Positions 1-64,000 of a DNA stretch of 64,000 bases are shown one piece after another. The notes beneath the pieces are model-generated. The model saw nothing but the letters and a program-made list of their open reading frames with translations, was not told where the DNA came from and made no database searches. The DNA comes from Agrobacterium larrymoorei (GTDB lineage: Bacteria; Pseudomonadota; Alphaproteobacteria; Rhizobiales; Rhizobiaceae), in the NCBI RefSeq assembly GCF_013322225.1, contig NZ_JAAMFB010000016.1, positions 248,001 to 312,000 of the forward strand, written 5' to 3'. Each line of letters starts with the position of its first letter. Position 1 is the first letter of the stretch. The position numbers and the translations under genes were made by a program.

Positions 1-413
1 GCATTTCGGGGCTGGAGGCAGGCGCTGACGATTATCTGGCCAAGCCTTTCGACCCGCGAGAACTGGTTCTGCGCATCAACAATATCCTGAGGCGCAACGC
101 CTCGCCGGATACGCCAAAGATCGAGCAGATCATTTTCGGACCCTACAACTTCTCTCTTCCGAAGAAGGAATTGCGGCGCGGTGCCGAAGTCATCCGGCTA
201 ACGGATCGCGAGCAGGACATCATGCTCCTTTTCGCCATCAGAGCTGGCGATACGATCCCCCGACACGAACTGGTGGATGCCGATGCCGACGTGGGCGAGC
301 GCACCATCGACGTACAGATCAACCGGCTGCGTCGCAAGATCGAGGACGACCCGGCAAATCCGGTTTACTTGCAGACGGTGCGCGGCATCGGCTACCGTCT
401 GAGCGTTGATTGA
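1..413 (+). CDS. OmpR-family response regulator (5'-truncated by window edge)
   Basis: The first codons of the gene lie before the window; about 136 residues are visible in the frame that begins at base 3. They start in the C-terminal part of the receiver domain (EAGADDYLAKPF, with the conserved Lys-Pro-Phe near visible residue 15). They then run through a linker into a winged-helix DNA-binding domain that ends in VRGIGYRLSVD, the usual OmpR/PhoB ending. The phosphorylated Asp is outside the window. The gene lies 42 bases upstream of a histidine kinase on the same strand, so the two very likely form one two-component system. The signal sensed cannot be told from the sequence. Confidence 0.93.
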   Translation, partial: ISGLEAGADDYLAKPFDPRELVLRINNILRRNASPDTPKIEQIIFGPYNFSLPKKELRRGAEVIRLTDREQDIMLLFAIRAGDTIPRHELVDADADVGERTIDVQINRLRRKIEDDPANPVYLQTVRGIGYRLSVD

Positions 414-455
414 CGACAGGCGCGGCTGAATGGGCTGACGCGGGATAGGCGACGA

Positions 456-1835
456 ATGGCAAGCCTCGATTTTCTAGCAACAGTTCGCAGCAGCGCACCC
501 GCAAGGGGATGGCGTTTTTTTGTGAGATGGCTTCGGCACTGGCTACCGACAGGTCTTTATACCCGTTCGCTGCTCATCATCATCTTGCCGATGGTGCTGT
601 TGCAGGCCGTGGTCGCAGCCGTTTTCATGGAGAGGCACTGGCAGTTGGTTACGGAACGGCTATCCGCAGCAGTGACACGCGACATAGCAGCCATCATCGA
701 GCTTATCGAGACCGACCCTGAAGAGGATGATTACCAACGCGTCATCGAGATTGCGCGACAACGGCTGGAACTTAGCGTCTACATCGAGCCGAAAGCCGAC
801 CTCCCCGCCCCTCGTCCGGAGCCGCTGTTTTCAATCCTCGATACCATTCTTGCAGACCAGATCAGGACCCAGATCGGCAGGCCTTTCTGGCTTGATACCT
901 ATGGGAACGGCTCTCTGGTTGAAATCCGCATTCAGCTCGAAAACAAGACGCTCCGCGTCTTCACCCGCCGCAGCCAGGCCTATGCTTCCAACACCCACAT
1001 CTTTCTGGTCTGGATGGTGGGTGCCTCTCTGGTGCTGCTCGGCATTTCCATTCTGTTTCTGCGAGGGCAGATCCGCCCTATTCTGGCTCTGGCCAAGGCT
1101 GCCGAGAGTTTCGGCCGCGGTCAAAAGATCATGGCCTATTCGCCCAGAGGGGCGGATGAAGTAAGACGCGCTGGCCTCGCCTTTATCCTGATGCGGGAGC
1201 GTATCGAGCGACAGATGGAGCAACGCACCGCCATGCTGAACGGCGTCAGCCACGACCTGCGCACCATCCTCACCCGCTTCAAGCTGCAACTGGCATTGGC
1301 AGGCGACAACCCCGAACTCGAAGGGTTGGACAAGGATGTCGACGATATGCAGTCCATGCTTGAGGCCTATCTGGCTTTTGCGCGTGACGATGCGGAAGAA
1401 GATGTCGGCAATCTTGAGCTTCAACCCCTCATGGACAAGATCCATGCCGATTTCCTGATGTTCGGCAAGACAATGCGGTATCAGTTGAACGGGGTGGAGG
1501 AATTGACCGTTCGCCCCAACGCCTTTTCCCGTGTGATTGGAAACCTCGCCGCAAATGCCCAGCGTTACGCGAGCACGCTGGAAATCGAGCTTCGCCGCGC
1601 ACCCAAATCCATCACTCTCATCTTCGACGATGACGGACCCGGCATTCCACCGGACTCTAGAGAGGATGTGTTCAAGCCATTCTTCCGGCTGGATGAAGCC
1701 CGCAACCTCAACGCTTCCGGCACCGGCCTTGGCCTATCCATCGTACGCGATATTGCCCGAAGCCATGGCGGGGATGCGACTTTGGACGAAAGCCCACTGG
1801 GTGGTCTGCGCGTGATCGTTAAAATCCCGGCTTGA
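456..1835 (+). CDS. Sensor histidine kinase, EnvZ-like architecture
   Basis: 459 residues. An N-terminal membrane segment (about residues 38-58) and a second one (about 180-200) bracket a periplasmic loop of roughly 120 residues. A HAMP linker follows, then a dimerisation/phosphoacceptor helix with SHDLRT, its His near residue 266. The ATP-binding domain has DDDGPGIP (N/G1 box) and GTGLGLSIV (G2 box). This is the layout of EnvZ-type inner-membrane kinases that phosphorylate OmpR-class regulators, and its partner is the regulator gene just upstream. In the H box the usual Pro of HDLRTPLT is replaced by Ile (HDLRTILTR). The start codon at 456 has only a weak ribosome-binding site. Confidence 0.93.
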   Translation: MASLDFLATVRSSAPARGWRFFVRWLRHWLPTGLYTRSLLIIILPMVLLQAVVAAVFMERHWQLVTERLSAAVTRDIAAIIELIETDPEEDDYQRVIEIARQRLELSVYIEPKADLPAPRPEPLFSILDTILADQIRTQIGRPFWLDTYGNGSLVEIRIQLENKTLRVFTRRSQAYASNTHIFLVWMVGASLVLLGISILFLRGQIRPILALAKAAESFGRGQKIMAYSPRGADEVRRAGLAFILMRERIERQMEQRTAMLNGVSHDLRTILTRFKLQLALAGDNPELEGLDKDVDDMQSMLEAYLAFARDDAEEDVGNLELQPLMDKIHADFLMFGKTMRYQLNGVEELTVRPNAFSRVIGNLAANAQRYASTLEIELRRAPKSITLIFDDDGPGIPPDSREDVFKPFFRLDEARNLNASGTGLGLSIVRDIARSHGGDATLDESPLGGLRVIVKIPA

Positions 1836-1853
1836 TCCGGCAACTTGTGCCGC

Positions 1854-2195
1854 TCAGCACATCTTCTCGCCGTTGGGAACAGCCCGTTCCACAGCGGCGA
1901 GAACGATGTCACCATTCTCATCCGCAAAACCAAGCGTCAAGACTTCCGAACGAAATGGCCCGATCTGGCGCGGCGGGAAGTTCACGACACCCAACACCTG
2001 CCTGCCGACCAGCGTTTCCAGCGTGTAATGGACGGTGATTTGCGCGGACGACTTCTTGATGCCGATCTCTGGCCCGAAGTCAATTTTGATCTTGAACGCA
2101 GGCTTGCGCGCTTCGGGAAACGGCTCCGCCTCGATGATGGTCCCGACGCGGATATCGACCTTCTCGAAATCGGCGTAGCTTATCTCACCGCTCAT
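1854..2195 (-). CDS. csaA: CsaA-type tRNA-binding domain protein
   Basis: 113 residues forming a single EMAP/tRNA-binding OB-fold domain. It begins with [12 protein letters not shown] and contains [16 protein letters not shown], both typical of CsaA, a small dimeric export-related chaperone with a tRNA-binding fold. The length matches the family (about 110). It ends 18 bases from the kinase gene, which converges on it, and starts just upstream of the end of proC on the same strand. The export-chaperone role is known from Bacillus subtilis CsaA; the function in this lineage is inferred only. Confidence 0.88.
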
Positions 2196-2212
2196 CGCAG
2201 CCCCTTATCCTG

Positions 2213-3031
2213 TCAGTTTGCCAGTTCTTCTGCACGCTTCTTGGCGGAAGCGATTGCTCTGTCGAACAGCGGCTGCATGCCATCTTCCGCCATCAACACT
2301 GAAAGCGCTGCCGCCGTCGTGCCGCCCGGCGACGTTACATTTTGGCGAAGTGTCGAAGCCTGTTCGGGGGACTGGTGCAGTAACTCACCAGCCCCCGCGA
2401 CGGTTTCCCGTGCAAGGCGCATGGCAAGGTCCGCCGGCAGGCCCGCTTTGCGGCCTGCCTCTGCCATGCACTCCACGAGATAAAACACATAGGCAGGGCC
2501 GCTGCCCGAAACGGCTGTGACCGCATCGATATCGGCCTCGGTCGCCACCCATTCGACAGGCCCGCTGACTTTCAGCAAGTCTTCGACTGTCTGCCGTTGT
2601 TCAGCGGAAACGGCATCGTTTGCATAGGCACCAGTCACGCCTCGACCAACCATGGCAGGCGTGTTCGGCATGGCGCGCACGGTCGCCGCCTTACCGAGAT
2701 GGCTTTCGATGTAGGAGAGCGTCTTGCCCGCAGCGACCGAAACAATCACCGTTTCTGCACCCGCCAAAGGCTTGAGCGGCGGGAGCACGGCATCCATCAA
2801 TTGCGGCTTTACGGCGAGAAACAGAATTCCCGCCTTCACATCCTGCGGTGCGCTCGTCGCATGCGAGGCACCAGCGTCAGCGATTGCCGCGGCCATGGCA
2901 TCCGATGGCCGCGGATCGACCACGATGATCGACGCACCCGGCACGCCCTTTTTCAGCCAGCCGGACAACATGGCACCACCCATGTTTCCAGCACCGATGA
3001 GAACGAGCGGACCAGACGCAAGCGAAATCAT
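2213..3031 (-). CDS. proC: Pyrroline-5-carboxylate reductase
   Basis: 272 residues; the last step of proline synthesis, reducing pyrroline-5-carboxylate with NAD(P)H in the cytosol. The N-terminal Rossmann motif GAGNMGGAMLSGW (about residues 11-23) binds the nucleotide. The C-terminal helical domain has TAVSGSGPAYVFYLVE and SPGGTTAAAL, which are ProC signatures. The ATG at 3031 is chosen because the open frame upstream of it has no ProC-like residues and the Rossmann motif should lie near the N-terminus. The stop of the upstream YbjN-domain gene is only 4 bases away, so the two are probably co-transcribed. Confidence 0.95.
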   Translation of the reverse strand: MISLASGPLVLIGAGNMGGAMLSGWLKKGVPGASIIVVDPRPSDAMAAAIADAGASHATSAPQDVKAGILFLAVKPQLMDAVLPPLKPLAGAETVIVSVAAGKTLSYIESHLGKAATVRAMPNTPAMVGRGVTGAYANDAVSAEQRQTVEDLLKVSGPVEWVATEADIDAVTAVSGSGPAYVFYLVECMAEAGRKAGLPADLAMRLARETVAGAGELLHQSPEQASTLRQNVTSPGGTTAAALSVLMAEDGMQPLFDRAIASAKKRAEELAN

Positions 3032-3035
3032 GGCT

Positions 3036-3536
3036 TCAAGCTTCCCCGACTGTTTCGAACAGGGCTGCTTCCATCGCGGATTTCGCGTCCATACCCGACC
3101 AGACGACGAACTGGAATGCCTGATAATATTGTTCGCAAGCTTCAAGCGCGCTGGAAAGCAGCACCTCCACCTGCTGGTTTGTAGGCTCGGCACCGCCAGC
3201 AAGCAGCAGGGACTGGCGGAAAATGATCACGTCTTCCTGACGCCAAAGGTCGAAATGCCCCATCAGCGTCTGGCAGTTGACGTGAGACAGCAGGCGGATA
3301 ACTTCGTTGACGCGGTGATCCGCAATCTTGATGTCGAATGCGCAAGCCAGATGAAGGGCTTCGAACTGCTCCATCCACGAAAACGAGACATGATAGTCTG
3401 CCCAGCGACCTTCCACCGTCATGGCAATTTCGTCCTCGCCAGAGCGCTCGAACGTCCAATCGTTGGATGCCGCAACAAACTCGATCATGTCGACCGGGTT
3501 GGAGTGACGCTCAACTTCAAATTCCATCAGGCTCAT
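3036..3536 (-). CDS. YbjN domain-containing protein
   Basis: 166 residues with no signal peptide or membrane segment. The fold resembles the YbjN/type III secretion chaperone-like family: an N-terminal alpha/beta part (DMIEFVAASNDWTFER) and a helical C-terminus with several Glu-rich stretches. ATG 3536 is preferred because a possible AAGGTG ribosome-binding site lies a few bases upstream, whereas the longer frame adds only basic residues. It precedes proC by 4 bases on the same strand. YbjN affects motility and stress responses in enterobacteria, but no function is established for this rhizobial branch. Confidence 0.8.
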   Translation of the reverse strand: MSLMEFEVERHSNPVDMIEFVAASNDWTFERSGEDEIAMTVEGRWADYHVSFSWMEQFEALHLACAFDIKIADHRVNEVIRLLSHVNCQTLMGHFDLWRQEDVIIFRQSLLLAGGAEPTNQQVEVLLSSALEACEQYYQAFQFVVWSGMDAKSAMEAALFETVGEA

Positions 3537-3602
3537 ACGGCACCTTTTCAGCCGGAGTTGAATGTTCTGTTCCGCACGCAAGGCACAAAAACGCACATAC
3601 AA

Positions 3603-3929
3603 ATGCCGGTTACATCAGTTTAGGACGATTACCCGACGCCGCCAGATTAACGCAGTGAACCTGTCTGGAGCTTACCGAGTTCGTTTCGAATCATCGTTGA
3701 AAATCAGTGTATAACGAGCGAGTCCCAGCGCCACCCCCCGCCCCTCCATTTTCCAGTGGGAACCGTGGATATCTCTTAGTTCGGAGGATCAGTTCAGAGT
3801 CATAACCGACTCTGCCGATTGCGTTTTTCGGGAGTGTCCACAGACGTTAAAAAAATGCGAATGAAAATGCTTGCTCTTTAAAGGCGAATCCGCACTCGGC
3901 AAAAAACTGCATCAAAACAACACAGAACG
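3603..3929. other. Intergenic stretch without recognisable gene
   Basis: About 330 bases between the YbjN gene and the ubiK terminator. No convincing coding frame was found. A short inverted repeat, CAGAGTC with GACTCTG, lies near 3796-3815. The part nearest 3600 presumably carries the promoter of the leftward YbjN-proC pair. Confidence 0.4.
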
Positions 3930-3958
3930 AAAAAGCCGGACCCTTTTCAGAGCCCGGC
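3930..3958 (-). terminator. Rho-independent terminator of ubiK
   Basis: Read on the minus strand, a 9-bp stem (GCCGGGCTC with GGGTCCGGC, two G-U pairs) with a short A-rich loop is followed by five T residues. It lies 36 bases after the ubiK stop codon. Confidence 0.7.
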
Positions 3959-3994
3959 CTAGCGTCAGATTTTCAATCAGAGTTAAGGATCGCG

Positions 3995-4258
3995 TCAGGA
4001 GGCGTCGGATGAAAGCCGGGCTTCGAGTGCTTCTATCCTTGCGCGCAGCGCGTCGTTTTCATCGCGGGCCTTGATAGCCATCTCGCGCACCGCATCGAAC
4101 TCCTCGCGTTTTACCACATCGAGGCTATTGAGCCAACGATCCGCCTGCGCGTGAAATGCCTGCTCCATTTCCTTGCGCACGCCCTGCGCGGCTCCTGCGG
4201 CATCCGTCATAAGTTTTGCGAATTCATCGAAAATGCGATTGGTTCCGGTCGTGCTCAT
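3995..4258 (-). CDS. ubiK: UbiK-family accessory factor (BMFP domain)
   Basis: 87 residues. An amphipathic N-terminal helix (NRIFDEFAKLMTDAAGAAQG) is followed by a helix and then a C-terminal leucine/alanine-rich coiled coil (ENDALRARIEALEARL). This is the two-part layout of UbiK/YqiC, which aids ubiquinone biosynthesis in E. coli and forms membrane-associated trimers. The length matches the family. The gene is monocistronic and ends in a clear terminator. The ubiquinone role in this organism is inferred from the family. Confidence 0.82.
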   Translation of the reverse strand: MSTTGTNRIFDEFAKLMTDAAGAAQGVRKEMEQAFHAQADRWLNSLDVVKREEFDAVREMAIKARDENDALRARIEALEARLSSDAS

Positions 4259-4558
4259 GGCGCTTCGTCCTCGTCAGTGTCAGGAGAGCAGCTCTGCTCT
4301 TTCCAGTTCATGCAGATCAGGTAGGCACTCACCCGCCGCCTTGCAAGCGAAAACAGGAATATGGCCTGCGGTAACCTTACCATCGGCCGCCTTGGATGCG
4401 CCAAAGAATCGCCTTGACCGCACCCTTTTCAACCGCCATTTTCGCCCACCGAAAAGGTTGCAGAAATGCGCCCGGCCTCCGGGAATCCAAGGGTTCCTTT
4501 CGTCAACGATTATAATGGAACCCGCCAATTGCTCGGACCGCTTGCCCAGTTCTCCATA
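4259..4558. other. Divergent intergenic region between ubiK and lgt
   Basis: 300 bases that should hold the promoters for ubiK (leftward) and lgt (rightward). A frame of 111 codons crosses it on the minus strand, but it overlaps the lgt start and has no family-like features. No RNA gene was recognised. Confidence 0.4.
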
Positions 4559-5380
4559 ATGCCATTTCCAAATATCGATCCGATCGCCTTCTCTCTTGGA
4601 CCGCTTTCGATCCACTGGTACGGCATCGCATACGTCGTCGGCATCATGCTGGGCTGGTATTATGCGCGCAAGCTGAGCCTGAACGAAAGCCTTTGGCCAC
4701 AGAATAAGTCACCGGTAACACCGGTGCATCTGGATGATTTCATCGTCTGGGCGGCGGCGGGTATCGTGCTGGGTGGCCGTATAGGCTATGTCCTTTTCTA
4801 CGATTTCCCGGCCGTCATGCAAAACCCCATCCGCGCCATCGAAATCTGGAACGGCGGCATGTCATTCCACGGAGGCTTCCTCGGCACGACAATCGCCATG
4901 TTTCTCTTTGCAAGACGCCACAACATCCCGGCGTGGAGCATGTTCGACATCATCGCTGCCGTTGCACCTGTCGGCCTTCTGTTCGGGCGCATCGCCAATT
5001 TCATCAACGGAGAGCTCTGGGGGCGCATCACCGATGTGCCATGGGCGGTCGTGTTCCCAACAGGCGGCCCCTTCGCCCGCCACCCTAGCCAATTATATGA
5101 GGCAGCGCTTGAAGGCCTGCTGCTCCTCATCGTCATCGCCATCCTTATCTATGGCGTTAAGGTACTGAAGAGACCCGGCACCGTGACGGGGGTATTCGTC
5201 GCGGGCTATGCGCTGTCTCGCATTTTCGTGGAATTCTTCCGCGAGCCGGATGCCCAAATCGGTTATCTCGCGGGGAACTGGCTGACCATGGGAATGGTTC
5301 TATCGACGCCCATGGTAGCCTTCGGCCTATGGGCCGTTATCCGCGCCAACCGTGCCGCCACCGTCCCGCAGAATGGGTGA
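4559..5380 (+). CDS. lgt: Prolipoprotein diacylglyceryl transferase
   Basis: 273 residues; an inner-membrane enzyme that moves diacylglycerol from phosphatidylglycerol to the lipobox Cys of prolipoproteins. Seven hydrophobic segments can be traced. Signature elements are [20 protein letters not shown] (the Lgt signature, with Ala for the usual Gly in GRxGNFIN) and [10 protein letters not shown] 4559 begins [20 protein letters not shown], a typical Lgt N-terminus; the longer in-frame start is not family-like. It leads a same-strand cluster with the methyltransferase gene 6 bases downstream. A lipoprotein substrate is encoded at 8718. Confidence 0.96.
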
Positions 5381-5386
5381 TATGCC

Positions 5387-6487
5387 ATGCCGACCCCTCT
5401 TGCCCGTCGCATCAAGTCGCTCATCCGCCTCAACGGCCCCTTAAGCGTCACCGACTTCTTCTCACTCTGCCTGGCTGATCCCGAACACGGCTATTACAAG
5501 ACGCGCCAGCCTTTTGGTCGCACGGGCGATTTCGTCACTGCCCCGGAAGTCAGTCAGCTCTTTGGTGAAATGCTGGGCGTCTTCATTGTCCATGCCTGGC
5601 AGCGTCATGGCACCCCTGGCAATGTGAGGCTGGTCGAGATCGGCCCCGGTCGCGGCACCATGATGGCGGATATGCTGCGCGTCATCCAACGCATCGCCGC
5701 CCCGCTCTATGATGCCATGAGCGTGCATCTCGTCGAAACAAGCCCGCGAATGACGGAAACGCAGCGTCAGACGCTCGCCGGGCACGACGGCAAAATTACA
5801 TGGCACGATAGCTTCGATGATGTTCCTCCCGGCTTCCTGCTGATCGCCGCCAATGAGTTGTTCGACGCGATCCCGATACGGCAGTTCGTGAAGACGCCAC
5901 AGGGCTTCCGCGAACGAGTGATCAGCCTTGATGCCGAGGACGAACTGGTCTTTGCGACGGGTGTAGCGGGGATCGATCCGCACTTGCTGCCGCCCTTGGC
6001 GGAACGCCAGCCATTAGGCACCATTTTCGAATATTCTCCCGCCCGCGAAGCGGTAATGACAGCCATCTGCGAGAGACTGAAATCGACCAGCGGCACCGCG
6101 CTCATCATTGATTACGGCCATATCGTTTCAGGTTACGGCGACACGATGCAGGCGCTGCGAATGCACGAATTCGACCCCGTACTCGCCCACCCCGGCGAAG
6201 CGGACCTGACCAGCCACGTGGACTTTGAAAGCCTGATCAAGACGGCGGAAGCCTGCGGCGTTCACGTCAACGGGTCGCTGGCGCAGGGTGATTTTCTTTA
6301 CGGCCTCGGTTTGAAGGAAAGGGCGCAGGCGCTTGCCGCCAAGGCGACACCGGATCAGACCTTGCAGATTGCCGAAGCTGTCAATCGTCTGGCCGGTGAA
6401 GGTGCTGGCAAAATGGGCGAACTGTTCAAGGTTCTCGCCGTCTCCAGTCCGGCTGTCCACCTTTTGCCATTCCGTTCTTCGGATTGA
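5387..6487 (+). CDS. MidA/NDUFAF7-family SAM-dependent methyltransferase
   Basis: 366 residues of the class I methyltransferase family formerly called DUF185. Near the start is HGYYKTRQPFGRTGDFVTAPE, typical of the family. The SAM loop VEIGPGRGTMMADML is near residue 90, and ANELFDAIPIRQF follows in the middle. The mitochondrial orthologue NDUFAF7 methylates an arginine of a complex I subunit, so a role in NADH dehydrogenase assembly is plausible but not shown here. It lies 6 bases after lgt and about 150 bases before pgeF, probably in one transcript. Confidence 0.9.
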   Translation: MPTPLARRIKSLIRLNGPLSVTDFFSLCLADPEHGYYKTRQPFGRTGDFVTAPEVSQLFGEMLGVFIVHAWQRHGTPGNVRLVEIGPGRGTMMADMLRVIQRIAAPLYDAMSVHLVETSPRMTETQRQTLAGHDGKITWHDSFDDVPPGFLLIAANELFDAIPIRQFVKTPQGFRERVISLDAEDELVFATGVAGIDPHLLPPLAERQPLGTIFEYSPAREAVMTAICERLKSTSGTALIIDYGHIVSGYGDTMQALRMHEFDPVLAHPGEADLTSHVDFESLIKTAEACGVHVNGSLAQGDFLYGLGLKERAQALAAKATPDQTLQIAEAVNRLAGEGAGKMGELFKVLAVSSPAVHLLPFRSSD

Positions 6488-6635
6488 CAGCGGCACCGGC
6501 CTTGGGCCAACATCACGCAAAATCGAAGCAGAGATAAATCTGCCGTTGGGTGCCGTTGCACGGCGCATTCATTGGAAACACGCGCGAAACGATCCACGTT
6601 TAAACTCAGCGACATCGCCAAGGAATTATCACCTC

Positions 6636-7427
6636 ATGCAGGACGAAACGCTGCCGCTTCCCGTTCAAAGCCCGTTGCTCGCCTCAGCCGGAAGCCGCAT
6701 TCGGCACGGCTTTTTTACCCGTCAGGGCGGGGTATCGGAAGGCATCTATCGCGGATTGAACGTAGGTCTCGGCTCGGAAGACAAGCGTGAGGCCGTTCTT
6801 GAAAACCGTAAACGCGTGGCCGACTGGTTCGCCATGCCGGTCGAAAAGCTGGCGACCGTGCATCAGATCCATTCACCCGATGTCGTCGTGGTGGATGAAC
6901 ATTATAGCGGTGAAAGACCGCAGGCCGACGCAATGGTTACGGCCACCCCCCGAATGGTGCTTGGCGTTCTTGCAGCAGATTGTGGCCCGATCCTCTTTGC
7001 GGATGCTAATGCTGGCGTTATCGGCGCGGCTCATGCGGGCTGGAAGGGCGCAGTTTACGGTGTACTGGAAAACACCATCGAGGCCATGCTGCGTCTTGGC
7101 GCAAAGCGCGAAAACATCGTCGCGGTCCTTGGGCCTTCCATCAGCCAGGAAAATTACGAGGTCGGCCCTGAACGGGTGGAAAGCTTGAAGGAGCTTGACC
7201 CTGCCTACGACACCTATCTTGCGCCGTCACCCAATAAGGGCCACGCCTTTTTTGACCTGAAGCAACTGACCGTCGACCGTCTCGTTAAAGCAGGCGTTCG
7301 CGCAGAAAACCTCGGCATCTGCACCTATTCCGATGAAGAGCGCTTCTTTTCTTTCCGCCGCACCACGCATCTGTCGGAACCGGATTACGGGCGACAGATT
7401 TCGGCGATAGCAATTCTGGAGAACTGA
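6636..7427 (+). CDS. pgeF: PgeF/YfiH-family purine nucleoside phosphorylase (laccase domain)
   Basis: 263 residues. The three zinc-site elements of the family are present: HQIHSPD, AADCGPILF and AHAGWKG, contributing His, Cys and His. The enzymes were first called polyphenol oxidases/laccases. Later work gave purine nucleoside phosphorylase and adenosine deaminase activity, and the E. coli member has been linked to peptidoglycan editing. ATG 6636 is chosen because the upstream frame overlaps the methyltransferase gene and is not conserved-looking; an AGGAA sequence lies about 10 bases upstream. One base separates its stop from the next start. Confidence 0.92.
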   Translation: MQDETLPLPVQSPLLASAGSRIRHGFFTRQGGVSEGIYRGLNVGLGSEDKREAVLENRKRVADWFAMPVEKLATVHQIHSPDVVVVDEHYSGERPQADAMVTATPRMVLGVLAADCGPILFADANAGVIGAAHAGWKGAVYGVLENTIEAMLRLGAKRENIVAVLGPSISQENYEVGPERVESLKELDPAYDTYLAPSPNKGHAFFDLKQLTVDRLVKAGVRAENLGICTYSDEERFFSFRRTTHLSEPDYGRQISAIAILEN

Positions 7428-7428
7428 C

Positions 7429-8580
7429 ATGGCACTGCACTTCGACCAAGCTGAATTCGAGGCTCGCCGAGCGCGATTGATCGAGAAGATGGCGGAAGAA
7501 AAGCTGGACGCCGTCCTGCTCTTCGCACAGGAAAGCATGTACTGGCTGACAGGCTACGACACGTTCGGCTTCTGCTTTTTTCAGACGCTGATCGTCAAGG
7601 CCGATGGGACGATGACGCTGCTCACCCGCTCTGCGGATCTGCGTCAGGCGCGGCAGACCTCCAATATCGAAAACATCGTTATCTGGGTCGATCGCCTCAA
7701 TGCCGATCCGACACTCGATCTCAAGAACCTGCTGAGCGAAATGGACCTGCTCGGTTGCCGCATCGGCGTGGAGTTCGACACACACGGAATGACCGGTCGC
7801 GTTGCCCGCCTGCTGGACAATCAGCTTGCCAGCTTCGGGCAGATCGTTGACGCTTCCTATCTCGTCAGCACATTGCGCCTGGTTAAAAGCGAGGCCGAAA
7901 TCGTCTATGCAAAACGCGCTGGCGAGCTGGCGGACGATGCGTTGGATGCAGCGCTTGCACTCATCAAGCCCGGTGCGAATGAAGCCGATATTCTAGCCGC
8001 CATGCAGGGCGCGGTTTTTGCGGGTGGCGGCGATTACCCAGCCAACGAGTTCATTATCGGCTCCGGTGCCGATGCCTTGCTGTGCCGCTACAAGGCCGGT
8101 CGGCGCAAGCTGGATGAAACGGACCAGATAATGCTGGAATGGGCTGGCGTCAGCGCGCATTACCATGCAGCCATGATGCGCACCGTCGTGATCGGAGAGC
8201 TGGGGTTCCGCCACAAGGAGCTTTACAATGCCTGCGTTGAGAACATCCGCGCCATCGAGGAGGTTCTGCGTCCCGGCAATACATTTGGCGATGTTTTCGA
8301 TGTCCACGCCAAGGTCATGGATGAACGCGGTCTGACCCGCCACCGTCTGAACGCATGCGGTTATTCGCTGGGCGCGCGCTTCTCTCCGTCATGGATGGAG
8401 CATCAGATGTTTTATGCGGGCAACACACAGGAAATACTGCCGAATATGACGCTCTTCGTGCATATGATCATCATGGACAGCGATGCGGGCGTGGCCATGA
8501 CGCTTGGTCAGACTTACCTGACCACGGAAGGCGCACCGGAATCGCTTTCTCGCCACAGCCTCGACATACTGACTGCCTGA
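7429..8580 (+). CDS. M24-fold (creatinase/prolidase-like) protein lacking metal ligands
   Basis: 383 residues with the two-domain layout of the creatinase/Xaa-Pro aminopeptidase family. The N-terminal domain (about 1-135) is followed by a pita-bread domain starting near RLVKSEAEIVYAKRAGE. The five metal-binding positions of true M24 metallopeptidases look replaced. Where a metal Asp pair is expected the sequence reads LEWAGVSAHYHAAMMRT. The GHGIG-like His site reads CGYSLGARFSPSW, and the last Glu positions read LFVHMII and GVAMTLGQT. Creatinase and the ectoine hydrolase DoeA also lack these ligands, so a C-N hydrolase without metal is more likely than a peptidase. It follows pgeF immediately. 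Confidence 0.85.
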   Translation: MALHFDQAEFEARRARLIEKMAEEKLDAVLLFAQESMYWLTGYDTFGFCFFQTLIVKADGTMTLLTRSADLRQARQTSNIENIVIWVDRLNADPTLDLKNLLSEMDLLGCRIGVEFDTHGMTGRVARLLDNQLASFGQIVDASYLVSTLRLVKSEAEIVYAKRAGELADDALDAALALIKPGANEADILAAMQGAVFAGGGDYPANEFIIGSGADALLCRYKAGRRKLDETDQIMLEWAGVSAHYHAAMMRTVVIGELGFRHKELYNACVENIRAIEEVLRPGNTFGDVFDVHAKVMDERGLTRHRLNACGYSLGARFSPSWMEHQMFYAGNTQEILPNMTLFVHMIIMDSDAGVAMTLGQTYLTTEGAPESLSRHSLDILTA

Positions 8581-8700
8581 CGTGATTTGACTCTCTGCGA
8601 AATCAAACCGTACATTGCAGCCCACCCCTTCATGCCGGTTGAAAATCGATCTCGATTCTCTGCCGGCACTGATAACTCGGGCCGACTGACGGAGAGATAA

Positions 8701-8721
8701 ATGAAGGCAAACCTTCGATGA
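8701..8721 (+). promoter_or_regulatory. Minimal upstream ORF (MKANLR) overlapping the lipoprotein start
   Basis: A six-codon reading frame, ATG to TGA, is preceded by GGAGAG at 8691-8696. Its stop overlaps the lipoprotein start as ATGA at 8718-8721. The best ribosome-binding site in this leader belongs to the small frame and not to the lipoprotein, so the lipoprotein may be translated by re-initiation. It may also be a chance arrangement. Confidence 0.4.
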
Positions 8722-9425
8722 CGAGGCTTGGGGCTTTACTCTCCATTCCTTGCACCGCGTTTATTCTAACGGCTTGCAACACAACGGATGCGCTTATCCC
8801 GCAAGTCGATGTCGGCCACAACACTTCGCAATCCACGCCGGTCACACAGGGCGATCTCGATCAGATGGCAGCCGCGGCGGACCGCACGCCCTCCGGTCCG
8901 ATCTCACCGGTGCAGGCCTATGCACCGCAAAATTCGTTGCAAGCGCAGGCGCAGGCCCTGAACGATGGCGCGCAATATGGTGAACCGGTCGCTCGCCAGC
9001 AACAACCTGCTCCCGCTCCGCAACCTCAGCAGACCGCTGCCCTGCCCGCGACAGGGGGTTCGGGCTCGATCCGCTTTCTACCGATCATTGGCGCGCCTGT
9101 TCAAGCCGTCACGCCTCTTTCGCGCCAGCTTGGTGCGGAGGCACGCGCCAAGGGGCTAACTATTCGCCCCTCCACCGACACGTCGGCTGACAACATACTC
9201 AAGGGCTATCTCTCCGCCTTCGACGACGGCGGTAAAGTGACGGTGGTCTACGTGTGGGACGTGCTCGACGCCAACGGTGCGCGCCTGCATCGCCTGCAAG
9301 GGCAGGAAACCGTGGCAGCACGTGGCAGCGATCCGTGGGCGGCCGTCAACGATAGCGTCATGCAGAAAGTTGCCGCAAGAACTCTGGACGATTATCAGTC
9401 CTGGAAGCAGGCGACGCGGGGTTGA
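8718..9425 (+). CDS. Predicted lipoprotein of unknown function
   Basis: 235 residues. A short signal peptide ends in the lipobox LTAC, so Cys20 is the predicted lipidated residue (Lgt itself is encoded at 4559). Residues about 35-115 are low-complexity and rich in Gln, Ala and Pro, probably a flexible linker. The C-terminal 110 residues (GSIRFLPIIGAPVQAVTPLS onward) look folded. Asp follows Thr-Asn-Thr and is not at +2, so the usual Asp+2 inner-membrane signal is absent. No known domain was recognised. It stands alone between the M24-fold gene and prs. Confidence 0.85.
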   Translation: MTRLGALLSIPCTAFILTACNTTDALIPQVDVGHNTSQSTPVTQGDLDQMAAAADRTPSGPISPVQAYAPQNSLQAQAQALNDGAQYGEPVARQQQPAPAPQPQQTAALPATGGSGSIRFLPIIGAPVQAVTPLSRQLGAEARAKGLTIRPSTDTSADNILKGYLSAFDDGGKVTVVYVWDVLDANGARLHRLQGQETVAARGSDPWAAVNDSVMQKVAARTLDDYQSWKQATRG

Positions 9426-9511
9426 AGACAGCTACAATCGATTGAAAAACCGGTTGCGAGACGAGAGTCACAAAGTTTTCACGAAAATCATGGGTAACGC
9501 GGCTTGACCTC

Positions 9512-9539
9512 TTGCATTCACGGGCAACACCGGTATTAA
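9512..9539 (+). promoter_or_regulatory. Candidate sigma70-type promoter for prs
   Basis: TTGCAT and TATTAA separated by 16 bases, about 130 bases upstream of the prs start. This implies a long 5' leader on prs. Confidence 0.35.
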
Positions 9540-9670
9540 GGCGCGCATGGCAAAACGGCATGTCCGGCACCCCCTTTGGGTCGGGTATTCCTCCCCGTTG
9601 AACGACGCACAGACCACGTAGAATGTCTCTACCGGGTCGCAGGCGATGGCATGGAAAACAGGCGGCACCA

Positions 9671-10603
9671 ATGAAGGTTTTCGCAGGCAATTCGAACCGG
9701 CATTTGGCCGAAGCGATCTGCAAGTATCTCAATGTTCCTCTCGGAAATGCCACGGTAAAGCGGTTTGCGGACCAGGAAATCTTCGTAGAAATCGGTGAGA
9801 ACGTGCGCGGCGAAGACGTGTTCGTCGTTCAGTCCACATCCTTTCCCGCCAACGACCACCTGATGGAATTGCTGATCATGATCGACGCCATGCGTCGTTC
9901 CTCGGCAAAGCGCATCACCGCCGTTCTTCCCTATTTCGGCTATGCACGCCAGGACCGTAAAGCTGGCCCGCGCACGCCGATTTCGGCAAAACTCGTTGCC
10001 AACCTCATTACCGAAGCCGGTGCCGACCGCGTTTTAACGCTCGACCTTCACGCAGGTCAGATTCAGGGCTTCTTCGACATTCCGACCGACAATCTCTTCG
10101 CGGCACCAATTTTGGCGCGCGATGTGAAGGAACATTACGACACGAAGAACGTCATGGTCGTTTCGCCGGACGTTGGCGGTGTTGTCCGCGCCCGTTCGCT
10201 TGCAAAACGTCTCGACTGTCTGCTGGCAATCGTCGACAAGCGCCGCGATCGCCCGGGTGAATCCGAAGTGATGAACGTCATCGGTGACGTGACCGGCAAG
10301 GACTGCCTGCTGATCGACGACATCGTCGACTCCGGCGGCACGCTGTGCAATGCGGCGGAAGCCCTTCTCAAGAATGGCGCGACCAGCGTTACGGCCTACA
10401 TCACCCATGGCGTCCTGTCCGGCGGTGCTGTTGCCCGAGTGGCGTCCTCCAAGCTGCGCGAACTGGTCATCACCGACAGCATCCAGCCGACCACCGGCGT
10501 GCAATCCGCCCACAACATCCGCGTCATCACCACCGCCACCCTGCTCGGTGAAGCGATCAACCGTACCGCGATGGAACAGTCGGTTTCCGGCCTATTCGAT
10601 TGA
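9671..10603 (+). CDS. prs: Ribose-phosphate pyrophosphokinase
   Basis: 310 residues; makes PRPP from ribose 5-phosphate and ATP for purine, pyrimidine, His and Trp synthesis. Signature elements are [18 protein letters not shown] (ATP/flexible region), [18 protein letters not shown], and the PRPP-binding loop [15 protein letters not shown] 9671 starts the usual MKVFAGNSN; the longer frame has no family residues. The length matches bacterial class I enzymes. Its stop overlaps the start of a GNAT gene by one base (TGATG), so the two are translationally linked. Confidence 0.97.
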
Positions 10604-11067
10604 TGCCCCACGGGCCGTTGAGGATATCGAACCTCAAGGACCGGCCCGATTTTGCCGATACCGTTGCCGCCCGGGGATGGAACGCCTGGTGGACGGATAG
10701 CGGCTCATCGGTTGAAGATTATCGTGCCGCTTTGACGCCAATGCTGGACGGCGGCGGCGTTCCCCTAAGTCTCGTCGCTCACGAGGGCGACCGCTATATC
10801 GGCTCTGTCCTTCTGATCGAAAACGATCTCGATGAGCGCCCTCAATATGCGCCGTGGATCGCGGCGCTCTGGGTCGAGCCAGAATATCGCAGGAGCGGCA
10901 TTGCGGCTGAACTCATCAGATCCGTCGTAATCGAAGCGGGCAAGATCGGTTGCAAATCCTGTTACCTCTGTGCCACGCCTGAAAAACGCGCCTATTACCT
11001 CAAACAGGGCCTTTCGCTTGTCGAGACGAATGTAGACGGTATGGACGTATCTTTAATCGCGACGTGA
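10603..11067 (+). CDS. GNAT-family N-acetyltransferase
   Basis: 154 residues with a single GNAT fold. The acetyl-CoA-binding motif A region reads WVEPEYRRSGIAAELI, and a C-terminal Tyr-containing segment, KRAYYLKQGLSLVETN, matches motif B. The start ATG overlaps the prs stop (TGATG). A TTG three bases earlier is also in frame, but the ATG is preferred. The substrate is unknown. The coupling to prs is by position only and does not by itself imply a nucleotide role. Confidence 0.85.
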   Translation: MPHGPLRISNLKDRPDFADTVAARGWNAWWTDSGSSVEDYRAALTPMLDGGGVPLSLVAHEGDRYIGSVLLIENDLDERPQYAPWIAALWVEPEYRRSGIAAELIRSVVIEAGKIGCKSCYLCATPEKRAYYLKQGLSLVETNVDGMDVSLIAT

Positions 11068-11212
11068 CAGTAGTCTGACTTGGCAAAAAAATATCGAAAA
11101 AGTTGAAAGTAAAGAATTTTTCACGGAAAAGTACTATATATTTTTGCTAAATTATCTTATCACTATCAACTCTGACGCGAGGAGGCGTCAGCGTAATTGG
11201 TGAGGAGATATT
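11068..11212 (+). promoter_or_regulatory. AT-rich regulatory region upstream of pectate lyase
   Basis: The stretch from about 11085 to 11165 is far richer in A and T than its neighbours (runs such as AAAAAAATATC and CTATATATTTTTGC). A good ribosome-binding site, GGTGAGGAG, precedes the ATG at 11213. AT-rich leaders of this kind are typical targets of Ros/MucR-type repressors in rhizobia, but no defined operator is recognised. Confidence 0.45.
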
Positions 11213-12697
11213 ATGAGCTTTCGCGGCCAGCACACAGCTTTGGCAACGGTGGGTGTCATTGCTGCATCTATCGCATTATCCGTTCAACACGCATATTCCA
11301 GCCCCGACCTTGCACGCCAAGTCATTGCAGAAAATGATGGCTGGGCGGCAGGCACGGTTGGCGGCTCACAAGGTGCTGCGGAGCATGTCTATACCGCGAC
11401 CAATCGCGCAGAACTGCTGAGCGCGCTCCAAGCGGGTGGTACGCCGAACCTGCCGAAAATCATCCAGATCAGGGGAACGATCAATCTTTCCGTGGACGAC
11501 GAGAACCGGGAGCTGTTTGAAAAGGATTATGCCGATCCGGCTTATGATTTCGATGCCTATGTCAAAGCTTACGCGCCTGCAGTCTGGAACGTGAAACTCG
11601 ATGACAAGAAGCGGCCTGCACGCGATTTGACTGGGCCGCTGGAAGAAGCGCGCCAACGTTCCGCCAAAAACCAGAAAGAGCGTATCGTTATCGATGTGAC
11701 GTCCAACACAACCATCATCGGCCTTGGGAAGGATGCGAGGATCATCAAGGGTAGTCTGATGATAGGCAGCGGAACCGAAAACGTCATTATTCGCAACATC
11801 ACATTCGAAGACGCTTTCGACTATTTCCCCGCATGGGATCCGGGCGATTCATTCAAGATCGACGCAGATTATCCCGGCTGCCACGAAACTTTCGCGGATA
11901 CTGAGACCGGTCCGCAGAAATGCCCCGGGGGGCGCTGGAATTCGGAATATGACAATATCTCGATAAACGGCGGCAAGAACGTCTGGATCGACCACAACAC
12001 CTTCACCGACGGCGACAGACCGGACAAGCTGTTCCCCTCCGTCTACCCCTACCCTCACGATCAGGTAGAGCAAAAGGTCCAGCACCATGATGGACAGGTG
12101 GATATCACCAACGGCGCAGACAGGGTGACGTTGACCTATAATCACTTCAAGGGCCACGACAAAACATCGCTCATTGGCGGAAGTGACAGCAGAACGGAGG
12201 ATGCGGGGCTGTTGAACGTCACCTTCCGCGCCAACTGGTTCGAAGACGCGGGGCAGCGCATGCCTAGGGTTCGCTACGGCAAGGTTCATAGCCTCAACAA
12301 TTACTTTACCGGCAATGCATCCGGCGCGCCCGGCAAAGCCTCAAGCGCCGTGGATAGCCACCAGAAAGCGAAAGGAGCTCCGAAAGATACCCCGATCTTC
12401 CGCAGCGCTTTCGGAATTGGCAAAGATTCAGCAATTTATTCGGAAAACAACCACTTCAGAGTCGAAGACGTAGCCCATCATCACATCGTCAACGTACAGG
12501 GTGGCGCAAAATTTTTCGACAGTGGTTCAACAGTGAACGGCGAGGCCGCTGACTTCCACACAGCCCTCAACAAGGACGTCAAAAAGCCGATCTCGAACGA
12601 TGTCGGCTGGAAGCCCACGCTCTACGGCAAACAGCCTATTCCGGCTTCGGATGTGCCGGATTATGTGACGACGAATGCGGGCGCGGGGAAGCTGTAG
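11213..12697 (+). CDS. Secreted pectate lyase, polysaccharide lyase family 1 type
   Basis: 494 residues. An N-terminal signal peptide (hydrophobic stretch VGVIAASIALSVQHAYS) leads into a right-handed beta-helix domain. Family PL1 features are WIDHNTF (the vWiDH motif), DGQVDITNGADRVTLTYNHF, and MPRVRYGKVHSLNNYF, where RVRYGK matches the catalytic-Arg region. Such enzymes cleave polygalacturonate by beta-elimination using Ca2+, in keeping with a plant-associated life. Compared with Erwinia Pel proteins it has an insertion near residues 100-160, rich in charged residues. The gene stands alone. Confidence 0.92.
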   Translation: MSFRGQHTALATVGVIAASIALSVQHAYSSPDLARQVIAENDGWAAGTVGGSQGAAEHVYTATNRAELLSALQAGGTPNLPKIIQIRGTINLSVDDENRELFEKDYADPAYDFDAYVKAYAPAVWNVKLDDKKRPARDLTGPLEEARQRSAKNQKERIVIDVTSNTTIIGLGKDARIIKGSLMIGSGTENVIIRNITFEDAFDYFPAWDPGDSFKIDADYPGCHETFADTETGPQKCPGGRWNSEYDNISINGGKNVWIDHNTFTDGDRPDKLFPSVYPYPHDQVEQKVQHHDGQVDITNGADRVTLTYNHFKGHDKTSLIGGSDSRTEDAGLLNVTFRANWFEDAGQRMPRVRYGKVHSLNNYFTGNASGAPGKASSAVDSHQKAKGAPKDTPIFRSAFGIGKDSAIYSENNHFRVEDVAHHHIVNVQGGAKFFDSGSTVNGEAADFHTALNKDVKKPISNDVGWKPTLYGKQPIPASDVPDYVTTNAGAGKL

Positions 12698-12739
12698 CTA
12701 CGCGCTTTCTTATTCACGACATGCGCCCCTCAAGCCTGT

Positions 12740-12768
12740 CTCCCGGAAGCTCTCGAAGCCTCCGGGAG
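12740..12768. terminator. Hairpin between convergent pectate lyase and aldehyde dehydrogenase genes
   Basis: An 8-bp perfect stem, CTCCCGGA with TCCGGGAG, and a 13-base loop. There is no strong T-run on either strand, so its action as a terminator is only a guess from its position between two convergent genes. Confidence 0.4.
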
Positions 12769-12808
12769 TACGCTGGCGACTTGCGCAACCAGCTCCGGGG
12801 AGGAAGCC

Positions 12809-14326
12809 TTAGAAGAAGCCGAGTTTGTTCGGGCTATAGGAAACCAGCAGGTTCTTCGTCTGCTGGTAGTGATCGAGCATCATCTTGTGGGTCTCACGGC
12901 CGATGCCGGACTGTTTGTAGCCACCGAAAGCGGCGCCCGCGGGGTATGCATGGTAGCAATTGGTCCACACACGACCGGCTTCAATGCCGCGACCGGCGCG
13001 ATAGGCGATGTTCGTATCACGGCTCCAGACACCGGCACCAAGACCGTAAACCGTGTCGTTGGCGATCTCGATGGCCTCTTCTAGTGTTTTGAAGGTCGTG
13101 ACGGAAACGACCGGACCGAAGATTTCCTCCTGGAAGACACGCATCTTGTTGTTGCCTTCGAATACGGTCGGCTGAATGTAATAACCGTCCTTCAGATTAC
13201 CGGAGAGCGACTTCTTGTCGCCGCCTGTCAGGACTTTTGCACCCTCGTTTTTGCCGATCTCCAGATAGCTCATGATCTTGTCGAACTGCTCCTGCGAAGC
13301 CTGCGCGCCGATCATGGTCGAGGAGTTTAGAGGATCGTCCTGGCTGATGGCTTGCACCCGCTTCAACGCCTTTTCCATGAAGCGGTCATAGATCGATTCA
13401 TGCACCAGAGCGCGAGACGGGCATGTGCAGACCTCACCCTGATTGAGAGCGAACATGGCAAAGCCTTCCAGCGCCTTGTCGAGGAATGCGTCGTCTTCGT
13501 TCATGACATCCGCAAAGAAGATGTTTGGTGACTTCCCGCCAAGTTCCAGCGTTATGTTGGTGACGTTATCGGCCGCATAACGCATGATTTCCTTGCCGAC
13601 GGAGGTGGAGCCGGTAAAGGCGATCTTGGCGATGCGGTTGCTCTGCGCCAGCGGCTTTCCTGCCTCTGTACCGAGACCGTTGACGATGTTGATCACGCCC
13701 GCTGGCAGAAGGTCTTCGATCAATTCCATCACGAGCAGAATGGAGGCAGGCGTCTGTTCCGCAGGCTTCAGCACCACGCAGTTACCGGCAGCAAGCGCCG
13801 GTGCCAGCTTCCACGCGGCCATCAAAATCGGGAAGTTCCACGGAATGATCTGACCCACGACCCCGAGCGGCTCATGGAAATGATAGGCAACCGTGTCATT
13901 GTCTATCTGCCCGATCGAGCCTTCTTGGGCACGCACGCAGCCTGCGAAATAACGGAAGTGATCGATGGCCAGCGGAATATCCGCATTCGTGGTTTCGCGC
14001 AACGGCTTGCCATTGTCCCACGTTTCCGCGCGGGCAATGAGATCGAGATTGTCTTCGATACGCTGGGCGATTTTCAGCAGAATGTTGGAGCGCTCTGTGA
14101 CGCTGGTACGTCCCCATGCTTCGCGCGCCTTGTGCGCGGCATCCAGCGCAGCTTCGATATCGGCGGCATCGGAGCGCGGCACTTCGCAAATCTTCTGCCC
14201 GGTCACGGGTGAAAGGTTATCCATGTAACGACCGGATTTCGGCTCGACCCATTTTCCACCGACATAGTTGCCGTATTTGAGTTTGAAGGGGGTCTCTCCG
14301 GCCTTTTGCTGGACCTGAATGTTCAT
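12809..14326 (-). CDS. NAD(P)-dependent aldehyde dehydrogenase
   Basis: 505 residues of the ALDH superfamily, close in length and motifs to the ExaC/AldB type that oxidises acetaldehyde and related aldehydes. [19 protein letters not shown] and [11 protein letters not shown] form the coenzyme fold. [10 protein letters not shown] carries the general-base Glu, and [13 protein letters not shown] carries the catalytic Cys (the first of two). ATG 14326 starts [20 protein letters not shown]; the upstream extension is not family-like. A GAF/Fis regulator gene lies upstream on the same strand, with a 157-base gap, as is common for ExaC-type dehydrogenases. Confidence 0.92.
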
Positions 14327-14433
14327 GAATTCATCCTCCCTGATGAACGACGACCTTTCTTGGTCGCGTGCAGAGAGGTTCTGCCTGCATGGGCGCAAAG
14401 CAAAGGGCGGCGCAGCCATTCCGCACTGCACAC

Positions 14434-14451
14434 TGTTTCACTTCTGCGACA
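14434..14451. promoter_or_regulatory. Imperfect palindrome upstream of the aldehyde dehydrogenase gene
   Basis: The 18-base sequence has the form TGTnnCAnnnnTGnnACA. It sits between the GAF/Fis regulator gene and the dehydrogenase gene, about 110 bases upstream of the dehydrogenase start. It could be the regulator's binding site; no further copies were found here. Confidence 0.3.
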
Positions 14452-14483
14452 AAGCGTGAAGAAGATACGATAAGAGATGCTGA

Positions 14484-15443
14484 TTATTGCACGGAAAGCT
14501 TCTTCATCTTGCGATGAAGCGTGGCGCGACTGATGCCGAGAAGAGATGCCGCGTGGGTAATGTTGCCGTTGGCGCGCGAAAGCACCCGCCGCAAAGCTGC
14601 CCTTTCCGCCTCGACAAGATCCGAGCCCCGGTCTTGACGCTCTTCGCGCAACGCGTCTGATGCTGGAATTCCCTGAGCGATATGGGCGTCGTCCAGACGA
14701 AGCGCCAACCGCGCGGCGCGTGTCGCACCGAGAATGATATCGTCCTGATCCACCGCGAGCAGCGAAAGCGCTGAAGAATTGGTAGACGGCACCATAAGGA
14801 TGCGCGCACCCGGATATGCCCGCCGGAACAGATTGCCCTCGATCCGCTGGGCCGCATCTCTTACCGCCTGCGTCACCATCGCAAATGTCAATTCATTGAT
14901 ATCGTCACGGCAGGTCGAAATATCGAGGGCGCCGGTGACACGTCCCAGATGGTCGCGGATCGGCGCTGTGGTGCAACAAAGGCTGATGTTGGCTGAGAAA
15001 AAGTGCTGGTCGCGATAAACGACCACCGAACGCTCGTCGGCAAGTGCGGTGCCGATACCGTTCGTACCAACGCTTGCCTCACTCCATAGCGCACCCGACC
15101 AGAGGCCAAGCGCGCGAAACTCTTCATCATCCGCCACCGCACCGCGGCGGTCGAGCGCAACCCCCTGTGCATCCGTCAGCAGTAAACAGCAGCCAGCTTT
15201 TCCGACCGCAAGAAAAATACGGTCCAGTTCATCGGCGCTTTCGGCGATCAGCGGGTCGGACATCTGCCGCACGCGGCGAAACTCGGCATCTGTGAAGAAG
15301 GTTGGCTTGCGGTTTTCTTCGGGAGCCAGATGATGCATCGTCATGCACCGCCGCCATGATGCGACTATGGGCGAACTGGCCGCCGCAGACGGTCTGTTTG
15401 CGCTTTGATAAACATGATCTGCGTGAGCTGCATCGGTCGACAT
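14484..15443 (-). CDS. AcoR-like transcriptional regulator with GAF and Fis-type HTH, no AAA+ domain
   Basis: 319 residues. The N-terminal IVASWRRCMTMHHLAPEE is typical of the AcoR-type sensor region. A GAF domain spans about residues 60-180 (LLLTDAQGVALDRRG, SVGTNGIGTALADERSVVVY). The C-terminus is a Fis-type helix-turn-helix (RANGNITHAASLLGISRATLHRKMKKL). The sigma54-interacting AAA+ domain normally found between them is missing, with no GAFTGA or Walker motifs. It therefore should not activate sigma54 promoters in the classical way. GGGAGGA just upstream fixes the start at 15443. The likely target is the adjacent aldehyde dehydrogenase gene. Confidence 0.85.
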   Translation of the reverse strand: MSTDAAHADHVYQSANRPSAAASSPIVASWRRCMTMHHLAPEENRKPTFFTDAEFRRVRQMSDPLIAESADELDRIFLAVGKAGCCLLLTDAQGVALDRRGAVADDEEFRALGLWSGALWSEASVGTNGIGTALADERSVVVYRDQHFFSANISLCCTTAPIRDHLGRVTGALDISTCRDDINELTFAMVTQAVRDAAQRIEGNLFRRAYPGARILMVPSTNSSALSLLAVDQDDIILGATRAARLALRLDDAHIAQGIPASDALREERQDRGSDLVEAERAALRRVLSRANGNITHAASLLGISRATLHRKMKKLSVQ

Positions 15444-15600
15444 GCATTCCTCCCAAGCATGCCAACGCAGAATCGTTAAAATGTTCTGCGGCAAGGTACG
15501 CTACGAGCCTAGTTTAGAACATGGTCGGATAATCCGAAAGATCACCTCGGCTTGGAAGTGTCTTTTTGTATTGAACGATCATCCGCGCAGGGGAGATCGC

Positions 15601-17670
15601 TCAGCTTGCGGCCTTTAGCGGCGATATGTCCAATTGCGGCTGCACGTCTACTTCATTGACGAGGGGGAAGATATTTTCGACCGGCCCCGGCCTGCCAAAA
15701 TAGAAGCCCTGAACATAGTGGCAGCCCTCACGCCGCAGGAAATCCAGTTGTTCCTGGGTTTCCACTCCCTCGGCCAGAACAACGATATCGAGGCTGTTGG
15801 CAAGGATAAGCGTGGAACGCACGATGGCGTCTGACTGGACGCTGGAAGGCAGCCCTGTTACGAAAGAACGATCCAACTTAATCTTGTCGAAGGGAAAGCT
15901 TTGCAGGGTGGAGAGCGATGAATGACCCTTGCCATAGTCGTCCATGGCGATCCTCAGTCCCATGGACTTCAAACCACGGATGGTCATTAGCGCATGTTCA
16001 TGATCGGCGATGATGCTACTTTCGGTAATCTCGATTTCGAGACGCCGGGGATCGAGGCCCGTTTCAGCCAGAATGCGCTCGACCTTGGTCGTGAACGACC
16101 GGTCCGCAAGTTGCTGGGCCGCGACGTTGACCGCTATTCCATATGGCGCCTTCCATCTCACCGCTTCTCGACAGGCATGCCGCAACACCCATTCGCCTAG
16201 CGGCACGATGAAACCGGTCTTTTCTGCGATCGGAATAAACTGCACCGGCGACACCATGCCCCGTTGAGGGTGGTTCCAGCGCAGGAGCACCTCGAAACTG
16301 ACCGTCACACCGGTGTCGGTCAGGTTCTGATGCTGATAGTAGAGCTCGAATTCATTTCGCTGGAGACCGGCACGCATATCCGTCGCAAGCGCATTACGCT
16401 CAAGCTCCATTTCATCCATGCGCTTGTCATAAAAGCAGATCGTACCAGCAACACCCGCCTTCGCCCGGTACATGGCAACATCGGCCTGCGAGATCAGGGC
16501 ATCGACACTTTTGGTCTCGGCAGAAAGTTCGGATATGCCGAAACTTGCACCAACGGTCAGGGTCTGCCCTTCCCACTCGATTGGGCTGGTGACTTCCTTT
16601 TGCAGCCGACGCGCAAATTCCAGGCTGTCGTTGCGCGAATAATAGCACTCTTTTACGGCAACGAACTCATCGCCCCCGATGCGGGCAACGAACTCCCGCA
16701 CGCCGAGAACTGCCGATATGCGCCGCGCAATGGTGCCAAGGACGGCATCTCCCGCCGCATGACCGTAAACGTCGTTGATTTCCTTGAAGCGGTTGAGGTC
16801 GAAGGATAGAAGTGCCACGCCCGCTACCGTAGATCCCGCGCGGTCTATCGCGCCCACAAGATGCTCCTTGAAGCCAACCCGGTTGGCGATGCCGGTGAGA
16901 GGATCGTGCAGCGACAGGTAGCGGTAACGCTCCAGCGCCTGCCGGGTGGACTGCATGTCGATCCTGTAGGTCGCAAGGCAGGAAGACATCAGCGCGACAA
17001 TGATGAGAATAGCACCACTTGCAACGACCGCAGGAGAAAGAAAGCTTTCCTGAAGCTGCGCCGCCGGATCGAACTCCAGCGACATCGCGGCCATACCGAT
17101 ATTATGATTTATGACGACAGCCAGAAAGAGAAGGGTTGCCCCGCCGTAGCAGCCGTACCGGCTGGTTGACCGGAAGACCCGATTGACCGCCAGTATTCCG
17201 AGACACATGGAAACCATTATCGATATGATGATGTATGTGTGGTCCCAGACCAGCCTGCCCTGTACGGAATAGGCCGCCATACCGACGTAGTGGGTGGAAG
17301 CGACGCCGATACCGATCACCGCACCACCTGCTTCAACCAGCAAACCACGCCCACCATAGATCGAAATCGCAAAACCTGCGAGAGCAGCACAAACCGCAAC
17401 GATGAAGGAAAACGCCGTCAGATTGGGGTCGAAACCCGCAACGCCTTCTATACGATACCCGAGCATGGTTACGAAATGCGTTGCCCACATGGTGGCGCCA
17501 CACATGACGGAGGCGAGGCATAACCAGTTCAGACGCTGAAGAAGATTTGGTTGTCGGGCACGAGCGAATAGATTGATCGTCAGGAAACTGCCAGACGCAC
17601 AGATAATGCAGGCGGCAAGCACGTATCGGATGTCATGCTCGAAGACTATACAGTTCCACAATCTCGTCAT
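15601..17670 (-). CDS. MHYT-GGDEF-EAL protein, c-di-GMP turnover
   Basis: 689 residues. Residues about 10-240 hold seven membrane helices with three MHYT-type repeats (ATHFVTML, STHYVGMAAYS, NHNIGMAAMS), a proposed metal-, O2- or NO-sensing membrane domain. A GGDEF domain with an intact RIGGDEF near residue 333 follows. The EAL domain carries SFEVLLRWNHP near 460 (EVL in place of EAL, with the catalytic Glu kept), MDDYGKGHSSL and KLDRSF. Both a diguanylate cyclase and a phosphodiesterase look possible. It is divergent from rplY and stands alone; the balance of the two activities cannot be told by eye. Confidence 0.9.
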   Translation of the reverse strand: MTRLWNCIVFEHDIRYVLAACIICASGSFLTINLFARARQPNLLQRLNWLCLASVMCGATMWATHFVTMLGYRIEGVAGFDPNLTAFSFIVAVCAALAGFAISIYGGRGLLVEAGGAVIGIGVASTHYVGMAAYSVQGRLVWDHTYIIISIMVSMCLGILAVNRVFRSTSRYGCYGGATLLFLAVVINHNIGMAAMSLEFDPAAQLQESFLSPAVVASGAILIIVALMSSCLATYRIDMQSTRQALERYRYLSLHDPLTGIANRVGFKEHLVGAIDRAGSTVAGVALLSFDLNRFKEINDVYGHAAGDAVLGTIARRISAVLGVREFVARIGGDEFVAVKECYYSRNDSLEFARRLQKEVTSPIEWEGQTLTVGASFGISELSAETKSVDALISQADVAMYRAKAGVAGTICFYDKRMDEMELERNALATDMRAGLQRNEFELYYQHQNLTDTGVTVSFEVLLRWNHPQRGMVSPVQFIPIAEKTGFIVPLGEWVLRHACREAVRWKAPYGIAVNVAAQQLADRSFTTKVERILAETGLDPRRLEIEITESSIIADHEHALMTIRGLKSMGLRIAMDDYGKGHSSLSTLQSFPFDKIKLDRSFVTGLPSSVQSDAIVRSTLILANSLDIVVLAEGVETQEQLDFLRREGCHYVQGFYFGRPGPVENIFPLVNEVDVQPQLDISPLKAAS

Positions 17671-17978
17671 TGCACCGACCCGAACAAAAATACTTCTGCA
17701 ATATAATAAAGGTTTGTTTTCAGCCGGTTTACAGAAATGGCTAAATATACATTAAGTGCGCAGCAAGCCGGGAAGGCTACTTAGGCCGCTCTGTCGGGAT
17801 ATCAGCCACCCTCGACATTCATCACAGACTTGCGTTCAGCGGCGCTTTATACTATAGCGCGCGCATCCGTGTAGACACCCTTGGAGGCAACGCGGTCGGG
17901 ATGGCGGGTAAGCCCCCTCCCCAGTTCGTCCGGGAAACCGGTCAGAACTCTCCATATAAACTTAAAAAGGAAAATGCC
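17671..17978 (+). promoter_or_regulatory. Divergent intergenic region with candidate rplY promoter
   Basis: 308 bases separate the MHYT-GGDEF-EAL gene from rplY. A candidate promoter for rplY is TTGCGT (17830-17835), 17 bases, TATAGC (17853-17858), giving a leader of about 115 bases. No RNA gene was recognised. Confidence 0.35.
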
Positions 17979-18593
17979 ATGAGCAAAGAAACTTATGAGC
18001 TCAAGGCCGAGGCGCGCGAACGAGTTGGTAAGGGGTCCTCTCGTGAACTTCGTCGCAACGGTTTGATTCCAGCTGTCATCTACGGTGATAAGCAGGCCCC
18101 GGTTTCCATCGCGATTTCGACGAACGAAATCACCAAGCGTATTCACGCTGGCGGTTTCATGACGACGATTGCGACCATCGATGTCAACGGCCAGAAGTAC
18201 AAGGTTCTGCCGAAGGACTACCAGCTTGATCCGGTCCGTGACTTCACGATGCACGTAGACTTCCTGCGCGTTTCCGGCAATTCGACGGTTACAGTTGAAA
18301 TTCCTGTCCACTTCATCAACGACGACAAGTCCGAGATCAAGAAGGGCGGCGTTCTCAACATCGTTCGCCACACCGTTGAAGCTCACGTTCCTGCCAACGA
18401 GATTCCGGACGCCATCACGGTTGATCTGGACGGTCTCAAGATCGGCGACAGCATTCACATTTCTCAGGTAAAGCTGCCGAAGAACGTATCTCCGGTCATC
18501 ACCGACCGCGACTTCACCATCGCAACCATCGTTCCGCCGGTCGTTGCAGTTGTTGAAGACGAAGCTCCGGCTGCTGAAGAAGCTTCCGAGTAA
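17979..18593 (+). CDS. rplY: 50S ribosomal protein L25 / Ctc family
   Basis: 204 residues: the long L25 form, with an N-terminal 5S rRNA-binding domain ([29 protein letters not shown]) and a C-terminal TL5/Ctc beta domain (about 100-185). It ends in an acidic Ala/Glu-rich tail. ATG 17979 is supported by AAGGA a few bases upstream and by the family N-terminus; the longer open frame is not conserved-looking. pth lies about 3.6 kb downstream on the same strand. In many alphaproteobacteria rplY, pth and ychF are direct neighbours, so the GGDEF-EAL pair between them looks like an insertion into that order. Confidence 0.96.
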
Positions 18594-18631
18594 TCTATCG
18601 TCGGAAGCGTTTGCTTCTGCATGAATGGAAT

Positions 18632-18669
18632 AAAATGCCTCGCATCTCGATGCGGGGCATTTTCTTTTG
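18632..18669 (+). terminator. Rho-independent terminator after rplY
   Basis: The stem AAAATGCC plus CGCAT pairs with ATGCG plus GGCATTTT around a small loop, followed by TTTCTTTT. It starts about 40 bases after the rplY stop codon. Confidence 0.8.
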
Positions 18670-18960
18670 GTGGTGACGCAAATGGCCGATCTCACTGAAT
18701 AATAACAAGGCACTACATTGCCTTATGATCGAGCCGAAAGATTTGGCACCCCAAAGCTGGGGCCTGCGATTTATTTTCGATTAAGCATCCCCGGAAACGA
18801 TAAGTCAAAACTTTAACTTTAAACCTGTGGGCTGACACACGGTAAAGGCGGCCTACCTACGCATGTGCTGCATAATTTTTCAAAGCGCATAACTTGCCAT
18901 CAGGGCAAGCGATCGCGTTTCAACGGGGATAAGCGCAGCAGGGGGCGGCAGTCTGAATTC
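18670..18960. other. Intergenic stretch upstream of the GGDEF-EAL gene
   Basis: About 290 bases without a convincing gene. A 6-bp hairpin (AAGGCA with TGCCTT, near 18708-18725) and a small CCCC/GGGG hairpin near 18750 are present. An in-frame GTG at 18865 would extend the next protein by 32 mostly basic residues but is not preferred. Confidence 0.35.
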
Positions 18961-21354
18961 ATGACCCACTCGGTAGAAAGCCGCTTCATAGCGATCGTTT
19001 CCGGCGTCCTGCTTGCTGTCGTGGCTCCCCTTTTCACGATTTTGCTGACACTGTCCTATCATGAATCAATCACCAACCAGCGTGACCGTCTGGAGATTCT
19101 GCTCGTCGCGAACTCTCAGGCGCTAGGACGCCCGCTTTGGGATCTGGACGACGAAAGCATCAATCAGATCACCGGCACCCTTGTCGCGGACCCGGCTATC
19201 TACATGGTGAAGGTTCGTGACCATTTCGGCCAGCTCGATGTCACGCAAACGGCTGGAGCGCAAGAGCCACAAGATCACTCCTTCATCTCCCGGGAGATAA
19301 CCTATAAAAACCTCGACGGAGAAACGAAGGTCGGAACCATCACGATCTACTTCGCCAATGTTGGCCTTTTCACCTCGCTCAGCGAAATTGAGCTTGCTTT
19401 CATATCCATCTTCGTACTGGCCATCCTGGTGATCTTTGCAGCCGCGATCGTTGGTAACCGCCTGATGGTCATGAAGCCCCTGTTGCGCCTGACGGCTGCA
19501 ATAGAAGCGACACGTCGCCTAGGCTCTCGCCACCATGTCGACTGGCGCTCGAAGGACGAAATGGGCCGTTTGGCGAGAAGTTTCAACGAAATGCAGATCC
19601 AGCTTGAACGTGAGGAGCACGAAATCAAGCGGGCCCATAGACGCACGACCGAAATATACAACCGCACCCCGGCAATGCTGTTTTCACTCGATCAGCAGGA
19701 CCGGATCGTCGCCGTCAGCGATTACTGGGTGGAGGCGACGGGCTATAGCCGTACCGACGTTCTTCATCGAAGCTTTTCCGATTTGATCCATGAAAAAGAC
19801 CGGCAGAGCTTCACAAAACGCAGATCACTTGCTGCTAGCGGCAATGACAAGAACACTGATGCGGATATGACAGTGCGTTTCATTTGTGCTGATGGCCACA
19901 TGATGGACGTATTGATCTCGGAAAAAAACCTCGACGCGAAGGACGCCCAGCGGCCCGCTGAGGTGCTGAGCGTCATGACGAACGTTACAGAACTTCGGCG
20001 CTCGGAGAAAAAGAACCGGCTTCAGGCCATTTCCGACCACCTGACGGGCCTGTTCAATCGCCAGGGTTTCGAAGCTATTCTGGACCAGAAGATATCAGAG
20101 GCAGATCGGGAGGGAACGGAGCTTGCGTGTCTCTTCATCGACCTGGACCGTTTCAAGGCGATTAATGACAATCTGGGCCATGCTGCTGGCGACGAAGTCC
20201 TGAAAGAATTCGTCGCACGGTTGGAACCCCTCCTGACGCCCATCGACAGCGCCTCGAGACTGGGCGGAGACGAGTTCGCACTGCTTCTGGCCGGAGAGCG
20301 GGCACAGGAGCGCGCCTTGCAGCTTTGCGACGAGATTAACACGATGTTCGACGAGCCCTTTACGGCCTCGGCACAAAGTGTCCGTCTCAGCGCAAGCATA
20401 GGACTTGCGCTCTATCCGACCCACGCCAAAAATGCTTCCGAACTGCTTCAGAACTCCGACATGGCGATGTATACGCGCAAGCGCGCAGGCAAAAACGGGG
20501 CGCAAATGTTCGATCCTGCGATCATGAACAAGGCGCGCAAGCAGGCAGAGATCGAAAAAGATATCGAGCAGGCGATCGAAGAAGATTGGCTGGAGGCGCA
20601 TTTCCAGCCGATCCAGAAGCTGGAGGGCGGTGCGACGGTCGGCTTCGAAGCGTTGATGCGTCTCAACCATCCGACGAAGGGCATTCTTGCGCCCGGTCCC
20701 ATCATCAGCGTTGCCGAAGAAAATGGCGCAATAACCCGCATCGGCAGCGTCATTCTGGAGCAATCCCTCAAAAATCTCGCGCGGGTATCGCTGTTGCCGG
20801 GTCTGGAAAATTCCTATGTCGCGGTGAACTTCTCAACGATGCAGTTCGAGCCCGGCCTGCCGACACGAATGGCGGGTCTGCTTTACAGGCACGGCATCCT
20901 GCCGCATCGGCTTGTGGTCGAAATTACTGAAGCCGTGTTGATGAATGACGACCCGCAGATCCTGGCCGTTCTCAACGCCATTCGGCAACTCGGATGCCGG
21001 ATCGCGCTCGATGATTTCGGGACAGGGTATTCTTCACTCAGCTACCTCAACCGGTTCCCCGTCGATATCGTAAAGATCGACCAGTCCTTTACCCGCGCCA
21101 TCAGCGACGATGTGGCCGAGATCTGCACGCGTAGCCGTATGTTGGTCGAAGGTATCAGCGCGATTTCACACAAGATGGGTTGTGTCGTCATTGCCGAAGG
21201 CATTGAAACGCACCAGCAAAAGGCCATGCTTCGGGAAATCGGCGTGGACTGCGGCCAAGGTTATCTTTTTGCCAGACCGCAGGCAGTTGAAAGCGTTATT
21301 GCCGCATATACCGTACAGGACGACCGACATAGATCAGCCATGGTGGGGACGTGA
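18961..21354 (+). CDS. Membrane HAMP-PAS-GGDEF-EAL protein, c-di-GMP turnover
   Basis: About 797 residues from ATG 18961. A transmembrane helix (about 12-33), a periplasmic sensor region of roughly 110 residues (with RPLWDLDDESINQITG) and a second helix lead into HAMP (about 160-215). A PAS domain follows (about 230-350). The GGDEF domain has an intact RLGGDEF near 434, and the EAL domain has GFEALMRLNHP near 561, LDDFGTGYSSLSYL and VKIDQSF. Both catalytic signatures are intact. The periplasmic region and the solute-binding protein gene 19 bases downstream suggest extracytoplasmic ligand sensing. Confidence 0.9.
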   Translation: MTHSVESRFIAIVSGVLLAVVAPLFTILLTLSYHESITNQRDRLEILLVANSQALGRPLWDLDDESINQITGTLVADPAIYMVKVRDHFGQLDVTQTAGAQEPQDHSFISREITYKNLDGETKVGTITIYFANVGLFTSLSEIELAFISIFVLAILVIFAAAIVGNRLMVMKPLLRLTAAIEATRRLGSRHHVDWRSKDEMGRLARSFNEMQIQLEREEHEIKRAHRRTTEIYNRTPAMLFSLDQQDRIVAVSDYWVEATGYSRTDVLHRSFSDLIHEKDRQSFTKRRSLAASGNDKNTDADMTVRFICADGHMMDVLISEKNLDAKDAQRPAEVLSVMTNVTELRRSEKKNRLQAISDHLTGLFNRQGFEAILDQKISEADREGTELACLFIDLDRFKAINDNLGHAAGDEVLKEFVARLEPLLTPIDSASRLGGDEFALLLAGERAQERALQLCDEINTMFDEPFTASAQSVRLSASIGLALYPTHAKNASELLQNSDMAMYTRKRAGKNGAQMFDPAIMNKARKQAEIEKDIEQAIEEDWLEAHFQPIQKLEGGATVGFEALMRLNHPTKGILAPGPIISVAEENGAITRIGSVILEQSLKNLARVSLLPGLENSYVAVNFSTMQFEPGLPTRMAGLLYRHGILPHRLVVEITEAVLMNDDPQILAVLNAIRQLGCRIALDDFGTGYSSLSYLNRFPVDIVKIDQSFTRAISDDVAEICTRSRMLVEGISAISHKMGCVVIAEGIETHQQKAMLREIGVDCGQGYLFARPQAVESVIAAYTVQDDRHRSAMVGT

Positions 21355-21373
21355 CCCTTTGAGGAGGAAAGGC

Positions 21374-22090
21374 ATGTGGAGGCTCGGATTTTTATCGTTA
21401 CTTCTATTTGTCGCCGCGCCTGTCAGGGCAGAGAAGCTGTTTTTATCTGCGGAATATTATCCTCCCTATAACCTTCGGGATGCCTCGGGTCAGCCATCGG
21501 GCGTCTACATGGACCAATTGAAGATCGTGCTGAAGCGCTCGAACCTGACCTATGAGGCGGCGGTGATGCCTTGGGCACGCGCTATCGCACTTGCCGAAAA
21601 TGAGCCGATGCATTGCGTTTTCGCAGCCGCCCGGACGGCGGAACGCGAAAAACGCTTCAAGTGGGTATCGCCGCTCCACAAGGACAGGAACATTCTCGTC
21701 GCACGAAAAAGCGCTCACTTACGGCTGAAAGATCTGGAAGAGGCAAAGAATTATACCGTCGGCACTCAGCGGAATGATTACACTGAGACCCTGCTTCGAG
21801 ATCGTGGCTTTCCCCGCATCGATATCAGCGCCGACTTCAACAACACCCTTTCCAAATTGGCTGCCGGGCGCATCGACATGATGCCGATGTCGGAAAGCGC
21901 TTTGAAAAACCTGCCGAAAGACGAGTTTGAAGAAGTGATCCTCTTCAGCGAACAGAGCCTTGGCCTCGCCTGCAACAAGCTCGTAGCCGACGCCTTGATC
22001 AACAGAATGCAGCAGGCTCTCGACACGCTGATTGCCGATGGCACACAGCGGCGCATATTTGAGAATTACGATCTCGTTATTCGTGACTGA
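21374..22090 (+). CDS. Periplasmic solute-binding protein, family 3 (orphan)
   Basis: 238 residues. A signal peptide ends VRA before EKLFLSAEYYPPYN. The body is an amino-acid-type (SBP_bac_3) binding domain: YNLRDASGQPSGVYMDQLK, VMPWARAIALAE, and a C-terminal lobe ending RRIFENYDLV. A strong ribosome-binding site (GAGGAGGAAAGG) precedes ATG 21374. No permease or ATPase gene is nearby. The gene follows the GGDEF-EAL membrane protein by 19 bases, so it may deliver a ligand signal to that protein rather than feed a transporter. The ligand is unknown. Confidence 0.88.
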   Translation: MWRLGFLSLLLFVAAPVRAEKLFLSAEYYPPYNLRDASGQPSGVYMDQLKIVLKRSNLTYEAAVMPWARAIALAENEPMHCVFAAARTAEREKRFKWVSPLHKDRNILVARKSAHLRLKDLEEAKNYTVGTQRNDYTETLLRDRGFPRIDISADFNNTLSKLAAGRIDMMPMSESALKNLPKDEFEEVILFSEQSLGLACNKLVADALINRMQQALDTLIADGTQRRIFENYDLVIRD

Positions 22091-22228
22091 CGTTTTGTCA
22101 CGCGATCCGCTCGAGGCCACCACCTTCTACAGGGATCAACCGCGCGCCATTCAATGATAAAAAAGTTGACACCCGCCGCGTTTCAGGATGGTGAAGAGCA
22201 AACTGACACGCACAACGCGGATATTTCG

Positions 22229-22936
22229 ATGATTATCATTGCTGGCCTCGGCAATCCCGGCACGCAATATGCGGGAAACCGGCACAATATCGGCTTCATG
22301 GCGGTGGATGCCCTGCAACGCCTGCCCTCCTTTACTCCATGGTCGAAGAAGTTCAGGGCGGAGATTTCCGAAGGTGAGATCGCAGGCGAAAAAATCCTGC
22401 TGATGAAGCCGCTGACCTACATGAATCTTTCAGGCGAATCCGTCGGCGAAGCTGCGCGTTTCTTCAAATTGAAGGCCGCGGACATCATAGCCATCCATGA
22501 CGAACTCGATCTGCCTGCCGGGCGCGCCCGCATCAAGATCGGCGGGGGGCATGGCGGGCATAACGGATTGAAATCGCTCGATGCCCATTGCGGCAAGGAA
22601 TACCGACGCCTGCGCCTTGGCATAGGTCACCCGGGCGACAAGGAGCGCGTCCACGGTCACGTGCTGGGCGATTTCGCCAAGGCAGACAAGGTTTGGCTCG
22701 AACCCCTGATCGATGCAATTGCCGATAACGCCGCCATGCTGGTGAAGGGCGAAGATTCACAGTTGATGAACAAGCTGGCACTCGCAACTGGTGCAAAACC
22801 GGAAACGGAAAAGCCTGTAAAGCCAGCGGCCAAGTCACATATCCATCAAGCTCGCAACAATGCCCAGCCGAAAAAGCTGCCGGAAACAGGCCCGATGGCG
22901 GAGATGCTCAGAAAGATGTTTGGCAAGAAAGATTGA
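22229..22936 (+). CDS. pth: Peptidyl-tRNA hydrolase
   Basis: 235 residues; releases peptides from peptidyl-tRNA dropped by ribosomes. The catalytic elements are in place: GNRHNIGF (His), PLTYMNLSG (Asn), [10 protein letters not shown] (Asp) and [14 protein letters not shown] 22229 starts [11 protein letters not shown], the usual N-terminus; the longer frame to 22154 is not conserved-looking. After about residue 190 there is a basic, Pro/Lys-rich tail of some 45 residues that E. coli Pth lacks; such tails are common in rhizobial homologues. Confidence 0.96.
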
Positions 22937-23051
22937 TGAAGTTCGGCAAGTTGCCTGCTTGAAACCGGCCTCACCGTCACCATCTGACGTTCCATGATGA
23001 CGACGACGACGACTTTCAACCGATCTGAATTTTCGCCGGAAGTGCCTGGAC

Positions 23052-23678
23052 ATGGCTGAAACCGCAACGCACCACAGTATGGCCGCCGCGTTAAGACGCC
23101 TGCCCGATGATCTTCCGGAAAAAGTCTCGCTCGACCGGCTGCTGGAGCAACTGGGCGACAAGGCGATCGCATTCGTGCTGCTCGTCTTCGCGATTCCTGC
23201 CATTGTCCCGACACCTGGCATTCCCGCAGGAATGATTTTTGGAACGGCGCTCGCCATCCTTGCGCTGCAAATCATTTTCCGTGCGCGCAAGCTGGTGCTG
23301 CCCGGATTTCTGGGCCGCCTGTCTGTTTCGCGCTCCATCATTCAACTGACGGCGGATAAGGCCGCGCCACGGCTGGAAAAGCTGGAGACACTGCTGAAAC
23401 CGCGCGGCCACTTTCTTGCGCGCTTTGCTGGACCAGCCTTCATCGGCGTGGTCATTTTTCTGATGGCCATACTCATCGCCTTGCCAATTCCATTTGGCAA
23501 TACTCTGCCGGGAATAACCGTGCTCGTCATCGCGCTTGCGCTCGCCCAGCGGGACGACCTCGCGCTTTTGGGTGGGCTGGTCCTCGCGGTCATTTCCGTT
23601 CTCTTCAGCATCGGCATCGTTTATGGCGGCTGGGCGCTGCTATCGACGTGGTTTGGCTTCGGCCAACCTGTCGCTTGA
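23052..23678 (+). CDS. exoD: ExoD-family exopolysaccharide synthesis protein
   Basis: 208 residues of an integral membrane protein with four or five hydrophobic segments. The family-like core reads LLEQLGDKAIAFVLLVFAIP, with VPTPGIPAGMIFGTAL just after. ExoD was named from Sinorhizobium meliloti mutants altered in exopolysaccharide, alkali tolerance and nodule invasion; the biochemical role is unknown. It stands between pth and ychF on the same strand. The 5' gap contains a (GAC)5 run at 22999-23013. Confidence 0.9.
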   Translation: MAETATHHSMAAALRRLPDDLPEKVSLDRLLEQLGDKAIAFVLLVFAIPAIVPTPGIPAGMIFGTALAILALQIIFRARKLVLPGFLGRLSVSRSIIQLTADKAAPRLEKLETLLKPRGHFLARFAGPAFIGVVIFLMAILIALPIPFGNTLPGITVLVIALALAQRDDLALLGGLVLAVISVLFSIGIVYGGWALLSTWFGFGQPVA

Positions 23679-23791
23679 GGCCTGTTTTAGCGGAATCGGT
23701 GCGGTTTACGGCATCAAGACTTGACCTTGACGTGCCCATTCCGCAAAAGGCTGGCAAACAGAATTCTTTGAGATAGAGACAGGTTCAAGCC

Positions 23792-24895
23792 ATGGGCTTC
23801 AAATGCGGTATCGTTGGCCTGCCGAATGTCGGCAAGTCCACCCTTTTCAATGCGCTGACAAAAACGGCGGCAGCACAGGCGGCAAACTATCCTTTCTGCA
23901 CGATCGAGCCGAATACCGGCGAAGTGGCCGTGCCGGACCCGCGCATGAAGGTGCTGGCTGATATAGCAGGTTCCAAGGAAATCATCCCCACGCGCATTTC
24001 CTTCGTGGACATTGCCGGCCTCGTGCGTGGCGCCTCCAAGGGTGAAGGCCTCGGGAACAAGTTTCTCGCCAACATCCGCGAAGTCGACGCGGTTGTTCAC
24101 GTCCTGCGCTGTTTCGAAGACGACGACATCACCCATGTCGAAGGTCGCATCAACCCGGTCGGCGATGCCGATACGATTGAAACGGAACTGATGCTCGCCG
24201 ACCTCGAAAGCCTTGAGCGGCGCGTAGAGCAAACCCGCAAGCGCGCTATGTCCAAAGACAAGGAATCGCTGGCGCAGCTCCCGGTCATGGAAGCGGTCAT
24301 CAAGCTGCTCAACGACGGCAAGCCCGCACGTCTGCTTCTGAAGACGCTCGCCGCAGACGAGATCGAAGTGCTAAAAAGCCTCAATCTCCTGACCTCGCAT
24401 CCGGTCCTCTACGTTTGCAATGTAGCGGAAGCCGACGCCGTTGACGGCAACGAGCACACCAAGGCCGTTGCCGAAATGGCAAAGGCGCAAGGGGCAGAAT
24501 GCGTCATCATTTCCGCTGCAATCGAATCCGAGGTAGCGCAGCTTCCCGAAGAGGAATCGAAAGAATTCCTGTCGGCTCTCGGTCTAGAAGAAGCCGGTCT
24601 CGACCGCCTCATCCGCGCTGGCTACCATCTGCTGGACCTCATCACCTACTTCACGGTCGGCCCGAAGGAAACACGCGCGTGGACCATCGTTCGCGGCACC
24701 AAGGCTCCGCAGGCCGCCGGCGTCATTCACACGGACTTCGAACGGGGTTTCATCCGCGCCTTCACCATCGGCTACGACGATTACGTGGCCTACAAGGGTG
24801 AAGTCGGTGCCAAGGAAGCGGGCAAGGGACGTGACGAAGGCAAGGAATACATCGTCCACGACGGCGACGTTATCCACTTCCGCTTCAATACCTAA
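23792..24895 (+). CDS. ychF: Redox-responsive ATPase YchF (Obg-like GTPase family)
   Basis: 367 residues. The P-loop [10 protein letters not shown] is at residues 8-17, with [19 protein letters not shown] (G3 and switch region) following. The G4 position reads NVAE in place of NKxD, the hallmark of the YchF branch that prefers ATP. A coiled-coil insertion lies about 130-160 and a C-terminal TGS domain about 280-365 ([15 protein letters not shown]). YchF binds ribosomes and modulates stress responses. A strong terminator follows. pth, exoD and ychF lie on the same strand. Confidence 0.96.
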
Positions 24896-24943
24896 CGCTT
24901 GCACGCACAACTCTCAGGAGTTTGGCATGTCGCCTGTGCATAT

Positions 24944-24971
24944 GGCCCGCGATCACATCGCGGGCTTTTTT
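24944..24971 (+). terminator. Rho-independent terminator after ychF
   Basis: A 9-bp perfect stem, GCCCGCGAT with ATCGCGGGC, a 3-base loop, then six T residues. Confidence 0.85.
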
Positions 24972-25071
24972 GTATCAACGGATTTCATCTAGCAACCACA
25001 AATTTTACCTTTACGTAAAAGAAAGAGTTGGGGTAACCTTCAACCCGATTACAGGACGGAGGAGTAAGCTC

Positions 25072-25530
25072 GTGCAGTATAGTTTCGAGGATTTTACGCC
25101 GGGGCGCAGCTTTGCGCTTGGGCCGAAAGCTGTCACAGCGGAAGAAATCATCGAGTTCGCGTCCGAGTACGACGCCCAGCCAATGCATCTTTCGCAAGAG
25201 GCTGGAAAAGCCAGCATACTCGGTGGCCTTGCGGCTTCCGGCTGGCACACCTGCGGCATGTTGATGCGTATGACCGTGGATAGCTACATCGGCAAATCAC
25301 CCTCGCAGGCCGGTCTCGGCGTCGATTTCATCGAATGGAAGAGACCCGTTCTGGCTGGCGATACCTTGACCGGCACGTCAACCGTGGTTGAACAGCGCGT
25401 CTCGAAATCCCGTCCCGGCACGGGCATCGTCAAACTGCGTCACGAACTGCAGAATCAGCGTGGGGAGACGGTGTGTGTGGCTGAGTTGAATGCGATGCTG
25501 ACAACCCTGGGGGAGAAGGCCGCGCTATGA
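25072..25530 (+). CDS. MaoC-like hydratase, first of a tandem pair
   Basis: 152 residues of a single hot-dog fold. EYDAQPMHLSQEAGKASILGG carries the Asp and His of the (R)-specific enoyl-CoA hydratase motif. The start is GTG 25072, fixed by GGAGGAG 7 bases upstream; longer frames run back through the ychF terminator. Its stop overlaps the ATG of the next gene (ATGA), so the two are translationally coupled. The likely reaction is hydration/dehydration of an acyl-CoA, but the substrate is unknown. Confidence 0.88.
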   Translation: MQYSFEDFTPGRSFALGPKAVTAEEIIEFASEYDAQPMHLSQEAGKASILGGLAASGWHTCGMLMRMTVDSYIGKSPSQAGLGVDFIEWKRPVLAGDTLTGTSTVVEQRVSKSRPGTGIVKLRHELQNQRGETVCVAELNAMLTTLGEKAAL

Positions 25531-25994
25531 AATTCATGGAACTCTACCCGGTTGGCGAAAGGCTTAAACTCGGCACGGTCAACTTTTCGACCGAGTTCAT
25601 CACGAAATTCGCTGAAAAATTCGACCCACAGCCGTTTCATCTAGATGTCGAAGCGGCAAAAAACTCCGTCTTCGAAGGCTTGTGCGCCTCCGGCTGGCAG
25701 ACCAGTGCCTCATGGATGAAATGCTTTCTCGCTTATTGGGTCGAAGACGTGAAGCGACTGAAGGCCGAGGGCATTGAGCCGCCAAAGCTTGGCCCCTCGC
25801 CCGGTTTCAAGGATATGAAATGGCTTCGCCCGGTTTATGCGGGGGATGACGTGACGTATTTCGCAACTCTTCTAGCATCGCGGCCGCTTGCTTCGCGCCC
25901 GGGCCTGCTGATGAACACGACCTTTAACGAAGGCGTCAACCAGCGCGGCCAATTGGTCGTCAGCTTTGAAAGTAGCGTGCTGGAATTCGAGTAA
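25527..25994 (+). CDS. MaoC-like hydratase, second of a tandem pair
   Basis: 155 residues, a hot-dog fold clearly related to the preceding product: KFDPQPFHLDVEAAKNSVFEG against EYDAQPMHLSQEAGKASILGG, both followed by ASGW. Asp and His of the hydratase motif are kept here too, so neither copy looks like a dead partner. The ATG overlaps the upstream stop. An 8-bp hairpin (AAGGCGAA with TTCGCCTT, 25993-26010) covers the stop codon and may act as terminator for both converging genes. A hetero-oligomer of the two is plausible but unproven. Confidence 0.87.
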   Translation: MKFMELYPVGERLKLGTVNFSTEFITKFAEKFDPQPFHLDVEAAKNSVFEGLCASGWQTSASWMKCFLAYWVEDVKRLKAEGIEPPKLGPSPGFKDMKWLRPVYAGDDVTYFATLLASRPLASRPGLLMNTTFNEGVNQRGQLVVSFESSVLEFE

Positions 25995-26037
25995 GGCGAA
26001 TTTTCGCCTTATCGAACCGCCGGGTTACAGCCGTCCG

Positions 26038-26775
26038 TTACACTTCTCCGGTCCAAAGAGGCAGCCCCGTTGCCTTGGCGACCTCAGGATCGGCGGTGTA
26101 GACCGGCAAACCCTTTTGCTGCATATGCTGCAGTGCTTCCAGGTCGGGCCCGCTATGCTTGCGATAGAGGTTTTCCGAGTTATAGACGTGACCGGTCGAA
26201 GCCGGGTTGATACCAGAAATCACAACGCGCTCCGCCCCGCTGTGCAGCGCCAGCATGACAGCAATCACCCCGTTCGAATACTTTGATTCCGGGCTGATTT
26301 CGAAATTCAACTTGCCCGTCATGGCGCGAACGAGGGCAACGCGGCTGTACCTGTCCACCATCGACAAGGCGTCGTAACCGTAATTGATACGTGCGAGCCC
26401 CTCTTGCAGGCGTCGAAGATCGTGCCGCCATAAAAGCATACAAAGATGCCCGGTGCGCTCGCCGTTCAGTACCCGGCGAACCTCCTGCGCATTCTTGTAC
26501 TTGCCCTCGATCTGGTGGAACATCATCAGCGTGATGTCCGGCTTTTCCACGCCCCACTTCTTCGCCACGATCTGCGATGCGTTGATGGAGATCACCATAT
26601 AGGATGACCCAAAATCCGCGGGTTTGGTGGAGTTCGGCGCGGACCCCACCACCATCACGTTTCGCCCGCTGATCGAAGAATCACTCCAAGGCTTTGGCTT
26701 GAGCCAGATGTATTTCAGGTAGCGGAAAAGCCACGACTTGAAGTCTTTAAGCTTCTGCAATGAAACGGTCTCCAT
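26038..26775 (-). CDS. Membrane-associated protein with sialyltransferase-like motifs
   Basis: 245 residues. The N-terminus has a basic/aromatic amphipathic stretch (FKSWLFRYLKYIWLKPKPW) that could attach it to the membrane. There is no clear signal peptide. NVMVVGSAPNST followed by MVISINAS looks like a nucleotide-sugar-binding start (compare sialylmotif L). Later, SNGVIAVMLALHSGAERVVI followed by SGI resembles sialylmotif S, and KHSGPDLEALQHM carries a His followed by Glu as in the short C-terminal motif of GT29 and GT42 enzymes. A glycosyltransferase is therefore possible. This rests on motif reading alone. The gene stands alone, upstream of nothing obvious in polysaccharide synthesis. Confidence 0.7.
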   Translation of the reverse strand: METVSLQKLKDFKSWLFRYLKYIWLKPKPWSDSSISGRNVMVVGSAPNSTKPADFGSSYMVISINASQIVAKKWGVEKPDITLMMFHQIEGKYKNAQEVRRVLNGERTGHLCMLLWRHDLRRLQEGLARINYGYDALSMVDRYSRVALVRAMTGKLNFEISPESKYSNGVIAVMLALHSGAERVVISGINPASTGHVYNSENLYRKHSGPDLEALQHMQQKGLPVYTADPEVAKATGLPLWTGEV

Positions 26776-26826
26776 GACTGGTGAGCGATGATCCGCGCTG
26801 AACGCTGGCGGCCATCTTGGCGAACT

Positions 26827-27369
26827 TCAGTGACCCGAAAACTCCACCAGCGTCCGCACTTCAACGCCCAGATCTTCCAGCTTCTTGCGTCCCCCGAGAT
26901 CGGGAAGATCGATGACGAAGCAGGCGGAGACGATGTCCGCACCCATCTGGCGAAGCAGCTTTACAGCCCCCTCCGCTGTTCCACCGGTCGCAATCAGGTC
27001 ATCGACCAAAATCACTTTTTCGCCCGGCTGCACGGCATCCACATGCATCTCCATTTCGTCCACGCCATATTCCAGGCTATAGGCCACGCGGACAGTGGTG
27101 TGCGGTAGCTTTCCTTTCTTGCGGATCGGCACGAAACCGGCGGAAAGCTGGTGCGCAACTGCGCCGCCCAAAATGAAACCGCGCGCCTCCATGCCGGCGA
27201 TCTTGTCGATCTTCGTTCCAGCATAGGGTTGAACCAGTTCATCCACCGCACGGCGGAAAGCACGCGGATTGCCCAGCAGCGTTGTAATGTCTCGGAAGAT
27301 GATGCCCGGCTTCGGATAATCGGGAATAGAGCGAATGGCAGCAGCAAGTTCCGATGAGATGACGGTCAT
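26827..27369 (-). CDS. apt: Adenine phosphoribosyltransferase
   Basis: 180 residues; converts adenine and PRPP to AMP (salvage). [16 protein letters not shown] and [10 protein letters not shown] are Apt signatures, and [14 protein letters not shown] is the PRPP-binding loop. Family length (about 180). It lies downstream of petABC on the same strand but beyond a terminator, so it should have its own promoter in the 250-base gap. Confidence 0.97.
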
Positions 27370-27560
27370 GATAATTCCAATGGTATAGGGGAGTGTTCGG
27401 GCGCGACCATATCAACTTGGTACCGCCGCACCAAACGAAAAGAAGCCTTAGCGTTAAAGCCACTCACTCGCCACTGCCAGCCGTGATGGTCCGTATGAGT
27501 TACCCTCAGGCGAACAGGATTTTTTGCTAAGGCCTTATCAGCATTCGCGATGAAATGAAC

Positions 27561-27592
27561 AAAACAAAAACCCTCACGATTTCTCGTGAGGG
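27561..27592 (-). terminator. Rho-independent terminator of petABC
   Basis: Read on the minus strand: perfect 9-bp stem CCCTCACGA with TCGTGAGGG, then TTTTTGTTTTG. It follows the cytochrome c1 stop by about 30 bases. Confidence 0.88.
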
Positions 27593-27621
27593 CCATAGCT
27601 TTTACCGCAATAAATCTACGC

Positions 27622-28506
27622 TCAATGTTCCTTGCTTGCGTAGACCGATTTTTTGGTCAGGTAGAGCAGTGCCGTAAAGATCAGCAAAAACACGATGACC
27701 ATGAAGCCAGTGCGCTTGCGCTCTTCCAGATGCGGTTCCGCCGCCCACATCAGAAACGCCGACACGTCTCGAGAATACTGATCGAGTGTCTGCGGCGTGC
27801 CATCGTCGTAGGTGACCTGATCCGCGCTGATCGGCGGCGCCATCTTCAGTGAGGTAGCGCCTGCGAAATACGGATTGAAGTGCGTGCCTTCCGCAACCTC
27901 GATGCCTGCTGGTGGATCCTGATAACCGGTCAGCAGAGCGTGGATGTAGTCCGGTCCACCTTCCTGATAACCGCCCACGATCGGGATCATGTCGATCAGG
28001 AACTGTGGAAAGCCACGCTCCACGCCACGCGCCTTTGCAAGCAGCGACATGTCCGGAGGAGCAGCACCGCCGTTCGAGGCTGCCGCCGCTTCCTTGTTCG
28101 GATAAGGCGACGGGAAGTGGTCGGATGGAACGGCCTTGCGGGTGAACATTTCACCATCGCCGTTCGGACCATCCTGCACTTCATATTCCGCTGCGAAAGC
28201 CTTTACCTGATCTTCCGAGTAACCGAGATCTTCCAGCGTGCGGAAAGATACGAGGCTCATCGAATGGCAGGCGGAACAGACTTCCTTGTAGATTTTGAGG
28301 CCGCGCTGAAGCTGGCCCTTGTCGTACTTCCCGAAGGGACCGGCAAAAGACCAGCTTTCCTCATGCGGTTTCAGGATGGGGAAATGCCCGCCCGCGATTG
28401 CATGTTCGGTTTTGGCGGCCAGATCGTCATGGCCCTCCTGTGCGCTTGCGGCGGAAAAACCACCGAGAGCGGCAATGAGCACGATGCCCGTTACAAGCTT
28501 CTTCAT
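27622..28506 (-). CDS. petC: Cytochrome c1, bc1 complex
   Basis: 294 residues. The signal peptide is MKKLVTGIVLIAALGGFSAAS (cleaved near SAQ/EG). The haem c site is CSACH, and the Met axial ligand lies in LKMAPPI. One C-terminal membrane anchor (MVIVFLLIFTALLYLT) holds the domain at the periplasmic face. ATG 28506 is preferred over the longer start at 28527 because it gives a clean signal peptide. It is the last gene of petABC, 21 bases after petB. It carries electrons from the Rieske centre to soluble or membrane cytochrome c. Confidence 0.96.
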   Translation of the reverse strand: MKKLVTGIVLIAALGGFSAASAQEGHDDLAAKTEHAIAGGHFPILKPHEESWSFAGPFGKYDKGQLQRGLKIYKEVCSACHSMSLVSFRTLEDLGYSEDQVKAFAAEYEVQDGPNGDGEMFTRKAVPSDHFPSPYPNKEAAAASNGGAAPPDMSLLAKARGVERGFPQFLIDMIPIVGGYQEGGPDYIHALLTGYQDPPAGIEVAEGTHFNPYFAGATSLKMAPPISADQVTYDDGTPQTLDQYSRDVSAFLMWAAEPHLEERKRTGFMVIVFLLIFTALLYLTKKSVYASKEH

Positions 28507-28527
28507 TGTTATAGTCCTCTCTCGCAC

Positions 28528-29811
28528 TCAGATCTTGACCGCTGCCGGAGGGGCAGTGGTGGCCTTGCCGTTCTTTTCGAGAACAGCTTCGGTGATCGAA
28601 TTCGGAATGCGCCTTGGCGTCTCGAACAGGCCGAGAAGAGGCATGATGATGAGGAAGAAGCCGAAGTAGTAAAGCGTGCCGAGCTGCGACATCGATACGT
28701 ACAGGCCTTCCGCCGGACGGGAACCGAGCCAGCCGAGCATGATCGAGTTGGCAACGAAGATCCAGAAAAACAGCTTGTACCATGGGCGATACACCGCAGA
28801 GCGAACCTTGGACGTATCGAGCCATGGCAGGAAGAACAGCACGACGATCGCACCGAACATCACCAGAACGCCACCGAGCTTGGAATCGATCGGGCCGACA
28901 TTGAAGGTGATGGCGCGCAGCATGGCGTAGAACGGCAGGAAGTACCATTCAGGCACGATATGCGCCGGTGTCTTCAATGGGTCCGCCATGATGTAGTTGT
29001 CGGGGTGCCCCAGGAAGTTCGGCATGTAGAACACGAACCATGCGTAGCCGAGCAGGAACACGGAAACGCCGAGCGCATCTTTCAGCGTTGCGTAAGGCGT
29101 GAACGGAACCGTATCCGTCTTGCTCTTCACTTCGACACCGGTGGGGTTGGTCTGGCCGGTAACGTGCAGTGCCCAGATATGCAGGATAACCACGCCTGCA
29201 ATCATGAACGGCAGCAGATAGTGCAGCGCAAAGAAGCGGTTCAGCGTCGGTTGGTCGACGGCAAAGCCACCGAGCAGGAACTGCTGAATCCACTCACCGA
29301 CGCCCGGAAAGGCAGTGAAGAAGCCGGTGATAACCGTCGCGCCCCAGAACGACATCTGGCCCCAAGGCAGAACGTAGCCCATGAAGCCAGTCGCCATCAT
29401 CAGCAGGAAGATAACACAACCGAGAATCCAGAGGATTTCACGCGGAGCCTTGTAGGAGCCGTAGTAGAGGCCACGGGCGATGTGGAGATACACCGCGATG
29501 AAGAAGAACGACGCGCCATTGGCGTGCATGTAGCGCAGCAGCCAGCCGTGGTTCACGTCGCGCATGATCTTTTCGACGGAGGTGAATGCCACGGTCGTCT
29601 CGGCGGCATAGTGCATGGCCAGCACAACGCCGGTTAGGATCTGCACGATCAGCATGACGGATAGCATCGCGCCGAAGGTATAGGCATAGTTCAGGTTGCG
29701 CGGAACCGGATAGGCGACGAAACTGTCGTATATCATCCGTGGAAGCGGCAGGCGGGAATCGACCCATCTTTCGATACCGGTCGAGGGCTGGTAACTGGAA
29801 TGACCACTCAT
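28528..29811 (-). CDS. petB: Cytochrome b, bc1 complex
   Basis: 427 residues with eight predicted membrane helices. The haem-ligand histidines are in [23 protein letters not shown] and ILHIWALH. The Qo-site motif [14 protein letters not shown] is intact, and [16 protein letters not shown] is the usual cd1 region. It catalyses the proton-motive Q cycle with the Rieske protein and cytochrome c1 encoded beside it. The gap to petA is 13 bases. Confidence 0.97.
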
Positions 29812-29824
29812 TTCAAATGTCCCC

Positions 29825-30403
29825 TTATCCGATTCTGATCACGGTATCGGATGTGAATGCGAAGGTCGGAATGTGGAGGTTCTCCGGTGCCGGACCTTTG
29901 CGAATGCGGCCCGCCGTATCGTAGTGCGAGCCATGGCAGGGACAGAACCATCCGCCGAAATCGCCGGCCTGACCGAGCGGAACGCAACCGAGATGGGTGC
30001 AGGAGCCAATCATGACGATCCAGTTTTCCTTGCCCTGACCTGCAGAACGGTCGACATCCGTCGCCTGCGCATCGGCGGCAAGGTTGGCATTGCGGGCAAC
30101 GGGATCTTTCAGGTCACCAAGCTGAACGGCATTGGCTTCCTGAATTTCCTTTTCTGTGCGGTTGCGGATAAAGATCGGCTTGCCGCGCCACTTCACTGTC
30201 AGGGACATGCCGGGCTCGACGCTCGCGACATTGACCTCGATGGAAGCGAGCGCAAGGGTGGAGGCATCCGGGCGCATTTGGTCGATGAATGGCCAGGCAA
30301 CGGCTGCAGCGCCAACGGCACCCGCCATACCCGTTACAAGATAAAGAAAATCACGACGGGTTGGTTCTCCCGACGTGTCATGGTCATTTACGTGTTCGCT
30401 CAC
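29825..30403 (-). CDS. petA: Rieske iron-sulfur protein, bc1 complex
   Basis: 192 residues. The N-terminal twin-arginine-like stretch [11 protein letters not shown], followed by a hydrophobic segment, is the uncleaved Tat signal anchor typical of Rieske proteins. The 2Fe-2S cluster ligands are in CTHLGC and CPCHGSHYD. The start codon is GTG at 30403, with AGAGGA about 11 bases upstream. It is the first gene of petABC; its promoter must lie in the roughly 300 bases shared with the divergent endonuclease/phosphatase gene. Confidence 0.96.
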
Positions 30404-30711
30404 CGCTACACCATCCTCTGCGCTAATGTCGTTGAAAATCGCATGAGTCCTCCCGCTATGATTTGATCCAAGACAAACTCCATCCCCAAGGTCTCGGTCA
30501 TATTGCGCGATGACAAATCCGCGCTCATTGCATTTGATCGCAAACTATCCCCGACCTTGGCAAGAGGAAAGCTCACAAAGCTGCCGTAATTTCGCCTTGC
30601 TCGATGTTTTTCCGCGCCTTTTCCGTCCCGGCTGTCCATCCTGCAACATTGTGCGGCATGATTGGCCGTGTTAAGCGAAGCGCGGGAGAGCAAGAGGACA
30701 GGACTTTTTAC
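30404..30711. promoter_or_regulatory. Divergent promoter region, petABC and endonuclease/phosphatase-family gene
   Basis: About 300 bases between the petA start and the rightward gene. Small frames on both strands here have no family-like features. No specific operator is recognised. Confidence 0.4.
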
Positions 30712-31647
30712 GTGAAAGCACGGCTTGCCTGCATCGCCTCCTGCGCGATCTTCATCGCAGTTTTTTCGATAAGCATTCGATATCTCAAAGATTTCTGGCT
30801 GCTGGCCTTCGTCAACAGCTTCCAGCTACATATCGCTATTCTGGCCAGTATCGCCGCTCTCTTCTGCTTACTCGTCCTGCGGTTTCGCGTGTTCGTTTTT
30901 CTGCTCGTCTGGGCCATTCTGCTCGGTGCACATGCCGCTTATATGAGCCAGCAATTTAAAACTGACGCCATCGCCGCCGCAGATGCAAAACCGTTCCGTT
31001 TGCTTTCCTTCAACGTGCTGATGCAAAACCGCGCCAACGCCGAATCAATTGCCGACACCATCATCGCCTCTAGGGCAGACGCTGTTTACGTTATGGAGGC
31101 GGCTGCGCTTGTCGGCGTTCTGCCTCGCCTGCAACAGACTTATCCATATCGTCTTGGATGCGGAATTGGCACACTCTCCTGCGACCTCCTGATGCTTTCG
31201 AAGCACCCGTTGGAAAGCGCAAGCATCGGCAGCCTCAGCTTCGTCAGTCGTGACCGTTTCGGCGTGGCGTCCGTCAATATCGATGGTGTGCAAGTGACGC
31301 TCGCCGCCATGCACCTCACCAAGCCCTATTTCGATGAATTCCATACGAACGAACTGCGACGTGCCGGTGCGGCTCTGTCTGGCATCACCGGCCCGCTGAT
31401 TGTCGGCGGAGATTTCAACGCCGCAAGCCTCGCGCCGGATGTTCGCGCATTCCTGCGTGACAACGATCTGAATAAGGTGGCTTGGGAGCCCGCGACGTGG
31501 CCGATCGACGCAGGTCCGCTCGGCATCGCCATCGACCATATCTTTGCGCGCAAGCCGGCAACACTGATGAATTTGCAGAGATTGCCGGATGCACTGGGTT
31601 CAAATCATTACGGGCTGGTCGCGGACTTCATGGTCGCCTCGCAATAA
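30712..31647 (+). CDS. Membrane-anchored endonuclease/exonuclease/phosphatase-family protein
   Basis: About 311 residues from GTG 30712, which has AGGACAGGA 8 bases upstream; ATG 30658 is the main alternative. Three hydrophobic segments in the first 85 residues anchor it. The catalytic domain of the EEP fold follows: LLSFNVLMQNR, GGDFNAA, and C-terminal AIDHIFA and GSNHYGLVADF, holding the Asn, Asp and His residues of the active site. Rhizobial relatives are uncharacterised; a phospholipid, nucleic acid or sugar-phosphate substrate are all possible. Its stop codon abuts the stop of the converging ABC gene with no base between. Confidence 0.85.
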   Translation: MKARLACIASCAIFIAVFSISIRYLKDFWLLAFVNSFQLHIAILASIAALFCLLVLRFRVFVFLLVWAILLGAHAAYMSQQFKTDAIAAADAKPFRLLSFNVLMQNRANAESIADTIIASRADAVYVMEAAALVGVLPRLQQTYPYRLGCGIGTLSCDLLMLSKHPLESASIGSLSFVSRDRFGVASVNIDGVQVTLAAMHLTKPYFDEFHTNELRRAGAALSGITGPLIVGGDFNAASLAPDVRAFLRDNDLNKVAWEPATWPIDAGPLGIAIDHIFARKPATLMNLQRLPDALGSNHYGLVADFMVASQ

Positions 31648-33507
31648 TCACTGCTCCGCGTCGAGAAATCCGCCAGACTGGCGCGCCCAAAGTTCCGCAT
31701 AGAGCCCGCCCCGAACCACAAGTTCGCCATGCGTTCCCTGCTCCACAATGCGACCGGCATCCATCACCACAAGGCGATCAAGCGCTGCGATGGTGGAGAG
31801 GCGATGCGCGATGGCGAGAACGGTTTTCCCCTGCATCAACTCATCCAGATTACTCTGGATCGCAGCCTCGACTTCGGAATCCAGCGCAGAGGTCGCTTCG
31901 TCGAGAATGAGGATAGGCGCGTCCTTGAGCATCACGCGAGCAATAGCGATGCGCTGGCGCTGGCCGCCTGAAAGCTTAACCCCACGCTCACCGACATGGG
32001 CATCGAGACCCTTGCGCCCGCGCTGGTCTTCCAGTCTTGCGATGAAGTCATCGGCTTTCGCCCGCCGCATCGCTTCCAACAGTTGCTCCTCTGTCGCATC
32101 AACGCGCCCGAAGATGATGTTGTCGCGGATGGAGCGGTGCAGCAACGACGTATCCTGCGTTACCATGCCGATGTGGGACCGAAGGGTTTCCTGCGTCACA
32201 TGGGCGATGTCCTGCCCGTCAATCAGGATGCGGCCCTTTTCCACGTCGTAGAAACGCAGCAACAAATTAACGAGCGTGGACTTTCCGGCACCGGAGCGAC
32301 CGACGACGCCCACCTTCTCACCGGCCTCTATCGTAAGATCGAGATTGTCGATCACGCCCTTGCCGCGCCCGTAATGGAAGCTGACATTTTCGAAACGAAC
32401 GCTCGGTGCGTTGATCTTCAAAGGCTGAGCATCCGCGGCATCAACCAGGGAAATCGGTTGGGAAATCAGCTCCGCCGCATTCTGCACCGTACCGAAGTTG
32501 CGCATGATACCGTTGAACTGCGTCATCAGACGACCGAGCAGAAAATTCAGCCGAAGCACCAGCGCAAGGGTGAAGGCCACGGCACCGGAACTGATCCTGC
32601 CCGAAAGCCAGAGATCGATACAGAGCGCCGCCATCGACGTGATCATGATGCCGGACAGCAGCGCCATGGACGCCCGCACACCAGTGATGAAGCGGGTGAA
32701 CATCATCGTCGTGCGCTGGAAGATGTCGAAGCCCTGCTGCATGTAGCGGTCATTGGCATCGTTGCGACCGAAGAGCCGCAACGTCTGGATGTTGCTGTAG
32801 GCATCAACCATCCGCCCGCTCAGCATGGAGGCAGCCTCGGCGGTCTCCTTGGAATGGAAACGGATGCGCGGCACGAAGTAGCGCACCAGCATCGAGAATG
32901 TTGCGACCCAGATAATGACCACCAGAGCCAGCCGCCAGTCGAGCCCACCAATCAGAAACAGCATGGAAACCGAATAGATTCCCACGAACCAGACGCTTTC
33001 CATCAGCGATGTAACGAGATCGCCCGCCGCCTGCCCGCCGGACCAGACCTTGGTGACGATCCGGCCGGAAAAATCATTCTGAAAGAAGGAAAGCGACTGC
33101 CGCGCCACATGCAGGTAGGACTGCCATCGCACAAGGTTGTAAAAGCCTGGCGTGATGATCTGCTGGTCCACCAACGCCGTAACGAGGGCAACGACGAAGC
33201 GGACACCTGCGATCAGGATCAGCATTCCAAAAAGTTCATACCCATGGCTGGCAAGCAGCCCGGACCACCCCTCCCCGGGTTTTACGGTGGCGAGAATATC
33301 CACCAGCCGTCCCACGAACCAGAACAGGGCCGCCTCTATGGCCGCCGTCAGCCCGCCCAGCACCAGCATTGCAAAAAACGGCGCCTTGGCCTGCGAAAGA
33401 TAGAACCAGATGAAGGAAGAAGTGTTTTCCGGCGGCCTGAGATCATCCTTGCGCGCGAAGGGCTCGATCCAGTTTTCAAAGTAGCGGAAAATATGTGAGA
33501 TCAACAT
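31648..33507 (-). CDS. ABC exporter half-transporter (permease-ATPase fusion)
   Basis: 619 residues. Six membrane helices occupy about residues 30-340 and the ATPase domain about 370-605. Walker A is GRSGAGKSTL, the signature LSGGQRQRIAIARV, Walker B ILILDEATSALDSE, and the H-loop AIAHRLST. All are intact, so homodimers could work. A closely related gene lies upstream on the same strand, 384 bases away. Heterodimers of the two are possible. Substrate unknown. Confidence 0.93.
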   Translation of the reverse strand: MLISHIFRYFENWIEPFARKDDLRPPENTSSFIWFYLSQAKAPFFAMLVLGGLTAAIEAALFWFVGRLVDILATVKPGEGWSGLLASHGYELFGMLILIAGVRFVVALVTALVDQQIITPGFYNLVRWQSYLHVARQSLSFFQNDFSGRIVTKVWSGGQAAGDLVTSLMESVWFVGIYSVSMLFLIGGLDWRLALVVIIWVATFSMLVRYFVPRIRFHSKETAEAASMLSGRMVDAYSNIQTLRLFGRNDANDRYMQQGFDIFQRTTMMFTRFITGVRASMALLSGIMITSMAALCIDLWLSGRISSGAVAFTLALVLRLNFLLGRLMTQFNGIMRNFGTVQNAAELISQPISLVDAADAQPLKINAPSVRFENVSFHYGRGKGVIDNLDLTIEAGEKVGVVGRSGAGKSTLVNLLLRFYDVEKGRILIDGQDIAHVTQETLRSHIGMVTQDTSLLHRSIRDNIIFGRVDATEEQLLEAMRRAKADDFIARLEDQRGRKGLDAHVGERGVKLSGGQRQRIAIARVMLKDAPILILDEATSALDSEVEAAIQSNLDELMQGKTVLAIAHRLSTIAALDRLVVMDAGRIVEQGTHGELVVRGGLYAELWARQSGGFLDAEQ

Positions 33508-33891
33508 GATATGGGTATAGGCGGATTCTTGTAGGCAGCAAAGCAGGCGCGAGATTATATTTCGGTAATGCGCATGAGATGAAGGGACGGAAATATCCCG
33601 CCCCTTTTGACCGCAAAAGTGTCGACGTTGTCAAAACTCCGTCCAGCTGTCTGTCGCGACGGCGGCGGAACCGCGCGCAGCGAAGGCAGATACCAGGCTT
33701 TTGCCGAGCGCGCGCCGGTGAGGGTGACGCACGCTCATCAAAATCTCTGCTTGCGATGTCCACCGCACGAATGTTGCCATTCGCCGCACCGAGCTTGAAC
33801 TGCGAGAGAAGCGACATCAGCGGGCATCAGCCTTTTACGAGAAAGCGCATCGCTTCCGATATTGAAAGATCTTGAAGGAATAAGCGGGGAT
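33508..33891. other. Intergenic stretch between the two ABC exporter genes
   Basis: 384 bases with no convincing gene; a 113-codon minus-strand frame here has Arg/Pro-rich composition and overlaps the next gene. It presumably holds the promoter of the downstream ABC gene. Confidence 0.35.
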
Positions 33892-35748
33892 TTACTCCCC
33901 CGCCTCCTTCATTTCAAGGTCTTCGTCGGCAATGAATCCACCGGATTGACGGTGCCAGAGGTCCGCATAAATTCCGCCTTGTTCGACCAACTCCGTGTGG
34001 GTTCCCGCTTCGACGATATTGCCCTTGTCGAGAATGATAAGTCGATCCATCTCGGTCAGAGTCGAAAGGCGGTGAGCAATGGCAATCACTGTCTTGCCTT
34101 CCATCAGCGCAAACAGGTTTTCCTGAATGGCCTGCTCCACCTCGCTATCCAGCGCTGACGTCGCCTCGTCCAGAACCAGAATCGGTGCATTTTTCAGGAA
34201 TACGCGCGCAATTGCGATACGCTGGCGCTGACCGCCAGAAAGCTTCACCCCACGCTCGCCCACCTGTGCATCGAGACCGGTGCGGCCATGCATGTCCACC
34301 AGCGTTTCGATGAAGTCCCACGCATTGGCACGTTTCGCCGCCGCGACGATTTCCCCATCGGTGGCGCCCGGATGACCATAGGCGATATTATCGCGTATGG
34401 AACGGTGCAGCAGGGACGTGTCCTGCGTCACGACGCCGATCAGTGCGCGCAAGCTGTCCTGCGACACCATCGAGATATCCTGCCCGTCGATTGTGATCTT
34501 GCCCGATTCCAGATCGTAGAAGCGTAGTAGCAGGTTCATCAATGTCGTCTTGCCCGCACCGGATCGACCAACAAGGCCCACCTTTTCGCCCGGCTTGATG
34601 TCCAGCGAAAGACCATCGATGACGCCCTTGTTCTGGCCGTAGTGGAAGCGGACATTATCGTAATGGATTGCGCCCTTCGGTGCGGCCAGCGCCGGAGCAT
34701 TGGCGGCATCCACGATATCGTGCGGCTTCGTCATCATGTTCATGCCGTCATAGACCGTGCCGATATTCTCGAACAGCGACGTCACTTCCCACATGATCCA
34801 TTGCGACATGCCGTTGACGCGCATGGAAAGGCTGATGGCGATGGCAACTGCACCGGCAGAAACCGAACCCTGCATCCAGAAATACAGACCAAGCCCTGCC
34901 GTCGAGAACATCACGATGGCATTGTTGATGTCGATCATGATGTTGAAGCCGGAAATCTTGCGCATCTGGCGGTGAACGGTTCCGAGAAAGACATTCATGC
35001 CTTCGCGCGCATAGGTTTCCTCGCGGCCCGCATGCGAAAACAGCTTGATGGTCGAGATATTCGTATAGCTGTCCACGATGCGGCCAGTCATCAACGAACG
35101 CGCATCCGCCTGTTCCTGAGAAAGCCGTCCGAGCTTTGGGACGAAATAGGTCAGGATGCAGATATAGATCGCCAGCCAGACAAGCAGCGGAATGACCAGC
35201 CGCCAGTCCGCTGCCGCCACCATGACCAGCATCGAGACGACGAAGCTGATGGCATAAACGAAGACGTCGATGACCTTCAGCGCCACTTCGCGGATCGCCA
35301 GCGCCGTCTGCATGACCTTCGTGGACACGCGACCCGCAAATTCGTTGGCGAAGAAGGTCATGGAATGGCGAAGCAGAAACCGGTGCATCTTCCAGCGCGC
35401 AATCATGCCGAAGTTTCCGGCCAGCGTCTGGTGCATCGTCATGGTGTGGATCGCGCCCATGAGCGGCAATGCAAACAGCACCAGCGCACCCATGCCGATT
35501 AGATGCCAACCCTCGTCCGCAAAGAAGGTCTCCCGGTTGGCCGAAGACAGCCAGTCCACGATGCTGCCGAGAAAGCTGTAGAGCATCGCTTCAGCAATCG
35601 CGATACCCATCGACATCAGCCCGAGAAGCAGCAGCCATGGCCATGCAGGTTTCACATAATGCCACATGAACGGCAAAAGATTTTGCGGCGGAACAGTGGG
35701 CACCGATGCGGGAAATGGGTCGAGACGTTTTTCAAACCAGCCAAACAT
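33892..35748 (-). CDS. ABC exporter half-transporter (permease-ATPase fusion), paralogue
   Basis: 618 residues from ATG 35748, which has GGAG 8 bases upstream; a longer frame to 35919 is not family-like. It has six membrane helices and a complete ATPase domain: GRSGAGKTTL, LSGGQRQRIAIARV, ILVLDEATSALDSE and AIAHRLSTL. It is similar in length and layout to the neighbouring product (MLSGR/MTGRIVD-TNI segments and shared VTQDTSLLHRSIRDNI), so the pair probably arose by duplication. Substrate unknown; lipid, peptide or drug export are all seen in this branch. Confidence 0.93.
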   Translation of the reverse strand: MFGWFEKRLDPFPASVPTVPPQNLLPFMWHYVKPAWPWLLLLGLMSMGIAIAEAMLYSFLGSIVDWLSSANRETFFADEGWHLIGMGALVLFALPLMGAIHTMTMHQTLAGNFGMIARWKMHRFLLRHSMTFFANEFAGRVSTKVMQTALAIREVALKVIDVFVYAISFVVSMLVMVAAADWRLVIPLLVWLAIYICILTYFVPKLGRLSQEQADARSLMTGRIVDSYTNISTIKLFSHAGREETYAREGMNVFLGTVHRQMRKISGFNIMIDINNAIVMFSTAGLGLYFWMQGSVSAGAVAIAISLSMRVNGMSQWIMWEVTSLFENIGTVYDGMNMMTKPHDIVDAANAPALAAPKGAIHYDNVRFHYGQNKGVIDGLSLDIKPGEKVGLVGRSGAGKTTLMNLLLRFYDLESGKITIDGQDISMVSQDSLRALIGVVTQDTSLLHRSIRDNIAYGHPGATDGEIVAAAKRANAWDFIETLVDMHGRTGLDAQVGERGVKLSGGQRQRIAIARVFLKNAPILVLDEATSALDSEVEQAIQENLFALMEGKTVIAIAHRLSTLTEMDRLIILDKGNIVEAGTHTELVEQGGIYADLWHRQSGGFIADEDLEMKEAGE

Positions 35749-36164
35749 AGGCCAAGCTCCGGACAATATAATCCCGAAAAACGCGGCAACGGGACTTGAG
35801 GCTCCCACGGCCTGAACGGGAAAGAGGTGGAACGCGGCCGTAACAGCCACATGACGATTGATTATCGGAAAAATGCGGAAAACCGCGAGGAAACACCTAG
35901 GCCTGCAGAGGCACCACAAAGGCCGGGAGGCGATATCGAACGTGAATATTCATCAGAACCTCCATGGCTGGCGTTGAAGATGACTTCTCTTAGCTTAAAA
36001 ACTGTGCATTGGCCAGCAAGAAACGAATTGGATTTCAAAAAACGCTCAATCGCAGGTTTGCATGGCGCGGCACGACAACGACGAAACCATGAGGCTGGCG
36101 CTTCTTGTTCAGGCGCGGCCAGCCGTGATAACGGCAAAGCTGTGTAGAACGAGAGACATCGATA
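35749..36164. other. Divergent intergenic region, ABC exporter and trmL
   Basis: 416 bases with the promoters of both neighbours. No coding frame with family-like features and no clear RNA structure was found. Confidence 0.35.
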
Positions 36165-36623
36165 ATGCCGGATATCAGGATCGCACTCTATCAACCGGAC
36201 ATTCCGGGAAATACCGGCACCATCCTGCGGCTCGCCGCGTGCCTGGGTATTGGTGTCGACATTATCGAACCGGCGGGCTTCGATATCTCGGATCGAAATC
36301 TCAAGCGCGCTGGCATGGATTATCTCGCCATGGCGTCGCTTACCCGGCACGTAAACTGGGAACGGTACGAGGAGTGGCACACGGCAAGCGGGCGGCGGTT
36401 GGTACTCGCGTCCACCAAGGCAGCACTGCCCTACACGAAAATCGAATACCGTGCCGATGATGTTCTGCTTTTCGGTCGCGAAAGTGCGGGCGTGCCGGAC
36501 CATGTGCATGAAAAGGCCGATGAGCGTGTGCTGATTCCAATGGTGGAGGGCCAGCGCTCCATCAATGTCGCCATGTCGGCCGCAATGATTGCAGGGGAAG
36601 CACTTCGTCAAACAATTTGGTGA
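36165..36623 (+). CDS. trmL: tRNA (cytidine/uridine-34-2'-O)-methyltransferase
   Basis: 152 residues of the SPOUT superfamily. YQPDIPGNTGTILRLAACLG is the N-terminal signature, and LLFGRESAGVPDHVHEKAD and RSINVAMSAAMIAGEALRQ form the C-terminal knot that binds SAM. The length matches TrmL/YibK, which methylates the wobble nucleotide of tRNA-Leu isoacceptors. It is monocistronic. Confidence 0.95.
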   Translation: MPDIRIALYQPDIPGNTGTILRLAACLGIGVDIIEPAGFDISDRNLKRAGMDYLAMASLTRHVNWERYEEWHTASGRRLVLASTKAALPYTKIEYRADDVLLFGRESAGVPDHVHEKADERVLIPMVEGQRSINVAMSAAMIAGEALRQTIW

Positions 36624-36817
36624 TAAAAATCTCTCGATCCTGAAGAAATTGTTTCAGGCTCTACTATACGCATGAACTTTTCCTACCTATATTTGTTAGC
36701 CAACTAAAGATTTCCCCGCCGAGACTTTCCACGCCCGCCCTGGCATCAGACGGTGAAAGGCTTCGGGCAAGGCTATTCTTTAATAATGACAGACAAGACG
36801 GGAAGGAGTGGCCGCTC

Positions 36818-38470
36818 ATGGAATCCACCATCGTTATCGTCAATCTGCTCGGCGCCGTCGCGCTGCTTCTGTTTGGCCTTGCGCAAGTCAAGGATGGTGT
36901 AACCCGCGCCTTCGGTGTGATGCTCAGAGCGGTTCTCGCCGCCAGCACCAAAAGCGGCCCGCGCTCCTTCCTCTCCGGCTTCTTCGCAACCATCGCACTG
37001 CAAAGCTCCACCGCCACGGCGCTCACTGTCGCCTCGTTTGCGGAACGCGACCTCATCCGTCCGCGCATGGCGCAGATCGTGCTCCTTGGCGCAAACATCG
37101 GCACCGCCGTCACCGCGTGGATCTTCGCAACCGGTGTCGCATGGCTTTCTCCACTCCTCATCCTCTCCGGCATAATCCTGCGAAAGGGCAGCTCCAACGC
37201 CCGCCAGGGCGGCGGAACGGCACTTGTCGGCATCGGCCTGATGCTGCTTTCGCTTCACCTTCTCAGCAATGCTACGGAGCCGATGCGCGCCTCACCGGCA
37301 CTCGGTGCGTTCATCGGCCTTCTCGATGACGCCTGGCCGGTCGCTCTCATCCTGTCCGCCACCATGGCATTTGCCTCCTCCTCCAGCCTTGCCATGGTGG
37401 TGCTGATCCTGTCGCTTGCATCGGCTGGAATACTCTCGACCGGCCTCATCATCGTTCTCATTCTGGGAGCCAATCTTGGTGGTGCGATCCCTCCGGTCAT
37501 CGCCACCCTCTCAGGTCCGGCGGCTGCCCGCCGCATTACCCTTGGAAATCTGGTGATACGCGCCGCTGGCTGCGTTATCGCTTTACCGCTCGCCCCCCAT
37601 GGCGCAACCGCGCTTCAAAAGCTCTCACTGTCACCATCGATGCTGCCGGTCGATGCGCATCTGATCTTCAACATTCTGCTGACAATCGTCGCATGGCCCC
37701 TTTCCGGCTGGGTTTCGGATATGATGGCAAAGCTGGTGCCGGAGGCCGCGCGCGCAGATGACGGACCTCATTTTCTCGACAAGGAAGCGCTGGACACGCC
37801 AGTCGTCGCGTTGGCAAACGCCACGCGTGAGGTTCTGGTCGTCGGCGACACCATTGAACGGATGCTGATCCGCGCAGAAAACGCCTTCAAGCATAACGAT
37901 CTCGCTCCGCTTGCCGAAATCACCGCGCTTGAAAAGAAGGTGGACCGGCTGCAGCAGGAAGTGAAGATTTACCTCTCTCAACTTGGCCGCCAGGGGCTGG
38001 AGGAAAACGATGCGCGCCGTTCCATAACCCTCATCGATTACGCCATCAATCTGGAGCATATCGGCGACATCGTGGAGAAGGGGATTTGCGAGCAAATCCG
38101 CAAGAAAGTTCTGAACGGCTTCAAATTCTCCGATGAGGGCTATGACGAGCTGAAGACGCTATTCGATATGACCATCGAGAACCTGCGCTCGGCCCAGAGC
38201 ATTCTCGTCACCGGCGATTTCGCGCTGGCCCGCCGTCTCATGGAAATCAAGGTCGATATTCGCCACCTCGAAAAACGCTCATCCGCCCGCCATCTGGAAC
38301 GTCTGCGCGATGGCCTGACGCAGAGCCTTCAAACCAGCTCGCTCCATCTCGACATGCTGAGAGACCTGAAACGCATCAACGCGCATATCGTTTCTGTCGC
38401 ATATCCCATTCTGGACGAGAGCGGAGTCCTGGTTGAAAGCCGATTGAGGGCTGCGGAGACGCGCGGATGA
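36818..38470 (+). CDS. Na+/phosphate cotransporter family protein with PhoU-like tail
   Basis: 550 residues. The first 300 hold about eight membrane helices with the paired re-entrant repeats of the NptA/PNaS family: ALQSSTATALTVASFAE and FASSSSLAMVVLILSLAS, each followed by GANIGTAV or GANLGGAI. Residues about 340-540 are helical and PhoU-like (LDTPVVALANATREVLVVGD, DLKRINAHIVSVAYPIL). The family takes up phosphate or related anions with Na+, with the PhoU-like part regulatory. No pho box was recognised upstream. Confidence 0.9.
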   Translation: MESTIVIVNLLGAVALLLFGLAQVKDGVTRAFGVMLRAVLAASTKSGPRSFLSGFFATIALQSSTATALTVASFAERDLIRPRMAQIVLLGANIGTAVTAWIFATGVAWLSPLLILSGIILRKGSSNARQGGGTALVGIGLMLLSLHLLSNATEPMRASPALGAFIGLLDDAWPVALILSATMAFASSSSLAMVVLILSLASAGILSTGLIIVLILGANLGGAIPPVIATLSGPAAARRITLGNLVIRAAGCVIALPLAPHGATALQKLSLSPSMLPVDAHLIFNILLTIVAWPLSGWVSDMMAKLVPEAARADDGPHFLDKEALDTPVVALANATREVLVVGDTIERMLIRAENAFKHNDLAPLAEITALEKKVDRLQQEVKIYLSQLGRQGLEENDARRSITLIDYAINLEHIGDIVEKGICEQIRKKVLNGFKFSDEGYDELKTLFDMTIENLRSAQSILVTGDFALARRLMEIKVDIRHLEKRSSARHLERLRDGLTQSLQTSSLHLDMLRDLKRINAHIVSVAYPILDESGVLVESRLRAAETRG

Positions 38471-38471
38471 T

Positions 38472-38747
38472 CTAATCCGCCGAAGGCAATCGCCGCATCG
38501 TAAACTCGATCCGGTCACCCTCCAGTTGCCGCCAGCTCTCGACCTCGGTCCAGTAGGCGGCTTTGGGAAACTCGCTGAACCATTCGCGGGCTTTAGCGCG
38601 TGCCTCATCCCGAGTCAGACAGAATGTCTGTCGCACGAACATGCCGTTCTTGCTGTTTTTGGGTGTACCAGCCTGCTGATCGCGGCGATGCGCGGCGATC
38701 CTTCGTTTGAGGCCTTCAAGCGGCGGCGGGCCGGTAAATTTCGTCAT
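38472..38747 (-). CDS. Small conserved hypothetical protein
   Basis: 91 residues, basic and without a signal peptide. It contains FVRQTFCLTRDEARAKAREWF and TEVESWRQLEGDRIEFTMRRLPS, which look like one small alpha/beta domain. ATG 38747 is preferred over an in-frame start 21 bases earlier. It converges on the Na/Pi gene with one base between stops. No known domain was recognised. Confidence 0.65.
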   Translation of the reverse strand: MTKFTGPPPLEGLKRRIAAHRRDQQAGTPKNSKNGMFVRQTFCLTRDEARAKAREWFSEFPKAAYWTEVESWRQLEGDRIEFTMRRLPSAD

Positions 38748-38870
38748 GACATTCACCTCTCGTTTCAAAACATAGTGTGTGGCCTTGACCTTGGCGAGTC
38801 CAATTTGTGTCTGTTACGCACGGCTGCTAAACCGGCTGGCAAGGAACGAATCGCGTGAAGGAGACCGGAT

Positions 38871-39782
38871 ATGGAACGCCCCATTTTGCCAAAGGGCCTG
38901 CCGGACGATATCGAGGATAAGAAAGCACTCGCCAAAGCCTGGTTCGAGAGCTTGCGAGACACAATCGTCACCTCTTTCGAAACACTAGAAGACGAGCTGC
39001 AAGGCCCCCTTTCCGATCAGGAGCCTGGTCGCTTCATCCAGAAGGAATGGCTGCGCGAGGGCGGTGAAGGCGGCGGCGGCAAGATGTCCATGATGGAAGG
39101 CCGCGTCTTCGAAAAGGTCGGCGTCCACACCTCGACCGTTCATGGCGAGTTCTCCGAGGAATTCCGCAAACAGATACCGGGTGCGGAAGAAGACCCGCGC
39201 TTCTGGGCGTCCGGCATATCGCTGATTGCCCACCCTGTTAATCCTAACGTGCCAGCCGTGCATATGAATACCCGCATGGTCGTTACCACCAGTCACTGGT
39301 TCGGCGGCGGCGCGGATCTAACGCCGGTCTTGGACCGTCGTCGTACTCAGGAAGACCCGGATACGCAGCTTTTTCACCGCGTTTTCGAAATCACCTGCAA
39401 TCGCCATGCCATTGCGGATTATCCGCGTTACAAGCAATGGTGTGACGAATATTTCTTCCTGAAGCACCGCAACGAGCCACGCGGTATCGGCGGCATCTTC
39501 TTCGACTGGCTGCACCCGGATGAGGAAAAGGGCGACTGGAACGCCAACCTTGCTTTCGTGCAGGACATTGGCCGCGCCTTCAACCTGTCCTATCCCCGCA
39601 TCGTACGCGGCAACTTCAACAATCCATGGACGGAAGAAGACCGCGACGAACAACTGATCCGCCGTGGCCGTTATGTGGAGTTCAACCTGCTTTACGACCG
39701 CGGAACCATTTTCGGCCTGAAAACCGGCGGCAATGTGGAGTCGATTCTCTCCTCTCTTCCACCGGTGGTCCGCTGGCCATAA
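38871..39782 (+). CDS. hemF: Oxygen-dependent coproporphyrinogen III oxidase
   Basis: 303 residues; haem pathway step that oxidatively decarboxylates coproporphyrinogen III to protoporphyrinogen IX with O2. Signature elements are [37 protein letters not shown], and [20 protein letters not shown] at the C-terminus. Full family length. A ribosome-binding site (GAAGGAG) is upstream of ATG 38871. It is divergent from the small hypothetical gene. Confidence 0.97.
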
Positions 39783-39915
39783 GGCTTTCTCAAGAAATCA
39801 CGAAAAGTTTGACTTTTGTCAGCGAGCTTCACCAATTTTTAGAAAATTAGCTCTTATGAAAACACAAAGGCGGTGCTAGTCTCCAATCCGTAGATGGACT
39901 GGAGGAGCTATCGTC

Positions 39916-40182
39916 ATGATTACTTCGAACAGCATGCCCATTCCTGCGGCCGGAACTGAACAGCCGCACTCCATTCAAACGTCGGAACTGATCGACCGTC
40001 TGGCCGCCGAAATGCGAGCCACGGGCGATCGCGAGTTGCCATTGTCCTTTTATGTCGAGCAGGTGAAGCGCAGGCTCGCAACCGAAGCCGCTGCCAACGA
40101 TGACAAGGTCGAAACGGGGCCAAATCCCGCGGCAGCAACATCGTCCGTGTTCCATTGCTGGGCTTTGCCCGATCAGGGCTGA
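39916..40182 (+). CDS. Small hypothetical protein
   Basis: 88 residues. The central part, LIDRLAAEMRATGDRELPLS followed by FYVEQVKRRLA, predicts two helices; both ends look disordered. A strong ribosome-binding site (GGAGGAG, 39901-39907) supports the start. No domain was recognised and there is no signal peptide. An 8-bp GC-rich hairpin (CGCGCCCG with CGGGCGCG, 40192-40219) follows and may end the transcript. Confidence 0.6.
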   Translation: MITSNSMPIPAAGTEQPHSIQTSELIDRLAAEMRATGDRELPLSFYVEQVKRRLATEAAANDDKVETGPNPAAATSSVFHCWALPDQG

Positions 40183-40191
40183 TCCGCGAAA

Positions 40192-40219
40192 CGCGCCCGT
40201 TCTGAGGAGGCCGGGCGCG
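40192..40219 (+). terminator. GC-rich hairpin after the 88-residue protein gene
   Basis: An 8-bp stem with a 12-base loop, directly after the stop codon of the preceding gene. No T-run follows, so Rho-independent termination is uncertain. Confidence 0.4.
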
Positions 40220-40315
40220 CCTTAACGGGAACCGATCCCCTTCCCACCCGTTTGGCCAACAAGACCAGCCCGCCTTTCGCGCGCCTGCGTCTGCTATTCA
40301 TACAGGGAGGCTGTT

Positions 40316-40504
40316 ATGAGATTGTTTGAATGCGGAACCCTCGTCCCCGGCTGCGAATGGCACACCCGCGCAGATGAAGACGCCGAAATCGTCCGCCGTG
40401 CGGTAGAGCATATGCGTCAGGCCCATGGCGAAACCGTTATTCGCGAGAACATGGTGGATAATATCAAGGCGCGTATTCGGGATGAGAGTGAGGTTGGGGT
40501 TTGA
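40316..40504 (+). CDS. DUF1059 domain protein
   Basis: 62 residues. CGTLVPGCEWHTRADEDAE followed by IVRRAVEHMRQAHGET matches the small DUF1059 family, with its Cys-His pair (GCEWH) and the HM...AHG helix. The Cys/His layout hints at metal binding. A ribosome-binding site, AGGGAGG, is upstream. The function of the family is unknown. Confidence 0.8.
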   Translation: MRLFECGTLVPGCEWHTRADEDAEIVRRAVEHMRQAHGETVIRENMVDNIKARIRDESEVGV

Positions 40505-40571
40505 ACGTCTGAAAAAGACAACCCCTCACTTGCAATTTCTAACACTTAGCTAAAGATAAGATGTTGAAATT

Positions 40572-40703
40572 GCTTTCTCTTCCACAGGGGAACGTTGCGT
40601 GGCTCACGTGGTTACGCAACGGTCTCCTTGTGGGAGAGGATAGAAAGCGTCGACCTTCGCAAAGCGAAGTCATAGGCTTCCCCGGGTGGAGGGGGGTACC
40701 CCC
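40572..40703. repeat. Cluster of three hairpins between the DUF1059 gene and cca
   Basis: Hairpin 1 (40572-40648) pairs a long arm ending CGTTGCGT with one beginning ACGCAACG, about 24 pairs with a few mismatches and one bulge. Hairpin 2 (40652-40671) pairs GACCTTCGC with GCGAAGTC. Hairpin 3 (40692-40703) is the perfect palindrome GGGGGTACCCCC. The region separates two convergent genes. It may be a dispersed palindromic repeat of rhizobial genomes, a terminator array or a structured RNA. Confidence 0.6.
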
Positions 40704-40709
40704 GCAAAT

Positions 40710-41957
40710 TCAGAGGGTATTTTTCAACCGCTCTAAAAGCCCATCCCGCTCCAGCGCGAAATTTCCCTCCACCCACTTGTCTTCCAACTGTCCCAAAATC
40801 TCACCCACCTTCGGGCCCGGCGCAACACCGGTCGCCAGCACATCGGCTCCACTCAACGGAAATACCGGCTTCTGGAACCTCTCCGCACGCGCCAGCAGCG
40901 TCGAGAGCCGGGCAATTTTCTGCATCGAACCCTCACCGCCGGAAATGTCGGCTCGTGCGGAGCTAAGCGCCAGCCGCAAACGCATCTTCACACCATCGGG
41001 TTTCTGCCAATAGAGCAGCCGGTCCAGCGCGGTCTCCGCCATGGCAGGATCGATAGCGGGTGCCTTGGCCCACTGTTCCAGCCGCACCGCCTCGTTCTTC
41101 GACATGCGAAGCCGGGTGGAAATTGCCGCAAGGCGGTCCGCATCCGGCGGAATGATTGAAGCCAGCCGCAGCATTGCATCCGGCTTCCAGCCCAGCGCCT
41201 GCTCCGCCGCTACCACACCATGAATTGCGTCGATGCCCCATTTTTCCGTCTCGGGCAGAATTTGCGTCAGCACACCGGCCTGCCGCATCCAGAGAAGTGC
41301 GCGCGATGGGTCGTCGGCGGAAAGAAGCTTCTTCATCTCGCTCCACACCCGCTCGGCGGAAAGCGTGGAAAGCTTGTCCTTGGCGCGCGCGCTAGCCCGC
41401 AAACCATCGGCATCGGGACGACCGGAGCCATAATAGGCGAAGAAACGGAAGAAGCGCAAAACACGCAGATAATCCTCGGCAACCCGCGTCGCCGCATCGC
41501 CGATGAACCGTACGGTGCGCGTTTCGATATCCGCCAACCCGCCGATGAGGTCGATGACCTCGCCCGAGGCATCCGCATACAGCGCATTGATCGTCAGATC
41601 GCGCCGCTCAGCATCTTGCCTCCAGTCGGTTCCGAAAGCCACCTGCGCGTGGCGGCCATCGGTTGCCACATCGCGGCGCAGCGTGGTTACTTCATAGCCC
41701 TCGCCATCGACAACAAGCGTTACCGTGCCATGCTCGATGCCAGTCGGCACCGCCTTGATGCCAGCTTCCCTGGCGCGCTCGACCACATCCTTCGGCGGCA
41801 GCGTGGTGGCGAGGTCAATGTCCCCCACCGGCAAGCCCATCAGCGCGTTGCGCACAGCGCCTCCCACAACGCGCACTTCGCCGCCATCTGCATTCAGAAG
41901 CTCGAAAATACGCGTGAGACCGGGTTTGGAAAACCAGCTCTGCCCGGCAATGCTCAT
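40710..41957 (-). CDS. cca: CCA tRNA nucleotidyltransferase / poly(A) polymerase family
   Basis: 415 residues of the class II nucleotidyltransferase family. VVGGAVRNALMGLPVGDIDLAT has the GG motif and the DxD catalytic pair, RRDLTINALYAD is the neck motif, and VAEDYLRVLRFFRF follows. The C-terminal half is helical. In alphaproteobacteria this form adds CCA to tRNA 3' ends; a poly(A) polymerase cannot be excluded by eye. ATG 41957 overlaps the end of the Nudix gene by 4 bases (ATGA), so the two are coupled. Confidence 0.93.
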   Translation of the reverse strand: MSIAGQSWFSKPGLTRIFELLNADGGEVRVVGGAVRNALMGLPVGDIDLATTLPPKDVVERAREAGIKAVPTGIEHGTVTLVVDGEGYEVTTLRRDVATDGRHAQVAFGTDWRQDAERRDLTINALYADASGEVIDLIGGLADIETRTVRFIGDAATRVAEDYLRVLRFFRFFAYYGSGRPDADGLRASARAKDKLSTLSAERVWSEMKKLLSADDPSRALLWMRQAGVLTQILPETEKWGIDAIHGVVAAEQALGWKPDAMLRLASIIPPDADRLAAISTRLRMSKNEAVRLEQWAKAPAIDPAMAETALDRLLYWQKPDGVKMRLRLALSSARADISGGEGSMQKIARLSTLLARAERFQKPVFPLSGADVLATGVAPGPKVGEILGQLEDKWVEGNFALERDGLLERLKNTL

Positions 41958-42604
41958 GAATAAAACCTCTCGTAAATGCTGCGCACGATGCCCGCCGTAA
42001 TGCCCCAAATGTAGCGCTCGCCATAGGGCATTTCGTAGAAAAACCGTTCCTTCCCCTGAAACATGCGGCTGCCGCGCCTGTGATTGGCCGGGTCCATCAG
42101 GAAAGACAGCGGCACCTCGAACACCTCATCCACTTCGGTTGGGTTGGGCACCAGCGTAAAGCCGCGCTTCACCACCGAAAGCACCGGCTTGATGCGAAAG
42201 CCCGTGCCGGAAATATAATCCGGCATCCGCCCCACGGTCTCGATGAAATCCCGCGAAATGCCGATTTCCTCTTCCGTCTCACGCAGCGCCGCCGCTTCCG
42301 GAGAGCGATCTTCCGCATCGATCCCGCCACCGGGGAAGGAGATTTGGCCGGAATGCTTGCGCAGCGTCGATGTCCGCTGGGTGAATATCACCCGCGCATC
42401 TGGCCCGTCATCGATAACCGGCACGAGCACCGCCGCATCTTTCAGGCGGATACCTTCGCCCGACAGACGAACACCGGGGTTCAGCACATGGTCGCCCTGG
42501 TCCGCGTCTTCCCGCTCCGCCACGCCTTCGCCCTGCTGGAGGACACGCCGCCGGAAGTCGGCGGCTGAGAAATTCTGGAGGTCATTCGTCGCAGAAAGCA
42601 TCAC
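41954..42604 (-). CDS. CoA pyrophosphatase-type Nudix hydrolase
   Basis: 216 residues. LRKHSGQISFPGGGIDAED matches the UPF0035 signature of the NudL/PCD1 branch, which hydrolyses CoA and its derivatives. A full Nudix box follows (GGIDAEDRSPEAAALRETEE and then EIG). Two ATGs stand at 42604 and 42601; the first is annotated. Its stop overlaps the cca start. A large inverted repeat lies directly upstream (42612-42767) between it and the DUF1285 gene. Confidence 0.9.
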   Translation of the reverse strand: MMLSATNDLQNFSAADFRRRVLQQGEGVAEREDADQGDHVLNPGVRLSGEGIRLKDAAVLVPVIDDGPDARVIFTQRTSTLRKHSGQISFPGGGIDAEDRSPEAAALRETEEEIGISRDFIETVGRMPDYISGTGFRIKPVLSVVKRGFTLVPNPTEVDEVFEVPLSFLMDPANHRRGSRMFQGKERFFYEMPYGERYIWGITAGIVRSIYERFYS

Positions 42605-42611
42605 CGCAAAC

Positions 42612-42767
42612 CTCCCTCATTCCTGTTCCCCGGATCAAGTCCGAGAACGTCACAGGAATCCAGTCGACGCGCGTCTGCGCGGCGGAAGGACTCTTTCAGC
42701 CCAAGACTGGACTGGCTGGATTCCTGTGACGTTCTCGGACTTGATCCGGGGAACAGGAATGAGGGAG
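42612..42767. repeat. 52-bp perfect inverted repeat with 52-base spacer
   Basis: The left arm (42612-42663) and right arm (42716-42767) are exact reverse complements over 52 bases. Each arm contains the short palindrome-like core CGGATCAAGTCCG. The element fills the gap between the DUF1285 and Nudix genes, which are on the same strand, so any joint transcript would fold here into a very stable hairpin. The core is like the dispersed palindromic repeats of rhizobial intergenic DNA, and a related pair occurs at 56634-56717. Confidence 0.9.
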
Positions 42768-42782
42768 AACAAACAACAACAT

Positions 42783-43406
42783 TCATCTCGACAATTCACT
42801 CAATTCATCCGCAGGCATCACCGGAAACGCCTCCCCGCCTGATCGAACGGAAAACATCTCCCGGCCATCGATCTCGATAACCTCACCGAGTTCCACCAGA
42901 TCATACATAACAGCGCGCGAAACCAGCGCTTCCAGCCGCCCGCGCACAAGCAGATAGGGCTTCAGCTCGTCATTCCCATCACCCGTCACGAAACGAAGCG
43001 GGTGTTCGGCACCGGCCTCCACCACATCACCAACATTTGTGCGGAAGGTCAAAAGTGGCTCACCGCCCTTCACGCTCACATTCATCTCGACAGCGATGAA
43101 GGGCGCGTCCACAACGCGGATACCGACCTTTTCCACAGGCGTCACGAGATAGGTCTTGCCGTCCTCATCCTTGCGCAAAACAGTGGAAAACAGCCGCACC
43201 AGCGGGGCGCGGCCAATCGGCGTGCCCATGTAGAACCATGTGCCATCCGCCCGGATTTCCATGTCCAGATCACCGCAGAAAGGCGGGTTCCATTTCTCGA
43301 CAGGGGCAGGTCCACGGCGTTTTTCACCGGCTTGCTCGCTGGCACGGGAGATGAGCGCGGCAAGTCCCGCCGCGTCGCCCGCCGAATTTATCCTGTCATC
43401 TGCCAT
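42783..43406 (-). CDS. DUF1285 domain-containing protein
   Basis: 207 residues from ATG 43406. WNPPFCGDLDMEIRADGTWF followed by YMGTPIGR is typical of DUF1285, a family of two small beta domains of unknown function. A C-terminal SRAVMYDLVELGEV is also family-like. It is divergent from the MoxR operon, with 176 bases between starts. DUF1285 genes are commonly beside this MoxR operon in alphaproteobacteria, which suggests a shared envelope-related role (inference). Confidence 0.88.
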   Translation of the reverse strand: MADDRINSAGDAAGLAALISRASEQAGEKRRGPAPVEKWNPPFCGDLDMEIRADGTWFYMGTPIGRAPLVRLFSTVLRKDEDGKTYLVTPVEKVGIRVVDAPFIAVEMNVSVKGGEPLLTFRTNVGDVVEAGAEHPLRFVTGDGNDELKPYLLVRGRLEALVSRAVMYDLVELGEVIEIDGREMFSVRSGGEAFPVMPADELSELSR

Positions 43407-43582
43407 ATTCGAGCCCTGCTTTGCCAACTATTGAATAACTAGCATGGGTAACGAGATAGTCATTCAAAGGATGCTTGTCAGCCGCCCCAATGGCAATAAG
43501 CTATATGCAGCGCGAAATCCGTCCTGTATTCGGTAAGTATCGGTAGCGACGGAAACTTCGGCGAGGTCTTGAGGAGAGCGAT

Positions 43583-44593
<1,011 letters not shown>

Positions 44594-44629
44594 CGCCTTA
44601 TAGGTCGCGTCAAGCAGACAGGAGCGCAT

Positions 44630-45550
44630 GTGGCATCCATCGGCCAGATCGTAGAGCAGACATCGGGCAGCGACGTGCTGGCCCGCGCGCGCCAGCGCGC
44701 CGCTCTGGTGCCGGATTGCATGGTGGAAGCCAAGCGCATCGCCAACACCGTCACAGCTGGCTGGCATGGCCGCCGCAAGCGCGGAATCGGTGAGAATTTC
44801 TGGCAATTCCGCCCTTATGCAGACGGCGAGAGCCTGTCGCGTATCGACTGGCGCCGCTCCGCCCGCGATGACCATACCTATGTGCGCGATCGTGAATGGG
44901 AAGCCGCCCACACCATCTGGCTATGGGCGGATTTGTCGCCCTCCATGATGTTCAAGTCCACGCTCGGCACCGTTTCCAAGGAAAGCCGCGCACTGGTGCT
45001 GATGCTGGCGCTGGCGGAAATCCTGGCCCGCTCCGGAGAGCGCATCGGCTGCCCCGGCATCATGGAACCGGTCTCTGCCCGCAACGCGGCGGAGCGTCTG
45101 GCAACCGCCATCATGCATGCCCCCGCCACAACTGGCCTTCCAGATACGCGCATGATCCGTGGTTCCAGCGATATCGTCCTGATCGGCGATTTTCTCGACG
45201 ATGTTGGAAGCGTCATGGAGCGGTTGACCCCACTCGCCCGCCGTGGCCTGCGCGGCCATGTGGTGGAAATTGCCGACCCGGCGGAAGAAGTCTTCCCCTA
45301 TAGCGGTCGCACCGAATTCTCGGACCCCGAGACCGGCGAAAAGCTGACCTCTGGCCGCGCCGAAACCATCCGCGATGACTACACCCGCGCCTATTTCGCA
45401 CGGCGCGACGCTCTCTCCTCATCGCTGCGCCGTCTCGGCTGGAACTTCGTCTTTCACAGAACGGATCATCTGGCCTCCGAAGCGCTGGTCGCCATGCACA
45501 TGTATCTTTCCGGCGCGCCTGCCGGTAGACGAAACGGAGGCCGCACATGA
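44630..45550 (+). CDS. DUF58 domain protein (MoxR partner)
   Basis: 306 residues. The start is GTG 44630 with AGGAG upstream. The DUF58 signature reads PYADGESLSRIDWRRSARDD, with YVRDREWE after it. Downstream, WADLSPSM supplies a DxSxS-type metal site and VLIGDFLDD a later acidic strand, so a VWA-like fold is expected. No membrane helices were seen, unlike many DUF58 proteins. The stop overlaps the next ATG. Known relatives are encoded with MoxR and act in envelope integrity. Confidence 0.9.
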   Translation: MASIGQIVEQTSGSDVLARARQRAALVPDCMVEAKRIANTVTAGWHGRRKRGIGENFWQFRPYADGESLSRIDWRRSARDDHTYVRDREWEAAHTIWLWADLSPSMMFKSTLGTVSKESRALVLMLALAEILARSGERIGCPGIMEPVSARNAAERLATAIMHAPATTGLPDTRMIRGSSDIVLIGDFLDDVGSVMERLTPLARRGLRGHVVEIADPAEEVFPYSGRTEFSDPETGEKLTSGRAETIRDDYTRAYFARRDALSSSLRRLGWNFVFHRTDHLASEALVAMHMYLSGAPAGRRNGGRT

Positions 45551-48357
45551 GCGCGTTGCCCTTCGTCTTCACCAGCCCTTTCATTCTGCTTGGCCTGCTT
45601 GCGCTGCCTGCCATCTGGTGGCTGCTGCGGCTCACGCCGCCGCGCCCGAAGACGGAAGTCTTCCCGCCCCTGCGCATTCTCGCAACGGTGCTGAAGCGTG
45701 AGGAAACGCCCTCGAAAAGCCCATGGTGGCTTACCCTTCTGCGCATGTTGCTGGCCGCCGCCGTCATTCTGGCGCTGGCCGATCCCGTCATCAATCCGCG
45801 CAACAACACGCTGGCTGGCAGCGGCCCGCTGGTGCTGATCGTGGATAACAGCTGGGCTTCCGCGCCGGACTGGGAGCGCCGCGTGCGCACCGCAGAAGCT
45901 TTGATTGGCGATGCCGAACGCGCCGAGCGCCCCGTTTCCATCGCTTTCACCGCCGACCGCGATCATGACGCCGAGCCCGGCACGACAGCGGCGGCACTTG
46001 AAAAGCTCGCCGCCGCAAAGCCGCAACCGCTGACGCCGGATCGCGTGCGCGCCGCAGAGGCGGTCCATGAAGCGCTCAACGGCACCACCCCCGGCACGCT
46101 TGCCTATATCACCGATGGCGTGGCAACACCGGAAGACCGCGCCGCACTCAGCAATCTCGCCAGCATTCAGCCATCCGAGTTCCGCGTCATCGAGGGCGAT
46201 GGGCAGGCCGTTACCGCCATCACCGGCGCGGAAAACGGGGCCGAGACGATGACCGTTTCGCTCTCGCGCCTCGAAACCGGCGGCCCGGCAAATGTCACCG
46301 TCAATGCGCAGGATAGTCAGGGTCGCATCCTCGCCAGCGCCGGCGCAACCTTCGCACCCGGTGCTGCGGAAACCACTGCAACGCTCAGCGCGCCTTTCGA
46401 ACTGCGCAACGATTTCGCCCGCCTCTCCATCGATCGCCTCTCCACCGCAGGTTCCACCCATTTGCTGGATGATGGCTTCCGCCGTCGCCGCGTGGCGCTT
46501 CTGGCTGGCGAAACCGGCAATGATTTCCAGCCGCTGCTTCAGCCGCTCTATTACATCAGCCGCGCCCTTCAGCCCTATGTCGATCTCGTTCCGCAGCGTC
46601 AGGCAGATCTCGCCGTCGCCATTCCTGAACTTCTGCAGTCCAATCCTTCCGTCATCGTCATGGCCGATATAGGTCGCCTGCCGCAGGAAACCTACGCGCC
46701 GCTGGAACGCTGGCTTTCGCGCGGCGGCACCCTGATCCGCTTCGCAGGCCCACGCCTTGCCGCCGCTCCGGCGGAAGACCCGCTGGTGCCAGTGACGCTT
46801 CGTCAGGGTGAGCGCGCCCTTGGCGGCGCGCTGTCCTGGGCAGAGCCGCAGCCGCTAGCAGACTTCCCCAAATTCGGCCCCTTTGCAGGCATGGCGAGAG
46901 CCGAAGGCGTGCACATCAAGCGGCAGGTTCTGGCAGAACCGACGCCTGATCTTGCCGAACGCACATGGGCAAGTCTTGCCGATGGCACCCCCCTCGTCAC
47001 CACCCGCAATGTCGATGCGGGCCGCATCGTGCTGTTCCATGTCAGCGCCGAAGCCAGCTGGTCCGATCTGCCGATTTCCGGCCATTTCGTGGAAATGCTG
47101 CGCCGTATCGTGCAGCTGTCGCAGGTCGGCGGCTCTTCCGCCTCGGCCAACGCTCCTGCCGCGGCACTCCCGCCTTACCGCGTACTCACGGCCACCGGCT
47201 CGCTTTCGCCTGAAATCGGCACCGCCCGCCCGCTGGAAGCACGCCCCGGCCAGAACCCGCTTGCCAGCTTCGATAACCCGCCCGGCCTTTACGGCACGGA
47301 ATCCGGTTTCGTTGCGCTTAACCTGTTGCCGCCCGGCGCTACGCTGCGCCCCATCGATACCGCGCTGGCAGGCACGTCGGTCGCGACGGAAGGCCTTGTT
47401 GGCGAAGCGGCAAAGTCGTTGCGCCCTGCCCTCTTCATCGCAGCCCTGCTCATGCTCTTTGCCGATAGCCTCATCATGCTCTTCATGAACGGCGTCTTCT
47501 CGCGCTTGCCCCGCGCACGCTCGTCCGCCGCCGCCATCCTCATCGCAGTCGCCAGCGCCTTTGCACTGATGACGCCCAGTCCAGTGCAGGCGGATGACAC
47601 AAAGCCGGGCGACGAGGCCATTCTCAACAGCCTCGACACCACCCACCTAGCCTATGTCCGCACCGGCGAGGACGATGTCGACCGCATTTCCCAGCAGGGC
47701 TTGCAGGGTCTGACCGAGTTCCTCACATGGCGCACCACGCTGGAACCCGGCGCGCCTGTCGGGCTCGATATTTCCAAGGACGAGCTGTCCTTCTATCCCA
47801 TCATCTACTGGCCAATTTCCGCCACGGCCCCCATGCCCTCGACCGCGGCCATCTCCCGCATCGATGCCTATATGCGCGCGGGCGGCACGGTGCTGTTCGA
47901 TACGCGCGACCAGTTCTCTTCCCTCGAAAGCGGCAGCACCAGCGCCAACGGCCAGCGCCTTCAGGAAATTCTCGCCAATGTCGATATTCCGCCGCTGGAA
48001 CCCGTCCCGCAGGACCACGTCGTCACGCGGTCCTTCTATCTCCTGAACAACTTCCCGGGTCGCTATAATGGCAGCCCGCTCTGGGTCGAATCCCGACAGG
48101 ATGCCACCCGCTCAACCTCCGGCGTGTCGTCGCAGGGCGATGGCGTTTCGCCCATCATCATCACCGGCAATGACTTCGCCGGTGCATTGGCCATCGATGA
48201 CAATGGCGCACCCGTGCTGCCCACCGTTCCGCCGGATGAGGTTCAGCGCGAACACGCCTTCCGCTCCGGCGTCAACATCATGATGTATATGCTGACCGGA
48301 AATTATAAGGCCGATCAGGTACATGTGCCCGATATCCTCCAGAGATTGGGGCAGTAA
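45547..48357 (+). CDS. DUF4159 membrane protein with BatA-like N-terminus
   Basis: 936 residues. The N-terminus (FVFTSPFILLGLLALPAIWW followed by LLRLTPPRP) matches the BatA-type membrane entry, and a second helix lies near 60-80. A VWA-like segment follows: LIVDNSWAS, where the MIDAS motif DxSxS has Ala at the last Ser, and YITDGV. The middle (about 310-470) has a glutamine-amidotransferase-like fold (SRGGTLIRFAGPRL). Two helices near 615-680 and a C-terminal DUF4159 domain (about 690-930) complete it. ATG overlaps the DUF58 stop. Substrate or partner unknown. Confidence 0.9.
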   Translation: MSALPFVFTSPFILLGLLALPAIWWLLRLTPPRPKTEVFPPLRILATVLKREETPSKSPWWLTLLRMLLAAAVILALADPVINPRNNTLAGSGPLVLIVDNSWASAPDWERRVRTAEALIGDAERAERPVSIAFTADRDHDAEPGTTAAALEKLAAAKPQPLTPDRVRAAEAVHEALNGTTPGTLAYITDGVATPEDRAALSNLASIQPSEFRVIEGDGQAVTAITGAENGAETMTVSLSRLETGGPANVTVNAQDSQGRILASAGATFAPGAAETTATLSAPFELRNDFARLSIDRLSTAGSTHLLDDGFRRRRVALLAGETGNDFQPLLQPLYYISRALQPYVDLVPQRQADLAVAIPELLQSNPSVIVMADIGRLPQETYAPLERWLSRGGTLIRFAGPRLAAAPAEDPLVPVTLRQGERALGGALSWAEPQPLADFPKFGPFAGMARAEGVHIKRQVLAEPTPDLAERTWASLADGTPLVTTRNVDAGRIVLFHVSAEASWSDLPISGHFVEMLRRIVQLSQVGGSSASANAPAAALPPYRVLTATGSLSPEIGTARPLEARPGQNPLASFDNPPGLYGTESGFVALNLLPPGATLRPIDTALAGTSVATEGLVGEAAKSLRPALFIAALLMLFADSLIMLFMNGVFSRLPRARSSAAAILIAVASAFALMTPSPVQADDTKPGDEAILNSLDTTHLAYVRTGEDDVDRISQQGLQGLTEFLTWRTTLEPGAPVGLDISKDELSFYPIIYWPISATAPMPSTAAISRIDAYMRAGGTVLFDTRDQFSSLESGSTSANGQRLQEILANVDIPPLEPVPQDHVVTRSFYLLNNFPGRYNGSPLWVESRQDATRSTSGVSSQGDGVSPIIITGNDFAGALAIDDNGAPVLPTVPPDEVQREHAFRSGVNIMMYMLTGNYKADQVHVPDILQRLGQ

Positions 48358-48360
48358 CGC

Positions 48361-50442
48361 ATGAATTTGACTTTCGCGCCCTTCCTCCCCTGGACTGTTC
48401 TCGCCATCCTCGCCGTCGCCGGCCTCATCCTCGCCGTCATCGGCCTGCTACGCGGCGTGCGCGGTGCGTGGTTGCGCGGGCTGGCGCTTGCGGCCCTGCT
48501 GCTCGCCATCGCAAACCCGCTGCTGACCAATGAAGAGCGCGAGCCGCTCTCGACCATCGTCCCCGTCATCGTGGATCGCTCGCAAAGTCAGGACGTGCAG
48601 CAACGTCACGAGCAGACCGATCAGGCACTGGCAACGCTGCGCGAACGCCTCGCCCGCTTCCCTCGAATCGAGCCGCGCGTCGTGGAGGTGGAGAACGATC
48701 CGAATAGCGATTCCCCCGCCACCAACCTCTTCTCCAGCCTTGCCGCAGCCGTCTCGGATGTCTCACCCTCACGCGTCGGCGGCGCGATTTTCCTCAGCGA
48801 TGGCCAGATCCACGATATCCCCAACGCCACGCCCAATATCGAACAGACCCTCGGCTTCAAAGCCCCCGTGCACGGCCTCATAACAGGCCGAGCCGATGAG
48901 TTCGATCGTCGCATCGAGGTCGTCCGCGCCCCGCGCTTCGGCATCGTCAATGAAGAACAGCAGCTGACGCTCCGCGTCTTCGATGAGGGCCGCACGCAGA
49001 GCGGATCGGCCAACGTCACCGTCAAGATGAACGGTCAGGAAATCGCCAATCTCCAAGCCGTTCCGGGCCGCCCCATTCCCTTTAGTTTCAAGGTGCCACG
49101 CGGCGGCAACAACGTCATGGAATTTTCCGTGGCGGAGCTTCCCGGCGAAGTCACCACCGCCAACAACCGTGCCGTCCACGTCATCGAAGGCATCCGCCAG
49201 AACCTGCGCGTACTGCTGGTTTCCGGCGAACCTCATGCCGGTGAACGCGCATGGCGCAACCTGCTGAAATCCGACACATCGGTCGATCTGGTGCACTTCA
49301 CCATTCTGCGCCCGCCGGAAAAGCAGGATGGCACGCCGATCAACGAACTGTCGCTGATCGCCTTTCCCACGCGCGAACTCTTCGTTGAAAAAATCAATGA
49401 TTTCGACCTGATCATCTTCGACCGCTACCAGCATCGCGGCGTGCTGCCGATCCTCTATTACGATTACATCGCCCAATATGTCGAAAAGGGCGGCGCGCTT
49501 TTGATTGCCGCTGGCCCCGAACATGCGGGCCAGGATTCTGTCGCACTGACCCCACTCTCATCGGTCTTGCCAGCCCAGCCAACAGGTCAGGTCAATCAAG
49601 CTCCCTTCTATCCCCGCCTCTCAGACGACGGGAAGAAACATCCGGTCACGCGCGGTCTTGATGGCTCGGCAGCAGAACCGCCGCAATGGGGCCGCTGGTT
49701 CCGCACCGTGGGCGTTGATCAGCCGCAGGGCCAGACGGTCATGCTCGGTGCCGGGCAAGACCCGCTTCTGGTGCTGAACCGTCAGGGCGAAGGCCGCGTC
49801 GCCATGCTGCTGTCCGATCAGGGTTGGCTCTGGGCGCGCGGCTTCGAAGGCGGTGGGCCGCATGTGGCGCTCTATCGCCGCATCGCGCATTGGCTGATGA
49901 AGGAACCCGAGCTTGAAGAAGAGGCTTTGACCGCCCGCGCCAATGGCCGCATGCTGGAAGTGACCCGCCAGACCATCGGCGATAATCCCGGCAACGCCAC
50001 GGTGAAATTCCCCTCCGGTAAGACGGAGACAATGAATTTCACCCAGACCGAACCCGGCCTCTACAAGATCGAGCGCCGAATGGACGAAACCGGGCTCTAC
50101 GAAATCGCCAACGGTGAATTCACCACGCTGGTCCATGTCGGCGCGGTCGATGCGCCGGAATTCAAGGCGATGATTTCTAGCACGGAAAATCTTAAGCCGG
50201 TGATCGATGCCACACGCGGCAGCATCCACCGTGTGGTGAACGATAATGGTCGCGTCGTGCTGCCGGATATCCTGCCCGTTCGAGGCGATGTCCGCGTGGC
50301 CGATAATGACCGCATGCTCATTCGCCTCACCGATGAAACCGTGCTCAAGGGCGTCAACACCCTGCCGCTCTTTGCCGGTTTCGCAGGTCTCGCCGCCCTG
50401 CTGCTCGCCTTCTCCGCGCTGTGGTGGCGTGAGGGTCGTTAA
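48361..50442 (+). CDS. Large VWA/GATase-like membrane protein of the MoxR operon
   Basis: 693 residues. Two N-terminal helices (about 10-32 and 38-58) are followed by a VWA-like domain with an intact MIDAS motif, VIVDRSQSQD (DxSxS), and IFLSDGQIHD. A glutamine-amidotransferase-like region (NLRVLLVSGEPHAGERAW, GGALLIAAGPEHAG) comes next and a C-terminal membrane helix (near 670-687) closes the protein. Thus the catalytic/regulatory part faces the periplasm between anchors. It follows the DUF4159 gene by 3 bases. With the degenerate MIDAS of that neighbour, it is the better candidate for MoxR-dependent metal loading. Confidence 0.87.
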   Translation: MNLTFAPFLPWTVLAILAVAGLILAVIGLLRGVRGAWLRGLALAALLLAIANPLLTNEEREPLSTIVPVIVDRSQSQDVQQRHEQTDQALATLRERLARFPRIEPRVVEVENDPNSDSPATNLFSSLAAAVSDVSPSRVGGAIFLSDGQIHDIPNATPNIEQTLGFKAPVHGLITGRADEFDRRIEVVRAPRFGIVNEEQQLTLRVFDEGRTQSGSANVTVKMNGQEIANLQAVPGRPIPFSFKVPRGGNNVMEFSVAELPGEVTTANNRAVHVIEGIRQNLRVLLVSGEPHAGERAWRNLLKSDTSVDLVHFTILRPPEKQDGTPINELSLIAFPTRELFVEKINDFDLIIFDRYQHRGVLPILYYDYIAQYVEKGGALLIAAGPEHAGQDSVALTPLSSVLPAQPTGQVNQAPFYPRLSDDGKKHPVTRGLDGSAAEPPQWGRWFRTVGVDQPQGQTVMLGAGQDPLLVLNRQGEGRVAMLLSDQGWLWARGFEGGGPHVALYRRIAHWLMKEPELEEEALTARANGRMLEVTRQTIGDNPGNATVKFPSGKTETMNFTQTEPGLYKIERRMDETGLYEIANGEFTTLVHVGAVDAPEFKAMISSTENLKPVIDATRGSIHRVVNDNGRVVLPDILPVRGDVRVADNDRMLIRLTDETVLKGVNTLPLFAGFAGLAALLLAFSALWWREGR

Positions 50443-50445
50443 GGC

Positions 50446-50865
50446 ATGAACTATGAAATCAACCTAACCGATGGCGCAGACGACGAAGCCAAAGCCACTA
50501 TTCTCGGTGCGCTGAAGAACTACAACGTCAACCGCTTCGGTTCAGCCGAATGGAAAGACATCGTCATCTCATTGAAAAACGAAGATGGCAATGTGATCGG
50601 CGGTCTAGCCGGTCAAACGGCCCGGAGCTGGCTCTATACCGCCCTCTTGTTCATCCCAGAGGAACTGCGCGGTCACGGCCTCGGTCCGAAACTGCTCGGC
50701 ATGGCAGAAGATGAAGCCCGCCAACGCGGCTGCAAGGGTGCCTATATCGACACCATGAGCCCGGAGGCGCTCTCTTTATATCAAAGATGCGGCTATACAA
50801 TCTTCGGCCAGATCGAGGATTTCGGCGACGGCATCACGATGACCTATTTGAAGAAGAACTTTTAA
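50446..50865 (+). CDS. GNAT-family N-acetyltransferase
   Basis: 139 residues, single GNAT fold. The acetyl-CoA-binding motif reads FIPEELRGHGLGPKLLGMAE, and SPEALSLYQRCGYTIFGQIE is the C-terminal motif. It starts 3 bases after the large VWA-like gene, so it should belong to the same transcript, though GNAT genes are often passengers. The substrate is unknown. Confidence 0.87.
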   Translation: MNYEINLTDGADDEAKATILGALKNYNVNRFGSAEWKDIVISLKNEDGNVIGGLAGQTARSWLYTALLFIPEELRGHGLGPKLLGMAEDEARQRGCKGAYIDTMSPEALSLYQRCGYTIFGQIEDFGDGITMTYLKKNF

Positions 50866-50889
50866 CGCGACCTAACTTTATGGCTGGTC

Positions 50890-51738
50890 ATGACAGACAG
50901 TGAATCTTTCTCGCCCATCACCGTAAATGTTGGTGACGCTCACGTGACCGCGTTCTTTGATGGTTTCCTTACAACAGCCATCGGCCAATTGTACCGCCGT
51001 GGTTTGGACTCTCCGACGCCGGAGGAATTTCCGGACACGCCTGACGGACTGTGCGTCAATGCGTTTCTGGTCCAGACAGGCGGAAAGAACGTTTTGATCG
51101 ACACCGGTTCTGGCGAATTCTTTGGCCCGGACCATGGAAAGCTGATCGGCGCTCTCGAAGCCTTCGGCATTGGTGCCCATGAGGTTGACGACATCATACT
51201 CACCCACATCCACGCCGATCATTCCGGCGGACTGATTGTCGGCGGTGAGCCAGTCTTTACAAATGCGGAACTTCATATCGCCCGAACGGAAGCATCCTTC
51301 TGGCTCGCGCATGATGGTTCGAACCTGACGGATAGGCTTCGCGGCCAGATCGAGCGCGCCCACGCCGCTATCGACCCCTATATGGCCGAGGGCCGCGTGT
51401 CGTATTTTGACGATGACGGCATCATCTTGCCGAACTTCAGCTCAACCCTTCGTGCGGGTCATACGCCCGGCCACATTTCTGTGCGGTTTGAAAGCGGCAG
51501 GCAAGCAATCAACTTCGTGGGCGATATCGTTCATGGCGACAGCGTTCAGTTTTACGATCCGTCCGTCACGATCACGTTCGATTATGATCAGCCCGCTGCG
51601 GCGGCCGCCCGGATCGAGGCCTTTGCCAATCTGGCAAGAAACGTCGAACTCATCGCCGCTGCCCATCTGCCCTATCCGGGCATCGGCTTTATCCGGCGCG
51701 AAGACGAATATTTCAGGTACGAGCCTTATTCAGGCTAA
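50890..51738 (+). CDS. MBL-fold metallo-hydrolase
   Basis: 282 residues. The metal motif THIHADHSGG (HxHxDH) lies near residue 100. Later metal ligands are in RAGHTPGHIS and FVGDIVHGD. The layout matches the small-molecule MBL hydrolases related to lactonases (AttM/AiiB-like), which in Agrobacterium include acyl-homoserine lactonases. The sequence does not decide the substrate. No signal peptide. A 24-base gap separates it from the GNAT gene. Confidence 0.88.
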   Translation: MTDSESFSPITVNVGDAHVTAFFDGFLTTAIGQLYRRGLDSPTPEEFPDTPDGLCVNAFLVQTGGKNVLIDTGSGEFFGPDHGKLIGALEAFGIGAHEVDDIILTHIHADHSGGLIVGGEPVFTNAELHIARTEASFWLAHDGSNLTDRLRGQIERAHAAIDPYMAEGRVSYFDDDGIILPNFSSTLRAGHTPGHISVRFESGRQAINFVGDIVHGDSVQFYDPSVTITFDYDQPAAAAARIEAFANLARNVELIAAAHLPYPGIGFIRREDEYFRYEPYSG

Positions 51739-51748
51739 CGGTCTATAA

Positions 51749-51779
51749 GAGCAAGAGGGAGCCTCGCCCGCTCTTGCTC
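51749..51779. terminator. Bidirectional terminator-like hairpin
   Basis: A 9-bp perfect stem, GAGCAAGAG with CTCTTGCTC, with a 13-base loop. It lies between the convergent MBL and MFS genes. No long T-run on either strand. Confidence 0.55.
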
Positions 51780-51786
51780 AGTCGTA

Positions 51787-53100
51787 TCAGGACAGAGCCA
51801 CCTGCCGCGTCTCGGCATTAATCATGCTTGCTGCAATCGCCGCAATCACCAGCAGACCGGCAAAAATTCCCACCGCAAAGCCAAAGCCCTGCGCGATGGC
51901 GTAACCAAGCAGGGATGGTGCCAGCAGGCCGCCAAGGCGGGCCATCCCACCGGCAGCACCCATGCCGGTTGCGCGGGATTCGGTTGGGTAAAGCTCCGGC
52001 GTATAGGCATAGAGCGCGCCCCATGTGCCGAGCAGCGCAAAGCTCATGAGCAGCAGCGAGGTTGCAATGAGCGCACCGCTACCAGCCAGCGTGAAAAGTA
52101 GGCAACCTAGTGCGGAAAGCAGGCAGAAGCCGACGAGTGTCGGTTTGCGGCCCCATTTCTCGACACCATATGCAGCAAGGGCATACCCCGGAATTTGCGC
52201 AAGCGCGACGAGAACGAGGAATCCATAGCCCCGCACGAAGCCGAAGCCTTCGCCCGCAAGCCGCGCCGGCATCCAGGTGAAGACGCCATAATAGGAAACC
52301 GATACCAGAAACCAGATCGCCAAGATCATGATGCTGCGTTGACGTAAAGCGGGTGAGAATATGCCCTGCCCCTTGGCTCCGTTAGCGTGCGCAAGTCCGG
52401 TCTTGGCATCCAACGTTGCCCGGCCATTCACCCGCAACATCGTATTCACCACCACCTTGGCCTCGTCAGGACGCCCGTTTTTCAAAAGATAAAGCGGCGA
52501 TTCAGGCACCATGAAACGCAGGCCGATGCCGATTAATGCAGGAAAGGCCGTCACAGCGAAAATATAGCGCCAAGCGTCTTCTACACCGGCAAGACTTGCA
52601 CCCCAGGCAGCGAGCGCCACGACCAGCGTGCCAACGGCCCAGAAGCCTTCCAGAATGACCAGCCAGCGTCCACGATTTTTTGCTGGCAGAAACTCCGCCA
52701 TCATCGCGTAGTCCACCGGCAGCGTACCGCCCACCGCAGCCCCGGTCAGAAAACGCAGTACCAGAAGAATGGTGAAATCCGGTGCGAAAATCGAAAGCAC
52801 GCCGAACACCGCATCGCAGGCGACAGTTCCGATAAGAACACGGCGACGTCCATAACGATCTGCAAGGCGTCCAAATCCAACCGCGCCCAGCAACATGCCG
52901 AGGAAAAATGCCGTACCCGTTTGCAGCGCCTGCGGCACCGTTAACCCGAAGGTCGCGGCAATGGAGGCGGCGGTGAAGCCGACAGCCAGAACCTGCATGG
53001 CATCCGCCGCCCATACGAGACCGAAAATTCCCATCAACCGTCGCTGATAGGCACCCGCACCTGCGCGATCCAGCGCATCGTTCATCGTGATTGCAGTCAT
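51787..53100 (-). CDS. MFS transporter, sugar/aromatic-acid symporter type
   Basis: 437 residues with 12 predicted helices. The loop 2-3 motif GRLADRYGRRRVLIG is typical of the major facilitator superfamily, and PESPLYLLKNGRPDEAKVVV matches the central loop of the sugar porter/aromatic acid:H+ symporter branch. The C-terminal half has YTPELYPTESRATGMG, another signature of that branch. Substrate unknown. No regulator lies beside it. Confidence 0.9.
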   Translation of the reverse strand: MTAITMNDALDRAGAGAYQRRLMGIFGLVWAADAMQVLAVGFTAASIAATFGLTVPQALQTGTAFFLGMLLGAVGFGRLADRYGRRRVLIGTVACDAVFGVLSIFAPDFTILLVLRFLTGAAVGGTLPVDYAMMAEFLPAKNRGRWLVILEGFWAVGTLVVALAAWGASLAGVEDAWRYIFAVTAFPALIGIGLRFMVPESPLYLLKNGRPDEAKVVVNTMLRVNGRATLDAKTGLAHANGAKGQGIFSPALRQRSIMILAIWFLVSVSYYGVFTWMPARLAGEGFGFVRGYGFLVLVALAQIPGYALAAYGVEKWGRKPTLVGFCLLSALGCLLFTLAGSGALIATSLLLMSFALLGTWGALYAYTPELYPTESRATGMGAAGGMARLGGLLAPSLLGYAIAQGFGFAVGIFAGLLVIAAIAASMINAETRQVALS

Positions 53101-53193
53101 CCCGCTCCCCTTGAGAAATCAACCTGTGCCACCGCTGCGGCACAAGTGCTAGGAGGTGAGAGACGCTGTCAAGCCTTGTTTAACAGGCTTTCA

Positions 53194-53763
53194 TCAGCTG
53201 GCCGCCAGTAAAATCGGTTCAAACGCAATTTCCTGTGTGTCGCCAACAGATAAATCCGTGTCGCACTGGCGCCAGCCGATCGCACCCTTCAACCGGGCAT
53301 GTACATCCTCGTTCAGCGGAACAACGAGAACGCGATTCATATCCACAGGGCCGGGGAAATCAAGCGCGCCGTAGGCTACCTTCTCGAAACCAAGCGGCAT
53401 GTAATAGGGTGGATCGCCGATCAGGATCACCGCTTCGGAACCCTTGCGTTTGGCCGCTGCAATTGCAATCCGCACCAGCTCCCGGCCAATGCCCATATTC
53501 TTGTGCGAAGGCCGCACGGCCAGCGGCCCAAGCATATGGCCCTTCACCCCGCCCGCCAGAACGGGCGTCATCCGCACCGAAGCAATCGTCTCGCCATCGT
53601 CGGCGCAGATGTAGGAAAGCGCACGATCATGCGGCCCCTGCTCGCGAATTCGCGCTGCGGCGCGCGTGTGCCGACCGGGACCAAAAGCTTCTTCGTTGAT
53701 GAGTTCGATAACGGCGTCGTGGGACGCGTCTTCTGTGAGGTAGACAAGTTCATGCTTGGACAT
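53194..53763 (-). CDS. GNAT-family N-acetyltransferase
   Basis: 189 residues. The acetyl-CoA motif reads AVRPSHKNMGIGRELVRIAI, and GDPPYYMPLGFEKVAYG is typical of the branch of predicted acetyltransferases formerly grouped as COG3153. The C-terminal part predicts a small beta extension. Monocistronic. Substrate unknown. Confidence 0.87.
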   Translation of the reverse strand: MSKHELVYLTEDASHDAVIELINEEAFGPGRHTRAAARIREQGPHDRALSYICADDGETIASVRMTPVLAGGVKGHMLGPLAVRPSHKNMGIGRELVRIAIAAAKRKGSEAVILIGDPPYYMPLGFEKVAYGALDFPGPVDMNRVLVVPLNEDVHARLKGAIGWRQCDTDLSVGDTQEIAFEPILLAAS

Positions 53764-54057
53764 GAGGAGACCGAAACCTTGGATACGGACATGACGATGT
53801 GCGACGGTGCACCTGACAATAGCCTGACAGGGCGTTGAAAAGCGTCAGCGTCGTCGGAGCGTCCGTGGTGCGATCATAGTGAAGAATTTCCTCGAAATTG
53901 TGGAAATCGCAATTATCAGGAAAATTCGGCACCGTCCAGAACAAAACATCTGATCCTTACATTCACGAGATAAGAACGAACTGTTCAACGATCCGAGGGT
54001 TCGTTTAGCGGCTTCGTTCAATTAGAGTGAACTTGATCACGAGCAAGGAGACGAAAC
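53764..54057. other. Divergent intergenic region
   Basis: About 294 bases between the GNAT gene and the glutathionyl-hydroquinone reductase gene. The end near 54030-54050 carries AAGGAG as ribosome-binding site for the latter. No RNA gene or repeat was recognised. Confidence 0.35.
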
Positions 54058-55050
54058 ATGGGCAGACTGGTTGAAGGCGTTTGGCAGGACGTGTGGTACG
54101 ACACGAAGGAAACCAAAGGCCACTTCAAACGCAGCGCTTCCCAGTTTCGCAACTGGGTGACGGCGGATGGCGAGCCCGGGCCTTCCGGCAATGGCGGTTT
54201 CAAGGCGGAGAAAGACCGCTATCATCTCTATGTTTCGCTCGCCTGTCCCTGGGCGCACCGCACCCTTATCTTCCGCAAGCTGAAAAAGCTGGAGGATTTC
54301 ATTTCGGTGTCCGTGGTCGATCCGTTGATGCTGGAAAATGGCTGGGAATTCAAAGTAGAGAACAAACGTACTCCCGGCGCGACCGAGGATCATCTCTTCG
54401 GCTTGTCGACGCTGTGGCAAGTCTACACCAAGGCAGACCCGAAATATTCTGGACGCGTGACTGTGCCTGTGCTGTGGGATAAAAGCCAGAACACAATCGT
54501 TTCGAACGAATCGGCGGAAATCATCCGTATGTTCAACAGCGCTTTTAACGGCCTCACGGGATCGGAAACGGATTATTACCCTGAGCAAAGCCGCTCCGAA
54601 ATCGATAAGCTGAACGACCTGATCTACGACACCATCAACAACGGCGTCTACAAGGCTGGCTTTGCCACCACTCAGGAGGCCTATCAGGAAAATGCCACCA
54701 AGGTCTTCGAAACGCTGGATATTCTGGAAGAAAAACTGACCAGAAAGCGCTTCTTGCTGGGTGCCGAACAAACGGAGGCGGACTGGCGGCTGTTCACGAC
54801 CCTGGTTCGTTTCGAGCCTGTCTATGTCGGTCACTTCAAATGCAACATCCGCCGCATTCACGATTATCCGAACCTGACAGGCTATCTGCGCGATCTCTAC
54901 CAGACGCCCGGCGTGCCGGAAACGGTCAATATGCGCCACATCAAGGAGCATTATTACCGCAGTCACAAAACCATCAATCCCACCGGCATCGTTCCCGTGG
55001 GGCCAGAGCTTGATTTGGACAAGGCTCATGACCGGGCGCGGCTAGGTTAA
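54058..55050 (+). CDS. Glutathionyl-hydroquinone reductase (Xi-class glutathione S-transferase)
   Basis: 330 residues. SLACPWAHRTLIFRKL carries the catalytic Cys of the CPWA motif. Then come VPVLWDKSQNTIVSNESAEI and, at the C-terminus, YVGHFKCNIRRIHDYPNL and HYYRSHKTINPTGIVPVGP, all hallmarks of YqjG/PcpF-type enzymes. These reduce glutathionylated hydroquinones to free hydroquinones, in quinone detoxification or aromatic degradation. Strong ribosome-binding site AAGGAG upstream. Confidence 0.94.
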   Translation: MGRLVEGVWQDVWYDTKETKGHFKRSASQFRNWVTADGEPGPSGNGGFKAEKDRYHLYVSLACPWAHRTLIFRKLKKLEDFISVSVVDPLMLENGWEFKVENKRTPGATEDHLFGLSTLWQVYTKADPKYSGRVTVPVLWDKSQNTIVSNESAEIIRMFNSAFNGLTGSETDYYPEQSRSEIDKLNDLIYDTINNGVYKAGFATTQEAYQENATKVFETLDILEEKLTRKRFLLGAEQTEADWRLFTTLVRFEPVYVGHFKCNIRRIHDYPNLTGYLRDLYQTPGVPETVNMRHIKEHYYRSHKTINPTGIVPVGPELDLDKAHDRARLG

Positions 55051-55052
55051 GC

Positions 55053-55547
55053 TTACCAGTAATCGTCCGGCGTCGCCTCGCCACCCAATTCCGTAAGTCG
55101 CCTGCGGGTGGCGGGTGTCGTGCCTTCAGGCAGGGCATCGAGGGAAAAGAAGCCACTCTCGCTGATCTCCCGATCCGGAACTTTCGCCGCGGTTTGGCGA
55201 ACATCCAGCCGGTAGAGCAACACATGATCTCGATCGCTGGTGCGGTTGTTAAAATAGACGTGAAAAAGCTTAGGCGTTGAGGTCGCAGCGAGATTGCCTT
55301 CTTCGCGAATTTCCTTGTGCAGCGCCTGCAGCCCGGTTTCGTGCCGCTCCACCCCGCCCCCGGGCAGATGCCAGCCGGAAATATAGGTGTGGCGCACCAG
55401 AAAGACCCTGCCCTCCACATCGAAACACGCTCCTCGCACACCAAGCGTCATGCCGCGTCGGTAAAAGAAGAAGAGGTGCAAGACGCGTTTAGCCATGTTT
55501 CGAAAAATACGCCGGAACCCTTGCCCGCTGACAATGTTTTCACTCAA
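55053..55547 (-). CDS. Nudix-family hydrolase with degenerate Nudix box, TTG start
   Basis: 164 residues if it starts at TTG 55547, which has GGAGAG 7 bases upstream; the ATG at 55496 has no such site. The domain reads TLGVRGACFDVEGRVFLVRH, then GWHLPGGGVERHE and LHKEIREEGNL. In the Nudix box the usual Arg is Lys and the last Gly is Asn, so activity may be altered. It converges on the reductase gene, with 2 bases between stops. Confidence 0.85.
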   Translation of the reverse strand: MSENIVSGQGFRRIFRNMAKRVLHLFFFYRRGMTLGVRGACFDVEGRVFLVRHTYISGWHLPGGGVERHETGLQALHKEIREEGNLAATSTPKLFHVYFNNRTSDRDHVLLYRLDVRQTAAKVPDREISESGFFSLDALPEGTTPATRRRLTELGGEATPDDYW

Positions 55548-55627
55548 CGCTCAACTCTCCTTTATCCCATTGAAAAATCGGGGTTTCGCGTTGGACGCCC
55601 GCTAAACCATACGTTATGGCTGAATGC

Positions 55628-56593
55628 ATGTTTAAACTTGCTCATATCTCCGATATCCACCTCGGTCCGCTACCGAAACTCACCTTTCGCGAACTGGCAT
55701 CGAAACGCATCACTGGTTTTGTGAACTGGCGTCTCAATCGCCGCAAGCATCTTTTCACCGATACGCTCGAGCGGCTGCTCGACGATCTGGAGAGTAAGGT
55801 GCCGGATCATACCGCGATCACCGGCGATCTCGTCAACCTTGCAACCGGCATCGAAATCCGCGCAGCCGCCGACTGGCTGGAAGAAGTGGGCGATCCGCTG
55901 AAGGTTTCGGTTGTGCCCGGCAACCACGATGCCTACGTGCCCGGTGCCCATGACAAGGCCATGGCCGCCTGGTACCCTTACGTGCGCGGCGATGGCGATG
56001 AAGATCATTGGGACGAAGACCGCAAAATTTTCCCCTACCTGCGCGTTCGTGGCCCGGTGGCGCTGATTGGCTGCTCGACCTCCATCGCGACCCCTCCTTT
56101 CTCCGCCACCGGCTATTTCGGCCGACGTCAGGCCCGCGCCACAGCGGATTTGTTGAAGAAAGCCGGTGAACAGGGGCTGTTTCGCGTGGTGATGATCCAC
56201 CACCCCCCTATCCGAGGCGCCGCCGCCACCCACAAACGCATGATCGGCATCCGCCGCTTCGCCGCCGCCATGGGGACAGGTGGTGCGGAACTCGTGCTGC
56301 ACGGACACACGCATCTCAACACTGTTTACTGGCTCAACACCCATCGCGGCCAGGATCATATCCCTGTCGTGGGCATTGCCTCCGCAAGTCAGGGACCGGG
56401 TGGCGAAAAGCCCCGCGCAGGTTACAACCTCTTCCACATTTCCGGCAGTCCCGGCAATTGGAATGTCACCTGCGAACGCTTCGGCCTTAACGAGAAGGCG
56501 ACGGGCATCGAACTGGAAGACGTGCGGGTGTTCTATGACAACGGTAGGCCGCTTGGGTTCGGCAATCCGGTGGAGCAGGCGCCGGAGGACTAA
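55628..56593 (+). CDS. Metallophosphoesterase (calcineurin-like)
   Basis: 321 residues from ATG 55628 (MFKLAHISDIHLG, the usual start); an ATG 12 bases earlier is possible. All five metal/phosphate motifs are present: SDIHLG, ITGDLVN, GNHD, MIHHPPI and LHGHTH. Relatives include cyclic nucleotide phosphodiesterases and UDP-diacylglucosamine hydrolases; the substrate here is unknown. It is divergent from the Nudix gene. Confidence 0.92.
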   Translation: MFKLAHISDIHLGPLPKLTFRELASKRITGFVNWRLNRRKHLFTDTLERLLDDLESKVPDHTAITGDLVNLATGIEIRAAADWLEEVGDPLKVSVVPGNHDAYVPGAHDKAMAAWYPYVRGDGDEDHWDEDRKIFPYLRVRGPVALIGCSTSIATPPFSATGYFGRRQARATADLLKKAGEQGLFRVVMIHHPPIRGAAATHKRMIGIRRFAAAMGTGGAELVLHGHTHLNTVYWLNTHRGQDHIPVVGIASASQGPGGEKPRAGYNLFHISGSPGNWNVTCERFGLNEKATGIELEDVRVFYDNGRPLGFGNPVEQAPED

Positions 56594-56605
56594 GAGCAGG
56601 CCACC

Positions 56606-56717
56606 CAGACCTCGGGTCTGACTGTGTCACTCCGTCATCCTCGGCCCTGTGCCGAGGATCTGCGCACGTTCAACAAAATTCTAGGTAGCAGATGCTCGGG
56701 ACAAGCCCGAGCATGAC
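56606..56717. repeat. Palindromic repeat pair (REP/BIME-like)
   Basis: Two 30-base palindromic units, 56634-56663 and 56688-56717, are inverted copies of one another with about five mismatches. Each folds on itself (CCTCGG with CCGAGG; GCTCGGG with CCCGAGC). A further palindrome, CAGACC with GGTCTG, lies at 56606-56620. It sits between the convergent metallophosphoesterase and leuA genes and could terminate both. Confidence 0.8.
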
Positions 56718-56734
56718 GATCGTAGGACGACTAA

Positions 56735-58444
56735 CTACTTCGCCCGCTCTTCCAACACCCGATTCGCAGCAGAGACAATTGCTTCCAGCGATGCAGCGAC
56801 AATGTTCGTGTTCACCCCTGCGCCGAACAGCTTGCCGCCGGGGTGCTCCATCTCGACATAGGCGATGGCCGAGGCGTTGGAGCCGTGTTGGAGGGAGTGC
56901 TCGGAGTAGTCGTTTACCGACAGATCGATGCCGAGATAGGTGGAGAGCGCATTGATGAAGCCGTCGATGGGGCCCGTACCCTTGCCTTCGATGCGCTTGA
57001 TCTCGCCATTGTCGGTGATTTCTGCCGCAACCACACGCACGCCCTTGAAATCACCCGCTGGATATGTGTGGTGATCCACGAATTTCAGGCGTGCGCTCGG
57101 CTGCGTCACGTAACGCTCGATGAAGCGTTCGTGGATGCGTTTGGCAGGCAGTTCTACGCCTTCCTCATCGGTGATGCGCTGGATGTCCTCGCGGAATTCC
57201 ACCTGGAGATTGCGCGGCAGGTTCAGGCCATAATCCTGCTGCAGGATATAGGCGATGCCGCCCTTGCCAGACTGCGAGTTGATGCGGATGATCGCCTCGT
57301 AGGAACGGCCGACATCCTTGGGATCGATGGGCAGATACGGCACTTCCCAGACCGGATGGTTGGCGACCTTGATGGCCTTCATGCCCTTGTTGATCGCATC
57401 CTGATGCGAGCCGGAAAAGGCAGTGTAGACCAACTCGCCGACGTAAGGGTGGCGCTCGGGGATCGTCATTTCGTTGGAATACTCATAGACGGACTTGATG
57501 CGTTCGATATCGGCGCAATCCAGTTCCGGGTCCACGCCCTGCGTGAACATGTTCAGCGCCAAGGTCACGACGTCCACATTGCCCGTGCGCTCGCCATTGC
57601 CGAACAGCGTTCCCTCCACGCGGTCCGCACCTGCCATCAAGCCCAGTTCCGTTGCGGCGATGCCGGTGCCGCGGTCGTTATGCGGGTGCAGCGAGATGAT
57701 GACGTTTTCGCGGTTGTCGATGTTGCGGCACATCCATTCGATCTGGTCGGCGTAGATATTCGGCGTCGCCATCTCCACTGTCGAAGGCAGATTCAGGATC
57801 AGCTTGTTCTCAGCCGTTGGCTTAACTTCCGCGATGACAGCGTTGCAAATTTCCAGCGCAACTTCCAGCTCGGTACCGGTAAAGCTTTCCGGAGAATATT
57901 CGAAGCGATAACCGCCACCGGCCTTCGCCGCCATGTCGGTGATCATCTTGGCCGCATCGACAGCGATCTGCTTGATGCCGTGCACGTCCTTGCCAAACAC
58001 CACCCGGCGCTGCAACTCGGAGGTGGAATTGTAGAAGTGGATGATCGGGTTTTTCGCGCCTTCCAGGGATTCGAACGTGCGGGTGATCAGTTCCGGGCGG
58101 CACTGCACCAGCACCTGCAAGGACACATCTTCCGGCACGCCGCCTTCTTCCACGCACCAGCGGGCGAAATCGAAGTCGGTCTGCGAGGCAGACGGGAAGC
58201 CGATCTCGATTTCCTTGAAACCCATATCCAGCAGCAGCTTGAACATGCGGGCCTTGCGATCATGCCCCATGGGGTTGACCAGCGATTGGTTGCCATCACG
58301 CAAATCCACCGAACACCAGATCGGTGCCTTCTCGATGGTCTTGCCCGGCCATGTGCGGTCAGGAATATTGATGGTGGGATATGGGCGATATTTTACGCCT
58401 GCTTCCGGCATGCCTTTGGAAAATTTATTGTTTTTCGCGTCCAT
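56735..58444 (-). CDS. leuA: 2-isopropylmalate synthase
   Basis: 569 residues of the long LeuA form; the first committed step of leucine synthesis from 2-ketoisovalerate and acetyl-CoA. VDLRDGNQSL binds the metal and substrate, SLHPHNDRGTG provides the His pair, and GNGERTGN follows. The C-terminal part (about 430-569) is the leucine-binding regulatory domain, ending in a Gly/Ala-rich stretch (GAGVNTNIVAASLEAIVSAA). ATG 58444 has AAGGAG at good spacing. The 255-base leader with a Leu-rich small frame upstream suggests attenuation. Monocistronic. Confidence 0.96.
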   Translation of the reverse strand: MDAKNNKFSKGMPEAGVKYRPYPTINIPDRTWPGKTIEKAPIWCSVDLRDGNQSLVNPMGHDRKARMFKLLLDMGFKEIEIGFPSASQTDFDFARWCVEEGGVPEDVSLQVLVQCRPELITRTFESLEGAKNPIIHFYNSTSELQRRVVFGKDVHGIKQIAVDAAKMITDMAAKAGGGYRFEYSPESFTGTELEVALEICNAVIAEVKPTAENKLILNLPSTVEMATPNIYADQIEWMCRNIDNRENVIISLHPHNDRGTGIAATELGLMAGADRVEGTLFGNGERTGNVDVVTLALNMFTQGVDPELDCADIERIKSVYEYSNEMTIPERHPYVGELVYTAFSGSHQDAINKGMKAIKVANHPVWEVPYLPIDPKDVGRSYEAIIRINSQSGKGGIAYILQQDYGLNLPRNLQVEFREDIQRITDEEGVELPAKRIHERFIERYVTQPSARLKFVDHHTYPAGDFKGVRVVAAEITDNGEIKRIEGKGTGPIDGFINALSTYLGIDLSVNDYSEHSLQHGSNASAIAYVEMEHPGGKLFGAGVNTNIVAASLEAIVSAANRVLEERAK

Positions 58445-58579
58445 TATCTTGCTCCTTCCACGCACCGGGGCTGAAAAGCCTTCGCAGATGCGCGCCCGAA
58501 CGGGCCTTAATCCAGTATCAATTGAGATTTCGAGTTGAGGAGCGTTCGCATCAGCGGGCTTTCGGCCGCCGGGCGCTCC
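58445..58579 (-). promoter_or_regulatory. leuA leader hairpins
   Basis: A 9-bp stem pairs TGAGGAGCG (which holds the leader-peptide stop codon) with CGCTCCTCA: bases 58574-58582 with 58536-58544. A second stem, GCCCG with CGGGC (58493-58504), lies nearer leuA. Such alternatives fit a leucine attenuator, but no clear U-run follows the second stem, so a Rho-independent step is not shown. Confidence 0.5.
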
Positions 58580-58699
58580 TCACTGGACCCGGCAACCGCG
58601 TGTAAGGTCGAGGCTAAGAAGCGAGAGTGCACCGCACGGCGAAGCGCTCGCAGAAATCTGCGCGCTCATGCCGGAAAAAGTTTCGGTGCAACTGTTCAT
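58580..58699 (-). CDS. Candidate leucine leader peptide for leuA
   Basis: 39 residues. Positions 25-32 read LSLLSLDL, five Leu in eight residues, followed by a stop codon inside a hairpin. The leader ATG lies where transcription should begin: TATACA ends 6 bases before it and TTGTCA lies 17 bases further up, so the transcript would be leaderless. This is the layout of the S. meliloti trpL leader as I recall it. Too short for ordinary gene finding; a stall on Leu codons would control leuA. Confidence 0.6.
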   Translation of the reverse strand: MNSCTETFSGMSAQISASASPCGALSLLSLDLTRGCRVQ

Positions 58700-58705
58700 G
58701 AGGTT

Positions 58706-58734
58706 TGTATAAACAGCCGTTTTTGATCTGACAA
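58706..58734 (-). promoter_or_regulatory. Sigma70-type promoter of leuA leader
   Basis: TTGTCA (58729-58734), a 17-base spacer, TATACA (58706-58711). The expected start point is 6-7 bases later, at the A of the leader ATG (58699). Confidence 0.65.
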
Positions 58735-58758
58735 GTAATCTTCGCACTCAAAAATCAT

Positions 58759-59001
58759 CTATTTCAATGGCTGGTCGCCACCAAGCTTTTCGGTGATCAA
58801 TTCAGCGAGCAAAGACTGACGCGTCGTGCCGAGACGAGAGGCCTCTGCATCAACCTTCTTCAAAAGCCACTTCGGCAGATCGACCTCGACATGTTCGGTT
58901 TCAACGCCAGGGCGAATGGCCTGAGACCAATCAACGTAGTCGCTGACGTCCTCACCGTCATCGAACCGTCGGTCGAATTCTTCAGCATTGATCGCCTTCA
59001 T
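58759..59001 (-). CDS. brnA: BrnA-family antitoxin
   Basis: 80 residues from ATG 59001. The C-terminal part (PKWLLKKVDAEASRLGTTRQ and on) is a ribbon-helix-helix DNA-binding domain, and the N-terminal half is acidic (FDDGEDVSDYVDW), as in BrnA. It overlaps the toxin gene by 20 bases. BrnA normally binds and inhibits BrnT and represses its own operon. Confidence 0.85.
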   Translation of the reverse strand: MKAINAEEFDRRFDDGEDVSDYVDWSQAIRPGVETEHVEVDLPKWLLKKVDAEASRLGTTRQSLLAELITEKLGGDQPLK

Positions 59002-59251
59002 AATGCTGCCTTTCCTTGTCTCGCGCCCGTCTGACGGAAATGATTCGGACGCGACCATCTCTATACGTAAAGATCGTGCTCCAGATTTTATCATGAAGCT
59101 TAGCGACCATAATATATCGCTCCTCGCCTTCCATTGCGAGTGGTGCGATTAACCTTCGTTCATCAAGCCATAAACGCTGGGCATCGACAAAATCAATGCC
59201 GTGCTTGTCCTTGTTACCAGCGCTTTTCGCAGGATCGAATTCGAATTCCAT
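58982..59251 (-). CDS. brnT: BrnT-family ribonuclease toxin
   Basis: 89 residues. FEFDPAKSAGNKDKHGIDF at the start and TYRDGRVRIISVRRARDKER at the end are the BrnT signature; the Arg-Arg-Ala stretch and Glu are part of the RelE-like active region. BrnT is an RNase that halts translation; it is paired with the antitoxin gene downstream on the same strand. AGGCGG precedes the ATG. It lies 12 bases after benE. Confidence 0.88.
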   Translation of the reverse strand: MEFEFDPAKSAGNKDKHGIDFVDAQRLWLDERRLIAPLAMEGEERYIMVAKLHDKIWSTIFTYRDGRVRIISVRRARDKERQHYEGDQC

Positions 59252-59263
59252 CTATGCCGCCTG

Positions 59264-60451
59264 CTATCCGTTTCGTCTGGCACTCACGAGCCGCTGCAAT
59301 CCCATCATCACCCCTCCCCCGATCAAACCCCAGAACGCGCCGGAAATTCCTGCGAATGACAGACCCGAGGCCGTAATGAGGAAGGTGATGGCGGCGGCTT
59401 CTCGCGTATCCGGCTCTTTGAAAGCAGCAACGGCAGAGCCGGAAAAGGCACCGACCAGCGCAAGTCCCGCGACGGCCTGAATGAGAATGGGCGGCGCAAG
59501 CGCGACGAAGGCGGTGACGACGCCTGCGAGCAGCCCGAGAATCACATAACCGAAACCGCTGACGAGTGACGCCCAATAGCGGCGCTTTGGGTCGGCGTGG
59601 GCATCTTCGCCTGCGCACATGGCAGCGGTAATGGCGGCAAGGTTGACGGCGTGACCGCCGAACGGGGCTGCAGCCAAGGAGAACAATCCGGTCGTTGCGA
59701 AAAGCGTGCTGGGCGGGGCGTCGTAGTTGTTCACCTTCAGCACTGCGATGCCGGGAATATTCTGGGAGGCCATAGTGACGATGAAGAGCGGCAGCGCAAT
59801 CGAGACGAAACCTTGCAGGTTGAACAGGGGAGAGACGAACTCCATGGGCGGGGCAAGCGATCGAGCAAGGCTATCGAACGCACCTGCAGGAATATCGACA
59901 CCGAAGATCATGACCAGCACGAAGGCAGCCAGTGCTGCGGGCACCGCGAACAGCCGCTTGAATGCACCGACGACGATCCAGGCGAGGATGATCGGCAGGC
60001 CGAGCGCGGGGTCGAAGCCGATGGCCTTGATCGGTGCGAAACACAGACCGACGATGACGCCAGACAGCATGGCATTGGCCAAGGGCGTTGGAATGGAGGC
60101 CACTGCCCGCCCGAGGGGCTTGAACAGACCCGCGATGATGATCAGCACGGCGCACATGATGAAAGCGCCGACCGCTGCCGCAAATCCGCCCTCGATCACA
60201 CCCGTCGTCGCAAGAAGCGCTGCACCCGGAGTAGACCATGCGGCGCTGATGGGAAGCCGTTTGGTCGCGGAGAGAACGATGGCGCAAAGCCCAAGCGCAA
60301 CCGACAGCGCCATAAGCCCCGATGCCGCCTCGAAATCCGTCGCTCCGACGCCCTTCAACCCTTGCAGTACAACTGCGAAGGAGCTGGCAAAGCCTACAAA
60401 AGCGGTAAGGCAACCCATGAAAAGGGCTTGAACGGAAAAATCTTTTAGCAT
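59264..60451 (-). CDS. benE: BenE-family benzoate/H+ symporter
   Basis: About 395 residues with 11-12 predicted helices (MLKDFSVQALFMGCLTAFVG, STPGAALLATTG). The family core has IMAMI-type loops seen here as FGGHAVNLAAITAAMCAG and a C-terminal GLIGGGVMMGLQRLV. ATG 60451 is preferred over an in-frame start 24 bases earlier because it starts with the usual short cytoplasmic tail. Benzoate uptake is known in Acinetobacter; no aromatic degradation genes lie nearby, so the substrate here is uncertain. Confidence 0.88.
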   Translation of the reverse strand: MLKDFSVQALFMGCLTAFVGFASSFAVVLQGLKGVGATDFEAASGLMALSVALGLCAIVLSATKRLPISAAWSTPGAALLATTGVIEGGFAAAVGAFIMCAVLIIIAGLFKPLGRAVASIPTPLANAMLSGVIVGLCFAPIKAIGFDPALGLPIILAWIVVGAFKRLFAVPAALAAFVLVMIFGVDIPAGAFDSLARSLAPPMEFVSPLFNLQGFVSIALPLFIVTMASQNIPGIAVLKVNNYDAPPSTLFATTGLFSLAAAPFGGHAVNLAAITAAMCAGEDAHADPKRRYWASLVSGFGYVILGLLAGVVTAFVALAPPILIQAVAGLALVGAFSGSAVAAFKEPDTREAAAITFLITASGLSFAGISGAFWGLIGGGVMMGLQRLVSARRNG

Positions 60452-60646
60452 GGCGGGACTCTGCAATATCAACATCTACCCAAGATCAAAAATCGCCCGA
60501 CATGGCAAGGCGGTTTTACACACCAAAGCGCTCGCATAGCTTGCACGGCGAAATCTACCTCACTCGACAAGCCGTTATGCACCCCGCTGTTCCAGGGGCT
60601 CGGCCCATGCTAGAGGTCCGTTTTTTAAGACGCGGAAAGATCATCG

Positions 60647-61321
60647 ATGCTTCCTTGGATAGAACTGGACCGCGCACCCATTCCGGGCGATGGCACCGAG
60701 TTGCGGCTGAAGCAACGGGGGCAGGAGTTTTCCATCATGCTCGGTTCGAACGAACTGATGAACAGCCGGTTGAGCGGTTCGGAGGAGGCGCTGGCGACGC
60801 TCTCCTGTCAGCGAATTGCGGGCCGGGCGAAGCAGAGCGTTCTGATCGGCGGGCTGGGCATGGGGTTTACACTTCGGGCAGCATTGGGTGTGTTGCCTGA
60901 CGATGCGAACGTGACCGTTGCGGAACTGGTGCCAGCGGTTGTCGAATGGGCGCGCGGGCCGATGGCGGAGCTTCACAAAGGGACGCTCGATGATGCCCGC
61001 GTCGATATTCACGTGGGCGACGTGGGTGCGCTGATCCGGTCGAAAAAGGCGGCCTACGACGCGATCTTGCTGGATGTGGACAATGGCCCGGACGGGCTTT
61101 CACGGCCATCCAATGACAGCCTGTATGACCGCAGCGGTTTGGCGACGGCACAGGTGGCCTTACGCTCCGGTGGTGTTCTGGCCGTCTGGTCTTCCGCCCC
61201 CGATGCGGCATTTACACGAAGGCTGAAACAGGCGGGTTTTGCGACGGATGAAGTGCCCGTTCGTGCCAATGGCAAGCGCGGCGGTGCGCGGCATATGCTA
61301 TGGCTCGCTACGAAGGCATAA
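60647..61321 (+). CDS. Spermidine synthase-like methyltransferase-fold protein
   Basis: 224 residues. VLIGGLGMGFTLRAALG is the nucleotide/SAM-binding loop, VAELVPAVVEWARG supplies the acidic residue that follows it, and AILLDVDNGPDG matches the polyamine synthase-like core. The catalytic tetramerisation elements of true spermidine synthase are absent and the protein is shorter (about 224 against 280), so the product may not be a polyamine. It is divergent from benE. Confidence 0.8.
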   Translation: MLPWIELDRAPIPGDGTELRLKQRGQEFSIMLGSNELMNSRLSGSEEALATLSCQRIAGRAKQSVLIGGLGMGFTLRAALGVLPDDANVTVAELVPAVVEWARGPMAELHKGTLDDARVDIHVGDVGALIRSKKAAYDAILLDVDNGPDGLSRPSNDSLYDRSGLATAQVALRSGGVLAVWSSAPDAAFTRRLKQAGFATDEVPVRANGKRGGARHMLWLATKA

Positions 61322-61338
61322 GACTGTGCGCCCCTGCC

Positions 61339-61716
61339 CTACCTCTTTGAGGATGCGCGGCTTTTAAGCGCGTCCAGTGCATCGGCATTATCCCTGCCCC
61401 ACGCATAAAGCATCTCGACCGGTTCGATGAAACGGTGGCCGAGATCCGTCAGCCGGTATTCAACGGCGGGCGGCCTTGTCGAATGTACGTGGCGCGTGAC
61501 GAGACCGGACTGCTCCATCTCCTTCAGCGTCTGGGTCAGCATTTTCTTGGAGATGCCGGGAAGGCTTCGCTCCAGCACCCCGGTTCGGGCCGCGCCATCA
61601 TGAAGCTTGTGCAGCGTATGCAGGATCATGCTCGTCCACTTGGTCGAGAAAAGTTCCAGCACCCGGCGCGGCGCGCAGTCTTCGCGCCACTCCTCTTCAT
61701 TGCTGCCCGGCTTCAT
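61339..61716 (-). CDS. HxlR-family transcriptional regulator
   Basis: 125 residues with the winged-helix fold of HxlR. The Cys near the N-terminus (EDCAPRRVLELFSTKWTSMI) is typical of redox- or aldehyde-sensing members. LPGISKKMLTQTLKEMEQSG is the recognition helix region. It is divergent from the reductase gene, with a likely operator between them (61720-61737), so it probably represses both until an inducer modifies or binds it. Confidence 0.92.
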   Translation of the reverse strand: MKPGSNEEEWREDCAPRRVLELFSTKWTSMILHTLHKLHDGAARTGVLERSLPGISKKMLTQTLKEMEQSGLVTRHVHSTRPPAVEYRLTDLGHRFIEPVEMLYAWGRDNADALDALKSRASSKR

Positions 61717-61719
61717 TGT

Positions 61720-61737
61720 GGTTACCTCTTTGTATCC
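61720..61737. promoter_or_regulatory. Candidate HxlR operator
   Basis: An inverted repeat with one mismatch: GGTTAC, 6 bases, GTATCC (perfect would be GTAACC). It lies 4 bases upstream of the regulator start codon and 78 bases from the reductase start. Confidence 0.45.
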
Positions 61738-61814
61738 ATGTCCCCAAACAGTGCCATCTACTCGTCGCCCTGTTCGGTGCCTAACTGTGGTTCGATCAAA
61801 AATGGAGTAGCATC

Positions 61815-62876
61815 ATGGTTAGAACAGCATTGGTCGTCGGCGCAAGCGGGATTGTCGGCAGCGCAACGTCAGAGCTTTTGCTGAAAGAAGGCTGGAAAGT
61901 CTATGGGCTGGCGCGGCGACCCAAGGATCATCCGCAGGTCATTCCTGTTGCCGCCGATCTGCAAAATGCGGTGGAAACCGCAAAAGCGCTGCAAGAGGTG
62001 CGCCCCGACGCCGTTTTCATCACCACATGGGCAAGGCAGGATAGCGAGGCGGAAAATATCCGCGTCAATTCTGCCATGGTGCGCAATCTGCTGGATGGTT
62101 TGAGCCTTGGCAAATCCACCCACCATGTGGCGCTGGTGACCGGCCTGAAGCATTATCTCGGCCCCTTTGAGGCCTATGGCAAAGGCACCTTGCCGCAGAC
62201 GCCGTTTCGTGAGGAACAGGATCGTCTCGATATCGAAAACTTCTATTATGCGCAGGAAGATGAAGTTTTTGCCGCTGCCGAACGCGATGGCTTCACCTGG
62301 AGCGTCCACCGCCCGCACACCGTAATCGGGCAGGCCGTTGGCAATGCCATGAACATGGGCACGACGCTCGCCGTCTATGCCACCATTTGCCGCGAGACGG
62401 GCCGCCCGTTCCGATTCCCCGGTTCATCCGCGCAATGGAATGGCCTGACCGACATGACGGATGCGAACCTTCTGGCGAAGCACCTGCTCTGGGCAACAGA
62501 AACACCGCAGGCCCACAATCAGGCCTTCAACGTGGTCAATGGCGATGTTTTCCGCTGGAATTGGATGTGGGGGCGGATAGCGAGCTGGTTCGGCGTTGAG
62601 CCCGCACCTTTCGACGGCACGATCAGCACATTGACGGAACAAATGGAGCGGGATGCGCCGATCTGGAGTGACATCGCAAAGCGTGAAAATCTGGCCGAAA
62701 GCGACCTCAACCGCCTCGCCTCGCCATGGCATACGGATGCGGATCTGGGTCGCCCCATCGAAGTCGTGACCGACATGGGCAAAAGCCGCCGTATGGGATT
62801 CAAGGAATACCAGCCGACCGACGATGCATTTTTCGAGCTGTTTGAAGGCCTGCGAAAGAGCCAGCTTATTCCGTAA
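61815..62876 (+). CDS. PRISE-type short-chain reductase (progesterone 5-beta-reductase/iridoid synthase-like)
   Basis: 353 residues. The N-terminal GASGIVGSATSELLL binds NAD(P)H. HVALVTGLKHYLGPFE and NFYYAQEDEVF carry the Lys and Tyr seen in PRISE enzymes, extended SDRs that reduce activated C=C bonds of enones. It is divergent from an HxlR regulator, as is common for enone/aldehyde reductases. Strong ribosome-binding site GGAG is upstream. A role in detoxifying reactive carbonyls is inferred. Confidence 0.88.
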   Translation: MVRTALVVGASGIVGSATSELLLKEGWKVYGLARRPKDHPQVIPVAADLQNAVETAKALQEVRPDAVFITTWARQDSEAENIRVNSAMVRNLLDGLSLGKSTHHVALVTGLKHYLGPFEAYGKGTLPQTPFREEQDRLDIENFYYAQEDEVFAAAERDGFTWSVHRPHTVIGQAVGNAMNMGTTLAVYATICRETGRPFRFPGSSAQWNGLTDMTDANLLAKHLLWATETPQAHNQAFNVVNGDVFRWNWMWGRIASWFGVEPAPFDGTISTLTEQMERDAPIWSDIAKRENLAESDLNRLASPWHTDADLGRPIEVVTDMGKSRRMGFKEYQPTDDAFFELFEGLRKSQLIP

Positions 62877-62909
62877 GGGGGTAATTGCTGCTTATAACCC
62901 CTAAGACGC

Positions 62910-62941
62910 AAAAAACCGCGCCAGTTTGCAACGGCGCGGTT
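62910..62941 (-). terminator. Rho-independent terminator of the clpP paralogue
   Basis: Read on the minus strand: AACCGCGCC pairs with GGCGCGGTT across a 10-base loop, followed by a T-run. It lies 24 bases after the stop codon. The reverse strand could also serve the reductase gene. Confidence 0.82.
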
Positions 62942-62964
62942 TCCAAACTTCCAATCCAGAAATC

Positions 62965-63549
62965 TCAGACTTCCGACTGGTTCTCTACGATCTTGCCAAC
63001 AAGACCATAGGGGACGGCTTCTTCTGCGCCGAGCCAGTAATCGCGGTCGATGTCCTTGGCGATCTTTTCTTCCGACTGACCGGTGGCCTTGGAGAAGATC
63101 TTGATCAGGCGCTTGTTCATCTTGATGATTTCGCGGGCCTGGATTTCGATGTCCGACGCCATGCCGCGTGTGCCACCGGAGGGTTGGTGAAGCAGGAAGC
63201 GGGTGTTGGGCAGGCAAAGACGACGCTCCTTCGGCACAGATACGTAGATCAGCGCGCCAGCGGACGCGACCCAGCCCGTGCCGATGATATAAACCTTCGG
63301 CTTGATGAACTTGATCATGTCGTGGATGCTATCGCCGGATTCGACATGGCCGCCGGGCGAGTTCACGTAGACACGGATATCGTCATCGCTGGCAGCAGCA
63401 AGAGCCACGAGCTGGGTGCAGACCTTCTGCGCCAGTTCCTGCGTGATACCGCCATAGATGAAGATCGAACGCGACTTGAAAAGATTCGCTTCCGTTTCCT
63501 TACCGATCGGCAGTTCCTTGCTCTTGTCGTCTTCTTCTTCGTTCATCAT
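62965..63549 (-). CDS. clpP: ClpP-family serine protease subunit, divergent paralogue
   Basis: 194 residues. The Ser nucleophile is in VASAGAL (the usual motif is AASMGA), the His in LLHQPSGG, and the Asp in [12 protein letters not shown], so the triad is complete. The N-terminus is acidic ([11 protein letters not shown]) with no propeptide-like region. The Ala in place of Met beside the nucleophile and the WVASAG context mark it as distinct from the main ClpP. Alphaproteobacteria carry several ClpP copies; which ATPase partner it uses is unknown. It could instead be named clpP2 or clpP3. Confidence 0.92.
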
Positions 63550-63782
63550 GCGACGGTCTCCAACGTAATTTATTACTCATCGGACATAGTGTGATTTGTG
63601 TCGTAAAACAATGAGCGAAAAAGACAAGGCGCGGAACTGCTTAATAAACAAGGCACATGTGGCAGCACCGGCAAATGCCGCATGGACAGGTTCTTCATAA
63701 CTGCGTTATCGTCCGCGAAGCAGAGTCTGAAGGCAGCCCCAAGAGCCGCAGACCCGACGCTTGAAGAATCAAAGAGGGAACG

Positions 63783-64000
63783 ATGCTCAAAAGACTTTCA
63801 CTTGCAGCGGCTGGCCTTGCCGCAACCACTTTGCCCGCTTTCGCGCACCTGAACCCGGCGGAACACGGCTCGTTCATGGCTGGCATCTCGCACCCGGTTT
63901 TCGGCGCGGACCACATTCTGGCAATGGTTGCCGTTGGCCTGTGGGCATCGCAAATCTCCACCACCGATGGCCGCAGAAGCGCGCTGTGGGCCGTGCCTGC
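63783..64000 (+). CDS. HupE/UreJ-family membrane protein (3'-truncated by window edge)
   Basis: The first 72 codons are visible. A signal peptide (MLKRLSLAAAGLAATTLPAF) is followed by AHLNPAEHGSFMAGISHPVFGADHILAMVAVGLWAS, split here by the window only in reading. The GxxHPxxGxDH motif is the HupE/UreJ signature, whose members take up nickel or cobalt for hydrogenase or urease. A strong ribosome-binding site (AGAGGGA) precedes ATG 63783. The rest of the protein and any urease genes lie beyond the window. Confidence 0.9.
   Translation, partial: MLKRLSLAAAGLAATTLPAFAHLNPAEHGSFMAGISHPVFGADHILAMVAVGLWASQISTTDGRRSALWAVP

Follow-up and report, generated by a model that had tools for sequence, protein, structure and literature searches.

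We analyzed the sequence upstream of leuA in a 64,000-nucleotide stretch of the Agrobacterium larrymoorei genome (contig NZ_JAAMFB010000016.1, positions 248,001 to 312,000; below, the window) and found a leucine-rich leader frame whose last codons form part of a conserved set of RNA stems and whose leucine codons are complementary to the Shine-Dalgarno (SD) sequence of leuA. On the strength of the sequence comparisons, we consider it fairly probable that this element is the alphaproteobacterial counterpart of the LEU element of Actinobacteria and that a leucine-starved ribosome on the leader would free the leuA SD. The leader frame, the spacing of its promoter, the stems, a pairing of leucine codons and SD (stem D) above its controls, the absence of a terminator, and the co-occurrence with leuA are all observed directly. 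The accessible text of the 2005 paper on the LEU element (PMC1262725) leaves the element without a mechanism, and we found none proposed since in the literature searched. If our reading is right, leucine would control the translation of leuA via codons with a second role as anti-SD. The missing terminator would then be explained, and the element would supply a leader family that Rfam lacks. The Rhizobiaceae include the laboratory model Sinorhizobium meliloti and offer more than 100 sequences for comparison, making the question testable.

Leader Frame and Its Conservation in the Family

The preliminary description of this region had placed a 39-codon leucine-rich frame (LSLLSLDL) 6 bases behind a TTGTCA-17-TATACA promoter, and the coordinates were reproduced (Table 1). 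The run has five leucines within eight codons, and the end of the leader lies 135 nt from the start of leuA in the window. The stop codon TGA (58582-58580) had been placed inside a 9-bp stem, which we recovered: the stop opens TGAGGAGCG (58582-58574), pairing with CGCTCCTCA (58544-58536). As had also been noted, no U-run follows this stem in the window. Our automatic promoter scan omits the TTGTCA/TATACA site because it accepts only T as the sixth base of the −10 hexamer; by eye, most of the 64 relatives used for statistics (below) show a TTG-containing −35-like sequence at about this position.

Table 1. Positions of the leader features and of leuA within the window
Feature	Position	Strand	Sequence or description	Basis
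−35 hexamer	58729..58734	(-)	TTGTCA	Sequence
Spacer between TTGTCA and TATACA		(-)	17 nt	
−10 hexamer	58706..58711	(-)	TATACA; 6 nt upstream of leader ATG, suggesting a leaderless start	
Leader frame	58580..58699	(-)	39 codons + TGA; peptide MNSCTETFSGMSAQISASASPCGALSLLSLDLTRGCRVQ, then stop	
Leu-codon run	58604..58627	(-)	CTC TCG CTT CTT AGC CTC GAC CTT = LSLLSLDL; putative sensor and probable anti-SD	
CTTA motif	58603..58606	(-)	At the last Leu codon	Conservation
Stem B, 5' arm	58587..58598	(-)	CGGTTGCCGGGT; last leader codons	A2, 58 sequences
Stem B, 3' arm	58563..58574	(-)	GCCCGGCGGCCG	A2, 58 sequences
Stem A, 5' arm	58575..58582	(-)	Within the loop of B; holds the leader stop codon	A2
Stem A, 3' arm	58536..58543	(-)		A2
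Stem C, 5' arm	58566..58571	(-)	Alternative hairpin inside A; excludes B	Window pairs by eye
Stem C, 3' arm	58552..58557	(-)		Window pairs by eye
Stem D, 5' arm	58616..58622	(-)	GCTTCTT; inside the Leu run	Duplex energies and folds
Stem D, 3' arm	58451..58457	(-)	AAGGAGC = leuA SD; 7 pairs, one G-U	
leuA	56735..58444	(-)	2-Isopropylmalate synthase, TIGR00970 type	Pfam and TIGR00970 above cut-off

leuA was present in 115 of the 121 genomes of the family. To the 30 loci taken from family-genome matches we added the best 80 named loci of a second collection, giving 110 loci (L002-L111), among them that of the window. Upstream of leuA, every one of them has an ATG frame with four or more Leu codons in eight (110/110). 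The frames end in LLLLGLTRGCRVR, LLLLGLIGDRRVR, or variants thereof before the stop, the C-terminal motif by which our scripts pick the leader frame having been chosen post hoc and the frame of L097 re-picked by hand. For statistics, the 110 loci were thinned to 64 with less than 82% identity, of which 58 entered the alignment (A2). A BLASTN search of the region against plasmid records matched only 58625-58554 or part of it, from the Leu run to the stem, with 85–92% identity in six records of Rhizobium, Shinella, and Sinorhizobium. An S. meliloti record (L116) carries the element as well.

A covariance model built from A2 matched 114 of the 121 family genomes, 22 of the 58 alignment rows coming from the searched genomes and thus matching by construction. 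In total, 116 of the 117 matches sit 24–221 nt upstream of the aligned leuA start and on the same strand, a tight link between leader and leuA. The exception, a weak second match in genome G033 (E 0.0065), lies inside a long reading frame and was taken as chance. None of the six genomes without leuA has a match. G119 and G106 each carry a second leuA copy with an element of its own, 53 and 24 nt, respectively, upstream of the aligned start. The sole leuA-bearing genome without a match is the reduced, 1.1-Mb genome G006, in which the element is recognizable and looks decayed. In this genome (locus L164), the leader continues beyond its normal stop codon and stem A has a degraded look; leuA is retained.

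Promoter Spacing and Transcript Start

Among 71 offsets tried, 32 of the 64 loci had their best sigma-70-like site ending 6 or 7 nt upstream of the leader ATG, and the mean promoter match over all 64 peaked at the same two offsets. As the leader ATG was chosen for a frame length closest to 40 codons, this peak was not selected by the promoter score. The 15 nt before the leader ATG paired with the anti-SD with a mean of −1.1 kcal/mol, compared with −2.2 for random upstream sequence and −5.3 for leuA, whose starts had been selected by best SD; an SD-like pairing of −2 or stronger was still seen before the leader ATG in 27 of 64 loci. The leader transcript probably starts at the AUG itself and is leaderless.

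According to the accessible parts of two reports (PMC10117765 and PMC7298713), rnTrpL of S. meliloti, a member of the same family, starts at the ATG of trpL. As the frame studied here probably does, trpL encodes a leader peptide on a leaderless transcript ahead of a biosynthetic gene. The likeness to trpL had been pointed out before our analysis, and it holds in part: the spacing is conserved and the SD-like pairing weak, but trp leaders of the family often have an intrinsic terminator, with rnTrpL released as a small RNA, whereas the leuA leader has no terminator. The accessible text of PMC10117765 mentions a small open reading frame upstream of leuC, not of leuA.

Alternative Stems and a Possible Pseudoknot

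Stem B comprises 12 pairs, and 99.6% of its cells were paired across the 58 sequences of A2; for stem A, of which we counted six pairs (58580-58575 with 58543-58538), the proportion was 96.8%. Two-sided, compensatory changes were found at six of the 18 pairs, a number reached in none of 500 shuffles, and structures slid along the alignment paired 30–50% of cells vs. 98.7% for the real A and B. Related sequences may beat shuffles even when no structure is present, and we therefore give more weight to the slid control and the two-sided changes. Pairing of the 5' arm of stem C with the stretch behind it was above its own shuffled mean in 55 of the 58 sequences.

With the 5' arm of A lying in the loop of B, the two stems can form an H-type pseudoknot, of which the 9-bp stem reported earlier would be one half. 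The alternate stems that the preliminary description had suggested looking for are thus present as the conserved A and B and a favored C that excludes B. The overall fold stability of the window's leader is unexceptional (z −1.16). A competing pairing, TCCAGT:ACTGGA (58587-58582 with 58516-58511), appears in the predicted fold and was recognized by eye only in the closest relatives.

Pairing of the Leucine Codons with the leuA SD

The Leu run paired with the SD of its own leuA at a mean of −17.9 kcal/mol, compared with −16.9 for swapped pairs (1 of 2000 permutations; 64 loci) and −13.8 against 671 other gene starts (p 5e-12). On average, the own SD was better than 58% of the swapped SDs. In 17 of 64 loci the leuA SD outdid all the other starts present there, and in 53 of 64 it outdid their median, the leuA starts having been picked by best SD and some of them probably being wrong. 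When whole leaders were folded without constraints, the SD window had 7.96 expected pairs with the Leu-run window vs. an average of 1.60 over windows. The Leu-run window was in the top 10% for SD pairing in 43 of 64 loci and had at least three expected pairs in 45; in the other 19, for example L084, stem D had fewer than three. The window's own locus is among the intermediate cases, with 7.0 expected pairs in D and a rank of 0.88 for the Leu-run window, outside the top 10%; in its minimum-energy fold, the Leu run pairs with the start region of leuA and not with the SD of stem D. Outside the family, the own D was modestly above swapped pairs (24 of 2000 permutations; 34 loci).

The choice of leucine codons is strongly biased. 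Of the Leu codons in the last 16 codons of the leader, 310 of 353 are CTT or CTC, vs. 602 of 2394 in leuA itself. The bias fits a pairing with the purine-rich SD and could equally reflect the use of one tRNA-Leu isoacceptor. The pairing between Leu run and leuA SD points to translational control, as in the actinobacterial LEU element.

A Model of Translational Control

In the model that we favor, the leader RNA would adopt either the pseudoknot of B and A or, alternatively, the hairpin of A and C, and stem D would join the Leu run to the leuA SD. With charged tRNA-Leu in ample supply, the ribosome would leave the leader, the pseudoknot and D would form, and leuA translation would be low. When leucine is short, the ribosome would stall on the CUY codons and cover the 5' arm of B as well as the anti-SD; by covering the Leu run it would free the leuA SD, the direction of the response being likewise predicted. 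Another candidate anti-SD, the 3' arm of stem A, was rejected on the reasoning that it would act in the wrong direction for a biosynthetic gene.

More tentatively, the element may belong to a class of ribosome-sensing regulators common to the Alphaproteobacteria and the Actinobacteria and associated with one type of leuA. In this class, the regulatory codons would be the anti-SD, the pseudoknot would be built from the last codons of the leader, and CUUA would serve as a recognition or stalling signal. We regard this wider proposal as plausible, a little short of probable.

Terminator-Like Sites and Attenuation

The region had first been interpreted as a case of ribosome-mediated attenuation by leucine. 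The leucine leader and its conserved Leu codons stand; transcription attenuation at an intrinsic terminator finds no support. A terminator-like site between leader end and leuA was found in one of 64 loci, compared with 2.75 in mononucleotide shuffles, and no hairpin with a U-run was found upstream of leuA in the window. Being rarer than in shuffles, such sites make intrinsic transcription attenuation unlikely. As a control, the same kind of site was found upstream of trpE in 13 of 30 family regions vs. 3.5 in shuffles, with the orientation of the regions guessed from the open frame and wrong, by its looks, for at least L169. TGGTGG is present in 25 of the 30 trpE upstream regions.

Termination could instead depend on Rho, with the untranslated stretch behind the leader stop serving as a Rho entry site that stalled ribosomes or the pseudoknot would shield. 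The loci inspected have about 100–260 nt of untranslated sequence after the leader stop and no intrinsic terminator, and Rho was proposed for cys leaders lacking a terminator in the accessible part of PMC1262725. Such a mechanism does not explain why the Leu run should pair with the leuA SD, and we consider it unlikely.

We think it still less likely that the leader works by classical attenuation, with stalling on the Leu codons letting B form and so preventing a terminating hairpin of A and C. The layout would suit it: B and C are mutually exclusive, A encloses C, and their order relative to the Leu codons is right. The scarcity of terminator-like sites in comparison with trpE is against it, as is the finding of a U-rich stretch directly behind stem A in only three of 63 loci. 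Of the 63 loci, 20 do have a TTTT in the stretch from stem A to leuA vs. about five in shuffles, rarely after a hairpin; the excess might reflect a second promoter or a linker rich in A and T.

Occurrence beyond the Family

A class-wide search with the covariance model, applying strict filters, gave matches in 10 of 385 genomes at E ≤ 0.01, the window's own included. Five of the nine others adjoin leuA (L120, L121, and L123-L125), and four (L122 and L126-L128) have no leuA within the fetched stretch. leuA was found class-wide in 55 of 190 genomes, again including the window's own, and loci from 29 of the 54 others could be used. Together with the five model matches by leuA and six loci from the plasmid collection (four alpha- and two betaproteobacterial), they make up a set of 40 wider loci.

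In 27 of these 40, stem B follows a CTTA. Stem A was beyond chance in the wider loci overall (p 0.0012), and, taken singly, seven of 27 were equaled by no more than five of 50 shuffles. CTTA was the tetramer most often preceding the stem (28 of 40 loci; the next, ACTT, 19) and is often part of CGACTTA.

Several other Alphaproteobacteria have tandem CTTA-plus-stem places before leuA (L124, L125, L130-L134, L136, L139, L142, L143, and L153), and L124 has two Leu-rich frames. In Burkholderia (L160), no such leader was found within the stretch examined. On a Cupriavidus megaplasmid with a betaproteobacterial leuA copy (L161), a long Leu-rich frame ends in SLLLSLPIGCRA and its stop before a possible stem.

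Constraint on RNA and Peptide

Within the family, 60 of 64 loci have CTT as their last Leu codon with an A directly behind it, at a constant spacing to the stop, and only L098 lacks CTTA within its final 45 nt. Mean entropies at codon positions 1, 2, and 3 were 0.33, 0.64, and 0.57 between the last Leu codon and the stop, compared with 0.87, 0.85, and 1.20 in the Leu run and 0.68, 0.60, and 1.07 in leuA (60 loci). In this end segment the third position thus varies less than the second, which indicates conservation of the RNA there. CUUA is kept beyond the needs of the peptide. In the Leu run, third positions vary more, and the apparent sign of RNA constraint is the choice of CTT and CTC. A +1 frameshift after CUU-A was considered and dropped: this frame stays open over a median of 34 codons vs. 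28 in the other alternative frame, with no clear signal.

This excess of conservation, together with the recurrence of CUUA upstream of distant alphaproteobacterial leuA genes, would be expected if a protein or tRNA bound the pseudoknot and CUUA and translation of the leader were secondary; the accessible text of Seliverstov et al. 2005 (PMC1262725) preferred a protein for the LEU element. We hold such binding to be quite improbable as the main mode of control, since the Leu codons, the spacing of the promoter, and the place of the stop are conserved jointly and only a translated frame needs these. The candidate protein named in PMC1262725 is, by the part of that paper available to us, confined to Actinobacteria.

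A role in trans had been mentioned for the trpL peptide, and for the leuA leader we consider a trans-acting product, whether peptide or small RNA on the pattern of peTrpL or rnTrpL, very improbable: a small leaderless transcript is likely, as for S. meliloti trpL, and low identity would be compatible with such a role, peTrpL being hardly conserved between species by the accessible accounts, but residues 1-20 of the leader have a mean identity of only 17.5% (60 loci), and in the segment that runs from the last Leu codon to the stop it is the RNA that is conserved.

Comparison with Known Leaders

Leader peptides with Leu codons are familiar from the leucine pathway of enterobacteria (Leu_leader in Rfam); unlike that leader, the element described here has no Rfam match and no terminator. 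In translational attenuators of the ermC type, a stalled ribosome frees a downstream SD, whereas here the control codons would themselves act as anti-SD, with leucine rather than a drug as the signal. Neither the window nor 20 related loci gave an Rfam match above the gathering score, and a permissive search gave one snoRNA model only (E 2). In the literature searched, which took in few subscription papers, no alphaproteobacterial leuA leader was described, and an earlier description is possible.

The closest likeness is to the LEU element before actinobacterial leuA. As far as the accessible text of Seliverstov et al. 2005 (PMC1262725) goes, it consists of a leader with a Leu run, a pseudoknot or alternative hairpin, and a base stem between Leu codons and the leuA SD, and its mode of regulation was left open. 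By the accessible part of PMC8079986, leuL1 of Streptomyces lividans is leaderless and lacks a typical terminator. Our element shares the Leu-run leader, the pseudoknot or alternative hairpin, the stem of Leu codons and leuA SD, the absence of a terminator, and a homologous LeuA. It differs in its alphaproteobacterial hosts, in the stem sequences, and in leader length, which is 36–41 codons in 59 of 60 family loci vs. 13–16 in the actinobacterial leaders (PMC8079986 and the loci compared here); CTTA, present in nearly all family loci, is found in two of four actinobacterial leaders.

We compared five actinobacterial leuA loci, from Nocardia, Nonomuraea, Microbacterium, Tsukamurella, and a Streptomyces plasmid copy. 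Four have a Leu leader with the same order of stems, B being 11–12 bp and A 5–7 bp long; the plasmid copy (L118) has no such leader. Stem D was clear in one of the four (L115), the windows of the other three being mis-anchored. The family model hit the right place in Nonomuraea (E 0.0019), its only significant match of the four; in Nocardia, Tsukamurella, and Microbacterium it also pointed to the right place, at E 2-5, with a chance match elsewhere in Nocardia scoring better. LeuA identity was 54–56% to Nocardia, Nonomuraea, and Tsukamurella and 52% to Microbacterium. With every architectural feature tested held in common, common descent with the actinobacterial LEU element appears likely, not proven.

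Mutations in the leuA leader of Streptomyces coelicolor had some effect, inconsistent with classical attenuation, and the Leu-codon mutations are concluded to be without influence on regulation (both from the accessible text of PMC1262725). Such behavior can be expected if the same bases sense and pair; it can equally be read against ribosome sensing.

Gene Neighborhood

The leuA product of the window has the Pfam domains HMGL-like, IPMS_D2, and LeuA_dimer, the allosteric domain included. Between a BenE transporter gene and the leader lies a pair of genes for a BrnT toxin (PF04365) and a CopG-type antitoxin (PF12441) at 58759-59251 (-), ending about 25 nt upstream of the −35 hexamer of the leader. 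The trpE(G) gene of the same genome is located about 5 kb past the end of the window (G000:C1:316920-319070).
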